Source of the DNA: Tilletia caries
Taxonomy: Eukaryota; Basidiomycota; Exobasidiomycetes; Tilletiales; Tilletiaceae
Length of the DNA stretch: 64,000 bases
Reading direction: 5' to 3'
Assembly: GCA_032718865.1 (NCBI GenBank)
Contig: JALUTQ010000040.1
Location: 1,485,651 to 1,549,650, forward strand
A program made the position numbers and the translations under genes. Below are positions 1-64,000 of this stretch, one piece after another. Numbering within the stretch: the stretch's first letter is position 1; every line of letters starts with the position of its first letter. The notes under the pieces were generated by a model. The model did no database searches. It had not been told where the DNA came from and saw only the letters and a program-made list of their open reading frames with translations.

Positions 1-3000
1 TGTATGTCTCTCCAGGAGGCGCCAGTTCGTCTAGCAGCTATTCAAGCGATGAGCGGGCTCTACAGCAAGGGATCGATTCCTGCGCCCTTGCGCCACTTTA
101 CGGATAGGTTCAAGGGTCGGCTGATGGACATGGCGGTCGGTGAGACGGACGTCGGAGTGAGATGCGCCACATTCTCCGTCCTTGCCGCCATCGATCGACA
201 TGTCTCCACCGAAGGTGAGGACGACGACATTCTCGATGACTCGCAAAGAGATATCTTGGGCGTTCAGCTGTTCGACGTGGAAGTCAAGGTCCGCAAAGCC
301 TGCGCTCCGTTTGTGTCGACCATTCTGGAAGGACTCGTGGAGGCCGGCATGGCATCACTTCGCGAAGACCAGGACGAGTCCGAGGGCGTTGACGCCGAGG
401 AACGGCAGGAGAAGCTCGACTCGGAGGAGGCCAAATTGCGGTTCAAATCTCTCGGTGCACTTTTGGTCAACTACGGCAAGGTTCTAGACGAACACCTGAG
501 CACTGCCAACGAAAACTGGTCCGGTATGAGTGAGGACGATGCGGTGAACCAGGTCGTGCTCAGTGGCGATAATGCGCGTCAGGGTCGGATTGGTCTGGCC
601 ATAAAGTCGTTATGGGAGGTCAATGACGGAATCCACGACGTGCGGCCCTTGGTCGAGATTCTCAATCTGGACCACTCGTACGACGAAGACGCTGAAGCCG
701 GTGACAGCGCCGGTGCCGACCCTCTGCCGCCCGCTCCCGCCCATATCAAACTCACCACGCAAGAGGAGATGGTCCTGATCGAAGTACTTGTGACCCTTCT
801 CCGCAAGATTCGCGAAAATTCTGACGCCAACACCGAGCAAGGCGAGGAAGACCTGACAGAGATGACCCGTGTCATCATCGAGGCGCTCCCACGTCTCTTT
901 GCCAAGTACAAGACGGATGCGACCCGGATCACGGAAGTCCTTCTCGTTCCGCAGATCATCAAGCTGGACGAGTATCTCGAGCTGAGCGGCATGGCCGCCT
1001 TCGGAGCTTTGTGGGACGACATTTCCGATCAGTTCGTGCGCCATGTCGAGCCCGCCTTGCTCGAGAACGCTATGAACTCGATGCACAGCTTGAATGCAGC
1101 AAAGGGTTTCGGCGAGACGAATACCGCGAAGCTCAGCGGTTTGCAGGAACAGCTTCTGTCCTCCCTCCGGGGTGCGGCCCAGGATCTCGATGTGGAGCAA
1201 GACGCGCTCACAGAACGTCAAGTCCACGCATTCTCGGGTTGCATGCTCCGGCTCCGAGTCCTTGCCTCTGCTTTCGACAACGTGCTAGTGATGGAGTCGG
1301 ACGACGGCGGCAAGCTCTCTACTGGTTGGGAGCTTGCTCTGGCGCTGGCTTCTCGCGGACGGGTTGGGACCGATCGAGCCGGAGAGAGCGGAATGGTCCA
1401 GGACGCACTTTCGACGCTGTGCTGGTACTTGGTCTGGAAGGCACACCAGCTCAGGGCGGCCGTTGTCTCGGGGAACATGCAACAGTCTGCCCTGGAAGCT
1501 TACATTGAGAAGCGGCAGGTGGTCATCGGCTTGATGAGTGAGCTGGTTGGCGCACCTCCATCGGCAGGCATCGCAGTCGATGTTCAGCGGGTGGTGAGTA
1601 AGCTGGATCAATTACACACCCAGGTGCATTACTGACTTCATCCATTCGCATTCTGCAGGCTTTCGAACAACTTGTTCGTCTTCATATCTTATTTGTACCC
1701 AGGAACCCCACAGCTTCCGAAGACGAGGACATTGCGGCCAAGGCTCAGCTGGCAGCGACTATGGAGCTCGTGTGCTCTTCCGACTTGCAGAAGCGATGCA
1801 CCAAGTTTGTCGAAAACGAGATCTGGCGGTTCGGGTTCAGCTTGGGTCAGGAGATTCAGGCTCATGAAACCAAGCACACCGAGAAGGACGATCAAGCCAC
1901 CAATGGCGCCGGTGATGACAGCAGTATGCGTGATATCAACAGCAGCGACGTCGAGGATGACGAAGCGCCCAGGAAGAAGTCTGGGTCGGACCCTCAAAGC
2001 AAGAAAAAGTCGGGCGGGAACTTGCCACCGTTCCAACCGAGTCGGGCCTTGCTCAAGCGCGAGCTTGAGTTCGGTTCTGTCATCGCTGCCCTCGTCAGCG
2101 GGCTCCGTCTCGGAGTGTTCGACGTCAAACACGCTGGCATGTTGCTCAAGCACCACGGTCGACTCGGTGCCGTCTTTGACTCGTGCCTCAAGATCTTGGT
2201 CGACGTCCTCAGAGAGGCTGCGCTCAAGTTTGGATTCGCGAACGATGTTTGCACTATGGCGCTCCGGGCTCTGGAAGAGGTGAGAAACTGTTGTACGAGA
2301 CCGGTCGTTGTATTGGATTGCAGATGTTGACCCAGTCTATTTCACACAGTCTTTCGACTTTTACCTTGCGGATGGGAAGAAGGGAACTGACGCCAACTTC
2401 TTGGCCCTGTCTCGAGCCGTGTCCTCCATGCTCGTTCTTCGAGGTCCACACTTGACCATCCTACGAGCAGTATCATCCTCGGCCCTGATTCAGCTCCACG
2501 TTGACGGAATCAAGTACGCGGTGCAGAAGGCGAAGGAAGGGGCCGATGAGGATATTGAGATCACAACGAAGCGGGCGCCTGGCTTCTTCCGTGGCTTGCT
2601 CTATATGATGGCCAGCATGCAGGCCCGCGACGCTCTGAAGATGTGAGTCACGCAGCACAGCTTCTGATCCTATTCAATTTTCAGTGACTGACTGCTCTCT
2701 TTGCACTGCAGCAAAACCGAGATGGACAAAGCCATCCGTGAAGCAGATGTCGATACAGCTTTCAAGGTTTGGGATCCGCAACGGACGTATGAAAAACGCT
2801 TGGTCGGTATTATTGCCAAGAAGGAGGAGGCCAAAACGGCCGGTTCGGGCAAGGCTCCAGCAAGCGCCAGGAGAGCCGGCGCTGTCGAGGGCGACGAGGA
2901 CGTGCCGCCGAGCTCGGAGGCAGGTCTGGATGGAGCTCCCAACGGCGACCACGATGCTGATGCCAATGGCGATGAGGACGAGGACATGGAAGAGGCTGAA

Positions 3001-3410
3001 GCCAGTCAGGCTGTCAAAGCGTCAAGACCCCGCCCTCGACCTGCTGGTCGAGCTGCGAAACTATCTGCCGGTGATGCCGATCTAGAGGACGAGGACGGAG
3101 CAGGTCTTGGACCCGGACCCGGGAGCAGTCCATCGAACCGACGTGCGGCTTCGGCCTTCGGGAGCGGTGCTGGTCCGCTCAGTATCCTGGCCGATGAGGA
3201 CGCGCAGGACGGGAGTCGCAATGGTGGGGAGAGTGATGAAGATGGTGACGGATCCTCGGCGGAGACGCACAGCACGGTCTCACTTGGACAAGCACCTGGT
3301 CGGAAGCGAGTGATGGGGGTGAGTCGCGAGGAAGATCTCACATTTTACTTCTTCGAAGAGGATTTTAAGGCTGACCCTTCCCCCTTCTCTGCTTCTCTCA
3401 ACAGCTATGA
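1..3410 (+). CDS. SCC3: Cohesin subunit SCC3/STAG (stromalin), 5' end outside window
   Basis: Partial gene, open at the left edge. Cohesin SCC3/STAG is the HEAT-repeat subunit that binds the kleisin Scc1 and helps load the ring on chromatin. The first residues resemble the stromalin conserved domain (a line on regional imbalance, then FTDRFKGRLMDM and a block on changes seen by each HEAT repeat). Exons 1-1593, 1659-2279, 2350-2642, 2712-3318 and 3405-3410 keep phase and give about 1,038 residues of the C-terminal part. The tail after about residue 900 is acidic and low-complexity, with basic patches, as in fungal SCC3. The last exon is only two codons, one of them the stop. The next gene is convergent. 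The family call rests on recalled motifs, not a search. Confidence 0.82.
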
Positions 3411-4064
3411 ACAGCGACTGATACCTCACTTTACCGGGTCCATAATCCGATTGTATCTCCGGTGGCTCTCTTTTCACGTTCTATCTACACTGTGTACCCC
3501 TTCTCGCGAGATCCTGTTCTCTTCTTTGCCATCGCCTGCCTAAATGTGATCCGGTCTTGCAATCCTTCCAAGCTTTCACTGCGCGCTCGGGGCCTCAGAA
3601 GCACACCAAGGATGGACGATTCAAGTAAGGTCTTTTGATTTTTAGGTAAGTCTTGGTACTCGTAGATCATAAACAGGGCGTTTCAAGTGAAATAAAAGAA
3701 CAGAGTACAAAGAGTTGTGAATTGAGGAGATGCTAGGGTCAGCATCACCGTCTCAACACAGTGGCTCCATGACCACTCACCGTTGTGACTACGGTAAGGG
3801 TATGGAGAGCAGCTGGCTCTCTTGTGAACGGGTAGAAGACTTATGAGTTGGTTGATTGAGAGAAGAAGAAAAGATCAAAAGAGTGTGTACATAGTCTTCT
3901 AGTTTTGGGTGAACTGCCACTTCGATGTTCCCACGCATAGCTCCTCCACTTCCTTCCCACGGCCCACGGCTGCCCTAGATCACAACTCAAAGCTGCAGAG
4001 AGGAAGTGTCGTGTAAAATTGGGAAAGCGTGACCGGGCAGAGGAAAGGCGGCGCTAGGCCCCTT
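3411..4064. other. Intergenic, convergent 3' flanks
   Basis: 654 bases between the 3' ends of SCC3 (+) and the flavoprotein gene (-). It is relatively A/T-rich around 3640-3920, as expected for 3' untranslated DNA and polyadenylation. I see no convincing ORF, RNA gene or repeat. Confidence 0.5.
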
Positions 4065-5560
4065 TTACGTGTACCAGGACGGAGTGGGCCAGCCGTCTGC
4101 GCCAGGGCCGTGCAGCGCGAAGCGCCCGACCTCAGCGCGCTTGTGTGCAATGGGGTCGTGCAGGGTGTGGGTACGCAGGTCACGCCATGCCAAGTCGAAG
4201 CCGTACTTGCCCGAAACGGCGCGTGCGCCAGAGAGCTCGTAGATCTTCGACGTCAACTCGAGGCCGAAGTCGGTGATGTTGAGCTTGGCGGCGGCGATGT
4301 GGACGGCCCACAGTGCGCGCTGCTCGGCGGTCACGTTCTGACGGGGTTGGGTGTGCAGGATGGCCGAACCTTCCTTGACGACGGCCTCGATCTGGGCGGC
4401 GGAGGCCCAGATGCGGGCTTGGAGCGTTCCGTAGCCGTCCTGGATGTAGAACTCGTCTGTGCCGCGAGCGACGGGTGCGGGGGTGTAGGGCCAGCCACGG
4501 GTGGAGGACTTGGTGTATTCGAGACCGCGCTTGAGGGCGCCCTCAGCAATGCCGAGGTAGAAGGAGGTGAAGACGAGCTGCAGAATGAGGAAAAAGACGC
4601 GTCGTTAGTTGAGCTAGAGAACAAAAGAGTCATGTCCATGTCCGGGAACTCGTTCTCACCTGGATCGCGGGGAGGTTCACAGTGTTGTACGCGCCGAGAG
4701 GGTGGAACTGGTTCTTCTCGTCGTAGCCTGTGAGGTAAAAAGGGGGTCAGAATTGAGTCATGTCACGTGAGAGACGCGTCTCAGGGAAGAGAGGAAGAGA
4801 GGAACGTACCAAGCGCGTCTTCCCGAGGAACAACGACGTCCTTGATGGTGATACCGCCACTCTGAGTGCCGCGCATGCCGAGGGTGTCAACCCACTCGTC
4901 TCCGTAAACAATGCCGTCCTGCTTGCTGAGCACAGGCGCGAAGACGTGGCTGCCGTCGGGCAAGGCGCCCTCGAGAATAGTCACGTCGCTGATCTTGGAG
5001 CCCGTGCTGAATGTCTTCTTACCGTTGAAAACGAGCTTGGTAGGGTCGGTAGGGTGCTCGGTGACGTGCAAGTCGGAGTCGCGAGGGTTCACGGCCGCGC
5101 CAGAGAAGTAGCGGTTCTTGGTGAGCCACTCCTCATGACGCGTGCGCTGTTCATCAGTGCCGACGAGAGCGGCAGCCCAGAACCAGATGTAGTGGTATCC
5201 GAGCAACTGGGCCAGGGAACCGTCGCCGCGGGCAACAATACGGATGACAGTGTAGGCCTGCTCCCAGGTCTGACCACCACCTCCGGCCGACTTGGGACCA
5301 AGGAGAGTGACGAGGCCAGAATCCTTGAGGAGCTGAACCTGGCGGGTGGGGACAACGTTGCCGCGGTCACGGACTGCCTCGTCCTGGTGGAGGAGGTCGC
5401 CGACCTGCTCGGCGCGCTTGTAGAATTCCTCCGCAGTGGAAGGCTGAGAGTCGAAAGTGGGGTACTGGACGAGCTCTGGGTCGGGCTGGATGCGCGACGC
5501 GTTCTTGGACGTAGGGAACGAGGTCGCGCTAGGGGCGGGGGTGGAGACGCCGGGGGCCAT
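4065..5560 (-). CDS. Acyl-CoA dehydrogenase-fold flavoprotein (DszC/SfnB-like monooxygenase group)
   Basis: Exons on the minus strand are 5560-4810, 4727-4660 and 4577-4065, giving 443 residues in phase. The protein has the acyl-CoA dehydrogenase layout: an N-terminal helical domain, a middle beta domain (GKKTFSTGSKISD, then TLGMRGTQSGG) and a C-terminal helical bundle. The closest recalled relatives are the FMNH2-dependent DszC/SfnB-type monooxygenases used in sulfur scavenging and related oxidations, rather than mitochondrial beta-oxidation enzymes. An ATG at 5560 is chosen. The frame stays open upstream to about 5701, but that stretch is P/L-rich leader-like sequence and could also be a presequence. 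The substrate cannot be read from sequence. The gene is divergent from the dehydrogenase at 7083. Confidence 0.72.
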
Positions 5561-7082
5561 GATGGATGATTTGACTTGGGGAGGTTCTTGAGAACGGATG
5601 TGGGAGGGAGGCTGAGGGGGGAAGAAGTCAGGCAAGAGTCTTTGAGAAGAAAGCAGGCGAGACGAGGGAAGAAGCTTCAGCAGGGTTGGACAGAGCGGCA
5701 TGTACTTTATAGACGATGAAAAGGGACAAAGCTTCTGTCAGAGTTATTGTCGCCGTGGCAAATCCAGAGTCCTGGCTGAGAACATATTGTGCGACTCGCG
5801 TTAGCGAAGGGTCGCATTCGCCATATTGCACAAGCCACAGCCGCATGACCTTAGCGGCGCTCCATGCTGCTTAACCCCCTTCATTATTCCTGACTTAGGT
5901 TACCCCGTTGTTGCTGTTCACATGAGCTCGGAATCTCGGAACCTCTGCATCGCACGCTCGATCACTCCCTGGGGCAGGGTTTCGTCTGCACCTCGCATCC
6001 GGAAGATCCGAAGCAGTGCTCCCATTGCAGAACGATCGACCCCCGTGCCCAGCCTTTTGATACATCCGGGCGTTTTGCAGCTGAAGACGCTTCCAGGATC
6101 GATCGACCTTTGCCTCGAAGCTGAGGCGCCGCTGAGGGTTGAATAAAAAAATGGATGGACGGGTTCACCGTTAGTTAGCAGCGCCGGCGTTCAACAAGGT
6201 ACCCAAGCGCAAGGACAAGGTGAGGCAGGGTAACTCTGCCCATGCGTAAGACTCACAAGGCAACAAATACTGAAACGCGCAACGCGCAACGCGCAACGCG
6301 AAACGAGCTGGATGAGGAAGGTGGTCGTGGTGATGGCGTGCGAGTGGGCAAGGGGGCGCCGGCTTGTCGAGTGCTGGCTTACGTAAAGTCGCGCAAAATA
6401 GCGCAGAACGTCCTGAAAAGCACGCGATAACAAACAAATGGCGGTTCAGAAACGTCGACGCGAAGTCGTCAACACGTCCCGTTCTTCTGCCTTTACACCA
6501 TGATCACGCGCGGAAAGGAAAACGCGTCCCGTACTCAAGAACTTTGCATGCTGGCTGCTGCTGAGAAGCGCGAGCGGCAGGGGCCGGGCCCCGGGGGCTG
6601 CACTGGAGCTGTGAGCTGATGGCGGAATTCGTGGCAGGCTCGATCGATCGTCAGTTCTTCGGACGCCCGCCTCGTCCCTCCGCCTCCATCAGGATTCAGG
6701 ACACCGAGTGTGGTCCACCAAAGGCCTGGTCAGAGGCTCAGAGCTCCGTTACACCCGCAAATTGGATGGACTTAGGCTGGGACTGTCTGACGTTTTCTTA
6801 GTCCCACCTCCAAGTGGGCACCCTTCGATCATCCGCTGAAGGCTTCCTCTCTTCGTCTGCTAAAACAGGGCAGGTCTTTCAATTTTCATCCATCTCCCTC
6901 TTCCTCTTCCTCTCTTCTATCATCATTTCATTCCCAGATTCGCGAAGGACCACGAACACCTGTACCACTCGGCCCCTGTACACCCTTCGCGCCCAAGATC
7001 TCGACTTTCTCAGCATCTGTTGTGCACCGCATTTCGACCGCGAGACGTTTTTGTTCCCCGAGCAGCACCATCACGCGACACT
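5561..7082. other. Divergent intergenic region
   Basis: 1.5 kb between two divergently transcribed oxidoreductase genes, so it should hold both promoters. It contains a 7-bp tandem repeat (6274-6305) and a pyrimidine-rich tract (about 6885-6950), typical of fungal 5' leaders, ahead of the start at 7083. No supported gene seen. Confidence 0.5.
6274..6305. repeat. Short tandem repeat, unit AACGCGC
   Basis: Four head-to-tail copies of a 7-base unit AACGCGC, the last one degenerate. No TATA or known operator match is claimed. Position in a divergent promoter makes a regulatory role possible but unproven. Confidence 0.7.
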
Positions 7083-8796
7083 ATGGTCGATGTTACTCCG
7101 AACCCAGCGCCTCACCACGGGCTTCTCAGCCACTTATCCGTAGGCAGCGGTAGCAGTGCTGGTATCTCTCAGTCATCCGGTACCACAGCGGACCCCTCCT
7201 CGCCCTTCTCAGCTCTCACTGACGACGACGAGGAACGACGAGCTCAAATGCTCGCGCTTCTCTGTCCCTCCTTGCACGAGGTCGTTCTCGGCGCGGGCTG
7301 GGATTTCGAACGCAATGGCGCTCCATCAACGGGCACTGCCTCCCCCAACACCGAGGGAATCACCTCTCCTCTCGACCAGCGCTCCGGATCACCTACAGCA
7401 CCACCGGAAGTGAGCAGCACAGTGGGCGCCAAGGACCTTGTCGATGCGCTGCTCATTCGGTCCTGCAAACAAGGGTGGGAACGCTCCTTCGAGCTGCATC
7501 ACGACTGGGAACGACCCACCCCCAAACCAGACTCCAATGAAGTCCTCATCCGCAATGTTGCCGTCGGCCTTAATCCCGTCGACTATAAGTCAGTCCTCTA
7601 CAACTTTGGCATCGCCGACACGCCCTGGGTGCTCGGGCGCGACGTGGCCGGCGTTGTCCATGCCGTGTCAGAGTCCTCCAACACGGGCTTCAAAGTGGGC
7701 GATCGGGTGTGGACGTGTGCAGACTCGCGCGATTCGCGCGCGGGTGCTTATCAGCGCTTCTCCATCGCCAAAGCTCACACTCTCGGACGGATCCCACCCA
7801 ATGTGACAGACGAAGGAGCAGCGACAGTGGGCACTGGGCTTGTCACTGCTGCCGTCATTGTGTATTGGTTCTTCCGGCTACAAAGGGCAGAGGAGCTCGG
7901 CGTGGACCGAGTGCCTCGAACCGTTCCCGAAGTGGAAGGACTGGTACAACAGCGCGATCGGAGATGGATTCTGTGAGTGATCCGTACCGTTCTTTTGGCG
8001 AAGAGGGCTCTCGGTACTCACACGGAAACGTGTGTCCTACGTTGCCCAGAATCTACGGTGGAGGTGCGATCACAGGTATTTACGCCCTTCAGCTCGCGCG
8101 TCTCTCCGGCCTCCGACCCATCGTCATTGCGTCGGCCCAAAATTTCAGCTACCTCACCTCCATTGGGGCCGAATTCTGCGTCGACCGCTTCCTTCCAGAA
8201 GAGGAGCTCCTCGACACAGTCCGAGCCAAGACGGAAGGTCAGCTGGCGTTCGCAATCGATTGCGTAGGCAGCAAGACAGCCGTAGTCTGTGAGCGGGCAT
8301 TGAAAGAGGCGAACGGAGACTGGAGTGGGGTAGGGCAACTTTGTTGCTTGGCGGGTGATCCTAAGGTCAAACCTGGCGAAGAGCCGGCTGCCGACCTACA
8401 GCAGCGGCTGGTACGCGACGTCAAGATCCACAAGATCAGCTTCTCCACGACAGTACGTTCTGTCCCATCACCTGGCTCAACCCTGCATAGCACGCAAGCC
8501 TCATGATTGACTGACTGACTCTCTTGCTTGCCACGTCTCAGTTCTACGGCGACGAGCGCTTCTCCCGTTCTCTCCTGGCCGACCTGGACACCCTCTTCGC
8601 AAGTGGCTCCCTCAAGCCTGCCGCCGCCCAAGTCTTGCCCGACGGCCTGGCGAGTGTCCGACGGGGTCTCGAGTCACTACGGGACGGAACAGCTCCACGC
8701 GCCAAGAAGCTCGTCGTTCGCATTGCCGATACGCCCGATGCAGACTTGACCAACTTGGGTGTGAGGGCGGAGCTGAGCTGGAATGGTGTTCCCTAG
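7083..8796 (+). CDS. Medium-chain dehydrogenase/reductase (quinone oxidoreductase/enoyl reductase-like)
   Basis: Exons 7083-7972, 8050-8452 and 8542-8796 join in phase to 515 residues. After a variable N-terminus of about 120 residues rich in Ser/Pro, the GroES-like domain carries VGLNPVDYKSV and VLGRDVAGVV. The Rossmann domain has GGGAITGIYALQLA, a GGGxxTG-type NADPH loop. The first intron lies directly before that loop, and the linker ahead of it is longer than usual. No catalytic zinc cysteine set is obvious, so a zinc-free reductase (quinone, enoyl or trans-acting ER-like) is likelier than an alcohol dehydrogenase. The long N-terminal extension is odd for the family; a later start is possible. 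Confidence 0.78.
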
Positions 8797-8939
8797 GGGA
8801 CTACGCCATGACCAAAACGCCTCTGTCGCGACTCGCGAGAGCACATAGCTAGAACATCTTTTACGACACTACGATCTGTATTTCTCCGTTTTCGCACGTC
8901 TTCTGACATCTGACATCTGAACCAAAAACGAACTCTCGT

Positions 8940-9975
8940 TTACTGCTCTGCGCGCCATTCCTTGAGCTCCTCAGAATCCCAGGACACAAAAGCACCCTCT
9001 GCACCTGCACCTGATCCCTGCGCCGTCCGGGGCTCCTCGCGCGTACCGCGCAAAGCGAGAGTGCAGAGGACATGGGCGGGCTGGTGAGGCGGAAGAAGAG
9101 TTTTGTCCGCGTACGAATCGAGGAATCGCTTCCGGGCTGACTCGTCCATGTGCGCGACGCCGTCGGAGCGGATAAGAGATTGCATCTGAAGAACAAACGG
9201 TCGTCGAGGCGTGTACGGGCCAGAAAGTTGTAAGATATTTCCTGTACTTTGGCCAGTCCCTTGCAAGATCCAGTTCTTGGGAAGCGAAGGCTTGAACTCA
9301 CATCGGTATCCACGACTCCTGGCCGAACGCTCCAGACTGCGACGTTCTTCTCCTCAACAGCCAGCATCTTGCCGAGCGAGACAGCGCCTGCTTTGCTGAT
9401 GCAATACGCCCCCCAACCAGCAACGGCGGCGGTAGCTGCACCGGAGGAGACCAGCACTACTCTCCCGAGTCCATTGGGAGATTCGCGGAGGAGAGGCAGA
9501 GCAGTCTGAATGGACGTGTGGAGCGAGACAAGGTTGACGTTGATGACGTTTGCAAAGGTCTCATGAGCCTGTGTGCGGCACGATCAGGGGTCAGAAAATT
9601 ACGGGCAAATTCTAACTGTGATCAGGGACGAGAACTCACCACTTCACCCAGCTTGCCCATCCCGAGTACGCCTGCATTCAAAATCAGAGCGTCGAGACGC
9701 CCGAACCGTTCCTGTGCGCGCTGCACAGCTCGTGCACTCACTTCCGGGGCCGTCACATCGCCCTGAAGAACCTCGACACGATCGGCATACTGAGAAGCGA
9801 GTTCCTGGAGCTCCGAAGTGATAGACCGTGAGACTGTGACGATGCTCGGTGGCGATTCCGTTGAAGGGTACTTGAGGGAGGCGGGCAGCTCAAGAAGGAG
9901 GCGGAGGGTGGCGAGACCGATGCCCTTCGATGCGCCTGTGAGCAAAATGCAAGGACCAGATGTGGTTGAGGACAT
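8940..9975 (-). CDS. Short-chain dehydrogenase/reductase (sepiapterin/benzil reductase-like)
   Basis: Minus-strand exons 9975-9640, 9568-9302 and 9187-8940 (last boundary by the AG at 9187-9188), each a whole number of codons or closing in phase. The classical SDR signatures are present: TGASKGIG near residue 14 for the cofactor, LNAGVLG, a catalytic serine in VLVSSGAA, and YCISKAG (YxxxK). Short-chain dehydrogenases use NAD(P)H to reduce carbonyls; the overall layout recalls the sepiapterin/benzil reductase branch. The substrate is unknown. Its 3' end lies 143 bases from the stop of the medium-chain dehydrogenase, so these two are convergent neighbours. The start is the ATG at 9975; an upstream in-frame extension to 10266 is unlikely to be coding. 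Confidence 0.8.
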
Positions 9976-11636
9976 GATGAATATGTAAGTGTGAGCAAAA
10001 TGTGTCAATAGTGTGCGTCTGTGGGCGTGGAAGCGTGCAAGGTTGAGCGCCAAAAGGGTGACGTGGTCTTTTTCGGCCTTTACACTAGTCAGTCCACGTG
10101 ACAGCGATTCGCGCCTCATTAATATTGACTTCCTTCGCAGGCATCCGCGAAGATGATTGATGGCGGACTCGCTCACACCGCTGCCTTCGCCAGGAACGCT
10201 GCTTCGAGATGCCCGCCGTTCGCCGCGCTGTTGGCTGGCCGCAACTGACCTTTCCGCTTTCAGCATCTTCCTCAGCCACGACAGTCGACACGTGCAATGC
10301 CTCCGGTCTTCTTGTACGCTCGGTGGAGGTCGCGGAAGCGGAACGAGGGACCCAATTCACGCAACGTGCACATCATGAGTATGTGCATACTTGCCTCACT
10401 GGGACGGGGGGAGATGCTGCCAAAGCAACGAGCATGAGGCATGAGAGTTGGGCGCTCGTTGTGGAAACAAGAGCGGGAGTCTTGACAAATTGCACAGTGT
10501 TTCAACTCTCCTCAGCAGGTGCCCAGCACGAACAACCGCCTCTTCCCCAGCTTCTCTGGCACACATGATTTGCGCCCAACTTTCTTGGGAGTGTACTACT
10601 TACGTGTATTTGGATTTCAGATTTCAGGTTGCCAGCGGGGTCTACCGCCATCCAGCAGACGACGGCGAGGTCGACGTGCGTGTCGAGCTAAACTCAGCCT
10701 CAAGCCTCAAGCGACTGGTTCCAAGTTCACCGCGCGTACGTTCACCCTTCCGTCTCTCCGCCCCCGCTGCTCTCGCAGGCTCACCCGCTCACAGCCAAGG
10801 GTCTTTGTCGGCGCTCCGAATTAGTGCGCGAGCCGCAAAGTGGGGAAGATAAACGAGCAATTTGTGAGCTAGCGCCCCTGGATTAGATAACTGCCCAGAG
10901 ATTTCCAGGACGTCGGTTCTGGGAGTTTTTCGACATCTCACCGCCGACCAGCTCGTTGGCATGCTCCGACCTTGCCGTGGCCCACGGACACACTGAACAC
11001 AAATGGTAGCAAGAACAGGACGAGTATCCCAACATAAGGATGAGCGATGAGCGGCGCGGGGAAGTGAGGAGGAAGGGTAGGGCGTAGGGCGCCAACGGGG
11101 AGACCCTGGCCAACTCCCAATAAGACCGGAAGTCGGCACCGTTCACATGATTTGCCTCAATTCGAGCCTCAAAACACCTCCCCGAGACAAGAACTTGCCT
11201 GTCAGACAGTTCGATGCCCTCGGCTGTTCGGTATTGTCCTGCTCCTTTGGTTTTCAGTTGCATATTGTGTGGGTGCGGACACAGCTCACTTCCCCCACTT
11301 CACGATCCACAGCTTCACGCACGACCACTTTTGAGCAAGGTTCAAGGCCTGCAAGACCCAGCGAAGACCTTCCAGCTACCCGAGTGCTCAGATCTGCGTC
11401 GTCCCGACTTTGGACTCTTGTTCGAACTTTCGGGGTGATCTGGTCAAGAGGCCGATGGTAGCTATGCCCTGGCGCGAATGTCTATATAAACGGCCTTGAC
11501 TGATCATCTTCCCACCCTGTTGATCTCCTCAGCTCATCTTTCTGTTGCGCCACTCCCCCTCCCCCTCCTCTTCCTCTTTTCTCTACTTTCTTTCTGTCCT
11601 CGCCCCCCTTGCCCTCCCCCTCCAACCTCCTCCACA
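9976..11636. other. Divergent intergenic region
   Basis: 1.66 kb between the short-chain dehydrogenase (-) and the ribonuclease (+). It holds their promoters. A TATA box lies at its right end (11483) and a CT-rich leader spans about 11515-11636. The short ORFs inside show no coding character I trust. Confidence 0.45.
11483..11490 (+). promoter_or_regulatory. TATA box of the ribonuclease gene
   Basis: TATATAAA about 150 bases upstream of the ATG at 11637, followed by a long CT-rich leader. Strong TATA boxes are typical of highly or conditionally expressed secreted-protein genes. Confidence 0.6.
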
Positions 11637-12184
11637 ATGCAATTCTTCACTCTCGCCCTCCTCGTCCTCCCCGCCGCCATCCTGGCCTCTCCCCTCACCC
11701 TCGAGAAGCGCGAGCCCGCGGTCTCCTGCGGCGGAAAGTACTACACGTCTGGCCAGGTTGCCCGCGCCGTCAGCTACAGCAACTCCAACGCTGCTCCCTC
11801 CACCACCTACCCCCACACCTACAACAGTGAGTATTTTCATTTTCCTATTTCATATGCGGGAGAATGCCAGTCCTGAGTTGAGTTCGATCTTTCTTCTTCA
11901 GACTACGAGGGCTTCGACTTCAGCGGCTACTGCAGCGACACTCGCTTCTCCGAGTACCCGCTCACCACCAACGGTTACACTGGCGGCTCCCCTGGACCTG
12001 ACCGGGTCATCGTCGGCCAGTCCTCCAAGCGCTTCTGCGGTTGTGAGTGGTTCAGATTGCGGCTACCGCGACAACCGTATTCTCGGTACTGTTGACTAAC
12101 GCAGTGAGCACTTTTTCTTTGTCGACAGCCATCACCCACACCGATGCCAGCGGCAGCAGCTTCGTCGGCTGCTCCTGTGAGTAA
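11637..12184 (+). CDS. Secreted guanyl-specific ribonuclease, RNase T1/N1 family
   Basis: Exons 11637-11826, 11902-12042 and 12129-12184 give 128 residues. Residues 1-18 are a hydrophobic signal peptide, followed by a KR dibasic site (LEKREP) fitting Kex2-type processing. The mature part matches RNase T1 block by block: YPHTYNNYEGFDFSG, then SEYPL, YTGGSPGPDRVIV and ITHTDASG. The four catalytic residues of the family are visible: His in YPH, Glu in SEYP, Arg in DRV and His in ITHT. Cysteines at CGG and GCSC could form the family disulfide. The enzyme cleaves single-stranded RNA after guanosine, outside the cell. Size is normal for the family. Introns at YNN|YEG and before ITHT keep phase. Confidence 0.92.
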
Positions 12185-13396
12185 TGCGTCAGAACGAGTT
12201 GAATACGTGGTAGTGATGGACAAGGCTGATGATCTTTGTCCTCGACACTTCCACAAACAGACTAAGCGGGTCACCTTCTTGGCCTTTGACGAACAATCTC
12301 AATCTTCCCTCACGACCCCTAGACGCTCTCCTCTTCATTGTATCAACCTTCCCAACGAGACAACTCAAAGATTCTCCCAATCTTATTTATCAACCTCATG
12401 CTCATGGCCATTCAACAGTGTGCAGCTGCAATGTCATTGTCTTCCGCACGAAAGTGGATGAAGCGATGAAGGTAGAGGTGGGTAGGCCATGCAGCAGGCA
12501 GAGTTTGATCTGGGAAAGGAGCGTAGCTGAATTGATGAGTGGCGAGGGGATGAGGAGACGAGAGCCCTGCTATGAGAGCTGCCTCAGAGTCTTGGTAGCA
12601 GGGAGCGTGAACGAAGCCCACGCCGCGCGCCGGAAACTTGCAAGGGAAATTCAAAGAGGGAACTGGTCACGAACGGAAGCGAGAAAAGGAGAGGTTGATG
12701 ATGCGATGATTCGCCCAAGGAAAGTCGACGAACGTCGTTTTTAGGATGTTCCAGGAACCAGTACGAGTACCGCCTTGACGGCCAGATCCTGAACGGCATT
12801 GGTGGGCTGCAACGATTGCAAGCATTGTGAATCCTTGGTGCGTTTGACTCAGTTCGACGAGGGTCGCATTCGACGGAGGGGTTCGTACCGAGATCGGTTA
12901 GATCCGCTTGCCAAAAAGCGCGCTCCAGAAGAGGAAGGGGAGGGGGGGGGGAAAGGTAGAGAGGAGCTTCGTGAGCGCTGTGCAGTTCGCTGCCAACTTG
13001 AGTTTTGTTGGGACGACAGCGTTGTGATCTTGCGAGCGTCGACTGCATCTGAGATATGTATCTTCAGGATCTGACGAGACTCAAGTCGGACGAGTCTCGT
13101 TGAGATGATAAAAGGGAAAGGGCCGTTCCTGATCTGGCGCCAAGCAGTTTTGTGCTATGGGCCCTAGAAGAGGACTTCGACCGCTAGTCCTTGCCGCGTT
13201 TGCTTCAGCTGGTAGGATAAGGAGAGGAGGGAAGGGGAGGCGAACTCGGGTAGCCGACGCAGCGGCGGGAGGCCAAAGACCCCCCGATTCGAACTTGTCT
13301 TCGAAGAGACTGCGTTCGACGCCGAGTCGGATCCGTCGTATGCGTACGAAAAGACCCGAAAGAGCAGAACAAGACCGCAAGGACCTATGCACACAA
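12185..13396. other. Intergenic, convergent 3' flanks
   Basis: 1.2 kb between the stops of the ribonuclease (+) and UPF1 (-), unusually long for a convergent pair. Several short ORFs occur on both strands, none with splice or domain support. I see no repeat or structural RNA. Confidence 0.4.
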
Positions 13397-16300
13397 TCAG
13401 AACGTCGTGAACGAGGCTTGACTGAGAGCAGCCGAGTACGTCGACCGCGCATCATCCTCCGACGGATCAATAGCCGACGCCTGACTCTTGTATCCCTCCA
13501 TCAGGCTGCTCGCCACGTCCGACTGCCCGCCCACGCTGCTCTGGCTCATCCGCCGACTGAGCCGATCGCTCTGGCTGAACGTAATGCTCGCAGCCGTGCT
13601 CGGCGCTCGATTCGTCCCAACGGCAGACTCGGTGTCCCCGTCGTTCACATCCTGCGTCATGATGCTGCTCGCGTAGCTGACCCCGCTCGGGATGTTACCG
13701 CCCCGGGCACCATTCTTCACGCTGGGCCCCAGACTCGAGTTGACCGTCGAGACGAAGCTGCCGGGGCCGGACGAGAACGGAATGCTCCCTGCAGGATACG
13801 GCGCTTGGGTGCCCAGACTCGCGATGGACTGAGCATCGCTGGGGATGTATGCCATCGGATTGTGCGTGCGGTAGAAGGCCGGATTCAAGCCGCCCGGCAC
13901 GGAAGCGACCCCGTTCTGAACAGCTCCATTCTTCAGCGAGGCAGAGACGGCCTTGGAAGCCAAGGTGCCTCCAGGCGCATTGCCCATGACCTCTGCGGCC
14001 GAGTTGTCATGTCGGTAGCGAGCGGCCAAGTCGCCGGGCTTCTGCAGGGGGCGACGGGGCTTGCTGAACTGGATCATGGAGGGCTGTAGGTTTGACAATA
14101 CGCCTTCTACGAGGCAGCTCTTCTCCTTGTAGTGAACGAGCAGATGGTGCCAGAGGGCATGCTAAGGGAAAGTAAGAGGGGTACGTGTGTCAATACACTG
14201 ACCTTGAAGAGAGAGCATTCAAAGCACCATGTCAAATCTCACCTTGGACAAGACCTTGGGGTTTCCAAGTATGACCAGCCCGTATTTGGCACGAGTAAGC
14301 GCGACGTTCAAGCGACGTGGATCACTCAAAAACCCAATCCCCTGATGCTCGTTCGAACGAACACAGCTGAGAATGATGTAATCCTTCTCTCGACCCTGGA
14401 ACGCGTCGACGGAAGCCACCTCGACCTCCTTGTACAGCTCCTTCTTGAGCTTGCCCTGCAGCTGCATGTGGTTGACGATGTAGCTCCGCTGACCCTCGTA
14501 TGGCGTCACGACACCGATCTGGTTGGGCACCACGCCCGCCTTGAAGAAGGCTGTCACGACCTTTTCGACATTGCTGGCCTCTGTACGGTTCAGGAACGAC
14601 GTGCCGCTGCTGCTGATCTCCTCCTGACCCAAGTTCTGGAAGAAGAACATGGGCAGTGTGGGCACGGGCCAGGGGAAGTCGACATGTTTGCGCAATCGCT
14701 CGGGAGCAGTGACACCGTTCTGAAGGGTGCCCTCGTAGAACATGTTGGAGGGGAACTCGGACAAGCACGGGTGCATACGGTATTGCACCTGAAGTCGGAT
14801 CGGCCGGTTGCCCAGGATGATGAGTCGCTCGAAGAGGGACTGCGTCAGACCTGCTCTGGCGGCCTTCTTGTTCATGATGACGGGCCCCAATTGCAGATGG
14901 TCTCCCACAAACACGACCTGCTTGCATCCGAGCACGAGCGGAATCATGCACTCAGGCTCCGCAGCCTGCGTGGCTTCGTCGATTAGCACGGTCCGGAACT
15001 TGAGTTTGGACAGACGCGGATCGCCACATCCGACGCAGGTGCAGCAGATGACATCGGCAGCATTCAAGATCTCCTTCTCGCACGCCCGCGTCAGAGCCTT
15101 GTATTTGCGCTCGTCGCTGCTGCTCAGCTCGCCCTGTTCCGTCTTCAGCTGGATCAGCTTCTGAAGCTCGATGTGGGTGTCGTTGTTGGCCACCTGCTCG
15201 TGAAGCGTGAGGAAGCTTATGGAGCTCGACAGTGCCTCTCGGCTCTTGGCAGTGATTCGGACGACCTTGAGACCCGTGGCGTGGATCTTTTCGGTCAACT
15301 GGTCGACAGCGACATTCGAAGGCGCGCATACAAGAACTGGACCCGGGTTCATCTTGCTGAGCTGGTAGACGATTGTCGCAGATGTCACCGTCTTGCCCGT
15401 GCCGGGCGGGCCTTGAATGAGACTGAGCGGCTTTTGGAGTACGCTCTTCACAGCGAAGACTTGACTGTGATTGAGTTCAGGAAGGCCCGGGGCGGAGAAC
15501 CGCTTGGGCATGGCGGTCCGCAGATTGACGGACTCGACTTCGTGACCAAGAAGCTTGTGGTATATGTACCCGCTCACACTCTGCTCGTCGACAGCAAACG
15601 TCTTCATGGCGTACTGCATGCGGTCGAAGGACGTAGACTTCCAGACGAAATCAACGCTGAATTGATGAGTGCAGTGATCAGGAACGCCGTCCGACCTCCT
15701 GAGCTCGACTCCGACCTCATCAGATACGCCTAAAGATAATGTCAGTGACAAAGTCGAAATAGGAGACTGCAGAACGGGAACCTGGACACTCACTGTTGGG
15801 AATCTTGATGACATGCCCGACTCCTTCCCAGTGAGGCGCCAGCTCTCCCTTGTACTTGAGTTTGAGCTCATCACCAACCGCGAGGCGGACTTCGCCACTC
15901 TCAAGCTTGGGCAAGTTCATCCACGCAATCTTCTTCTGGTTGAGACCCTGGTCCCAACGCACAACAATGTCGTTCTGCGTCTGAGACTCCTTCAGCTTCT
16001 TGTCGTAGTCAGCCTCGATCTTGACCAGGGGTCCGAAGATGTTCTGGTATTGGTAGGCGTCCTCGTACCGGAGCAAGATGCCCGGTGGATCCTCGTCGAC
16101 GCCTGGCTTGTCGAGGTCTTCGAGGGTCGCATTCTCGTTCTCCTTCCAGAGCTCTTCGAGACGGTTGATCTGGTGAAAGCTGATTTGTCGAGCGCGAAGC
16201 TGCTCCTGCTCGGAGGGCATCTTGACGAGCCAGGTGAGGAAGCAGCGGTCATCGATGAGGGGTGCCCATTGAGAGGTGTCCCAGATGACATCCTTGGAGG

Positions 16301-16994
16301 TCGGAATGGCTGCGCAGGGCTGTCGGCAGAGCAGGACAACGACGGTTTCACTTTTGGCTGGGATGAAGCCAAGCAAGAAGACGTTCTTCGCTCCGCAGTT
16401 GTAGCATTCAGGCGTGGTCTCGCCCAAGGGAGACTCGGCGTGGAGGCAGACCTCCTTGTGCTTTGCGCGAACGAGGTGGTGAATGATATGAGAGCCCGAT
16501 GTGCTGCTCCGTGAGTTGCAGAACCACTTGTTGCAGATCAAGCAGCGAACAACACAGCTCGGGTTGTGAATGCCGCAGTATGCGCACGCATGTGGCGGCA
16601 GATCAGGGTGCATGGTGTCGAGTGCCATGTCAAAGTCGTCATGGTGGTCATCGCCAAGTCGATGGTGATGGTTGTGAGCGCCGCCGCCGTGCGCGCCTGA
16701 GCCATTGACACCAGCACCGACCTGCTTGCCCGAAGCCGCAGCGCCAAAGCTCTGAAGCGGGCCTGCGCCGCCTTCGATGTGTGCGCTGGTCAAGCTGAGG
16801 TCGTTCAAGGCATCGTCGAGATCGAGGTCGATGGCGGGTTCGGCCTGGGCGGCTCTGCGGGCGGCGCGGGACTGGTTGCGACCGATGCCGCTTCCTGAGG
16901 GCGCGGATGAGCTGGTGTAGGAGTACTCGGAAGGGGCGCCCCCGAAGGCAGACGCTCCCTCGAGATGTTCGAACGGGTCTTCCGCGTGGGACAT
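13397..16994 (-). CDS. UPF1: UPF1/NAM7 RNA helicase, nonsense-mediated decay
   Basis: Minus-strand exons 16994-15794, 15729-14243 and 14161-13397 join to 1,150 residues. UPF1 is the ATP-dependent RNA helicase that drives nonsense-mediated mRNA decay in the cytoplasm. The Cys/His-rich UPF2-binding domain runs from about residue 130 ([18 protein letters not shown], then [11 protein letters not shown] and CYNCGAKN). The SF1 core has GPPGTGKT (Walker A), a [10 protein letters not shown] motif [18 protein letters not shown] and LTRAKYG. The C-terminal 250 residues are low-complexity and end with four SQ dipeptides within about 65 residues, resembling the phosphorylated SQ tail of other UPF1 proteins. 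The N-terminus is Gly/His-rich. Length and motif order are normal. Confidence 0.96.
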
Positions 16995-17223
16995 TGATTC
17001 TTGATTCTTGGTCGTGTGGGTCTGTCTACCCTCCTCCTTTGTGTCTCTAGCGCACGAGCGTCGCTGTTCGTTCTCCTGCTGTCAGCCGCTTTGGATACCG
17101 CACGCGCTGAGGTGAGGTCGCACCTGGGGATCAGAGAGTCGCGCGGCCGTATGTAGCTGTCGGTGTCGTCGCTGTTCTTCCCAGCGTCGCCGTCGTGGAT
17201 GAGGCCGATGATGAGGCGATGGG

Positions 17224-17257
17224 AGAGTGAGTGAGTGAGTGAGTGAGTGAGTGAGTG
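17224..17257. repeat. (GAGT)n microsatellite
   Basis: About eight GAGT units, between the divergent UPF1 and F-box-like genes. Similar tracts occur at 21233-21255 and, as the complement, at 52954-52971. Confidence 0.85.
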
Positions 17258-17346
17258 GACAGCGCTCAGAAGAATGGGTACCGAGATTGTACCGACGGAC
17301 GCTTGACCTTCTCGCCACCACCCGACGGGCGACGAACCTGGCGCTG

Positions 17347-18711
17347 ATGAATGGAAGGATGGGCAGCATGCTCAATATCAATGCTGATGCTCTCATCCAT
17401 GCTGATGGCGAGGCGGCGACGTGCGCGATGAGTTGTAGGGATCAAAGCAAGCGTCTCGCTCTCCCCCCCGAGATTGCTCTCCGAATAGGAAGACATCTCC
17501 AGCCAGAGACATCGACAGCATATCCACTCTGCCTCCGACGAGCATCTCCCCCGAACCGGCTGGCCGACTTGCACGCCTTCGCATCGACCTGCCTCAGTCT
17601 GCGATGTCTGCTCGCCCCGGTCTTCTGGTCCTCCCTCGTCTTTTCCGACCCGGAACGGCTCGATGAGCTTCTCGATGTATTGTGGTATTATCAAGGCTCC
17701 AGGTCGGCACGATCTCCTCGAGTTCTCTCATCTGCTGGGCCCACACCGAACAGCACAGCTGGTTGCGGATCGATCGAGTTCGATCTGCCCAGCTTCCCTT
17801 CTGCAACGGAAGAACGGCCCATTTTCCCAAATCCCCTCCCTTTCGTCCGCAATTTCTTCCTTTCTTCCCCACGCAGGATAGCCCGCTTCGACGTCCAGGC
17901 TTTTCTTCAACTACTCCGGCAATTACCTCAGCTCGAGTATCTCAGCTGGGACGCAGAGATCACGCCGCCGCCGTCCTTATGGGACATTGTCGGCCGGGTA
18001 CGTGGCCTGCACGTCGATTGTAAGGTCTTCTGGCAGGTGGGTCTATCACCATTGTTTCAAGGGGCAAGACCCCGTACCAACAGCTGATACCATTCTGCTC
18101 ACTCCGAAGGGAAACCAAGGTCTACTCAAGCTCTCCAACCTTGAATCGCTCGCCCTGACCACCTTCGACGCCAACTTGCTCCCCAACCACATCCCCACTC
18201 TCCTCCTCAATCTTCCCAGCCCTCTCATCTCCCTCGACATGTCGACCAGCAAGACATCCATCCTCCACGAGGATCGCCTCATCCAAGCCGGCTGTTTCTC
18301 TCGACTCGAACATCTCACCCTCTTCGCTGTGACGCCCGAGCCTCCGCTGGGTCAAGCTCTCGTCAGTGCGGGAAATACGCTTAGGACACTCAACCTCTAT
18401 GCTGACGTCAACGGAGGCTTTCGCAATGTGAGTTAACCTGTGGGGCCTTCTTTCTCTTTCTGCATCAGGATCGTTGAGCTCCTTCTCTACTACAGTATGA
18501 CGATCTTTGGCGGACCCTTACCGGTCAGATGAAAGTACTGGAGACTCTAGATGTCGACCCGCACCCACAGCAGAATACCGCACCTTCCTTTGTGGACTTT
18601 GTCATTTCCACTCCGACTCTCCATCGCATCAACGGGCGCGAGACCAGTGGACTGCCGCCCTGTCTGAGCTTCTTTGACCCAGAACACCCCACGGGTGCAT
18701 TGGCATACTAA
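17347..18711 (+). CDS. F-box-like protein
   Basis: Exons 17347-18019, 18084-18427 and 18496-18711 join in phase to 410 residues. The intron 1 donor at 18020 (GTAAGG) was chosen because the more obvious GTGGGT at 18037 breaks the frame. Near residues 38-85 it reads LALPPEIALRIGRHL, then a stretch ending in LRCLLAPVFWSSLVF. This fits an F-box, which binds Skp1 in SCF ubiquitin ligases. The rest has leucine-rich segments (LSNLESLALTTFD, LEHLTLFAV, LRTLNLYAD) as in the leucine-rich repeats that recognise substrates in many fungal F-box proteins. The frame extends to 17251, but only with a GTG, so the ATG at 17347 is used. Substrate unknown. Confidence 0.65.
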
Positions 18712-18859
18712 GTCCCAACAGTACTATTCCTGGTCGAATGGGCGGCATTGCCTCCGGAAACTCGACTCATTATTCGTTTCGACAATTTGTAATTACTGCT
18801 TTGCAACCAGGAGTCTTGTAAAAACTGTACAACATATACGACCTTGTCCTCAAAAGATG

Positions 18860-21215
18860 TCAAGAAGGCGCCTTCGTGTCCCAAATCCACCGCATCTCGT
18901 CCCGACTGACCCACTTGTCCGAGTCCGGCTTCGCTTTCCGCGGCCCTGCTTCCCGTTCTTGTGCATACTCGCTCTGCCTCAAGGAACCCGCGGAATCTCT
19001 GCCCTGTAATCTTCTCCCGGCCCTGTCCATCTTTGGCCGGGCGTCCTTGAACGAGTCGGCACCGTTGGTCTTGGCAGAGGAAGTTGAATCAGAACGGACG
19101 ATCCTTGGCCGGGCGTCCTTGAAAGCATCAGGACTAGAAGCAGAAGCCGAATCAGAACGTAGGATCGTCGGCCGGCTCTCTTTGTTCCCATGAGCACCGG
19201 AGGTGGAAGCCGATTCGGCTTTGCCGATCTTCGGTTGGGCATGCTTGACAGTACCGGAAGTGGCAGTACCGACCGAGTCGGAACGAGCAACCTTCGGCCG
19301 GAACTCCCTGGTAGCATCAGCACTGGGTGTAGAAGCTGAGTCGTGCTGGATCATCGTCGGCCGGGACTCCTCCGCGGCTCCAGCCTTCGGTATGAAAGCC
19401 GAATCAGAATATGCGATCCTTGGCCGACCCCCCTGAACAGCATCAGCCTTAGGTATGGCAGCAGAGTCGGGCTGCGCGGCTCTTGGACGGACCTCCTTGG
19501 AAGCATCAGCGCTGGGCGTAGAAGCTGCATTGAAATGCGCGGTGGGCTCCCAACGCACATCCTTGATAGCTTCAGCTTCACCAGGAGGAGTGAGGATCGG
19601 GGTCGACCCGGAAGGTGCCCCTTCCAAACCGTAGTCGGCCCAGAACTTCCACTCTCGAGCAGCCACGACCCTGTATGTGCTGGAGCGAGCTTGGAGCATA
19701 GGAAGCCGACGAGAGACCGGCGGCCGTCCCTCCTTTTCGGAGCCATGCCCAGCTTCGACTGACTCCTCGTCGTCGACATCGGGCAGGGCAACGTCAGCTT
19801 CCGAAATGAAGGCGCCCATTGCTGTTTTCCCATCATCCCCCATTCTCGACGACGGCCGGTCAACGTAGACGGCCTTGGGGATCCGACTCAGCAAATCGGC
19901 CCACATCCGCCGTCGGGCCCTGTGCTGCCGTTCATAGTCGACCGGTCCACTACGGGCCCATCCGCCGTGGTTGACGAGATTGTAGCTCAACGAAGCTTCG
20001 TTCGAGGCCGGCTTGACGAGCTTGTAGTGGTACTGGGGCTCGGGGGCCGTTTGGGTGAAATCTCGGCCTCCCCGGCCGTGCATGTCGGCAAACTGTCGCG
20101 CACTTCTAAGGTATGGCGGTGAAAGACCGCGTTGTTTGTGGGTTGTGTTGCCTTCGAGTGGAGACGGCTCTCCGTGCTCAAAAGCCTCTGCGGCCATGGC
20201 TGCGCGCAATCGTTTAGGAACAGTCGGCTGTCGATCCCTAATTCTGGCCTCGATCGCGCTGATGTGCCGCGCTGGATCGGACGGGCCCGCTTCTGGTCCA
20301 TCGTCTTCGTCTTCGCCTTCCAAGGGGGCATTTAACTTCCTGATATGGGAGGTGAGCCAGCGCCACCGGGCATTGGCCTCTCGATTGCGAGTGATGCCAA
20401 TGGCCTGCAAATTGCGCTCGATGCCATCAAGAGCTGCGACGGCTTCGTTCTGAGAGGGATAGAGCCCGGCTTTCTTCTGCATTGCGATCGCCAGTTTCGG
20501 AGGGAGCTCGAATTGAGAGACGGCGGGCGGTGATGCGCTGTGGGAGGCGGCGGAGAGGACGAGCAGCCGCAAGGAGCGGGAGACCATCGGAGACTGGAGA
20601 CGCCTGGGCAGTTCTGGCTTGAACTCGGTAGGCCGTTTTTGGGACTTGGGTGATGCCTTGAGACGATCTGTATTTGGATTGTGCCTAGGAAGGAACCCCT
20701 GAATCCGAGAGAGAGGAAGGTTGAGAAGGTACCGCCGATGGGAAGCTGGGGAAAGCGATGCTCACCTTGAGGAGTTCCCAGCGCAAGGGCCCGGAGCGAC
20801 CGTACGCGTGATCGAGTGCGCGCCGGACGGCATGGGGCCATCCGACATTGGCCGCTGCGATCTGCTTGAGGAAGATCGTCTCTGCGTCCCTCTGGCGGCC
20901 GAGCTTGACGAGGGGCGCACTGGCAGCTTCCTTTTTCACTTTCCGGACATAGTCGCGCCATTCGCGCGTCTGTGGTTCGGGCTGCGAAATCCCGGCTGCG
21001 GTCGCTGCTTCGGGATTTCTGCGGATGTATGCGAGCAGGGCTTCCTGTGAGGACTCGGCCTGTCTGCGTGCCATGGCGCGGTGGGAGGCGAAGACGACGG
21101 GGTCGTGCCAGATGTACGCGAGCAGCCGGGCCTGCTTCAGCGCCTGCCGGTAGAACACCCGCACCGGCGTCAGCAGTCCCGCCGGCTTCAGCTTGACCTT
21201 CTTAAATAGTTGCAT
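18860..21215 (-). CDS. LYR-motif protein (possibly Cup1-like) with repetitive C-terminus
   Basis: Exon 1 is 21215-20766 and exon 2 is 20698-18860, giving 762 residues. Residues 15-45 read VRVFYRQALKQARLL, a variant of the LYR tripeptide motif (FYR) followed by basic residues. LYR proteins serve as mitochondrial assembly or iron-sulfur adaptors. A second conserved-looking block lies around residues 280-390 (HYKLVKPAS, NHGGWARSGPVDY, RRMWADLL), recalling fungal Cup1-like LYR proteins; I am not sure of this. The C-terminal 200 residues are a degenerate tandem repeat. The gene is head-to-head with CENP-C at 33762, but a 12-kb transposon nest now lies 54 bases upstream of its start. Confidence 0.55.
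19020..19560 (-). repeat. Coding tandem repeat, unit about 22-25 codons
   Basis: About eight head-to-tail units in the LYR-protein tail. Each has an RP dipeptide, then an aliphatic residue, a D or E followed by SA, and a spacer with K or A before the next RP (examples ARPRIVRSDS, SRPTILRSDS, FRPKVARSDS). Units are diverged, so the array is old or under selection for composition. Confidence 0.75.
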
Positions 21216-21232
21216 GCTGCTCTCATCCTATG

Positions 21233-21255
21233 GAGTGAGTGAGTGAGTGAGTGAG
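21233..21255. repeat. (GAGT)n microsatellite
   Basis: Five to six GAGT units 18 bases upstream of the LYR-protein start codon, in the remaining promoter side of the transposon insertion. Confidence 0.85.
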
Positions 21256-21274
21256 CGGGAAGGCGAACGACAAA

Positions 21275-21289
21275 AGTTGAAGAACGGCG
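21275..21289 (+). repeat. 5' LTR of copia A, left fragment
   Basis: Fifteen bases identical to the start of the 3' LTR at 33248, directly preceded by the duplication ACAAA. Thirty-five LTR bases between this fragment and 26974 are missing. Confidence 0.85.
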
Positions 21290-21365
21290 GATAGACCGCC
21301 ATTAAAAAACCACTGAAAACCATGACACGTCTGAAATAAAAATGAGGCCATGACGTGGCTAGTAA

Positions 21366-21414
21366 GGACCATCAGGTGTCCCTTTCTTCCTTCATCTGAC
21401 CACCAGGTGTCCCC
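21366..21414. repeat. Left subterminal repeats of the KDZ element
   Basis: Two copies of ACCAYCAGGTGTCCC, starting in GGACC at 21366 and GACC at 21398, 32 bases apart. They match the copies near the right end and are likely transposase-binding sites. Confidence 0.65.
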
Positions 21415-21584
21415 TTACAAGCTGACGCGGGAGCTCAACATCGGTCGGTCTGAGAATGAATCAATCCTCTGGTACGTAGCATGAGTATCGCCAATGTCAC
21501 TACCTGTGTAGGTAGGCTCATCACTTTGGTTTTGTACTGTGGCAACCCCTTTCTGTATCCCCCTTTTTCCACACAGATTCAGCA

Positions 21585-24500
21585 ATGCGGGATCGTGGTA
21601 ACCTCTCACGATCAGCCGCCCGGCCCTCCAGTCCGTTTCCTGCCTTTTCTCGCCCGACGCTCTCCCCACCCTCTCTACCAGTCCCTTCTACAGTTCGAAC
21701 TTTTCCCTCCCTGCCCTCTGTTTCCTCCCCAGCGACGTCTTTGCCAGACGGAACAGGGTCAAAATCAAGCCGCGCAAATTCTGTTCGTCCCGCGCCAAAA
21801 CGGCCGAAACGAGACGCACCCTCATGTCGTCGCCTGCCAGCTGGGCAGGAATTGACCGCGCAAGTTTCGGATTCAACGGATGGCGACCCTGCCAGCAATT
21901 TCCCCGGTTTCGAGGACGACTATGACTGCGGAATGGACTTTGGAGCTTCCGACGACCACGTCGACGCCAATGTTCCCGTCTCCTCCTCTTCCGCAGATGC
22001 ACGAGGCTTCCCTCTTTCTCGATCCTTCACACAAGACGCAGCTGGACATGAAGTCATAACCGAAATGCAAGATTACGCGCGCATGATATTCGAAGAGGAA
22101 GCAGCTTTGGTCGTCCGCCTCGACACTGCGACCTGGATCTTGGAAGGAGCAAGGGAAGGGATTCCTGATGTGAGTGGACTTGGATTTCTTAAGGGCAGAG
22201 GCGAGTGAGAGCCCTGCAGACAGCTGGTGCACGGTTGCTGCCTTGCTGTTGCTGGTGTTTTGATTCGGAGGCCTTCTTCCTTACTTTGGAATTCTGACAT
22301 TATTTTTACACTCAACGCTTACAGTTCGGGACGTTTCATCACGTTTCCTTGTTTGAAAGCCTCGATGAACACGACCATCTGGAGTTGATGTCGTCCTGCG
22401 ACTGTATGGACGGAAGGAGCGGAGAGAAATGTCTGCATCAGCAGGTTGCGCGGTCGACATCTGCTCGACTCCTCAGCATGGAGCCCCTTTCTGCCACTGG
22501 TAAGATAGTCCATGGGCCATGAGAGCAGCTAGGAATGTACACGTGTGACTCGTGTCTGCTCAGTTTCTCACACTTCCATTTCAAACTGTTTTGCAGCGGC
22601 TCCTCTTGCCGTTGCATTTGCCCCAGCCATGCACGGTCGGAGTTCGTGGTACTCAGTTCTGTCAACGAGAAGAGAAGACGGAGGAGAGGTTAGCCTTAGC
22701 CGACACGATCAAAAGCGGTGCGTTGTCTCGAGCGCTGGATCTCAAAGCTGGTTTTGCTCTGCTCTTGGATGCGTTCGAAACCTGCAGTCACCATCGGCAT
22801 GTGTTCACCGGCGCCGTGCTCACCAATTTCGTCAGGACACTCTTGGCCTGGAAGAAGACGGAGACATTTCAGGTAAATAGCAGGCTAATCTCTCTCTGGC
22901 AGCTGGCGCCTGGCTTTGGAATACGAAACTGCGCCTTGCGGCATGTGTCTGGATGTGCTGCTGACCCTTCTTCCTTTTTTCGTTCATTTCCCTTCATCCT
23001 CAATCTCTTCCGCATGCCTAGATCAAGATGACCTGGACGAGATTAGGTCTTCCGTTCTCAACATCCAGGCTCATGCGCAAAGAAGATCTTGTTCGCATCG
23101 GCCATCCCCTCCCCCCGCCTTTTTGTCGCATTCAGACCGATCTCGCGAGAGTTGCAGCGCCTCGACTTGCCGATCTGCCCAGTCCTCTCCCGCTCGGCTC
23201 CCACGCGCGCTGTCACTGCGGTGCGGTGGCAGGGGCGACAGTCACAGTGACCACTCGATCCTGCAGGCTATTCCACAGCCAAGGCATGCTGCGAACGGTG
23301 ATCGAGGCTCAGCAGTGCACGTGCCGGTCTCGAGGGGAATGCAGAACGATTGGTCCAGATCTGTCTGAACTGGGACTCTTCAATTGGAACAACGAAATAG
23401 TTGTGACTCATGAGCTGCTCAACTCGTATTCGTCTCAGCTTTACAGTTCGCCCACCCCGCTCTCAGCTTTCTGCACCACGGTCCAGAACGCCTACGACGA
23501 GCATTCTCAATCGCAGCACAGTCCGCCAAAGTTTCTGGCTCGATCCACCTTCATCAAGATCTTCTTTGCGTTCGTTCAGCTTCAAGCAATGGACATCTCG
23601 TTCTCCTGTCCAGTCTGCGGTCCAAGTCCGTCGACGGTTATTGCAGATGGGGTTGTCTTGGCGCACAGTACCCGGCTTCGCCACGAACATCTTTGTCCTC
23701 CGACAACACCGTCTTCTTTGTTTGCAGCGCGCCCAAGTTCCTCGCCAATCCTTGCCTTTTTGCCCACAAAGGCACTGTGCGGCCATTTGCGTCGATGTGT
23801 TGACGCCCTGCCATTGCCTACAGAAGACCAAAGTGAGGCCTTGGCTGCGTTCCGCAACGCATTCACAGAATACTCTGCAATCAACACCTCTTCAAACACC
23901 ACCAGCACCATTATCAAGTCGTGGACGACCTCACTGCTCTCCCTCCTTCGCGACACGTTTGCGTACACTCGTCTATACCCTAGCCTTGAAGACTCGTACG
24001 ACTATCTCTTGAAGCAGCTTGCAGCTGAGGAAGGCATCTTTCAGTTCTGTCGACCTCTTTGCGTTCCGCTGCTCAAGGAGCTTGCCGATTCCCAACTGTC
24101 CGTCTCGTCTCCGCGGTTCTCCAACTTGTCCACGAACCTCAGCCGTCACTGCCCAGCACTTGGCCTCCTTCTCCGTAGCCATCTCCAGCAGACCTCCAGC
24201 TTCAGCAGCATCGTTCCTTTTCCTTCCAGCCTTCGCCCTTCCCTTTCGGCATGCGCGCAATACATCCAGCACCAACAGGACGTACTTTTGCAGCAGCAGA
24301 GTAGCGCTGCTACAGCTGGTTCGTTCTCGTCTTCCAATGAATCAAGTCAGTACCTGGCTTGAAATAGATGCGATAGATGCGAATACTTGAAGCTGATTCA
24401 AGACCCCCCCATTTTCGATGCCTCTTGCCCTCTCAGACTACAGCATTCCCTACACTGAGACTGGATCGTATTACGGCTCGTTGAAGTCTCGGCAGCGTCC

Positions 24501-25044
24501 GTACTACACCGGAGTGGACACAGCGAAGAATCGAGACAGCAGTGTCGCTGGTGATGAGGGCTGCCGCAAATTCTACGATGCGTACGTCAAGCAGCGACGT
24601 ACGGGCGGCATCATGGCCTTATGGTGCCCTCATACCGTCTGCGTGGGCTTCCACATCATTCCCGAGTCCGAAGGACGGAACGACGTCTTCTCCGCCCTGT
24701 TCTCGCACTGGACCACTGCCCCGCAGGTCGTGGTCTACGACTTTGCTTGCCAACTTGCCCCTTACTGCTTGCGAAGGGAGGCAGAGTTCTTTAAGGACAC
24801 CCTCTTCGTCATCGACCAGATGCACCAGCACGGCCATTCAAAGTGCACACTGTCCAGCTTCCTCTCTTCGTACATGGCCACGGATCCTTCCCTACGACAC
24901 CTCAATAGCTCTGCAGCTGAGTGCGGAAACTCTGCTTTGAGCCGCATCAAGAAGTCCGTCTCGTATTCTGGTCAAGAGCATGCAGTTCTGCTCATCAAGC
25001 ATTTTCTGTGCATCTGGAACCGGCTTCGCATTAAGAAGAAATAG
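21585..25044 (+). CDS. KDZ transposase with cysteine-cluster (CxC) region
   Basis: Multi-exon gene. Exon 1 is 21585-22169 and exon 2 is 22325-22499; further exons follow from 22564, with long coding blocks in 23028-24362 and 24418-25044. Exon 2 has a CDCMDG..CLHQ cysteine cluster and the middle block has CHCGAV, CTCRSRGEC and SCPVCGPSP followed by ADGVVLAH, as in CxC modules linked to KDZ transposases. The C-terminal block is diagnostic: CPHTVCVGFHIIPESEGR, VVYDFACQL, CLRREAEFFKDTLFVIDQMH and NSSAAECGNSALSRI. These hold the acidic residues expected of the RNase H-like catalytic core. Exon joins between 22600 and 23028 and near 24340 are not resolved, so I cannot say whether it is intact. Confidence 0.82.
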
Positions 25045-25063
25045 ATCTACAAAAGTACATCAT

Positions 25064-26755
25064 TCATTCATTAGCACGAGGGAGAGAGCGGCCTGAAAGA
25101 CTGAGTGTTGATGTGGAAGACGTTGGCATAGAGACGACGTTTGTACTCGCAACGCTCGAGGTTCGTTCCAGCTGGGCTCTCAGCTTCCTGTTCTCATCCT
25201 CCAACCTGTCCTGCTTCCGCTTGAACGCGATCTTCTCCGCAATCCATGCTTGATGTTCGCGAAGCTCATCCGCCCTGAGCGCGCGACCAGCCTCCCTATA
25301 CAAGGCGGTGCCCGAGATGAATGAGTCGTGCATGTCTTGAGTCATCTTTCGCAGCGTCGCGTGGTCCGGATTGCAGATATTAGGGCTGGCCCACACAACA
25401 TCCTTCGTCTCGTGTCGTCCGTGCTCGAGGTGTGCAAATCCTACGAACATCGCAGTTCCTGTGACCTGGCAGAGCACAGCAGCCTGTCGAAGCGAGGGAG
25501 AGATGAGACACAAGCTATATGTCAGATTCATTCACGCTGATGTACCGCAGCACAGTATTCCTAAATCCTGACCTTTTTCAATGATGCGATGCAACTGCCT
25601 GCCAATGATTCTATTACGGGCCGCCGTATCTGCCTCATAGTCGTGCATCTTTTGCGCGTGTTCGTGAGCTTTGTCCACGTTGACTTCGATTTTTGGATAG
25701 AAAATGGTCATCAGCTCACGTCAGAACCTAGAGAGGGTATCTGAGGGTATTACTCACGCCATATTGCACGCCTTTGAGCCTCTGTGGCTCTCACTCCCTT
25801 CTGCTTTGCCTCGCCCTCTTGGCCCTCCTTGATGATACCGATGTCTTCTTCTTCCTCCTCTCCTTCTCCTTCGTCCTCTTCCTCATTGCCCGCTCTCTCC
25901 GTTTCTCCGGTATCGGTGTGGCGCTCTGAAATTCCGTATAGATCGGAAGAGAATTGACAGAGTAAATAGTGTTAGCCATTGAATCAGCTTTGGTACCAGC
26001 TTGTCGATCTCTGCATTTAACGTACGCGTAGTCACGATGCTTTCCTCCCCTTGAACTTGAACTTGAACTTGAACAGAAGTCTGTTCGGTCGATTGATTGT
26101 TTGTCACGTCTGGAAACGGCAGACGAGGTTGGATGACCAAAGAACGAGCGTTTGTATTGGCCGCGTCATGATTCATAGACCCAAGAAAGGCGGGTGTATC
26201 GGCTGAAGCTGAGGGTCCAAGGGGCGCAGGATCCGTGGGCATCTCCGTACCTGCCGGTCCAGTGTCTTCTCCCGCAGCACCAGCCGACGATTTGATGCCA
26301 CCAGAGTCGTAGGAGGGGGATTCGTCTGCTGCGGCCGTGGGAGAAGGCACTGGACCTGCAGATACCGCACTTGTCTGAACCGCATTGATCTTATCTGCTG
26401 CTGCAAGAGATAATGAGGAGAGGGATCAGAGAGGGAGGGAGAGAGGGTAGGAGAGAAGAATAAGAATATAAGATTAGCAAGACGACATAAGTAAAGCTGA
26501 CTTGGTCTGATGCTCACCGCCTCGCTGCTTCTTGTTCTTGCTGTGCTTGCACGGTACTGGGGCACGCTGAGAGGGATCAGCCTCGTCCATGCAACCTAGC
26601 CTGCAGCGACGTACACCTGAATAGGAAGAGAGGAAGGGTCATGTCAGTACAGAGGTCAGAGAATGGAGATGCGCTTGAGGCTTGAGCAGAGACTAGAGAG
26701 ACATACCGTCTTTGACGCGCGATTCCACCGCAACGGACTGACGCGCACGAGCCAT
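25064..26755 (-). CDS. KDZ-element accessory gene, unknown function
   Basis: Convergent with the transposase. Exons 26755-26707, 26616-26518 and 26400-25997 join in phase, starting MARARQSVAVESRVKDG and continuing with a Cys-rich basic segment (RRCRLGCMDEADPSQRAPVPC, one residue shown short of its lysines). Then comes an acidic S/P-rich stretch, a strongly charged region, and a C-terminal part with a predicted coiled coil (KIAFKRKQDRLEDENRKLRA backwards from the stop at 25064). Exon joins below 25997 are uncertain. I do not recognise a domain. Location inside the element, compact convergent layout and coiled coil suggest a partner protein of the transposase, such as a DNA-binding or oligomerising subunit; this is inference. 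Confidence 0.5.
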
Positions 26756-26846
26756 AACAGAGCTTGCGCAGAGCTCTGTGTTATCCTCGGGAGAGATACG
26801 AGAGCTGTAAAGGGAGAATTGTGCCGGTAGGGAACGATGGGCTGAA

Positions 26847-26916
26847 GGGACACCTGGTGGTCCTTTCGATCGTCAACAGGCCGCGCCGTGTTTACATGAG
26901 ACCACCTGGTGTCCCT
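26847..26916. repeat. Right subterminal repeats of the KDZ element
   Basis: GGGACACCTGGTGGTCC at 26847-26863 (inverse of the left motif) and GACCACCTGGTGTCCCT at 26900-26916. The second differs from the left motif only at the central base. Confidence 0.65.
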
Positions 26917-26973
26917 CTCTCTCAGCCTCTCTGTGGTCTGTCTTTTTGTGGGGTCTCTGTGGTGAACTGTCCC

Positions 26974-27216
26974 GAGGACGGAGGAGACCGGTGGGGAATG
27001 ATCTCTGGAGAAGAGAATCGATGAATGAACATGGCCGAACCACCGAAGGGATCAGCCCGACGGTGTACCCACACTCCTTCTTGTCTACTTCCTCTTACTT
27101 GACTTAGGCAATCAGACAGACACACACCCTTGCTCCAAGAACACTGGACTGAGGTACGTCTAGAGATTGCCCGCGCACTGAGCTACCTACTACCTACGGA
27201 GCCTCGTTATTCGACT
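26974..27216 (+). repeat. 5' LTR of copia A, right fragment
   Basis: 243 bases matching 33298-33540 with one visible difference (GACT versus AACT at the end). The primer-binding site follows directly. Confidence 0.93.
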
Positions 27217-27257
27217 TGGTAGCTCCGCCTCGTCCCCTTACAGTACTCTATCCCAAC

Positions 27258-29048
27258 ATGGCCTCGATTCCAACCTCGGCCGGCGATGACAACGCCTCGC
27301 AGCGTGAGCCCACGCTGAAGGACATCTTCGACATGATGCAGGGCATCCAGCAAGAGCAAGCGGCTCAGCGCGTCGTACTTGCGCGTCTCAGCTCTGCCCC
27401 GGGCGTCTCCTTCCAGGACGACGCACTTCGAACTCCTCCCGGTCAAATCGGAGGAGGCATGCGAACTCAAGACGCGCGGCTTCTAGGCGAGCCGCAGTCC
27501 ACACCCGGATCCGACACTGCCGTCCCGCCTCCGCTCCAGCCCGGTCACGTCGGAGGTCCCTACGGCTGGACTCCTGTTGCGCCGGAACGAGACAGCCGAT
27601 CCGCGCGAGCCCGGCCGAGCCTGGGAGTCTCTGGCTTCCCGCTATCTCCTCAGGCCAGCCCAGCTCTTCCCCGCGGCCAAGGCCCGCCTCATACGCAGAC
27701 GAGGCCGGGGTTCACACCCTATCGATCCACTCCTCGCGATTCCGACCCGACTCTGCAAGGAGTGAAGGAGGATCTGCTCACCGTCCACAATGACTACCTC
27801 CGCGATCTACACCCAGACTGGACGGATGCGAGGATCGAATCTGAGGCTAGAATCAAGACAGCCGAGGACTACCTCGCTATGCGCAAGCGCGCTATCGAGG
27901 AGACACTGACAGGCACCGTCAGCCCCACCAAGGCCCCTAACGATACCGGTCGCCCATACCGTCGAGTCAATTGGGACATGGTCAAGATCATCACAAAGCT
28001 CGGATGGAACAACTGGTCCGACTGGCGTTCTCGGATCTACAGCCTGTTGGGCACCGTGCCCGGAGCCATCGGCGTCCTTGAAGGCACGATCTACGGTCCA
28101 CGGTACCTCGACCCGGACGACCTTTCCGCACACCCGAACTATGACGAGGCTCTGGACCTTGAGCTCGGACAGGTGATCCAATCCTGCACCGAGCCGGAAG
28201 TCAACTCGCTCCTCCTCAAGCCCATCTCGGACGGCGAGCTCCGTGGCTCCTTTTTCTATCGAGAGTTGCGGATTTGGCTCGTCCCCAACCAAGGCTATGC
28301 AGCCCTCAAGCTCATCGCAAAGATGGGTCAGCACCGCCAAGGCGAAGGAGAATCAGTCCGTCAGTTCGGAGAGAGGCTGCGCCGGTTCTACCTTGAACTG
28401 CAGTCAGCAGGAGAAACCCTCGCCCAGACGAAGCAGGTCGGCTTCCTCCTGACCGGACTCCGATTCCGCTTCCACACCGTCAGAGACAGTGTCGTCTCTC
28501 GTCAGGCGGCCGGAGAGGCGTTCACGTTCGAGAAGGCACTTCACATTCTCGCGGAAGCGGAGGAATCTTTCGGTGCATTCGACGACCAACGTCGAAACGC
28601 ACCGTCGGCTCGGAACATTCCTCCCCTGTCTCGCCCGAGCGCCCACGCTGCAGAAGAAGACTCGGACGGTTATGATTTCGCGGAGGACATGGGCGAAAAC
28701 GACATCCAGGCATTCGCAGCCCAATTTGCCCGCAATTTCATCGCCCGACGTCGCGCAACGAACGGCAGTTCGTTCAGCGGTGCGTGCTTCAACTGCAAGA
28801 AGACAGGACATCGAGCGGCCGAATGTCCGGAGGATCGAGGCCCGACTCAGAATGTCTCCCCTCCTGGAGCTCACGTTGCTCAACACCAAACAGGTCAAGC
28901 AACACCAGTCCCAACCCACACATGTGGGAAGGATATCGCGCGCGCCTCGTTCGCCAACGTGCCTGCCATCGGTGCGTTCGAAGCACAGGTCTGGGAAGAT
29001 GAGCTAGACGCTCTCCCCTCCGCGATGAACGTTGTTACGTCGGCATAG
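27258..29048 (+). CDS. gag: Copia A Gag polyprotein
   Basis: Starts at the ATG at 27258 (the frame is open further left only with a TTG) and ends with TAG at 29046-29048; 596 residues. The middle has the copia Gag helical region and the C-terminal part a CCHC zinc knuckle (CFNCKKTGHRAAEC) that packages RNA. Pol follows in the same frame, so Gag-Pol is probably made by reading through the UAG. Gag is otherwise uninterrupted. Confidence 0.9.
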   Translation: MASIPTSAGDDNASQREPTLKDIFDMMQGIQQEQAAQRVVLARLSSAPGVSFQDDALRTPPGQIGGGMRTQDARLLGEPQSTPGSDTAVPPPLQPGHVGGPYGWTPVAPERDSRSARARPSLGVSGFPLSPQASPALPRGQGPPHTQTRPGFTPYRSTPRDSDPTLQGVKEDLLTVHNDYLRDLHPDWTDARIESEARIKTAEDYLAMRKRAIEETLTGTVSPTKAPNDTGRPYRRVNWDMVKIITKLGWNNWSDWRSRIYSLLGTVPGAIGVLEGTIYGPRYLDPDDLSAHPNYDEALDLELGQVIQSCTEPEVNSLLLKPISDGELRGSFFYRELRIWLVPNQGYAALKLIAKMGQHRQGEGESVRQFGERLRRFYLELQSAGETLAQTKQVGFLLTGLRFRFHTVRDSVVSRQAAGEAFTFEKALHILAEAEESFGAFDDQRRNAPSARNIPPLSRPSAHAAEEDSDGYDFAEDMGENDIQAFAAQFARNFIARRRATNGSSFSGACFNCKKTGHRAAECPEDRGPTQNVSPPGAHVAQHQTGQATPVPTHTCGKDIARASFANVPAIGAFEAQVWEDELDALPSAMNVVTSA

Positions 29049-29083
29049 GATGTCGCGGCGGTCCGGGAAACCCCCGCTCCGCC
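29046..29083 (+). promoter_or_regulatory. Candidate UAG readthrough signal between gag and pol
   Basis: TAG at 29046-29048, an 8-base spacer, then a hairpin at 29057-29083: outer stem GGCGG/CCGCC, a 2x2 internal loop, inner stem CGGG/CCCG and a five-base loop. Pol continues in the same frame after the stop. A structured element about 8 bases after UAG is the layout known from gammaretroviral gag-pol readthrough. Confidence 0.6.
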
Positions 29084-32000
29084 ACCACCACCTCTGCCAG
29101 GCGAACACTGGCCGGTACCATGGATACTCGACTCTGGGGCGACTCATCATTTCATCAATGATGTCAGCTTCCTGGAGCGCGGTACCGTTGCCCGGGACCA
29201 CAAGATGATCCGCATCGCGGATGGGAAGAAGATCCCAGCGAGTCATCGAGGATCAGTGACAATCACAATCAAGGCCGAACCCGCTTTGAGCGTCACCTTG
29301 CACAAAGTTTACGTTGTACCCGCCTTCCCTCATAATCTTCTATCAGTCCAACGTTTAAACCAAGCGGGCATCAGCGTCAATTTCCCGCACACTGCTTCGA
29401 ATACAGTGCTCGTGAACGATGGACTGCATCACGCCCTTATGCGTGACGTACACAGTGGTGCCACTGTAGTACATACTCGACCTTTCGAGCCAGATCGTGC
29501 TACCGGAGCGGTGTTAGCTGATCATGAATCTGGTTTAAGGTGCTCTGCATCACCTCCGCGTCTGCGTTCGTTGGGACGGCCGGGGTGCTCTGTATCACGT
29601 CCCGCCCTTTCCCCCTGTTACACCTCGACCTCGGTGTATGCGCTCCACAGGGAAGGGGCACAGCTCTCAGGTACGTCGCTGCGTCACGTACCTCTTGCTG
29701 TTACTGGGACATTGGATGACTCTTTTTGTCTTGGTTGCAGAACCGACTTGACTGCGTCGGCGGCAGCTCAAGACGACAAAGTGGAGAATGGGGTGGAAGA
29801 GGGCAGGAGGGAAGGAGATGCAGAAGAGGAAAGCGACGGACAGAGGGCTCTGCGTCAGGAGCGGAGGGTGATCCGCTGGCACCAGCGGTTCGCGCACATG
29901 AGTTTCAGCTCCATCGCTCGGCTCATCGGTCTCGGTGTTGAGGGTCTACAGCACCTCAACAAGTCTGCTGCCCTTCGCCTCGTCGACCGAGAGGACAGAT
30001 GCGACGCGTGCGCAATATCCAACATCAAGGAATCGTCGTTCAAGGCCTCCAATTCCAGGGCAGAAGCACGCGGCGAGCTCGGTCATTGCGACCTTTCGGG
30101 GCCTTACACGGGCAACACCGAGTACACGCACGCAGCGAGTACCCTGGATGACAACTCTAGGAAGGGGTGGTGCTTCCCGATTGCAGACAAGTCGAGCGCA
30201 ACGGTGACAAAGGTGCTACAACGGTGGGCGCGTCAAGTTGAAACATATACCGGTCGTAAGATCAAAACACTTCACACCGATAATGGAACGGAGTTCGACA
30301 ACACTGCGATGGACAAGTGGGCAGCGGAGGAGGGCATCAGCTGGCGTTGGACGGTACCGGGATCTAGCGAGCAGAACGGTCGGGTCGAACGGTTCCAGGG
30401 CATCATTCAAGAACGTGGACGCGCCATGTTGACAGCAGCACGGCTTCCCATTGGATTCTGGCCGTTCGCTTGGCGATATGCTGCCTACCTGGTGAACCGC
30501 ACGCCGCACCGCAGCCTAGGGTTCAAGATCCCTCAAGAGCTTTGGTCCGGCAAGCCGGTCGACCTGTCCATGCTGCGTACTTTCGGATGTCTCTGTTGGA
30601 CCATGCAAGACGCTCGGCATCGGCCCGACGGAAAGCTCTCCGCTCGCGGCGTTCGAGGAACGTTCCTTGGCTTGTCGGAAGATCGGAAAGGTTGGCTAGT
30701 ATACGTACCATCGGACACCACCAATCCTCTGCGTTACAGCCGGTCAGTCGTTTTCGACGAAACAAGGACATACGACGAAGGACACTCGCTCGACATACTG
30801 CAGCAACATACGTCCCGACCGGATGACGCCGTCGAGGTGGTGTTACCTTACCCTCGCAGACGTCGCCGAGTCGGGGAGGGGGAGAAAGACCCACTTCTCA
30901 TTCCTTCCGACCTACGCGACGATGACGAGGGCCTGGGCGGCATCACCAAATATAGCGACATTGTCATATCACCGCTCCCAGTGCCCAACACCGCGACAAT
31001 GGACCCGCCAGAGATTGGGGAACAGGAGGCGATTGAGCAGGAGGGGGCGCTGGAAGAGGTGATGGAGCAGGAGGGGGCGTTGGAAGAGGTGATGGAGCAG
31101 AAGGAGGCATTGGAGGAGGGCGCGCTGGAAGAGGTCACGGAGACATCAGGGGTAGATGGATCGCCGAAGACGCAAAACGGAGCCAAGGGCCGAGGCAAAA
31201 AGGCAAAGGGGACAAAGCCAATGAGACAGAGTCCGAGGCTACACGACGTCCAGGCGTTGGGTGCATCCCTGCGGGTGCACGAGATCAACAACGAGTGGTG
31301 CAAGCTCGAGCTACTCGGAATTACGGAATGCTCCGAGGTGGAAGGGATGGCCTTGCTCGCCAACCAAGGACATGAGGCGAGAACTCTGGACGGACAGCTG
31401 CTCGAGCCAAGCACATTCGCTCAAGCACTCTCCCGCGAGGACAAGGACGAATGGAAGGCCTCCATGGACGACGAATACAAGTCCCTCATCGAAATGGGTA
31501 CTTGGGAACTCTGCCATCCACCCCCCGGCCGGAAGCTCATAGGATGTCGATGGGTCTATAAGGTCAAAACGAATCCAGAGGGACAAGCGATCCGAAAGAA
31601 GTCAAGGCTGGTCGCACAAGGATACACGCAAGTTGAGGGTGTGGACTATGACGAGACCTTTGCCCCAGTCGCCAGGCTTAGTGCACTGCGAATGATGGTC
31701 ACATTGGCTGTCCAATTCGACCTCAAACTCCACGGCATGGATGTCAAGACGGCATACCTCAACGGGGAATTGGATGTGGACATATACATGAAGCAGTCAC
31801 CCGGATACGACGATGGATCGGGGAAGGTATGCCGCCTCCTTCGCACGCTCTACGGGCTGAAGCAATCCGGGCGCTATTGGTACCACAAACTCAGGGACAA
31901 GTTACTCGGTGCAGACTTCCGTCAACTGCAGAGCGAGCCATGCCTGTTCTTGTGATAGATGGCTCCACGTGGTTAGTCCACGTGGCCACTATCTTATCTC

Positions 32001-33296
32001 TTCTCTTCACCATCTCCTCTCCCTTTTCTCGCACGCGCTCGCATAGCAACAGTTCCTCCTCCACATTTCCCACGCTCACTTCTCTCTCGCCCACATCCTT
32101 GGCCTCCCCGAGCTCATCCTTTGTACTTAGCTTTCCTTCCTGGTGAATTCACTCTACGCTTCACTTGTATAGCTTGTCTATTACAGTTCTACAAGCCGAC
32201 AAAGCAAGGACCGATCATCATCCTCGTCTACGTTGACGATGTGGCAATCGCGGCCCCGACCGAGGAGAGCGTCCGCGAGATCAAGAGCCAGTTCACGTCG
32301 TGGTTCAAAATGACTGATAATGGCCCATTGACGTCGATGCTCGGTATTCGCATCCAGAGGTCGAAATGTGGCCGGATCGCGACGATGAACCAGACCGGTT
32401 ACATTGACCAGGTTCTCCAGCGATATGGGATGTCCGCCTGCAAGCCTTCCAGCACTCCAATGGCCGAATCATCGAAACATCTTGGACCTAGGGAAGGGTC
32501 AATAGCTACGAAGCAGGAGAGGCACTACTTTGCCGCTCTCATTGGGTGCCTGCTTTGGCTGGCCCAGGGAACCAGGATGGACATCGCCTATCAGGTGGGG
32601 AAACTGGCACGCTTCATGGGTAGTCCATCGACGGAACACGTTGCGGCAGCTATGAGGGTGCTCAGGTACCTCGCAGGCACAAGGGAATTGGGACTGCGCT
32701 TCCGACACAGTCAGCTTGCACAGCTTGTGGGATACTCGGACTCAGACCACGGAGCCGATCCCACCACCAGGAGAAGCGTGACGGGCTACGTCTTTTACCT
32801 GTATGGGAACCCGGTCACTTGGAGGTCAAAGCTCCAAGACACGGTATCGGTGTCGTCGACCGAAGCCGAATACGTGGCTCTCTCGGAGGCAACAAGGGAG
32901 GCCATTTGGGCAGTACAGCTTCTGGGGGAACTGCGATTGCGAGAGAAGGGTGCGGTGGATTTGTACACCGACAACACGGGAGCAGAGGCGTTGGCCAGGA
33001 ACCCACAGGCACACCAGCGGACAAAACACATCGACATCCACCACCACCTGGTTCGCGACAACAACAACAATGGCACGATCAAGGTCAAGAGAGTCGACAC
33101 CGACGACAACCCTGCCGACCTCCTCACGAAAACAGTCACCTTCGCGCGGCTCACGTCAGGGAGGGAACAACTAGGATTGGGTTCCACGGCACTGGTGGCC
33201 GAGTTCGATTGTTTTTGGGCGGCTCTTACAACGAACGCGGGAGGGGGAGTTGAAGAACGGCGCGCTCGAGACGAGCCGGTGATGATGGAACGGTAG
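29049..33296 (+). pseudogene. pol: Copia A Pol (protease, integrase, RT, RNase H), split by a solo LTR
   Basis: Same frame as gag. Protease WILDSGATHHF at 29120; integrase with HxxxxH and CDAC zinc residues near 29880-30010 and catalytic blocks HTDNGTEFD and EQNGRVERFQG; RT with CRWVYKVKTN, GMDVKTAYLNG and, after the insertion, LVYVDDVAI; RNase H with YSDSDHGAD and STEAEYVAL. The 235-bp insertion at 31951-32185 adds stops directly after EPCLF. Removing one copy of the duplication restores EPCLFYKPT in frame, so the reading frame was intact before the hit. A short EQEGALEEVM repeat lies at 31020-31130 between integrase and RT. Confidence 0.92.
31951..32185. mobile_element. Solo LTR (235 bp) inside the copia A reverse transcriptase
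   Basis: Begins TGTGATAG and ends CTATTACA, a TG...CA inverted terminus with 7 of 8 bases complementary. It is flanked by GTTCT on both sides (31946-31950 and 32186-32190). No internal region remains. It contains two CCACGTGG palindromes (E-box type) five bases apart near its start. It could be a complete non-autonomous LTR unit rather than a recombination product. Confidence 0.85.
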
Positions 33297-33540
33297 AGAG
33301 GACGGAGGAGACCGGTGGGGAATGATCTCTGGAGAAGAGAATCGATGAATGAACATGGCCGAACCACCGAAGGGATCAGCCCGACGGTGTACCCACACTC
33401 CTTCTTGTCTACTTCCTCTTACTTGACTTAGGCAATCAGACAGACACACACCCTTGCTCCAAGAACACTGGACTGAGGTACGTCTAGAGATTGCCCGCGC
33501 ACTGAGCTACCTACTACCTACGGAGCCTCGTTATTCAACT
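33248..33540 (+). repeat. 3' LTR of copia A
   Basis: 293 bp, starts AGTTGAAGAACGG and ends TTATTCAACT, followed by the duplication ACAAA. The pol stop lies 49 bases inside it. Confidence 0.93.
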
Positions 33541-33761
33541 ACAAACAAAGGAAGGAGCGAGAAAGGCTCCGAGCAGTGTCACGTGCTGTGTCTCGTGTCG
33601 CGTCTCCCATCAACACGCTCGACGCGTTCCCTCCCAATCAATCCAACACTTTCCTGCCACTGCCTTCCCTCATTTTTCTCTCTCTCTCTCTCTGCCACTC
33701 TCTGCCTTCCCTCACGCGTCCACACACTCGACGCGTCTATTCTTCGCGCGCCCAGGTGACC

Positions 33762-36700
33762 ATGTCGAACCGCCGCTTCTACGAGGAGAATGTCGGCGCG
33801 CGGACGGGGATCCGCATCCCGTCCATCAACCGCAACTCGCGCGGCTTCGAAGACACCGACCAGTTCTTCAATGCCTCCAAGAACAAGATGGCCGCGCGTC
33901 GAGCTGTGGGCGGTGCGCAGGCCGACGAAGAGGATGATGTCGACGACGACGAGGGGGAAGAAGAAGAAGAGGAGGAGGAGGAAGACTACGATGACACCCG
34001 CGACCAGACAGGGGACGAAGATGGGCCGGATCGACAGTCCGCGGACGAAGACGCCAGCAGTCTCGCTAATCACCAACCCGACGCGACAGATGATGGCGAG
34101 CAGACCGACGACGATGATGCTGTGGAGGGACAGATATTCTCAGGTGTCCGCCCCGCGTCTGCTCAGAAGGGACGCGACAGTCGGGCGGCAGCGGCTTCCA
34201 TGGGGGAAAGCAGCGCCATGGACTTGGAAGAGAGTGAGTCTTAGCACGGACTCTGCCCCTTTAACCTCTTGACACGCTCTGACTGATAGCGAGGCTCAAT
34301 CAATGCCACTGTTATGAACAGGCGACGCACCATCACCTCAGACAGCACTGCGTCTTGCTCAAGGCGCAGCACGGAAATCGCGCGGTCCAACCACCCCATC
34401 CTTCCTCAACGACAAATCGCGGACACCTCGCCGCGGCGAGCCTAGCTCACCTGAAGCACACACTCCTGGAACAGCTGTCAGAGCGCCCAGCCGCATGAGC
34501 GTCATGTCAACCGGCCGTAATCTCGACTTTGACTCCACCATCGACGGCTACGACGATACGAACGGAGGCAAGGGCGCCCGCGACCTCGGTGATTCTCCGC
34601 CTATTTTTCTCTACGACGATGACGACGGGCCCGGATCGACGGGAAGTGGGATCCAGAATCTTGATCGCGGTGCCTCTCCCAAGCGGAGAAGGTTAGTCAA
34701 CGACGAAGATGACGATGAAGACGAGGAGGAAGAACCACCGCAACAGTCAAAGCGCCGGTCCAGTGGTAAAGCGCGTGCTTCGGACGCTTCTGCATCTCGT
34801 CAGGATGAGGAGCAAGAAGAAACGCCTCAACGTGGAAAGCGCCGGTCAAGCGGCGGTGGGCGCTCCTTGAATGCATCGGCATCCCGGTCCAGCGTTGGTG
34901 GATCGAGTCTGGCGGCAAGCATGGGCCGACGCGCATTCAATCGTGTGCGGCACACCGCTTCGATGTCGCCCAACAAATCGCTCGAGTCGGAACAGCAACA
35001 GACACCGTCCCGGTCAAGTGTGTCCCAGCCGTCACCCACGAAATCGGTCGCATCGTCGGTATCCTCTGCCGACGGACGGGCTCTCGAATTTAATGACTAC
35101 GGAGACGACGACAACGGTGGCTACATCGACCCTGGCTATGACAACGAGGACGAAAACGGCAATGAGGGCGACAACGACAACGACAATGACGGCGATCGGA
35201 ACGACACTGCCGGTGGTCTGCAGGTCATTGTCGAAGAGGATGTCGGCGAAGAAGCTCTCGACGGTACTACAGCTGGTCAGGCCGATCATGAGATGTTCAG
35301 CCCAAGGCGCGACGAGGCGAAGAAGTCTCCAAACCAGAAGGGTAAAGGCAAAGGGAAGCAAAAGGAGAAAGACCCAAAGGGCAAAAGACGCGCACGCTCC
35401 GAAGAATCCGAGAACGAGCCCAATGGCATACAAGTCGACCGCGTCATCGTCCAACGGAACCGCGCGCCCCTCGGCCAGCAAAAGCAAGTCCATGAGATCC
35501 ACGAGAACATCCCGGCCTCCTTCCATCTGAGGGGTTTTGGCGGTGCGGACGAGTCTACCGACGGGTCCGGTCCTCGACGCGGGAAGCGGCTGCGATTTGC
35601 CCCCCTGGAGTGGTGGCGCGGCGAGCATGCCGAGTTTGGTCGGGTACGGCTACCGGACATTAGCGAGAGGGATGATGAGGATGATGATAATGAGGAAGAG
35701 GGTGCTCGTAGTCAGGCTGGGGAGGACGACTTTGAGGCCCGCCCGAGTAAGGAGCCTGTGCACATCCCTGTGCCTGTCCTGCAGAGGATCGTCCGGATCC
35801 AACGCGCACCTGGCGAGGGCACCTTTTCGGGCATGTCGCTCCCCCGCAAGAACAAGGGCGGGAAGAAGAAAGCAGCGGCGCCGAAGGCCAAAGACGAGAA
35901 GAAGCGGAAGGCGGCCAGATCAGGTTCGGAGTCGGAGGAGGGCGATGAGGAGGAGATTCGATTTGATGAGCGGGGATATACGATCCAGCCTGAGGATGGC
36001 TGGGATGAGGAGACGGATCAGATGGGGTTGGTGTGGAATGTGGATACGGGCGAGGAGGTGACTCGACGTGAGTGACCCCGCCGTGCTTTGGGAACTCTCT
36101 TCTCGACGAGCTTGGTTACTGACGTGATTTGAATCTATGTCCTCCATTGGGTCGGACTCATCTATACAGGCATAGCATGCCAACGATCCGAGGTCAAGAC
36201 GCGAAAAGTCTTCAACTCGGACTTCAAGTTCGAAAAGGTGTTCGGCGTGGACGACTTCATGGCTGCGGGTGTCATCGAGGTTCCAGTAGGGGGCAGCAAG
36301 CCCGTCAAGCCGAGCAAGACGAATTCATACGTGAGTGCCTTTTTAATACACACCCGGAGGAAAGCGAGACACTGGGGTTCTGTGTCTGAAGGCCGGGGAT
36401 GGCTGAACTTGTCGTCTATTCCTTGATTATGTATATAGACGTTCATCGTCAATGAAGGGGCGGTGCGAGTTCGCATTCACCGGTCCAACTTCGTCATGGG
36501 CCCCGGAGGCATGTTCCTCGTGCCGAAAGGTGAGTCTCACTTCCCTTACCCTTTCTCCCTCACCATTATCGCCGTTCCCTCTGATCCCCCCGCCCTTTCC
36601 CCACTCCCTAGGCAACACCTACTCCATCGAGAACATCGCCAAACGCGACGCCCGCCTCTTCTTTGCCCAAGCGCGCGACCCGAACCTGGACCCCGAACAG

Positions 36701-36904
36701 GCGCGCGGCGTGGTGGTGAACAACATGGTGAACAATACCAACAACGGCAGCCAGAGTATGAGTATGGCGGGGCCGAGTAGGTCGCAGTATGCTGCTGCTG
36801 CGACGGCGGTGGGTGGAGGAGGAGGAGGAGGGAGGGGGCGGAAGGCGGAGTATGCTGATGGGGCATCGATGACGAGTCCGGCGAATAAGCGGGCGAAGAA
36901 GTGA
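33762..36904 (+). CDS. MIF2: CENP-C/Mif2 inner kinetochore protein
   Basis: Exons 33762-34233, 34322-36067, 36170-36330, 36439-36529 and 36612-36904 join in phase to 920 residues. CENP-C links CENP-A nucleosomes to the outer kinetochore. The N-terminus has TGIRIPSINRNSRGFED, resembling the Mis12-binding end of Mif2. Near residue 600 is the CENP-C signature RRGKRLRFAPLEWWRGE, the nucleosome-binding motif with its basic and WW residues. The last about 130 residues form the dimerising cupin (KVFGVDDFMAAGVIEVP, then SYTFIVNEGAVRVRI and GGMFLVPKGNTYSIEN). Between these lie long acidic low-complexity segments. The copia A insertion ends 216 bases upstream of the start. Confidence 0.95.
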
Positions 36905-37319
36905 TGCCTTTCTCCTGTGCGCCTGCCTTTATGGGATCCTTCAACCCCCGACTGGACGATTTGGCCTTTCCTTCCTTCTTTCCCTGCGACCATGTTCTCT
37001 GTGTACCTTTGTGGGGCTTTCCTTGTTATACTTCTCTCTGCTGTTGTAGCTGTCGATTGGAACACTGCTGTCTGCTGGCTGTGTCCATCGCCTCCCTGCA
37101 CTCTCGTTAAACCTTGCATCGCGTGAAGCCGAGACAGTCACGCTTGACGAATCCTGAGTTCCAAGGATTGGCCTGACGAACTCGCCACAGAGCCAGGGGG
37201 AGAAAAGGAACTCGACGTCGTCCGTTCAGCGTACATATGACAGGTGAAATCTCAGATTACACCTACGGTGCTGTTGCTATGATTGCTGCAGGAGAGCGGG
37301 CGCGATCGGAAAGTCCTGA
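36905..37319. other. Intergenic, convergent 3' flanks
   Basis: 415 bases between the stops of CENP-C (+) and the OXA1/COX18-like gene (-). T-rich around 36960-37060. Nothing else recognised. Confidence 0.5.
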
Positions 37320-38856
37320 TCATCGCCGCGGCGGCGACGACGACGACGCGGCCGGTCCCACGAGGTCGCGCTCACGTTCCTTCCTCTCCCGCCAGTCCAG
37401 GATGGCATTTTGGGCGAGGGTGTAGGTAGCCGAGGTGAGCCAGTAAATGAGTAGGCCCTGTAAAAATCCGAAGGAGAGAGAGAGGGGTTCACATTGAGTC
37501 AAAGGCCACTTTCTACATCAAGGCATCTTAAAAAGTAAGAAAACGGGTACAAACTCACCCCTGGAATCTGACTGGAGATCGGCACAAAGGCGACGGCGGC
37601 CGCGCGGAGCGTGTTGATCAAAATGGTCGACCGCAGTGATGTCCGTTCTTCCGCCTGTAATGCCGTGTCTACCTCTTCTTTGGGGGAAGACGATGGTGAT
37701 GGTGGACCAACCTTGGTCGACGCATGTCGCTTATCGCCTGCTGGGCGATAGTCGCGGGTGGCCTTCACGGTCGGTGGGGCGACGGATCGTGCGCCGGGAA
37801 GAGGCGTAGACTGCCTTGCAAAAGGAGAAGATGCCTCAGGTGTGGAATCCACGGGCACGGAGGGAGTACTGCCACTGTGCAAGTGTTCGCGCTCCTGCTT
37901 TGCGCGGTGAGCGGTGAGTTCGGCATTGAGGAGAGTGATGAGACCCAACACGACGGGCCCTTGCATACTGCCATCCTTCTGCGCCAACGTCGTGCCCAGT
38001 CCGCCCCCACTGGCCCCGCCACCCTTAGGCCCCATCAAGTTGGAAAGCGTCTCCTCATTCATGCCACGATCGCGCAAGATACTAGCCGACTGAGCGAAGG
38101 CGTCCAGTTGCTGTTGTTCGGCGAGGGAAGGGCCGGTGAAGGACCAGGTTGACCAGGGGAGGAGTTCCTGTGTGAATTCGGGGGAGACGCAGGCTTCGCG
38201 GATGAGGTACGAGATTGTGATGAAGAGGGGGATCTGGACGGCGAGGGGTGCGAGCATGGTGGGCAGGGGTGTACAGCGGTGTTTGCGGAGGAGGTCGCGG
38301 AGAGCCTTTTTCATCTGGCAAGGGACGTTTGGGGGATCAGAGGCAGAGCGCAGGCCAGGTTGGTGGGAGGAGATGGGTACGACGGGGAGGATATGCTCAC
38401 CTCAACCTGCAACTCGACGCGGAACTGCTCGTAGGACTTGCCCGCGCGGCGACATTTGGTTCTGACCTGAAGGGGAAGGTCCTTCTTCATCTGTTCCCAA
38501 ATCGGATAGACATCCCTGGCCATGCGACGGGAGCGGGCGCGCTGCCAGAGGGCGACGGGCAGGGTGACTGTGGACCTCAGGGTGAGTGTGAGGAGGACGA
38601 GTGAGGTTGTGATCGGGTACGATGCGAGTGGGCCAGGGAGGTAAGGGGCGATGGTCGGGGGCAAGGCCTGCAGGGCGGGCACGAGGGAGTTGAATGTGTC
38701 TGCGAGGGCGGAGTGGGACGGGCTCGATGGTCGGAAGGCGGCGGGGCGGGAGGAGTGGAAGGCGCGCGCTGTGGGTGGTGCCGAGGCGAGCTCACCGCCG
38801 CTTGTTGCTGTGCCCAGACGGGCTGATGCTCGTCTCAGTGCTGACGAATGGATCAT
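37320..38856 (-). CDS. OXA1/COX18-family mitochondrial membrane insertase
   Basis: Minus-strand exons 38856-38401, 38314-37559 and 37457-37320 join in phase to 449 residues. The N-terminus is basic and Ser/Ala-rich with RAFHSSRPAA, a typical mitochondrial presequence. A first membrane segment follows (SYPITTSLVLLTLTLRSTVTLP), then basic residues and the matrix helix with MKKALRDLLRKHRC. Further membrane segments are APLAVQIPLFITISYLI, VVLGLITLLNA and, after the last intron, LLIYWLTSATYTLAQN with SQIPG before it, the YidC/Oxa1 signature. YidC/Oxa1/COX18 proteins insert proteins such as cytochrome oxidase subunits into the inner membrane. The first segment fits COX18 better than OXA1. A 100-residue S/P-rich insertion interrupts the matrix loop. 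Confidence 0.8.
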
Positions 38857-39513
38857 TCTTGGCTTGGGTGAGGGCAGAAAAGAACGCGCAAGTTGAATTG
38901 GGGTCCAGAGAGAGAGAGCAAAGGAGCTGTCCGAGCAGAGTACACACAGGGAATGAACAGAAGGAGAGGGGAGATAGATGGGAGAGTGCAAGAGAGAGAG
39001 AGAAGGACAGAAGGAGAGATAGAGGAGGGAAAGGAGAGTCAGTATTCGCGCGCACTGCAGGTGAAGATGAGCAGCGGAGGAGTGGCAGGCGGGCAGAGGA
39101 AGGTCGAGAGGAATCCGTCATTGGTTATTTAGGCAATACTTGTTTTGTCCTCGTGTAGCACAGGACAAGTTGCACTGTGCCTCTTGCTTGTGCCATAATC
39201 GGATCAGGTCTGTGTAAGGGTTTTAATCTTGCGGGAGGTCGCCTGCTGTTCGCTGCTGCTGCTGCTGCTGCTGCTGTTGCGAGTGGTAGGAAAGGAAATA
39301 TCGACTCACCCTCTGACAAAGGTCGTTGCGCTTGAGAAGTCGGGAGTCGGGACGTGCGCTCGGTGTGGAAGCAGGCAGTCAGGATCGTCAGCAAGAAGAA
39401 AAAGTGAGTGTGGAGTGTGGACGAGATGTGAGAGTCACGTGAGTCAAAGCCACGTGGGTTGCCGGCGGCTGGAGTGAATGTCCGATCCCGCATTTGCCGC
39501 CGGGCGGACCGTT
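38857..39513. other. Upstream region of the insertase gene
   Basis: 657 bases ending at the DUF6589 transposon. Contains GA-rich runs (38910-39030) and a GCT trinucleotide run at 39252-39275. No gene supported. Confidence 0.5.
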
Positions 39514-39553
39514 GTCTCGAACGAGACGCCTCCTGCTCCGCCAGGAGGGTCTC
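39514..39553 (+). repeat. Left terminal inverted repeat, outer part
   Basis: A palindrome GTCTCG-AA-CGAGAC (39514-39527), one base, then a hairpin with 7-bp stem CCTCCTG/CAGGAGG and six-base loop (39529-39548), then GTCTC, the copia B duplication. Confidence 0.85.
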
Positions 39554-39804
39554 AGTTGGAAACCGAGAGTCTGGCAAGCACAGTTACTTAGTCTCTCTTC
39601 CCGATTTCTTCTGCAGGGCCTCCCTCCGTTTCTCTCCACCCCATGCCTTTGCCCCTTGTACCCATGCTTCTATGAATACAACTACCACAAGCGGTCAATC
39701 AGCTGAACGTCGTGAACCTTTGAGAACAAGAAGACTCTTCATACAGGTCAGTCCTCTCCGGGTGACCCGGGGTCTCCGGACCCGGAGTAGGAGGATATCT
39801 AACT
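39554..39804 (+). repeat. 5' LTR of copia B
   Basis: 251 bp. Near its 3' end an 8-bp inverted repeat CTCCGGGT/ACCCGGAG (39756-39787) could fold into a stable hairpin in the RNA leader. Confidence 0.95.
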
Positions 39805-39821
39805 GGTTATGAGCTCAATCC
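39805..39821 (+). promoter_or_regulatory. Primer-binding site, half-tRNA initiator Met type
   Basis: GGTTATGAGCTCAATCC directly after the LTR. It is complementary to the anticodon-loop region of initiator tRNA-Met (CAT anticodon), the internal fragment used by Drosophila copia, rather than to a tRNA 3' CCA end. Confidence 0.7.
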
Positions 39822-39852
39822 TCCCCCAGCTACAACAACGGACTCTCCAACA

Positions 39853-41109
39853 ATGATGGACAGCACTCAAGACAGCCTCATCCAGGATCTCGACGCCCTG
39901 GCCCAAGGCGCCCTCAGCCGAAGCGCCACGAACGCTGCGCAAGACTCGGGCGGCCTCTCGGAACTCGAAACCCTGGCCTCGTTCTTTGAGCGCTCTCAAG
40001 GCCTCACCCGCTCTGAGGCAGCCGACAAGGCAGCCCAGATGTACATCGCGGGCAAGATCAAGACCGAGGCGGCCAGCCCTCGCCTGTCGCCGACTCCGAT
40101 CCCGAAGGCGAAAGACTGGGATGCGGAATTCAGCACCCACAAGAAGATTGCCGGCAACCAGCTCAAGCTCAGCAAGGCGAAGCAGAACTTCGTTCTGTGG
40201 CTCATGGGGTTCCGCAACCTCATCGACAACGTCCCGCTCGCTCAAGAACACTTGGAGGGAGTGGAGCACGATGTCGGGTTCCCGGGAGCACCTCTGTCCC
40301 CCCGCACGGAGAGGTACTGTTACGAGTTGGACAAGGAACTCGCTCGGGTCTTGCTACAGACACTCGAGCCCGAGGTATCGACAATCCTCGTTCCCCATCA
40401 CAACTCGGGTGAACGCCGAGCATCGGTGCTCTTTCGTACGCTGCGAAAGCAGCTGCTGCGCGATGACCCGGCGTCACAGGATCGCGTCGCCGAGACGATC
40501 CAAGGCCTCAAACAGAACACACACGACGTAACCACCTTGGCGGACACTTTCCGCTACTACTTCACATACTCCTCGCTCATCGGCAACCCAGTCGGTCAAG
40601 CCGACGAAGTGCGCTACTTCCTCAAGTCCCTTCATCCGCGCTACAACAGCTTCAAGCAGGCAGCGGCATTCCACCGCAGCACCTCGGAAGTTAGGAACGC
40701 CAGCTTCGACTACTTCGTCGAGCAGCTGCTACTTCAAGAGTCAAACATGCAAGGCGAATCGACCAGTGAGCACGCCTTCGCAGTCGCGATGCAGGCGTCA
40801 GGAACCCCCTCGGCGCAAGCACTCGTCGTCTACCAGCCGCAATCGTCGTCCCAGAAAGGAAAGGACCCCTCGCTTGGCCCAAAGTTCTCCGCGGCTAAGA
40901 AGAAGGGCTCCTCCAAGAACGGTGGCGGCGGTGGACGGCCTCACGACGGATGCCATCGCTGCCATCAGAAGGGACACTGGGCATCGGAATGCAAACTGTC
41001 CTGGGCGGAAGTCAATGCTTTGGTCAACCGCGGCAAGGGCCAGTCACCTACCGCGGCATTGGCGGCCCAGGAGCAGCAGGCGATGGTTGTGGCAACACGC
41101 CAGCAGTAG
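39853..41109 (+). CDS. gag: Copia B Gag
   Basis: ATG at 39853, TAG stop at 41107-41109, 418 residues. Contains the copia Gag core and a CCHC knuckle (CHRCHQKGHWASEC) near residue 375. Pol begins in the same frame after the UAG, with GAT as the next codon, the same arrangement as in copia A. Confidence 0.92.
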   Translation: MMDSTQDSLIQDLDALAQGALSRSATNAAQDSGGLSELETLASFFERSQGLTRSEAADKAAQMYIAGKIKTEAASPRLSPTPIPKAKDWDAEFSTHKKIAGNQLKLSKAKQNFVLWLMGFRNLIDNVPLAQEHLEGVEHDVGFPGAPLSPRTERYCYELDKELARVLLQTLEPEVSTILVPHHNSGERRASVLFRTLRKQLLRDDPASQDRVAETIQGLKQNTHDVTTLADTFRYYFTYSSLIGNPVGQADEVRYFLKSLHPRYNSFKQAAAFHRSTSEVRNASFDYFVEQLLLQESNMQGESTSEHAFAVAMQASGTPSAQALVVYQPQSSSQKGKDPSLGPKFSAAKKKGSSKNGGGGGRPHDGCHRCHQKGHWASECKLSWAEVNALVNRGKGQSPTAALAAQEQQAMVVATRQQ

Positions 41110-44100
41110 GATGAGGCCGGAATGCCGCCCATGGTCGCTTTGTGCGCTGGAAAGGGTCCATCCCTACTCATCAACTCGATGAGGTGGATACTCGACTCTG
41201 GCGCCTCGCACCACATGTGCCCCGACCGGGCATCATTCCGGACTTACCGCAAGATGGCGGATAGCGACACGAGGAGCGTCGCAGTGGCCAGTGGAGCCAG
41301 CCTCAAGGTGGCTGGTATGGGGACGATCGAACTGTCGTTCCCCATCAAAGGCAAGACCGAAACGTTCACACTCGGCAACGCCCTCCATGTTCCTGGACTC
41401 GCGGTGAACCTGATATCGGTACCGGTCCTCCAAGTCCAGGATGTCCCAGTCTTGTTCACGAGACAGGGAGCAACAATATACATGAAACATAACGAAATTT
41501 ACGCACAGCTGGACTCCGATCACAAGGCGACAGTCATCGAAGTACCAGTACGAGGTCCGCACACCTATGTAGTCCGGGAAGGAGCAGCAGGATCGCAACC
41601 ATCTCTCCCTCGGGCGACCGACGCAGGACACCTGGGTCGGGACCCGGCGACCGATAGCGGTGTAGGAACAACCGTGGTTGCTGGACGGGTCGGCGCATTG
41701 AGCGAAGCTGGCGGCTTAGCTAGTACCGACGAGATTGATGTTGGCAGCGGGCCGGTAACATCCGCTGGCATCGATACGGACGACAATGGGGGGGCTTGCC
41801 GAATGGTGAAGCTAATGTCGCTCCGGGCGCTGAAGGAGGGTGGGCCGACGGGCCTACTCAATCTGGCGTTAGTGTTGAGGCGATCGGCAAACATCCCGCC
41901 GACGTCGAAAGGACGGTAAAGTTCACCGTCCAAGTGGCCGAAGGAAAATACGGCAAACACCTCCTCTGGCACCGTCGCATTGCTCACTCCGGAAACGAGT
42001 GCCTCGCCTCGCTCGCCAAGCAAGGCAAGATACTCGACCTGACGGAGTCGCAAGTTCGCTCGTTTGGGAAACACCTGCGTGGAGACCAAGATGTCGAGAA
42101 CCCGGTTCAGCAAGAAAAGCAAGAGCCGGCTCAAGACACCCAACGAGCTTGTCCTCGTCGACATTGTCGGCCAGTTCACGGAGATAGCGGGGTTCCAGTA
42201 CTTCCTCACAGTCGTTGAGGCGTACTCGAGGAAGAATTGGGTCTTCTTACTGAAGTCAAAGGCGGAAGCCTTCCCGCTCCTACGCGACCACTGTGCTGCG
42301 ATGGAACGACACAAGGGACACAAGGTCCGAACGATCCGCTCGGACAACGGCGGAGAGTTCACGTCCAATGTGGCTAAGGAATGGGCAAAGGGCAAAGGGA
42401 TCAAGTGGGAATACACCACGCCTTACTCCAGCATCCAGAACGGGATTGCCGAGCGCATGAACCGCACGATTCAGGATAAGGCTCGGGCAATGCTGCATGC
42501 AGCTGGCACCAGTCATGAGTACTGGCCCAGTGCGATGCAAGCGGGGAGCTACCTAGTCAACCATCTACCAACGAAGGCGCTAGGTGGCAAGATCCCCGAG
42601 GAGCGCTGGGAGGGACAGAAGATCGACATGCCCCACCTTCGCGTTTGGGGATGTGTGGCCTGGATCAAGATCCATGATCAGCAGCGATCAGAAGGCAAGC
42701 TCTCTGCTAGAGGCCTGCGAGGAATGTTCATCGGCTATGCCGGTGATCGTAAGGCCTGGACCATTCTCACACCTTCGCATCCGACAAAGAAGGTGCATTA
42801 CTCCCGTGATGTGCGCTTCGATGAAGGGACAAGATTTGTTGATACGGTGCTCAGCGAGAAGAACCCGATGATGCCTCGTGCACACAGCTACGAGGATATG
42901 CTGGAGATGGAATGGGATAACCCCCATATTCCCCAGGTTGCGGTGATTGATTCTGATCTCCCTTCCGTCCAAGAACCCCCCTTTGCACCAGGAAGCCCCA
43001 GCCATCATCCCGGAGTCGATTGGTTCCGACACGGGATGGCAACAGATGGATGCGCCAAGGTCAAGCACACCGCAGCCAACACCAATGTCGCCGAGTCTGC
43101 TGGATATCGACCTTCTCCTTTCACCAAGGGAGATCCTCGCCACCCATTTGCCCGACGAGACTCTGGACATCCCATCCATGAGGTCCGTCGCTTCCCCAAG
43201 TCCTTCAGCCCAAGCCCCCCAACTTCGGGCTCCTGACACGCCAGCGGTAGCACCTGCTCCCGCAACCGGATCAAACGAGAGGATAGGGCCGATGACGGAG
43301 CGAGAGCTGCGTGCACAGCTTCGACATATCAAGCGGTTCAAGCAGCCTCTCACTCCCGGGTTTCAAGCCTTGTCCGTGTCGTTCCAGGAGTCGGAACAGA
43401 TGCGTTTAAGTGCGGACGGTCAAGAACTAGAGCCGGCGACTTATGCGGAGGCAAGAAGGCGGTCGGATTGGGAGAAGTGGAACAAGGCTATGGATGAGCA
43501 GATGGATGCTCTGGTCGGTATGCACACCTGGGATTTGGTCCAACTCCCTCCAGAGAGGAAGGCTATTGGTTCCAGGTGGGTATATAAGCTGAAGCTCGAT
43601 GAGGAGGGCAAAGCTGACAGATGGAAGGCGAGGTTGGTGGCCCAGGGGTTCACTCAAGTGGCTGGTGTGGACTACTTCGAAACGTTCGCTCCGGTCGCTC
43701 GCTTGGACAGCCTGCGGGTCATTTTGGCGTTGGCAGCACACTTTGGATGGGTAATCCATCAAGTTGATGTGGTCACGGCGTATCTCAATGGAGATTTGGA
43801 GGAGGAGGTGTACATCAGGCAGCCGCCGGGCTACGAGAAGGGTGGGTCGCGAAGGAAGAACATGGTGTGTAAACTTCGCCTCCCTCTCTACGGTCTCAAG
43901 CAGTTCGGACGGCAGTGGAACACCAAGTTCCACGACAAGCTCATCGCGCGCGGCTACACTCAGTGCAAGTCAGAGCCGTGCGTGTATGTGCGCCGGAAGG
44001 GTGGGAGCATTTCCATTGCTCTCATCTATGTCGATGACGTCCTGATTGTGGCGCCTACGGAAGCGGAGGTCAACGTCGAGAAGGAATGGCTCCGAGCCAC

Positions 44101-44995
44101 CTTTGATGTCACCGACGGCGGCCCTCTGCGTCACTTCCTTGGCCTCAAGATCACCCGTGAGAACGGCAAGGTCATACTGTCCCAGCGGTCGTACATCAAG
44201 GCAGTGCTCGAGCGATTCAACTTCAGCTTCGAGAAGCCCGCAAGTACACCGACTATGGACAAGACCCCTCAACGCGCTCCGGCCGATTACGAGCCAAGTC
44301 GTGAGATCATTCGCGTCTTTGCTTCAATGATCGGTTGCCTCAAGTGGATCGCTCAGACGGTTCGGCCCGACCTCATGTTCATCTGTGGTGTCCTTAGCCG
44401 ATTCCAGGCAAGGCCCATGCCGATTCACATGGAGGCGGCGAAACGAGCGATGCGGTTCCTACGCAAGACCGCTGAGGCGGACCTGGTCTACCAGCCGGGC
44501 ACCGACAGCATCCCCCGCCTATCAGGCTTCGCCGACGCCGATTTCGCTGGCGACAGCGAGACCTCAAGATCGACCACTGGGTTTGTCTTCTACGTTCAAG
44601 GCAACCCAGTGAGCTGGGCTTCGAGGCTCCAGACTTCCGTCTCTATGAGCACGGTGGAAGCGGAGTATATTGCGTTGGCGGAGGGATTGCGGGAAGGTCT
44701 CTGGCTCAGGAACCTCCTGTCCGAGCTCGGATATCCGGCTCAAACGCCATTCGAGCTGCACACGGACAACGAGGGAACTCGGTCTATTGCAGACAACCCG
44801 GAGGCGCACAAGAGGACAAAGCACATCGCGCTCCACTATCACGCCGTTAGGGAACGGGTGAAGCTGGGCGAGATTGCAGTCGTTCGGGTCGATACCGACG
44901 ACAATCCGGCAGATGTGTTCACCAAGCATCTGCCCGGTCCCAAACTCTTCGACGCGCGACTCAAACTGCACGTCGTCGAGCTCGAGAAGGAATAG
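41110..44995 (+). pseudogene. pol: Copia B Pol with three frame changes
   Basis: Protease WILDSGASHHM at 41187; integrase zinc HRRIAH near 41971 and catalytic RSDNGGEFTS and SIQNGIAERMN at 42331-42460; RT with SRWVYKLKLD, HQVDVVTAYLNG and LIYVDDVLIV; RNase H with ADADFAGD and STVEAEYIAL; stop at 44995. The frame changes at the G7 run 41789-41795, near TTTGGGAAA at about 42064, and near the C6 run at about 42973. Since the LTRs are identical, the breaks are either very recent or consensus errors at homopolymers. Everything downstream of about 43000 is a single long frame. Confidence 0.9.
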
Positions 44996-45034
44996 GCCCT
45001 TCGCGCGGGCAGTCGGCCCCTTAGAAGGTGGGAG

Positions 45035-45285
45035 AGTTGGAAACCGAGAGTCTGGCAAGCACAGTTACTTAGTCTCTCTTCCCGATTTCTTCTGCAGGGC
45101 CTCCCTCCGTTTCTCTCCACCCCATGCCTTTGCCCCTTGTACCCATGCTTCTATGAATACAACTACCACAAGCGGTCAATCAGCTGAACGTCGTGAACCT
45201 TTGAGAACAAGAAGACTCTTCATACAGGTCAGTCCTCTCCGGGTGACCCGGGGTCTCCGGACCCGGAGTAGGAGGATATCTAACT
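45035..45285 (+). repeat. 3' LTR of copia B
   Basis: 251 bp, identical by eye to the 5' LTR; preceded by a purine-rich tract and followed by the duplication GTCTC. Confidence 0.95.
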
Positions 45286-45290
45286 GTCTC

Positions 45291-45329
45291 GTGTCAAATG
45301 TGGAGTCTGCAAGTGGGAACGACCGACGG
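45291..45329 (+). repeat. Left terminal inverted repeat, inner part
   Basis: Continuation of the left inverted repeat after copia B. From TCAAATGTGG to CGACGG (36 bases) it is identical to the complement of 52754-52789. Confidence 0.9.
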
Positions 45330-46324
45330 TGCGGGTCGACCGCACCCATGAACCTCGTCTTCTCGGCAACGCCCAGCCTTCCTGCTGCTCAACACTCACA
45401 TCCATCACTGATCACTCGTTGTGCCTTGAGTGCGGACTCTTACCATCGTGCTGTGAGTATTTGGTGGCGTGTGGCACTGCGCAAAGATCGAACCAACTGC
45501 GGATTACGCCTTCATGCTTGTCACCCGTTAATGACATGGCTCACGCGTCTTCTCATATTCTTCTATCTTTTTCAACCCCTCTTCTTCCTTCCTCCTTTCC
45601 TATTCCTGTTGCCTTTCTTCTCTTCCCTTTCACAGGTATCAGGAGCATCGCCGGGCCTTCTTTCTGGTGGTCCCGCCCCGCTGCCGAGCCTGTGTGCTTA
45701 TTGTTGCCTGCTTCCGTTGTGAGTGGCTCGGCACCTCCACGGCCCCATGCCCTTCCCACTCTTCATCGACCCTCTCTTCTCAATTGACGTTTAGCCCAAC
45801 ATTGCATTCACAGCTTTTCGAGTCTCCGTCTCGGCGTCCGCCCCTCTCTTGTGGTTTTCCGGCTCAAGGCTTTACACGCGTTCGTCTCTGCAATATAAGC
45901 GATCATAACCCATAGAGCATCACACGGGAGACTTCAAGAGTGATATTGAGCGCTATATCTGGAACTGTGAGTAGCAGTCACTTGCCAATGCATCCGCAGA
46001 TCTCCAGGCTTTTATTTCTTGCATTTTGAGCTGGAATTCACTCATCCTCCTATTGATATCTTTATTGCAGTCTTCCGACCAGAAATCCGTCTGCCTTTCT
46101 GCTCGTAACAACCATCTGAGAGTTAGGCCTGGTTGTATTAATTTACTGCCAGCGGCGGGCGGCCTGCGTGTATCCTGCGTTATTACTGTTAACTTGTGAG
46201 TATGAAGAAGAATCAGAGTATCGGACATACGTTAAGTGTTAAGTGCCAAGTCACAAATGCTCAGCCGACCCTCGCCTACACGCTACACCGCTGACTGATC
46301 AAGTATCTCACACCTCATTATTCC
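45330..46324. other. Left internal region of the DUF6589 transposon
   Basis: About 1 kb upstream of the first recognisable DUF6589 exon. It should hold the promoter and first exon with the start codon. CT-rich at 45560-45630. I could not place an exon with confidence. Confidence 0.4.
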
Positions 46325-49300
46325 TTGATACGTCTCTGGCTGCAGAGTGTAGATTACAGACTACCCCGCGCGGCCGCGCCTTCCTCTCTCCTTCAGAAAT
46401 CATATTCAGCAGTCGAATACTCCAATCTCTCAATTTCGAACCAGGAACGTCGACAGGCTAAGTTGCGCGACATACTGCAATACATACGGCAACAAAACCT
46501 CTCCTTCCAAGAGTTCGTTGTCGGAGTGATAGGTTCGCAGGATCCAGATGTACGACTCTCCTCAACAAAATGGCTCGACAGTCATGCCAGTACGGATGCA
46601 TCGAAGTACGGTCCGACTGTCATCCTGTCCACAATGAGCAAAGCAGTGCGGAGTCGAGCAACCCCAGACCACGTTCACGGTTACAATTGTGCTTTGGCGG
46701 AGCTATCTACCTCGTGTTTTTTACAAGAACTGGAAGCTGCCGCGGCCGATAAACGTCTCAAGGTGCCCGCATCTATGAACGAGAAGCAAGGCCATAATCT
46801 TGAGGATGCGATTGCGGGAGGGTTCGGCGAGATCGAGACGGTCTACAAGACTTTAATGCCATCAACTATGGCTCTATTCTCGGTACTTGCTGGACGGGTT
46901 CCTCATCAACCCCAGGAAGAATCTCCCAGCCCCAAGGTCGGAGAGTCGACTCCAGACTCTCTTCTCTCTACCAATGCCATGGAGAATGGGGATCAGGTGG
47001 ATTCGATGGAGGTGGATGAGGAGGACGTCACGGAGGCTGAAATCCACATGGATAAGAAAGACATGGTGCGTATAATGAGGAGTGAACGTCACCTTGGTGG
47101 CTATGCTTGTCACACCGATGTTCTGACTTCTGACTGGTCTTCTATCTGGACAGTGTGTCATCACAGCTCTGTCGTGCCTGCTGGGGGCTCGAAGCACACG
47201 CATCAACCGCTTCCAGATGATCTTCGGTACTCTGTTTGCGATGCTACGAGTCCCAAAGCTGGCCCTCAGAGTGATGAACATGTGCGAGATCTGCGTTTCT
47301 TACAGCACCGCAGCCCGCGCGATGGAATCTATCTCATCGTCAGCAACGGACAAAGCCCACCAGCTCATGGAGGTACACCAGAACCGAGTTGCCTTCTTCT
47401 TCGACAACGTCAACATATCAGTCAAGCATGTTGTCCCAAGGCTGACTACTTCGAACGCCTCTGTTGCTTTGACATCCCGTACCTTATTCTCCTTACCCCC
47501 AGAGTGCAAGGTCATACTTCAATCCGATGTGGACGCTCTGTCAGGAATCAACAGGGACTTGGCAGGCATCCATTTGCTCCTGAAAAACGTCAGCCCCGGC
47601 GAAAACATCAACGACAACGATACTGTCTCGACTGGAGACTCAAAGGACATCATTCACCGGGCAGCAGTGTTGCACATTGGACGATCCCTGCTTCGGTTCC
47701 TGCGCGTCGATCAGTCCCGTCGCAAGACTCTGATGGCTTCACTTCGGCGTCGAGTCGCCAAGCATGTTTGGAACAAGCTGGAGCCATCAACAACAGTTGT
47801 TGTCCCGCTCAAGCTCGTCAACGTCAATGAGGGTACCGTGGAAGGAACAAAGTCCGTTCTCGAGCAGACCATAGCCGAGCTCAACCTTCGGGCTGGAGTC
47901 ACCTCTCCACTGCTGTTGGGGGGCGACCTTCTCACGGTGATGAATGTCAACGCAGCTCGCTACGCAGCTCGATGGGAACTGGACAAACAGAAACAGCTGA
48001 CGAATATATATGCTGTAGCAGGTCCATGGCATCTGCTGTTGAACTGGGTATATATGATGTTCCACCTGTACGGTGAGACGGTCCGCTCGTGCGCCTTGGA
48101 TCGCTTGCGTCAAGCGCTCGGCAGAGGCAAAACGGAACTCGACCTCAAACGTCCTCAGTTCGACGAGGGTTGGGCGCTGCTGTAGCACGTTTGGGAGGGA
48201 CGAATTCTGTCCGCAATGGGGTCAGTTAAACATCACACTTCACAGCCGTGTGTTTCCAGAAGCGTTATGCTGATGCTAGCCCCCCTTCCTCCAATTCTGC
48301 GTACATCTTGTAGACACGAGCTGGCAACAGCCGGAGAGACCATCGATGATTGGAACCCAGACACCAAAACGTTCTTCGACGCTATCGATAGACTGTACGA
48401 GAATCATCTCACCCAGAACGCCCTTTCTCAAGCCCGGGATGCCAATGACAACGATAGAGCGACCTCAATTTTGTTCATGCGGGACTGTGTCGTGGGTCTT
48501 GAATACGCAGAGGCAATCAAAGCGGGCGACCTTGGAAGAATGGCAGAGGTAGAGAAACCTCTCTGCCTATCGTTCTACGGCGCGGGTCAAACCAAATACG
48601 GGTCGTTGCTTTTGGATCGAGCCCTCATCGACCGTGAACAACCAGTCGTGGCGAAGACTCTTCGAGCAGCTCAGTTGGTCAATCTTCACGGGCGTAAGAA
48701 CGGATGGCAGGGAGCGGACCTATATCAAGAGCAGCTCAATCGTAGATTACTGGTGAGTATGGGTTCATCGGCCTTCTTCATGCTTAGACCTGTTGCACAT
48801 CAATGCTTGCTCTCTTACCCTTAATCTCTCTGCTCTCCTCTTGCATCGCAGATGTATCACCCTAGTCAGTCACCAAATCACACAGACATTCGATATGAAG
48901 ACAGGATGTCAGCGTTTGTTGGGTTGGGGCAGAGGATGGTCGCTAAGGTACAACGCTCGCTGGACATGATGACGGACTCTCGGCACAAGAAGAAGAAGGC
49001 ATGCGAGGCGGACATTAGGCTCCTGGCAAAAGATGCAGATACACATCGTCTGAACGTTGCCCAAGAGCGTCCTCGTACAGAACTACCGCCATCCTCGAAC
49101 AACTCAAAGAAGAAAAGCAAGATGTCGGCAATGGAACAAGCGAAGCAAGTGTGGAGCGAGAACAAGGAGCAGACGACGGCAAAGGATGTGATCGAGATGG
49201 GACACCTGAAGCTCATTGGGGGTGCATTACAGCGATACAAAACCAAAAACAGGGATCTTCGAGCGCGGGACGTGGACGTTTACCAGATTGCTACTGGACG

Positions 49301-49487
49301 GGAGAGCCCGGAGCCGGGACCAAACGACGGGCCACACGGCCGCGCAGAGCAGGGAATTCCTGGAGCAGGAGGGGCGGGAGAAGCTCTTCCGGACGACGAC
49401 GCCGTGAACTGGGCTGAACATCAGCTGCTGGAAGATGCCGGCTGTCGTCAAGAAGAGATGGAAGAAGGCGAAGTCAGTGATGACTGA
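46325..49487 (+). pseudogene. DUF6589-type transposon protein, one in-frame stop
   Basis: Recognisable coding starts soon after 46325 (true start unknown; that frame opens only with a TTG). Exons ...-47065, 47154-48220, 48314-48752 and 48852-49487 join in phase. The pattern matches the DUF6589 family seen widely in mushroom-forming fungi: NLSFQEFVVGVIGS near the start, VCVITALSCLLGARSTRIN, a block with CEICVSYSTAARAM, FFFDNVNIS, then LLLGGDLLTVMNVNAARY and AGPWHLLLNW. A TAG at 48183-48185 lies inside exon 2, yet the frame continues as HVWEGRILSAMG into a phase-correct intron, so the stop looks like a point mutation. The C-terminus is charged and ends EEGEVSDD. Biochemical function unknown; position suggests the transposase or its partner. 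Confidence 0.72.
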
Positions 49488-49516
49488 TGCATGAACATGA
49501 TGGGAATATACAGCAA

Positions 49517-52317
49517 CTACATTACCACCATCCCAAATAAACTCACATGCAATGTTTTGGAGACTTTTAAGTAGGACGTGATGGTCGCGGTGCTGGGTGG
49601 CTGAGGAATGCACCTCTGGAGCTGATGTGATGCATGACCTCCGACCTCCGTGTTTGAGGCCGAATACGATTTGCACCACTGGTCAACTGCAAGGGCTAGA
49701 GAGTCGATGATGCCGGGATAGATCAGAGAGACCAAAGGACCTAGGTCCTCCACCAGCAGCTCGGTAGTAAGTTCTTCTTCCCGACCACGACTGGCAAGGA
49801 AGCGCGTGGTCAGAGCAAGGATGCGCTCTGCCACAAGATCAGGTAAGAGCGCGCGGGAAGGCAGAAGGGAGGGAAGTTGCCGGCTCTTGTGTGTTGTAGA
49901 TCGCCAAAGGATCAAAGCAGCTTTGAGGCTCTGCTGTACCACCAAGAACTCCGGATGGGCCGGTGGAGCTGACACGACCGAACGAGAGGATGAGGAGCTG
50001 GCGGCGGTCGTGAGGGCTGTACCCAGAGTGGCTGATGCTGTAGAGCTGGAAAAAGCTGCTGCTGCCAGACTGCCGGAGCAGGGGCGCGAGGTGCAGCAAA
50101 ATTCGGCTGTGACAGATGTCGGTGGTTTGTGTGTGGAGGCAGCGAGAAGAAATTCGTTCGAAGGGTTGTCCGAGCACTCCGCAATGTGGTCTGGAATAGT
50201 CCAGAGCCCACCTTTAACACATCGCAATGAGAACAAAACCTCTTCGACCGTCCGCAAGTTGAGGCGGTTCTCCGAAATGATCGTTTGCCTGACGCATACG
50301 TTCAAGTCGGTTATCCGCCGAAGACCTGCTGAGAGGGCGCTGCGCTGACGCTCGGCGTGAGCGGAGATCGTCATGGTCTCGTTTCCGGAGTCAACGACGC
50401 TCCAACGCTGCGCCAGTAGGCTCGAGCGTCCGGGTTTCGACTTTACGCGCATGGTTCGCCCAAAGTGTTGAGCCAGATCGAGAACGTCGTTGGGGATCTC
50501 GAACTGAACGACATGATCGATGTCTGGGAGATCGATGCCCAGACCTCCTGCTTCAGTCGCAATCAGGACACGCACGTGGCCTCCAGGCTGAAATGCGTTC
50601 GAGATCGTGTCCAGCTTAAATTCAGAAGAGGACAATGCTGTAAATGGTCGGACGATACCATCAAAGGCAGGTCCGAAGCTGTCGAAATGATGCTGCAGGG
50701 CTGCCGCCGCCTCGTACGCCGCCGCTCTCGTCCGCACGTAGATGAGGGTCTTTGGGACCGCCTGTGGGGAGGATGGGGCGATGTGAAGAGAGAGATTAGA
50801 TCATTGAAAGAGCCAGATGAGTGTGCCAGGGGGGAGACCGTGTAAGCAACGTTCGGTCGATCTACGCCGGCTTCGATCGCGAACGTGTGTTTTGCTCCAA
50901 AATCGAGCAAAGGCAGTATGGAACGAACGGTCGCCGCAGGAAGCGTTGCAGATACTGCCAGAAGGGGAAGGTGAGCTCCGAGACGAGTGCGTAAGGTCTT
51001 TATCCTGCTGAAAGCAGGGCGGAATGGCAGGGCAGATCTCGCCGAGGGTGTAAGACCCCACGTCTGGACCACATGAGCCTCGTCGACGACCAGGGCTCGC
51101 AGTCGACCTTTGAAGATCGGATCTTTCAAGAGGTCCTGCACAGATGGATTGTCGAGGACTGCCTCAGGCGACGCAAACACCAAATGAGCGTGCTCCGAGA
51201 TGATCTTTTTGCGAAGATGCTGTCGTCTGAGCTCTTTGATTCGGTTGTGGCCGACTTCAGATTCTGCACTGCTAATGAAGAATTGACGAACACATGAACA
51301 AGGCAATGGTAAATCAGCAAACTGAACGCATTTGTCAACAGCGGATCAGCGATGACAGAACGTAGCCCATCAGACCTTCAAGCCACCCCACATTCGACAA
51401 AGAAAAGACATTCTCCATCAGATGCCAGCTGCCGCAGGCTAGCAGAGTAGCAGGCGTCGGCCGTCACCACGAAGCCATCCTTCATTCTCTGTGCCTTCCA
51501 ACACCACACTGTGCATCGAATATATAGTGACACTCCATCCTCCATACGACCATACCTCTCTGTCTGCCGGCTGCCCTTCCCTCACGCTAGGTCCTCGGAG
51601 CTCGTCCACCCACTCACTCACTGACGCACCGAGCCCCTACCCACAACCACACGTCTGAGACTCAGGAGACAGGAAGATACTCACTTTTTGACCGTATAGA
51701 GAGACTCAGAGGTAACTTGACTGAGAGACACGGCCCGAATCTTGGTGTCGCGGTATTTGCCGACCTAGATGAGAACAAGCAATGAGGCAAGGAAGAGAAC
51801 GCAAGGTCAGAAAGAGTTAACGCGAGCATGGCAAATTGGCAGGTAACATAGAACAGCGCGACGCAACATCCAGGGACTACTCACCTGGTCGGCTTCTAGT
51901 GCGATGAGAGGACAGATAACCATGATGGTGTGCTGTGGATATAGAAGTGCCAGCAACTCCCATATGAGGGATTTCCCAGATCCTTCCTGTAGCGGCTCCA
52001 TAGATGCCGTCCCAGCCGTGATACGTTCGCAATGCAGCTTCGAGCTGCTCTTCGCGAGGCTGGAATTTGGGATCGCCCCGGAAGACGCGAACAAGATCGA
52101 TTAAGGCCTGTACTTGCTCGGCAAACGGCGCATCTGCGTTAAGGGCTGGAGGGGCACTCTCTGACGAGACTGTGTTCATGCTTGTTGGTGCGCCCGTCGC
52201 CTGCTTTGCACCGCCAGCGCGATCCACATCTTGACTGAGCCGCTCACTGCGCCGCCGCTTTCGCGCAGGTCCTTCTTCGTCATCAGAGACTCGATTTGTG
52301 ATATCTTTAAGAGCCAT
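49517..52317 (-). pseudogene. RecQ-like helicase of the DUF6589 transposon, frameshifted
   Basis: Start ATG at 52317. Exons 52317-51885, 51764-51685 and from 51271 downward. SF2 motifs: Walker A (GSGKSLIWELL), CPLIALEADQ, FASPEAVL, VVDEAHVVQTWG, LLAVSATLP, then helicase-C VRVLIATEAGGLGIDLPD and the arginine finger AQHFGRTMR. Exon 1 carries an apparent 4-bp tandem duplication (51981-51988) inside the Walker A codons; without it, all exon phases close. A second frame change lies near 50760-50785 between the two helicase lobes. The C-terminal 200 residues after the core are Ser/Ala-rich and unfamiliar. RecQ helicases unwind branched DNA 3' to 5'. Subtelomeric RecQ genes (TLH) are an alternative reading, but the inverted repeats enclose this one. 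Confidence 0.78.
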
Positions 52318-52753
52318 AGAAGATGAAGGCTGATAGGCGATAGCTGTAAAGGTAGATACTGGACGCTGGATGTACGAGTGATGGTCAAGACTCAAGACAA
52401 GATCAAGATTCAAGAGACGCGTGAGAGTTGAGACTGCTAATGAGATGGCGTGTCGTCGCAAACTTGCGATATCAGACAGGCAGACCTCAGACCTCCGATT
52501 TCACAGCTCCGCTCCCTCCACAATCCACATCCAGAAAGAGCAGCTGGATAGCCAAACCTCATTTCTGCAGCCTGCGCGCTGAATTTTCCACTTTGTTCAG
52601 GGCTGTGTGGAAGGCCACCAGGACCATCAATGCACCTCAAATTTGAACAGGAAGAACATGTACATACATTGAGAAGCTGTCCAAAATTATGGGGGAACTT
52701 GTTAAGTGAGATCAAGAGCAATCTGGACTCCAAGAGGGGGCAAAACGCGGTTG
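52318..52753. other. Right internal region of the DUF6589 transposon
   Basis: 436 bases between the helicase start and the right inverted repeat; presumed helicase promoter. Nothing further recognised. Confidence 0.5.
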
Positions 52754-52832
52754 CCGTCGGTCGTTCCCACTTGCAGACTCCACATTTGAGACGAGACCCC
52801 CCCGCCACGACGGGGGGCGTCTCGGCCGAGAC
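52754..52832 (-). repeat. Right terminal inverted repeat
   Basis: Inverse of the left repeat. Read outward it has the identical 36-base core, then a hairpin with stem CCCCCCG/CGGGGGG (52798-52817), one base, and the perfect palindrome GTCTCGGCCGAGAC (52819-52832). Confidence 0.9.
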
Positions 52833-52953
52833 AAGGCGGACCGCGGACCGGAGTTCCAGAGTCTGGCGATCATTCCTGATCCTGAGTCCTGACCTGGGTC
52901 CTGGATTCGCTCCTGTCTGTCCTTTGACCTTCACCATCTCGATCTTCATCTCC

Positions 52954-52971
52954 CACTCACTCACTCACTCA
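52954..52971. repeat. (TCAC)n microsatellite
   Basis: About four to five TCAC units 30 bases upstream of the chitin deacetylase start; the complement of the GAGT-class tracts upstream of other genes here. Confidence 0.7.
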
Positions 52972-53001
52972 GCAGTCACACTCCTTTTGCACAGCCACAC
53001 G

Positions 53002-54609
53002 ATGGTCCGAATCACTTCCCTCGCGTCGGTGTGCGCAGTCGCCGTCGCAGCCACGCTCCTCCCTATCGCATCCGTCGCCGCAGAACAGCACGGACTCGAG
53101 CCATCGCCCCGCTTCCAGTTCGAGAAGCGACAGGCCGCGTCTTCCTCGGCACACCACAAGCACAACAAGCACTCCTCAGCAGACGACGTTGCCGCAACAG
53201 CATCGGTAAAGGCCACAGCATCCACCGCATCCACTCCCACAGCAGCACCAGGTACAGGCGCCGCAGCAGGCGCAGGAGCCGCCGCTGGGGTCGGTGCAGG
53301 TGCGGCAGCAGGCGCCGCAGCCGGAGCCGCCGGATCTGCAGGTATCCCACCGAGTATCGCCAAGATCCTCGCAACCATCACTGCTGGTGAAGGCAGCCCG
53401 GAAGCCACTCAGGCTCTCTCCACCAACTACGCCGCCGGCACCCAGAACAAGTACATCCCCAGCGCTCCCCCGCTCCCCAACGCCAACAGCGTCGACCCAG
53501 CCAGCTACCCGGAGTTGGACATCCTGCCCTCCAAGAGCACCCGCGCAAGTGTACTCGCCCTCAACAAGCAGTGGCTCAGCGGTGTCGACTTCAGCTCCGT
53601 TCCCAAGATCAACCCGACCAAGGACGGCTCCTGTGCATCCGATCCCGAGCTTGCGGCCCAGGCCTCCCAGAACGGATGGTGGACCTGCGGTCTCTACACC
53701 CGCTCGACCGACATCACCGAATGCCCTCAGGTCAACCAGTGGGGTCTCTCCTACGACGACGGGCCATCGCCATACACTCCCCAGCTCCTCAACTACCTCG
53801 ACAAGAACTCCCTCAAGGCCACCTTCTTCATCGTCGGCTCCCGCGCCATCTCCCGCCCGCAGATGGTCCAATTCGAACACATGGACGGTCACCAGCTCTC
53901 CGTTCACACCTGGTCCCACCCCGCCCTCACCACGCTTTCCAACGAGGACATCTACCTCGAGCTCCGCTGGACCATGAAGGTCATCCACGATATCACCGGC
54001 GTCACCCCGCTCACCATGCGCCCGCCGTACGGTGACATCGACGACCGTGTCCGCGCCGTCTGCAAGCTCCTCAACCTCACCCCCGTCATCTGGACCACCG
54101 CCAACGGGGACACCTACGACACCGACGACTGGAACATCCCCGCCGGCGGCGTCACCTCCCAGGAAGTCTACACCAAGTTCAGCAACATCATCGCCAAGGC
54201 ACCCTCCCTCTCCACGGGTTACATCGTCCTCGAACACGATCTCTACCAGCAGACCGTCGACCTCGCCACGAACGTGGTCCTCCCCCAGGCACTCGCCTTC
54301 TCGCCCAAGCAGAACCTGCTCCCCGTCGTCCAGTGCCTCAACAAGCCGCTGGGCGATGCTTACGTGGAGACGAACAGGAATATCTCCGGGTTGGGCGCTG
54401 CGGCCACGGCCTCGGGCGCGAATGCGATCTACCCTCCCGGCGCGACTTCGACTTCCGGCTCCGGCTCCGGCTCGGGCACGAGTGGGTCCGGGAAGAGCAA
54501 CCTTGGATCGCCTTCGGGTGCGGCGGCCGATCGAGCCACTCTCTCTGGTTTGGCCGGTCTCATGGCCCTGACCGTCTTCATGGGTGCGGCTCTTGTTGGT
54601 GGGCTGTGA
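53002..54609 (+). CDS. Chitin deacetylase, CE4 family, GPI-anchored
   Basis: Intronless, 535 residues from the ATG at 53002; the frame is open further left, but the hydrophobic signal peptide begins here (MVRITSLASVCAVAVAATLL). Residues 70-115 are a Gly/Ala-rich spacer. The CE4 (NodB) domain spans about 240-450: SYDDGPSPYTPQLL with the metal-binding Asp, HTWSHPALT (HxxxHP metal site), RPPYGDIDDR and the late EHDLYQQT histidine. The Ser/Gly-rich tail ends in a hydrophobic segment (LAGLMALTVFMGAALVGGL), a GPI-anchor signal. The enzyme removes acetyl groups from cell-wall chitin to make chitosan. It is the last host gene before the telomeric array, about 0.9 kb away. Confidence 0.95.
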   Translation: MVRITSLASVCAVAVAATLLPIASVAAEQHGLEPSPRFQFEKRQAASSSAHHKHNKHSSADDVAATASVKATASTASTPTAAPGTGAAAGAGAAAGVGAGAAAGAAAGAAGSAGIPPSIAKILATITAGEGSPEATQALSTNYAAGTQNKYIPSAPPLPNANSVDPASYPELDILPSKSTRASVLALNKQWLSGVDFSSVPKINPTKDGSCASDPELAAQASQNGWWTCGLYTRSTDITECPQVNQWGLSYDDGPSPYTPQLLNYLDKNSLKATFFIVGSRAISRPQMVQFEHMDGHQLSVHTWSHPALTTLSNEDIYLELRWTMKVIHDITGVTPLTMRPPYGDIDDRVRAVCKLLNLTPVIWTTANGDTYDTDDWNIPAGGVTSQEVYTKFSNIIAKAPSLSTGYIVLEHDLYQQTVDLATNVVLPQALAFSPKQNLLPVVQCLNKPLGDAYVETNRNISGLGAAATASGANAIYPPGATSTSGSGSGSGTSGSGKSNLGSPSGAAADRATLSGLAGLMALTVFMGAALVGGL

Positions 54610-55524
54610 AGGCAAGGCCCAGCCCAAGGTTTATGTTATTTCGACTTCTTTTATCATCCAGCCCCTTCCCCCGTGGAGCTATCCATCTCACAGCGCCGGA
54701 CAACGGTTTCTCCATTATTGACCTTACTGCCGGATTTTCCTTACGTCCCCTCCCCCACGACTCCATCGGATCCAGAAAATTATCTCTCCAGCATCTTCGA
54801 CGCCCCTTCTTCCGTCCTCTCTTTTACTGTTCCTCCGTGCCCCCATCCCTTTCGCCTCCTATCCTTCCACTGTTCCAAACATATCCCCGTACCTTCCCTC
54901 TCTGGCAGGGCGAAGGAACACAACCCACATCACAATATGGACACTCTTCTTCTTTTCTCACTCCCACTTCTGATGCGTCGTGTGTGAGAAAGATGTCTGT
55001 CATTCCTTGTTGAGCAACTGTCGGAACGTAAGGCTCTCGACTGGACGCCAGGACACCTGGACGCCTGACGCCTGGACGCCTGGACGCCTGGACGCCTGGA
55101 CGGCTGTCCGTATGATGGCGGAGCGACGGTCCATTTGCCTTTAAATACACGGTAAGGTATTAAGGGATAGAGGGAGGGTTGCAAACTCACAATTCGAAGA
55201 TCCTAGGTTCCTTGGGATGTTGATGTGTCGCCTTGCATATAACGAGGGTCGAGGACAGAGCCTTTTGAGAGTGTCTCGCGCAGAGCGAGTGGGAGCATCA
55301 GTAAGAGGGAACGATGACGGGCAGATCAGTGCTCACTTGCGGGAGATTTGGACACGTAGCACTGACTCCTTCCCATTCGGAATCCCATCCCCCCGTTCCT
55401 CACCGCCCACGTTAACGCCCTTCCTCCTCACTCACGCTACGATCGACCGCCTCCAAATCTCGAGCTCGCAGCAGGCAGATGCTCCTGGCTGTCCTGCTGT
55501 TTGCCGATGCACCTCGTCGGTCGG
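54610..55524. other. Subtelomeric non-coding region
   Basis: 915 bases between chitin deacetylase and the first telomeric tract. CT-rich 3' flank, then a minisatellite (55041-55103). No gene or RNA recognised. Confidence 0.55.
55041..55103. repeat. Minisatellite, unit TGGACGCC (8-10 bases)
   Basis: About seven imperfect head-to-tail copies of GGACGCCT with one- or two-base length changes. Confidence 0.8.
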
Positions 55525-55602
55525 TTAGGGTTAGGGTTAGGGTTAGGGTTAGGGTTAGGGTTAGGGTTAGGGTTAGGGTTAGGGTTAGGGTTAGGGTTAG
55601 GG
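55525..55602 (+). repeat. Telomeric repeat tract 1, 13 perfect TTAGGG units
   Basis: 78 bases of uninterrupted TTAGGG, G-rich strand pointing right, directly followed by TTAAAGTAAGAAG, the 3' end of a Penelope-like element. It marks a former chromosome end. Confidence 0.97.
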
Positions 55603-55666
55603 TTAAAGTAAGAAGTGAAGTGACAACTTGAGGGAGACTTGAAGAGGAGTCGAGGATGGCGAGTAA

Positions 55667-55725
55667 GACGTGGCTACAGGTGCGCTTACTGTTTCGTCCT
55701 CAAACTGGACTCTTCAGGCGTCGTC
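55667..55725 (-). ncRNA. Hammerhead ribozyme fold (type I), copy 1
   Basis: On the minus strand: stem I strand GACGACGC, core CTGAAGA, stem II GTCC/GGAC with a seven-base loop, GAAA, a three-bp stem III CAG/CTG, the cleavage triplet GTA, and GCCACGTC closing stem I as 2 bp, a 2x2 internal loop and 4 bp (GACG/CGTC). All invariant core bases are present. Very short stem III is typical of Penelope-element hammerheads, which are thought to work as dimers. Confidence 0.82.
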
Positions 55726-56626
55726 TTTATACCTTTTGGATCCCCTACGGGGACTTCTCTGATTTCTGTTGGGCATCCCTGTCAAGGTGCGCTTTCTACG
55801 GGGTTCTACGATGTTCCGAAGACGCATCGCGCCCCAGAAAAACTAAGTGAACTTGTCCCAACAGAAGAAAGAAGGGTAACTAATTTGGGGGAGTCCCTCA
55901 AATTTCGATGTGGCGTTGTGGCTTTGGGGTGGTGCCCCAAATTAAGTGCCCTCGGCCTTTGGATCGAAGTACCCTTTTTCTCAGAATGATCCGTATGACC
56001 TTTCATCTCAGTGTCAGCCGATGGGTCCTAGCTCCCTTTTCAGGGGGTTCTCATTCGAGTACTGACGTGGCAGTGCTGGGTCTTAATCAGGAGACCGACG
56101 GATAGCCGATTACCACAGCCAAATTTGGGGGTGTGGGGACCTCAACCAAATTGGGGGTCCTTCGGAGCTAAGTCGGTGATCTGTCATAAGTCTCAGGTAG
56201 CCGAGATGTGGGGATATAGGTCTCAGAGAGGTTTGTTTCTTCTTTTTTGTCTTTCTGTCTATGTCGATGGTCCCATATAGGATGGCGTCATCGTTCATTC
56301 TCCATTTGTAACTCTAAGTCATAAATGGATTCACAGAAAGTACAAATCAGATTGTGTATGGCTTTCTAGTTACTAACCGGTGATCGCTCTTAGAACTGTC
56401 TTTGTACTAGACTAGTTAATCGAGACGATACTTCTCTATGTATAAGGTGCTGGAACCTTATACTAGCCATCGGTGTTCTACTTTTTGAAAATGTCAATTT
56501 TTTTGGCATTACTAGGCCTAAGCCGTTCCCTAAATAGGATATACCCGTCTGACCGACCCACTAAGGGGACTGCGGGAAAATAATGCCAAAAAAATCGTCG
56601 AAAAAAATCGGCGAAAAAAAATTGAC

Positions 56627-56698
56627 GACCATACGCGGATTCGAACAAGGGACTTGGAGTGATACAGGAATCAAACTTCCTACCACTGGTCCATAGTC
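56627..56698 (-). other. tRNA-like segment, copy 1
   Basis: 72 nt on the minus strand starting GACTATG and ending TATGGTC, which pair as a 7-bp acceptor stem with two G-T pairs. It has an A-box-like TGGACCAGTGG and a B-box-like GTTCGAATCC. The T stem pairs poorly, so it is probably tRNA-derived, not a working tRNA. Confidence 0.4.
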
Positions 56699-56787
56699 CC
56701 CGCCGAATTTGTTAAACTACTTACCCTCAAGCACTCATATACTACATTCCTACTAAGTTTATAGTATCCATATGGTACTTTCTTAAG

Positions 56788-59348
56788 TTAAGAGTTAACA
56801 ATGTTATCCTTAAACCTTTCTATGGTCTCTTTGTTCTTACGGTTGAATAAGTCTCCTAGAGCGGGAGGTTTACTTTGGCTATGTATGACTCTAGTGTTAG
56901 TTGGAAGAAATTCTAGACTTTCCCAAGTCGTTAGAATAGCATCCCATACTGTCTTCATGTTAGTACCTTCCCATAAGGGATTATATGTACTCTTAAAGAT
57001 GAGAGTTTCAACCTTGTCTTTCTCAGTTGGAGTACACTCTGTCTTCCCTGTTAAGGTGAATGCACGAGTGTTCTGATAATCGACCGTTAGGAAGACTTTG
57101 TTGAGGAACCCGTGAGGGTAACCTCGTGCACGCAGTCTAAGATAGAACTTTTTTTCCGTATCTCTAAGAAGCTGTTCAATTCTGAGCAGTTCCTTACATG
57201 TCGTAGCAGTTCAGCTTTTTATCCATGCTTTCTTAACATGTAGTGGATGATACGAGGACCATGGTATATACTGGTATGCATTCATGGGCTTTTGATATGT
57301 TTTTTTGTTAGGAGTTGAATGTTGTCTTTAACTTTAGCAGTTACGACTTCAACATCTAAGAAGGTCATTGAGCTTTTTTTGAAACATTCCAGGTGAACTT
57401 AAAGTTACTATGCTCGCTTTCAAAGTTATCGATGAAGTTTTTGTGGAGAGTCTTTGTTGCCTCTGACTACCACAAAGATGTCATCAAGATACCTGCCATA
57501 GTACTTTATGTTCTGTCCCTGTCCCGAGTTAGTCTGAGATGTCCCAGTATACTCGGCTTCTGCCATAACCAAGTTGGCATACATGGGAGCACACGAGGTG
57601 CCCATGGCTGTGCCTTTAACTTGTAGGTAGTACTTTCCCATAAAGGTAAAGTAGTTATTACGAAGAATCTTTTCTAGTAATTTTTAGTACTAGAGTTATG
57701 GTCTCTATAGGCAGAGAGGAGCGTTTAAGTATATTTGCCATGCATTCTAGACCCCAGTCTGTAGGGATGCTAGGGTACATTGCTTCAACGTCTCCTGAAA
57801 TCAGCCAGATGTCCTCTTCAGGGTCTGGAGATCCAATGGAAGTATATCTCATTGGCAGGGTTTGTAAGAAGGTAGTCGTGTCCTTAAGGATCCAAGGGTA
57901 GTCCTTGACTATGACCTTAAGTTTTTTTCTGCAACCCAGATTGATGCATTCGTATAGAATGTATTAAAGCTAGGCACTATAGGTCTTCCTAGGACAGGAC
58001 TCTTATGTACTTTAGGAAGTAACTTAAAGTAAGGAAGGGATGATTCTACATCGGATCTCACAAGTAGCCACTTACGTTCCTGAAGGGTCAAGGACCCTCC
58101 AAGTTTGTAAATGGTTTCCTTGATCCATCTTCTGTCATCTAACCAATCTGGTTCTTCCACTTCCTTGTAAACTGCCTTGTCGGTCAGTTGTCTTAAGGCT
58201 TCTTTATAGTACCACTCGACCGGTACGATTGCCATACCCATATTCTTATCTGTAGGTAGAATTAGTAAGGACTCTTCTCTTAAGAAGATGTCCAGGGTCT
58301 TTATGGCATGTATCGGTGGGTTAGGCCGAGTGAGTTTCTTACTCATTAAAGATTCTAAGATGGCATAGCCTTTGCTAATTCCTTTTTTTCAAATTTAGCA
58401 TTGCCCTTAGGTGCTTCCGTGTTAGATACAATATGGAATTTAGGGTTAAATTCTTTCTTGTATTGATTCTTACGGTAAGCCCATTTCCATCTTAGTCTTC
58501 GAACGAAGTCCCCATATGAATTCTTCCAAAGTTCTTCCTTTGGGTTAGGAGTGGGAATGAATTTCATATTGTAAGAGATAATTCTCTGTACAGGGTGTGG
58601 GACCGGTGTCTTCGAAAGGTTATGGACTTGATCGTTGAAGGATCTTGAGTCGATATATTCCAGTGAGGAATGTCTTGCGAGGAACAGCGTTCGTTCTGAA
58701 AGGGAGGCAGTAAAGAATTCCACTGGGTAAGTACTTATCTTTGCTATATCAAAGTTAGAAGGTACTGACCAGTTGCCCTTAGGGACTTTGGACTTGTTCT
58801 TTTTTTGCCGGGGGCCTTAGACTTAGCCTTGGTCTTTTGAACCTTTAGCTTTTTTGTTGTCTGGCTTCTTCCCTTTGTGGACACTCGATTTTTGCTTTAC
58901 CTTTTTCCCTTGCCTTTGAATGGCTGGGCCGGTGCTTTGCTTTTTCGAAGTGCCTTTAGCGAGCGACTCCTTGACCAGTTCACCAACTGCTTGTTGCAGC
59001 GATTTACCTTTTTTTCTTGGAGTGCAAGCTGAGCTTCATAGGCTTTCTGTTGCTTAGATTCTTTAAATTCTTTTTTTCCTTAAGTGACTTGTTAGCCGCT
59101 TGAAGGTAAAGTTTATCGAGATCTTTAGCAAAGGTTGTCATGAGGACCTCCACTTTACCTCTGACGAGGGGAATGTCTGATCCAACATGATCCTTCAGAG
59201 CCTCAGCTTTGGCTTCCAGTGCACTACGAAGGTTTAGGAGGAGGGCCTGAGTATTGCCCTCAATGACCAGCTGGTCGACTTCCGTCTTCCTAGCATCGAT
59301 CAGAATGTTGAGGTAGAACCTCAAGCATTCTTCCTTCTTCTCAGCCAT
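56788..59348 (-). pseudogene. Penelope-like reverse transcriptase, copy 1, multiple frame breaks
   Basis: Fragments in several frames: a Lys-rich N-terminal region (59348 to about 58700), then FKLLPKVHKSPVLGRPIV, ISGDVEAMYPSIP with the first catalytic Asp, GTAMGTSCAPMYANL, and YGRYLDDIFVVV with the catalytic DD. The C-terminal part runs to a stop at 56788-56790 with RARGYPHGFL and PPALGDLFNR. No endonuclease domain follows. Most breaks coincide with expanded T runs. Confidence 0.82.
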
Positions 59349-59385
59349 CCTTTCCTGAAGAGTTTGGAAAGCATCTGGGTTTGAC

Positions 59386-59487
59386 TAGGGTTAGGGTAAG
59401 GGTTAGGGTTAGGGTTAGGGTTAGGGTTAGGGTTAGGGTTAGGGTTAGGGGTTAGGGTTAGGGTTAGGGTTAGGGTTAGGGTTAGGG
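59386..59487 (+). repeat. Telomeric repeat tract 2, about 17 TTAGGG units
   Basis: 102 bases, same orientation as tract 1, with early variants TAGGG, TAAGGG and one TTAGGGG. It starts at the truncated 5' side of copy 1 and ends at the same base of the unit where copy 2 begins (TTAGGG then TTAAAGTAAG). Confidence 0.96.
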
Positions 59488-59549
59488 TTAAAGTAAGAAG
59501 AAGTGACAACTTGAGGGAGACTTGAAGAGGAGTCGAGGATGGCGAGTAA

Positions 59550-59608
59550 GACGTGGCTACAGGTGCGCTTACTGTTTCGTCCTCAAACTGGACTCTTCAG
59601 GCGTCGTC
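59550..59608 (-). ncRNA. Hammerhead ribozyme fold (type I), copy 2
   Basis: Same 59-nt sequence and pairing as at 55667-55725, including CTGAAGA, GAAA and the GTA cleavage triplet. Confidence 0.82.
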
Positions 59609-60494
59609 TTTATACCTCTTTGATTCCCCTACGGGGACTTCTCTGATTTCTGTTGGGCATCCCTGTCAAGGTGCGCTTTCTACGGGGTTCTACGATGTTC
59701 CGAAGACGCATCGCGCCCCAGAAAACTAAGTGAACTTGTCCCAACAGAAGAAAGAAGGGTAACTAATTTGGGGGGAGTCCCTCAAATTTCGATGTGGCGT
59801 TGTGGCTTTGGGGTGGTGCCCCCAAATTAAGTGCCCTCGGCCTTTGGATCGAAGTACCCTTTTTCTCAGAATGATCCGTATGACCTTTCATCTCAGTGTC
59901 AGCCGATGGGTCCTAGCTCCCTTTTCAGGGGGTTCTCATTCGAGTACTGACGTGGCAGTGCTGGGTCTTAATCAGGAGACCGACGGATAGCCGATTACCA
60001 CAGCCAAATTTGGGGGTGTGGGGACCCTCAACCAAATTGGGGGGTCCTTCGGAGCTAAGTCGGTGATCTGTCATAAGTCTCAGGTAGCCGAGATGTGGGG
60101 ATATAGGTCTCAGAGAGGCTTTGTTTCTTCTTTTTCTTGTCTTTCTGTCTATGTCGATGGTCCCATAGGGATGGCGTCATCGTTCATTCTCCATTTGTAA
60201 CTCTAAGTCATAAATGGATTCACAGAAAGTACAAATCAGATTGTGTATGGCTTTCTAGTTACTAACCGGTGATCGCTCTTAGAACTGTCTTTGTACTAGA
60301 CTAGTTAATCGAGACGATACTTTCTCATGTATAAGGTGCTGGAACCTTATACTAGCCATCGGTGTTCTACTTTTTGAAAATGTCAATGGCATTACTAGGC
60401 CTAAGCCGTTCCCTAAATAGGATATACCCGTCTGACCGACCCACTAAGGGGACTGCGGGAAAATAATGCCATCGTCGATCGGCGAAAAATTGAC

Positions 60495-60567
60495 GACCAT
60501 ACGCGGATCTCGAACAAGGGACTTGGAGTGATACAGGAATCAAACTTCCTACCACTGGTCCATAGTC
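60495..60567 (-). other. tRNA-like segment, copy 2
   Basis: Same as copy 1 with one extra base in the B-box-like part. Confidence 0.35.
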
Positions 60568-60656
60568 CCCGCCGAATTTGTTAAACTACTTACCCTCAAG
60601 CACTCATATACTACATTCCTACTAAGTTTATAGTATCCATATGGTACTTTCTTAAG

Positions 60657-63528
60657 TTAAGAGTTAACAATGTTATCCTTAAACCTTTCTATGGTCTCTT
60701 TGTTCTTACGGTTGAATAAGTCTCCCAGAGCGGGAGGTTTACTTTGGCTATGTATGACTCTAGTGTTAGTTGGAAGAAATTCTAGACTTTCCCAAGTCGT
60801 TAGAATAGCATCCCATACTGTCTTCATGTTAGTACCTTCCCATATGGGATTATATGTACTCTTAAAGATGAGAGTTTCAACCTTGTCTTTCTCAGTTGGA
60901 GTACACTCTGTCTTCCCTGTTAAGGTGAAATGTCACGAGTGTTCTGATAATCGACCGTTAGGCAAAGACTTTGTTGAGGAACCCGTGAGGGTAACCTCGT
61001 GCACGCAGTCTAAGATAGAACTTTTTCCGCATCTCTAAGAAGCTGTTCAATTCTGAGCAGTTCCTTTACATGTCGTAGCAGTTCAGCTTTTATCCATGCT
61101 TTCTTAACATGTAGTGGATGATACGAGGACCATGGTATATACTGGTATGCATTCGTGGGCTTTTGATATGTCTTTGTTAGGAGTTGAATGTTGTCTTTAA
61201 CTTTAGCAGTTACGACTTCAACATCTAAGAAGGTCATTGAGCTTTTTGAAACATTCCAGGTGAACTTAAAGTTACTATGCTCGCTTTCAAAGTTATCGAT
61301 GAAGTTTTGTGGAGAGTCTTTGTTGCCTCTGACTACCACAAAGATGTCATCAAGATACCTGCCATAGTACTTTATGTTCTGTCCCTGTCCCGAGTTAGTC
61401 TGAGATGTCCCAGCATACTCGGCTTCTGCCATAACCAAGTTGGCATACATGGGAGCACACGAGGTGCCCATGGCTGTGCCTTTAACTTGTAGGTAGTACT
61501 TTCCCATAAAGGTAAAGTAGTTATTACGAAGAATCTTTTCTAGTAATTTTTAGTACTAGAGTTATGGTCTCTATAGGCAGAGAGGAGCGTTTAAGTATAT
61601 TTGCCATGCATTCTAGACCCCAGTCTGTAGGGATGCTAGGGTACATTGCTTTCAACGTCTCCTGAAATCAGCCAGATGTCCTCTTCAGGGTCTGGAGATC
61701 CAATGGAAGTATATCTCATTGGCAGGGTTTGTAAGAAGGTAGTCGTGTCCTTAAGGATCCAAGGGTAGTCCTTGACTATGACCTTAAGTTTTTCTGCAAC
61801 CCAGATTGATGCATTCGTATAGAATGTATTAAAGCTAGGCACTATAGGTCTTCCTAGGACAGGACTCTTATGTACTTTAGGAAGTAACTTAAAGTAAGGA
61901 AGGGATGATTCTACATCGGATCTCACAAGTAGCCACTTACGTTCCTGAAGGGTCAAGGACCCTCCAAGTTTGTAAATGGTTTCCTTTGATCCATCTTCTG
62001 TCATCTAACCAATCTGGTTCTTCCACTTCCTTGTAAACTGCCTTGTCGGTCAGTTGTCTTAAGGCTTCTTTTATAGTACCACTCGACCGGTACGATTGCC
62101 ATACCCATATTCTTATCTGTAGGTAGAATTAGTAAGGACTCTTCTTGGAAGATGTCCAGGGTCTTTATGGCATGTATCGGTGGGTTAGGCCGAGTGAGTT
62201 TCTTACTCATTAAAGATTCTAAGATGGCATAGCCTTTGCTAATTCCTTTTTCAAATTTTAGCATTGCCCTTAGGTGCTTCCGTGTTAGATACAATATGGA
62301 ATTTAGGGTTAAATTTTTTCTTGTATTGATTCTTACGGTAAGCCCATTTCCATCTTAGTCTTCGAACGAAGTCCCCATATGAATTCTTCCAAAGTTCTTC
62401 CTTTGGGTTAGAGTGGGAATGAATTTCATATTGTAAGAGATAATTCTCTGTACAGGGTGTGGGACCGGTGTCTTCGAAAGGTTATGGACTTGATCGTTGA
62501 AGGATCTTGAGTCGATATATTCCAGTGAGGAATGTCTTGCGAGGAACAGCGTTCGTTCTGAAAGGGAGGCAGTAAAGAATTCCACTGGGTAAGTACTTAT
62601 CTTTGCTATATCAAAGTTAGAAGGTACTGACCAGTTGCCCTTAGGGACTTTGGACTTGTTCTTTTTGCCGGGGGCCTTAGACTTAGCCTTGGTCTTTTGA
62701 ACCTTTAGCTTTTTTGTTGTCTGGCTTCTTCCCTTTGTGGACACTCGATTTTGCTTTACCTTTTCCCTTGCCTTTGAATGGCTGGGCCGGTGCTTTGCTT
62801 TTCGAAGTGCCTTTAGCGAGCGACTCCTTGACCAGTTCACCAACTGCTTGTTGCAGCGATTTACCTTTTTCTTGGAGTGCAAGCTGAGCTTCATAGGCTT
62901 TCTGTTGCTTAGATTCTTTAAATTCTTTTTCCTTAAGTGACTTGTTAGCCGCTTGAAGGTAAAGTTTATCGAGATCTTTAGCAAAGGTTGTCATGAGGAC
63001 CTCCACTTTACCTCTGACGAGGGGAATGTCTGATCCAACATGATCCTTCAGAGCCTCAGCTTTGGCTTCCAGTGCACTACGAAGGTTTAGGAGGAGGGCC
63101 TGAGTATTGCCCTCAATGACCAGCTGGTCGACTTCCGTCTTCCTAGCATCGATCAGAATGTTGAGGTAGAACCTCAAGCATTCTTCCTTCTTCTCAGCCA
63201 TCCTTTCCTGAAGAGTTTGGAAAGCATCTGGGTTTGACTCCAAAGCTTCCTACTAATCTGGAGAGGAGGAGAGTGCACTGTGCCTTTAATGGCAGGAGGG
63301 AAGTGGTCTGGGCCTAGGGCCTTTGCACGTTCCAACGCAGCCAAGTTTTCCCCTGGCCTTGAAGTATTTTGAATACACGGAGGACGCTCTTGCGAGGTGC
63401 TCTCTCGTGATATTCTCAAGGTCGGGCAGGCTCAGCTTAGCTGAAGCAGGTCCCGAGGGATACTGCTTGTCAGATACCTTGATGGTAGTCTGACCGCCTG
63501 AGCCACCATGGAGTCCTTCGACGTCCAT
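60657..63528 (-). pseudogene. Penelope-like element coding region, copy 2
   Basis: Starts MDVEGLHGGSGGQTTIKVSD at 63528. A 186-residue Lys/Ala-rich stretch with predicted coiled coil (63243-62683) resembles a nucleic-acid-binding N-terminal extension. RT: AIVPVEWYYK, LLPKVHKSPVLGRPIV, GRYLDDIFVVV and FLDVEVV in 62300-61010; C-terminal RARGYPHGFL part to the stop at 60657. Frames are longer than in copy 1, but single-base changes remain, for example an extra T near 61650 after the SGDVE motif. Where one copy is broken the other often is not, so a functional ancestor or consensus errors are both plausible. Confidence 0.82.
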
Positions 63529-63665
63529 GGCCGGGGCACAGATTGGTCACGCAGAGCTTGCGCTCCAGGCGTGAGGGATGTGGGGGAAGGGAGAGGAGAG
63601 AGGAGTAGGAGAAGGGGGAACTACAGTACTCATCGTAAAAGGTGTTGTCGAGGTGGAGTAGGGTG

Positions 63666-64000
63666 AAAAGTAAGAAGTGAAGTGACAACTTGAGGGAGAC
63701 TTGAAGAGGAGTCGAGGATGGCGAGTATGACGTGGCTACAGGTGCGCTTACCGTTTCGTCCTCAAACCGGACTCTTCAGGCGTCGTCTTTATATCATTTT
63801 GATCTCTACGGGGACTTCTGATTTCTGTTGGGCATCCCTGTCAAGGTGCGCTTTCTACGGGGTTCTACGATGTTCCGAAGACGCATCGCGCCCCAGAAAA
63901 CTAAGTGAACTTGTCCCAACAGAAGAAAGAAGGCAACTAATTTGGGAGTCCCTCAAATTTCGATGTGGCGTTGTGGCTTTGGGGTGGTGCTCCAAATTAA
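63666..64000 (-). mobile_element. Penelope-like element, copy 3, 3' end only
   Basis: Begins with AAAGTAAGAAGTGAAG, the same 3' end as copies 1 and 2, and runs off the window. It has more substitutions than copies 1 and 2 have between them, so it is a distinct copy. Confidence 0.9.
63729..63787 (-). ncRNA. Hammerhead ribozyme fold (type I), copy 3
   Basis: Differs from copies 1 and 2 at two or three bases: the stem II loop (GGTTTGA instead of AGTTTGA) and stem III (CGG/CTG, a wobble pair, instead of CAG/CTG). Core and stem I are unchanged. Confidence 0.8.

What the first reader, a model, noticed from the sequence alone, without database searches (positions are those of the whole stretch)
39514..52832. 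A 7.6-kb transposon coding for DUF6589 and a RecQ-like helicase, bounded by 79-bp inverted repeats
The two termini are inverse copies once the copia B insertion is removed, and they enclose exactly two convergent genes. DUF6589 is a large fungal family without an assigned biochemical role as far as I know. Finding it inside clear inverted repeats with a RecQ-type helicase suggests the pair forms a mobile unit: one protein for strand cleavage or transfer, the other for opening the ends. This is the best candidate here for an undescribed system.
Basis: partly seen in the sequence, partly recalled or inferred. Interest (0 to 1): 0.9.

Follow-up and report, generated by a model that had tools for sequence, protein, structure and literature searches.

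The report
AcademH-like fungal transposon carrying DUF6589
The stretch is a jumping DNA element of a bunt fungus that carries two genes, a probable transposase (so far an unnamed protein family, DUF6589) and a RecQ-like helicase; it resembles a known transposon lineage, AcademH, and gives that unnamed family a likely job.

Summary
A second copy, about 98.7% identical, has its own 9-bp duplication. In this genome, probably a Tilletia, 42 of 48 DUF6589 loci have a convergent helicase within 6 kb (about 1.5% expected), including pairs with helicases only about 30% identical. Of five insertions examined, three have exact 9-bp duplications, one exact 10 bp, one 8 of 9. A helicase plus 9-10 bp duplications is what the literature gives for AcademH, so the mobile-unit reading is right and the undescribed-system reading probably wrong. 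DUF6589 carries a conserved D-D-E triad; one moderate-confidence model best matches Hermes transposase, while a second model failed. I infer that DUF6589 is the transposase. Placement within Academ by sequence could not be tested. Possibly new: the DUF6589 assignment and, in three of five families, ends built as box / inverse box / loop / box. The window copy is decayed.

The parts
39503..39511 (.). left target-site duplication GGCGGACCG
   Evidence: identical 9-mer at 52835-52843
39512..39553 (+). outer part of left inverted terminus: TT + box GTCTCG (39514-39519) + inverse box CGAGAC (39522-39527) + hairpin arms 39529-39535 / 39542-39548 + start of the second GTCTCG box
   Evidence: sequence; same order in other copies and in families F5 and F6
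39554..45285 (+). copia-type LTR element inserted in the left terminus (not part of the transposon); LTRs identical
   Evidence: further copies of its 5' part on C4 and C9
45286..45290 (.). GTCTC duplication made by the copia insertion (other copy 39549-39553)
45291..45329 (+). inner part of left inverted terminus
   Evidence: 45286-45329 is 98% complementary to 52754-52797
46325..49487 (+). DUF6589 gene with introns (gene ends approximate); Pfam DUF6589 match 47619-48749; putative transposase; carries an in-frame stop in this copy
   Evidence: D, D and E motifs present
49570..52461 (-). RecQ-like helicase gene, at least two exons (gene ends approximate); the N-terminal open frame of this copy is lost at the Walker A motif
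   Evidence: family run on the C9 copy
52754..52834 (-). right inverted terminus, 81 nt, same box / inverse box / hairpin / box order with different hairpin arms
52835..52843 (.). right target-site duplication GGCGGACCG

Best explanation
An AcademH-type DNA transposon, now decayed. DUF6589 is its DDE transposase: it recognises the inverted ends (probably through the repeated GTCTSG boxes), cuts them and joins them to target DNA with a 9-10 bp stagger, giving the 9-10 bp duplications. The RecQ-like helicase from the convergent gene helps by unwinding DNA at the ends, at fold-back hairpins there, or at the strand-transfer junction. Shown here: two-gene unit, inverted ends, target duplications, recurrence of the pair across divergent families of one genome, conserved D-D-E residues. 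Inferred: catalysis by DUF6589, the step at which the helicase acts, and whether movement is cut-and-paste or copying.
Confidence: 0.8

Rival explanations
1. A separate, not yet described superfamily: a DUF6589 DDE transposase plus RecQ-like helicase that reached the same 9-10 bp target duplication independently of Academ.
For: DUF6589 is found in no paper of the held library and PF20231 only in an unrelated one; I had no Academ reference sequence to compare; Pfam-A and NCBIfam give no transposase family for the DUF6589 proteins scanned (4, 3).
Against: Helicase content, 9-10 bp duplication, inverted ends and basidiomycete host all fit AcademH. The original AcademH paper is not held and may already give this transposase.
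Confidence: 0.13
2. A Kolobok-type transposon with RecQ helicase, such as KolobokH, the other fungal lineage described with one.
For: [quoted passage not shown] one rhodophyte Kolobok (Kolobok-1_CCri) has a RecQ helicase on the complementary strand, so opposite-strand orientation alone does not exclude Kolobok (PMC9587614 passage).
Against: Kolobok target duplications are TTAA (recalled); here 9-10 bp and not TTAA. [quoted passage not shown] here the genes are convergent in 42 pairs.
Confidence: 0.03
3. The ends act as fold-back hairpins: cleavage or replication passes through single-stranded hairpin intermediates that the RecQ-like helicase opens, so this is not an ordinary cut-and-paste DDE reaction. 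(Not exclusive with the AcademH filing.)
For: Predicted single-strand folding beats shuffles at z <= -2 in 8 of 10 ends, and in 7 of 10 the main stem starts about 10 nt from the terminus. In the window family the hairpin arms differ between left and right ends but stay complementary.
Against: The F2 left end shows no excess folding (z 0.05) and the C36 right end only z -1.97; in F6 the predicted fold pairs the first two boxes instead, and in F7 the stem starts nearer the end. Boxes in alternating orientation are also what repeated protein-binding sites would look like. The clean 9-10 bp duplications fit ordinary DDE strand transfer.
Confidence: 0.12

Closest known systems
AcademH (Academ superfamily; Kojima 2020, Mob DNA 11:15, known to me through passages in PMC10045372 and PMC10799480; the paper itself was not available)
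   Same: Encodes a helicase, 9 or 10 bp target duplications, occurs in Basidiomycota (passages; tests); inverted ends (defining feature recalled).
   Different: PMC10799480 calls AcademH low-copy; here dozens of loci. Transposase relationship, gene order and end sequence could not be compared.
KolobokH and Kolobok-1_CCri
   Same: Kolobok elements with a RecQ helicase; KolobokH is fungal; Kolobok-1_CCri has it on the complementary strand (passage).
   [quoted passage not shown] TTAA target duplication (recalled) against 9-10 bp here.
Hermes / hAT transposases
   Different: 7-10% identity; hAT duplications are 8 bp and hAT elements have no helicase gene (recalled).
Helitron
   Same: Also a transposon found in fungi that encodes a helicase.
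   Different: Helitrons lack inverted ends and target duplications and encode an HUH nuclease (recalled); inverted ends and duplications are present here.

Membership tests
AcademH | 9 or 10 bp target-site duplication | tested here: met
   Exact in 4 of 5 insertions examined (9, 9, 9 and 10 bp), 8 of 9 in the fifth
AcademH | encodes a helicase | tested here: met
   RecQ-like helicase gene in the window element and convergent beside 42 of 48 DUF6589 loci
AcademH | terminal inverted repeats (recalled as defining) | tested here: met
   81 nt here; about 145-155 nt in family F2; both ends seen for F5
AcademH | encodes a DDD/E transposase | tested here: inconclusive
   Conserved D, D, E and an RNase H-like order of strands and helices in one moderate model; second model failed; no activity data
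AcademH | transposase groups with Academ transposases by sequence | not testable with these tools
   No Academ reference sequence at hand; the three protein searches returned eight distinct proteins, seven named Tilletia and one unnamed JGI protein
KolobokH | TTAA target duplication (recalled) | tested here: not met
   Exact duplications are GGCGGACCG, AGCAGCGAG, GCTATAGGG, CTTGTGGTGA
[quoted passage not shown]
   Convergent genes on opposite strands in 42 pairs; note that one rhodophyte Kolobok has a complementary-strand RecQ gene
Helitron | no inverted ends and no target duplication (recalled) | tested here: not met
   Both present

The most novel reading that the evidence does not exclude
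DUF6589-RecQ transposons are a distinct lineage whose ends fold back (box A, inverse A, hairpin or loop, box A), with the RecQ-like helicase opening these folds as an obligate step of transposition.
Probability: 0.12. Interest if true: 0.75.

Novelty: new member of a known kind. Interest (0 to 1): 0.45.

Why it matters
It gives a testable job, DDE transposase of helicase-bearing transposons, to a protein family that Pfam lists as of unknown function, so fungal genes annotated DUF6589 would be candidate transposon genes rather than host genes. One genome holds many divergent versions of the same two-gene unit, several with target duplications, which makes the question of what the helicase does in such transposons approachable. 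The ordered boxes and hairpins at the ends give a concrete substrate to test.

Tried and rejected
Kolobok was set aside on target duplication and, less firmly, on gene order; Helitron on ends and duplications. A chance pairing of two genes was rejected. Reach into other fungi failed: three protein searches gave 6, 6 and 1 proteins at E <= 0.001, eight distinct in all, seven named Tilletia and one unnamed JGI protein (each scored only the roughly 8000 candidates sharing most words), so co-location in other species is untested. Foldseek against PDB and viral models gave no match at E <= 0.001. The second structure model was useless. A profile search of PDB with A3 gave one weak match, E 0.091, to a small S protein.

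Literature, eight searches: DUF6589 in 0 papers, PF20231 in one unrelated paper, AcademH, Academ with other terms, RecQ helicase with transposon terms. Passages only were seen of PMC10799480, PMC10045372, PMC12210899, PMC12730594, PMC8290104, PMC10294476, PMC9587614 and PMC4522978; the rest were search listings. The AcademH paper itself is not held, so I cannot say whether it already describes the end structure or this transposase.

The box / inverse box / box order was tested on 12 end sequences, several of them copies of one family. An exact 6-mer order was found in 7 of 12 (2 to 6 of 2000 shuffles as good) and a 5-mer in 1 (57 of 2000). The two F2 ends and one F7 end reach only a 4-mer (337, 461 and 482 of 2000, not significant), and the other F7 end none. 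The order is therefore solid for families F1, F5 and F6, not for F2 and F7. F2 has instead a longer dyad, CCCAGCCCC / GGGGCTGGG (read by eye).

Full report
What is there. The window (G000:C35:1485651-1549650) lies in a 38.1-Mb, 40-contig genome. The host is probably a Tilletia: seven of the eight distinct protein-search hits are named Tilletia, the one closest by identity being 97% identical over 59% of its query (T. controversa), and one JGI hit is unnamed. The element runs from 39512 to 52834. Its left end is 39512-39553 plus 45291-45329, its right end 52754-52834; each is 81 nt, and the right end is 86.6% identical to the left end of the uninterrupted C9 copy over 82 columns. A copia-type LTR element with identical LTRs sits in the left end (39554-45285) and made its own GTCTC duplication. 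A second, uninterrupted copy at C9:363898-371571 is 98.6-98.7% identical in its two aligned blocks and is flanked by AGCAGCGAG: two independent insertions of one element.

State of the copies. In the window copy the DUF6589 region carries one in-frame stop, and the helicase's N-terminal open frame is lost at the Walker A motif. The C9 copy keeps Walker A, but its DUF6589 region is interrupted by about 80 extra bases. Both are decayed. Other DUF6589 loci in the genome have domain matches without internal stops.

The pair is the unit. PF20231 (DUF6589) gives 75 matches in the genome, which I clustered by strand and a 3-kb gap into 48 loci. The C9 helicase open frame gives 57 matches, 47 loci. 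Of the 48 DUF6589 loci, 42 have a convergent helicase within 6 kb, 1 has its nearest one on the same strand, 5 have none; 42 of the 47 helicase loci have DUF6589. Chance would give about 1.5% (simple count that ignores orientation). Match counts are lower bounds, as the search says. The 42 pairs are not independent, since families of near-identical copies exist, but helicases in the pairs go down to about 26-30% identity to the window family's, so the association is old.

Ends and duplications in other families. Family names F1-F7 are mine: F1 is the window family. F2 (C23 and C27, helicase about 30% identical): inverted ends of about 145-155 nt, duplication GCTATAGGG at C23 and TGGCCGAT (8 of 9) at C27 (read by eye; the C27 right end also carries an insertion). 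F5 (C36): both ends found, duplication CTTGTGGTGA, 10 bp (read by eye). So 4 of 5 insertions examined have exact 9-10 bp duplications.

The helicase. Pfam gives Helicase_C above its cut-off and DEAD just below. The best NCBIfam rows are DpdF (77.0 bits) and RecQ family (72.6 bits), both far below their cut-offs. The best PDB sequence matches are RecQ, RecQ5, WRN and BLM chains. RecQ-like is a fair name.

The ends. In families F1, F5 and F6 each end seen reads TA or TT, box GTCTSG, short spacer, inverse box, variable loop or hairpin, box again. The box differs between families (GTCTCG in F1, GTCTGG in F5 and F6) and the three copies change together. Loops differ between the left and right end of one element in F1 and F5. 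In F1 the hairpin arms differ between ends (CCTCCTG/CAGGAGG against CCCCCCG/CGGGGGG) yet stay paired. Predicted single-strand folding beats shuffles at z <= -2 in 8 of 10 ends, is -1.97 in one and 0.05 in one. The 6-mer order is found in 7 of 12 end sequences with at most 6 of 2000 shuffles as good, and is not supported in F2 and F7. Either repeated transposase-binding sites or fold-back ends would explain this.

Derivatives. The F6 left end as query matches at 93% identity over its first 96 nt in 21 of the 42 places listed. The two of these that I read (L083, L084) have the same interior as each other and no second end within about 430 bases. The window family's left end occurs unchanged over 42 nt (from its second base) in front of other sequence at C1:1294258. 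These look like non-autonomous or other relatives; their second ends were not found.

Comparison with known systems. PMC10045372 (2023) states that AcademH makes 9 or 10 bp duplications, against 3 or 4 for AcademX, and ties this to the helicase and nuclease they encode (passage). PMC10799480 (2024) says AcademH is found as low-copy elements in Basidiomycota, Ascomycota and Mucoromycota (passage). [quoted passage not shown] The element therefore works like, and probably is, an AcademH transposon. The AcademH paper was not available, and no Academ sequence could be compared.

Verdict. Observation confirmed; mobile-unit interpretation right; new-system interpretation unlikely. The gains are a probable function for DUF6589 and a described end architecture, both needing the tests above.

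Noticed in passing
39554-45285: Recent copia-type insertion inside the left transposon end; LTRs identical; further 100% matches to its 5' part on C4 and C9.
   Followed up: partly
L067:83-763: Open frame next to the C9 copy with a sub-threshold Pfam match to the Cas12f1-like TNB domain (23.6 bits, cut-off 26.3), so possibly a Fanzor/TnpB-like gene.
   Followed up: partly
52835-53000: The right end of the transposon lies roughly 160 bases upstream of a candidate start of a polysaccharide deacetylase gene; an insertion there could affect its promoter.
   Followed up: no
G000:C5:1004331 and 1006435, C3:1305311 and 1307410, C39:809632 and 811815, C33:503263 and 505488: The sequence TTCTCTCGGCCGAGAC recurs in same-strand pairs about 2.1-2.2 kb apart, perhaps another repeat family.
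   Followed up: no
G000:C21:395766-395972: Three overlapping matches to an F6-type transposon end in a row.
   Followed up: no
G000:C1:1294258 (L039:1501): 42 nt of the window family's left end in front of unrelated sequence: a terminal module shared with another element.
   Followed up: partly
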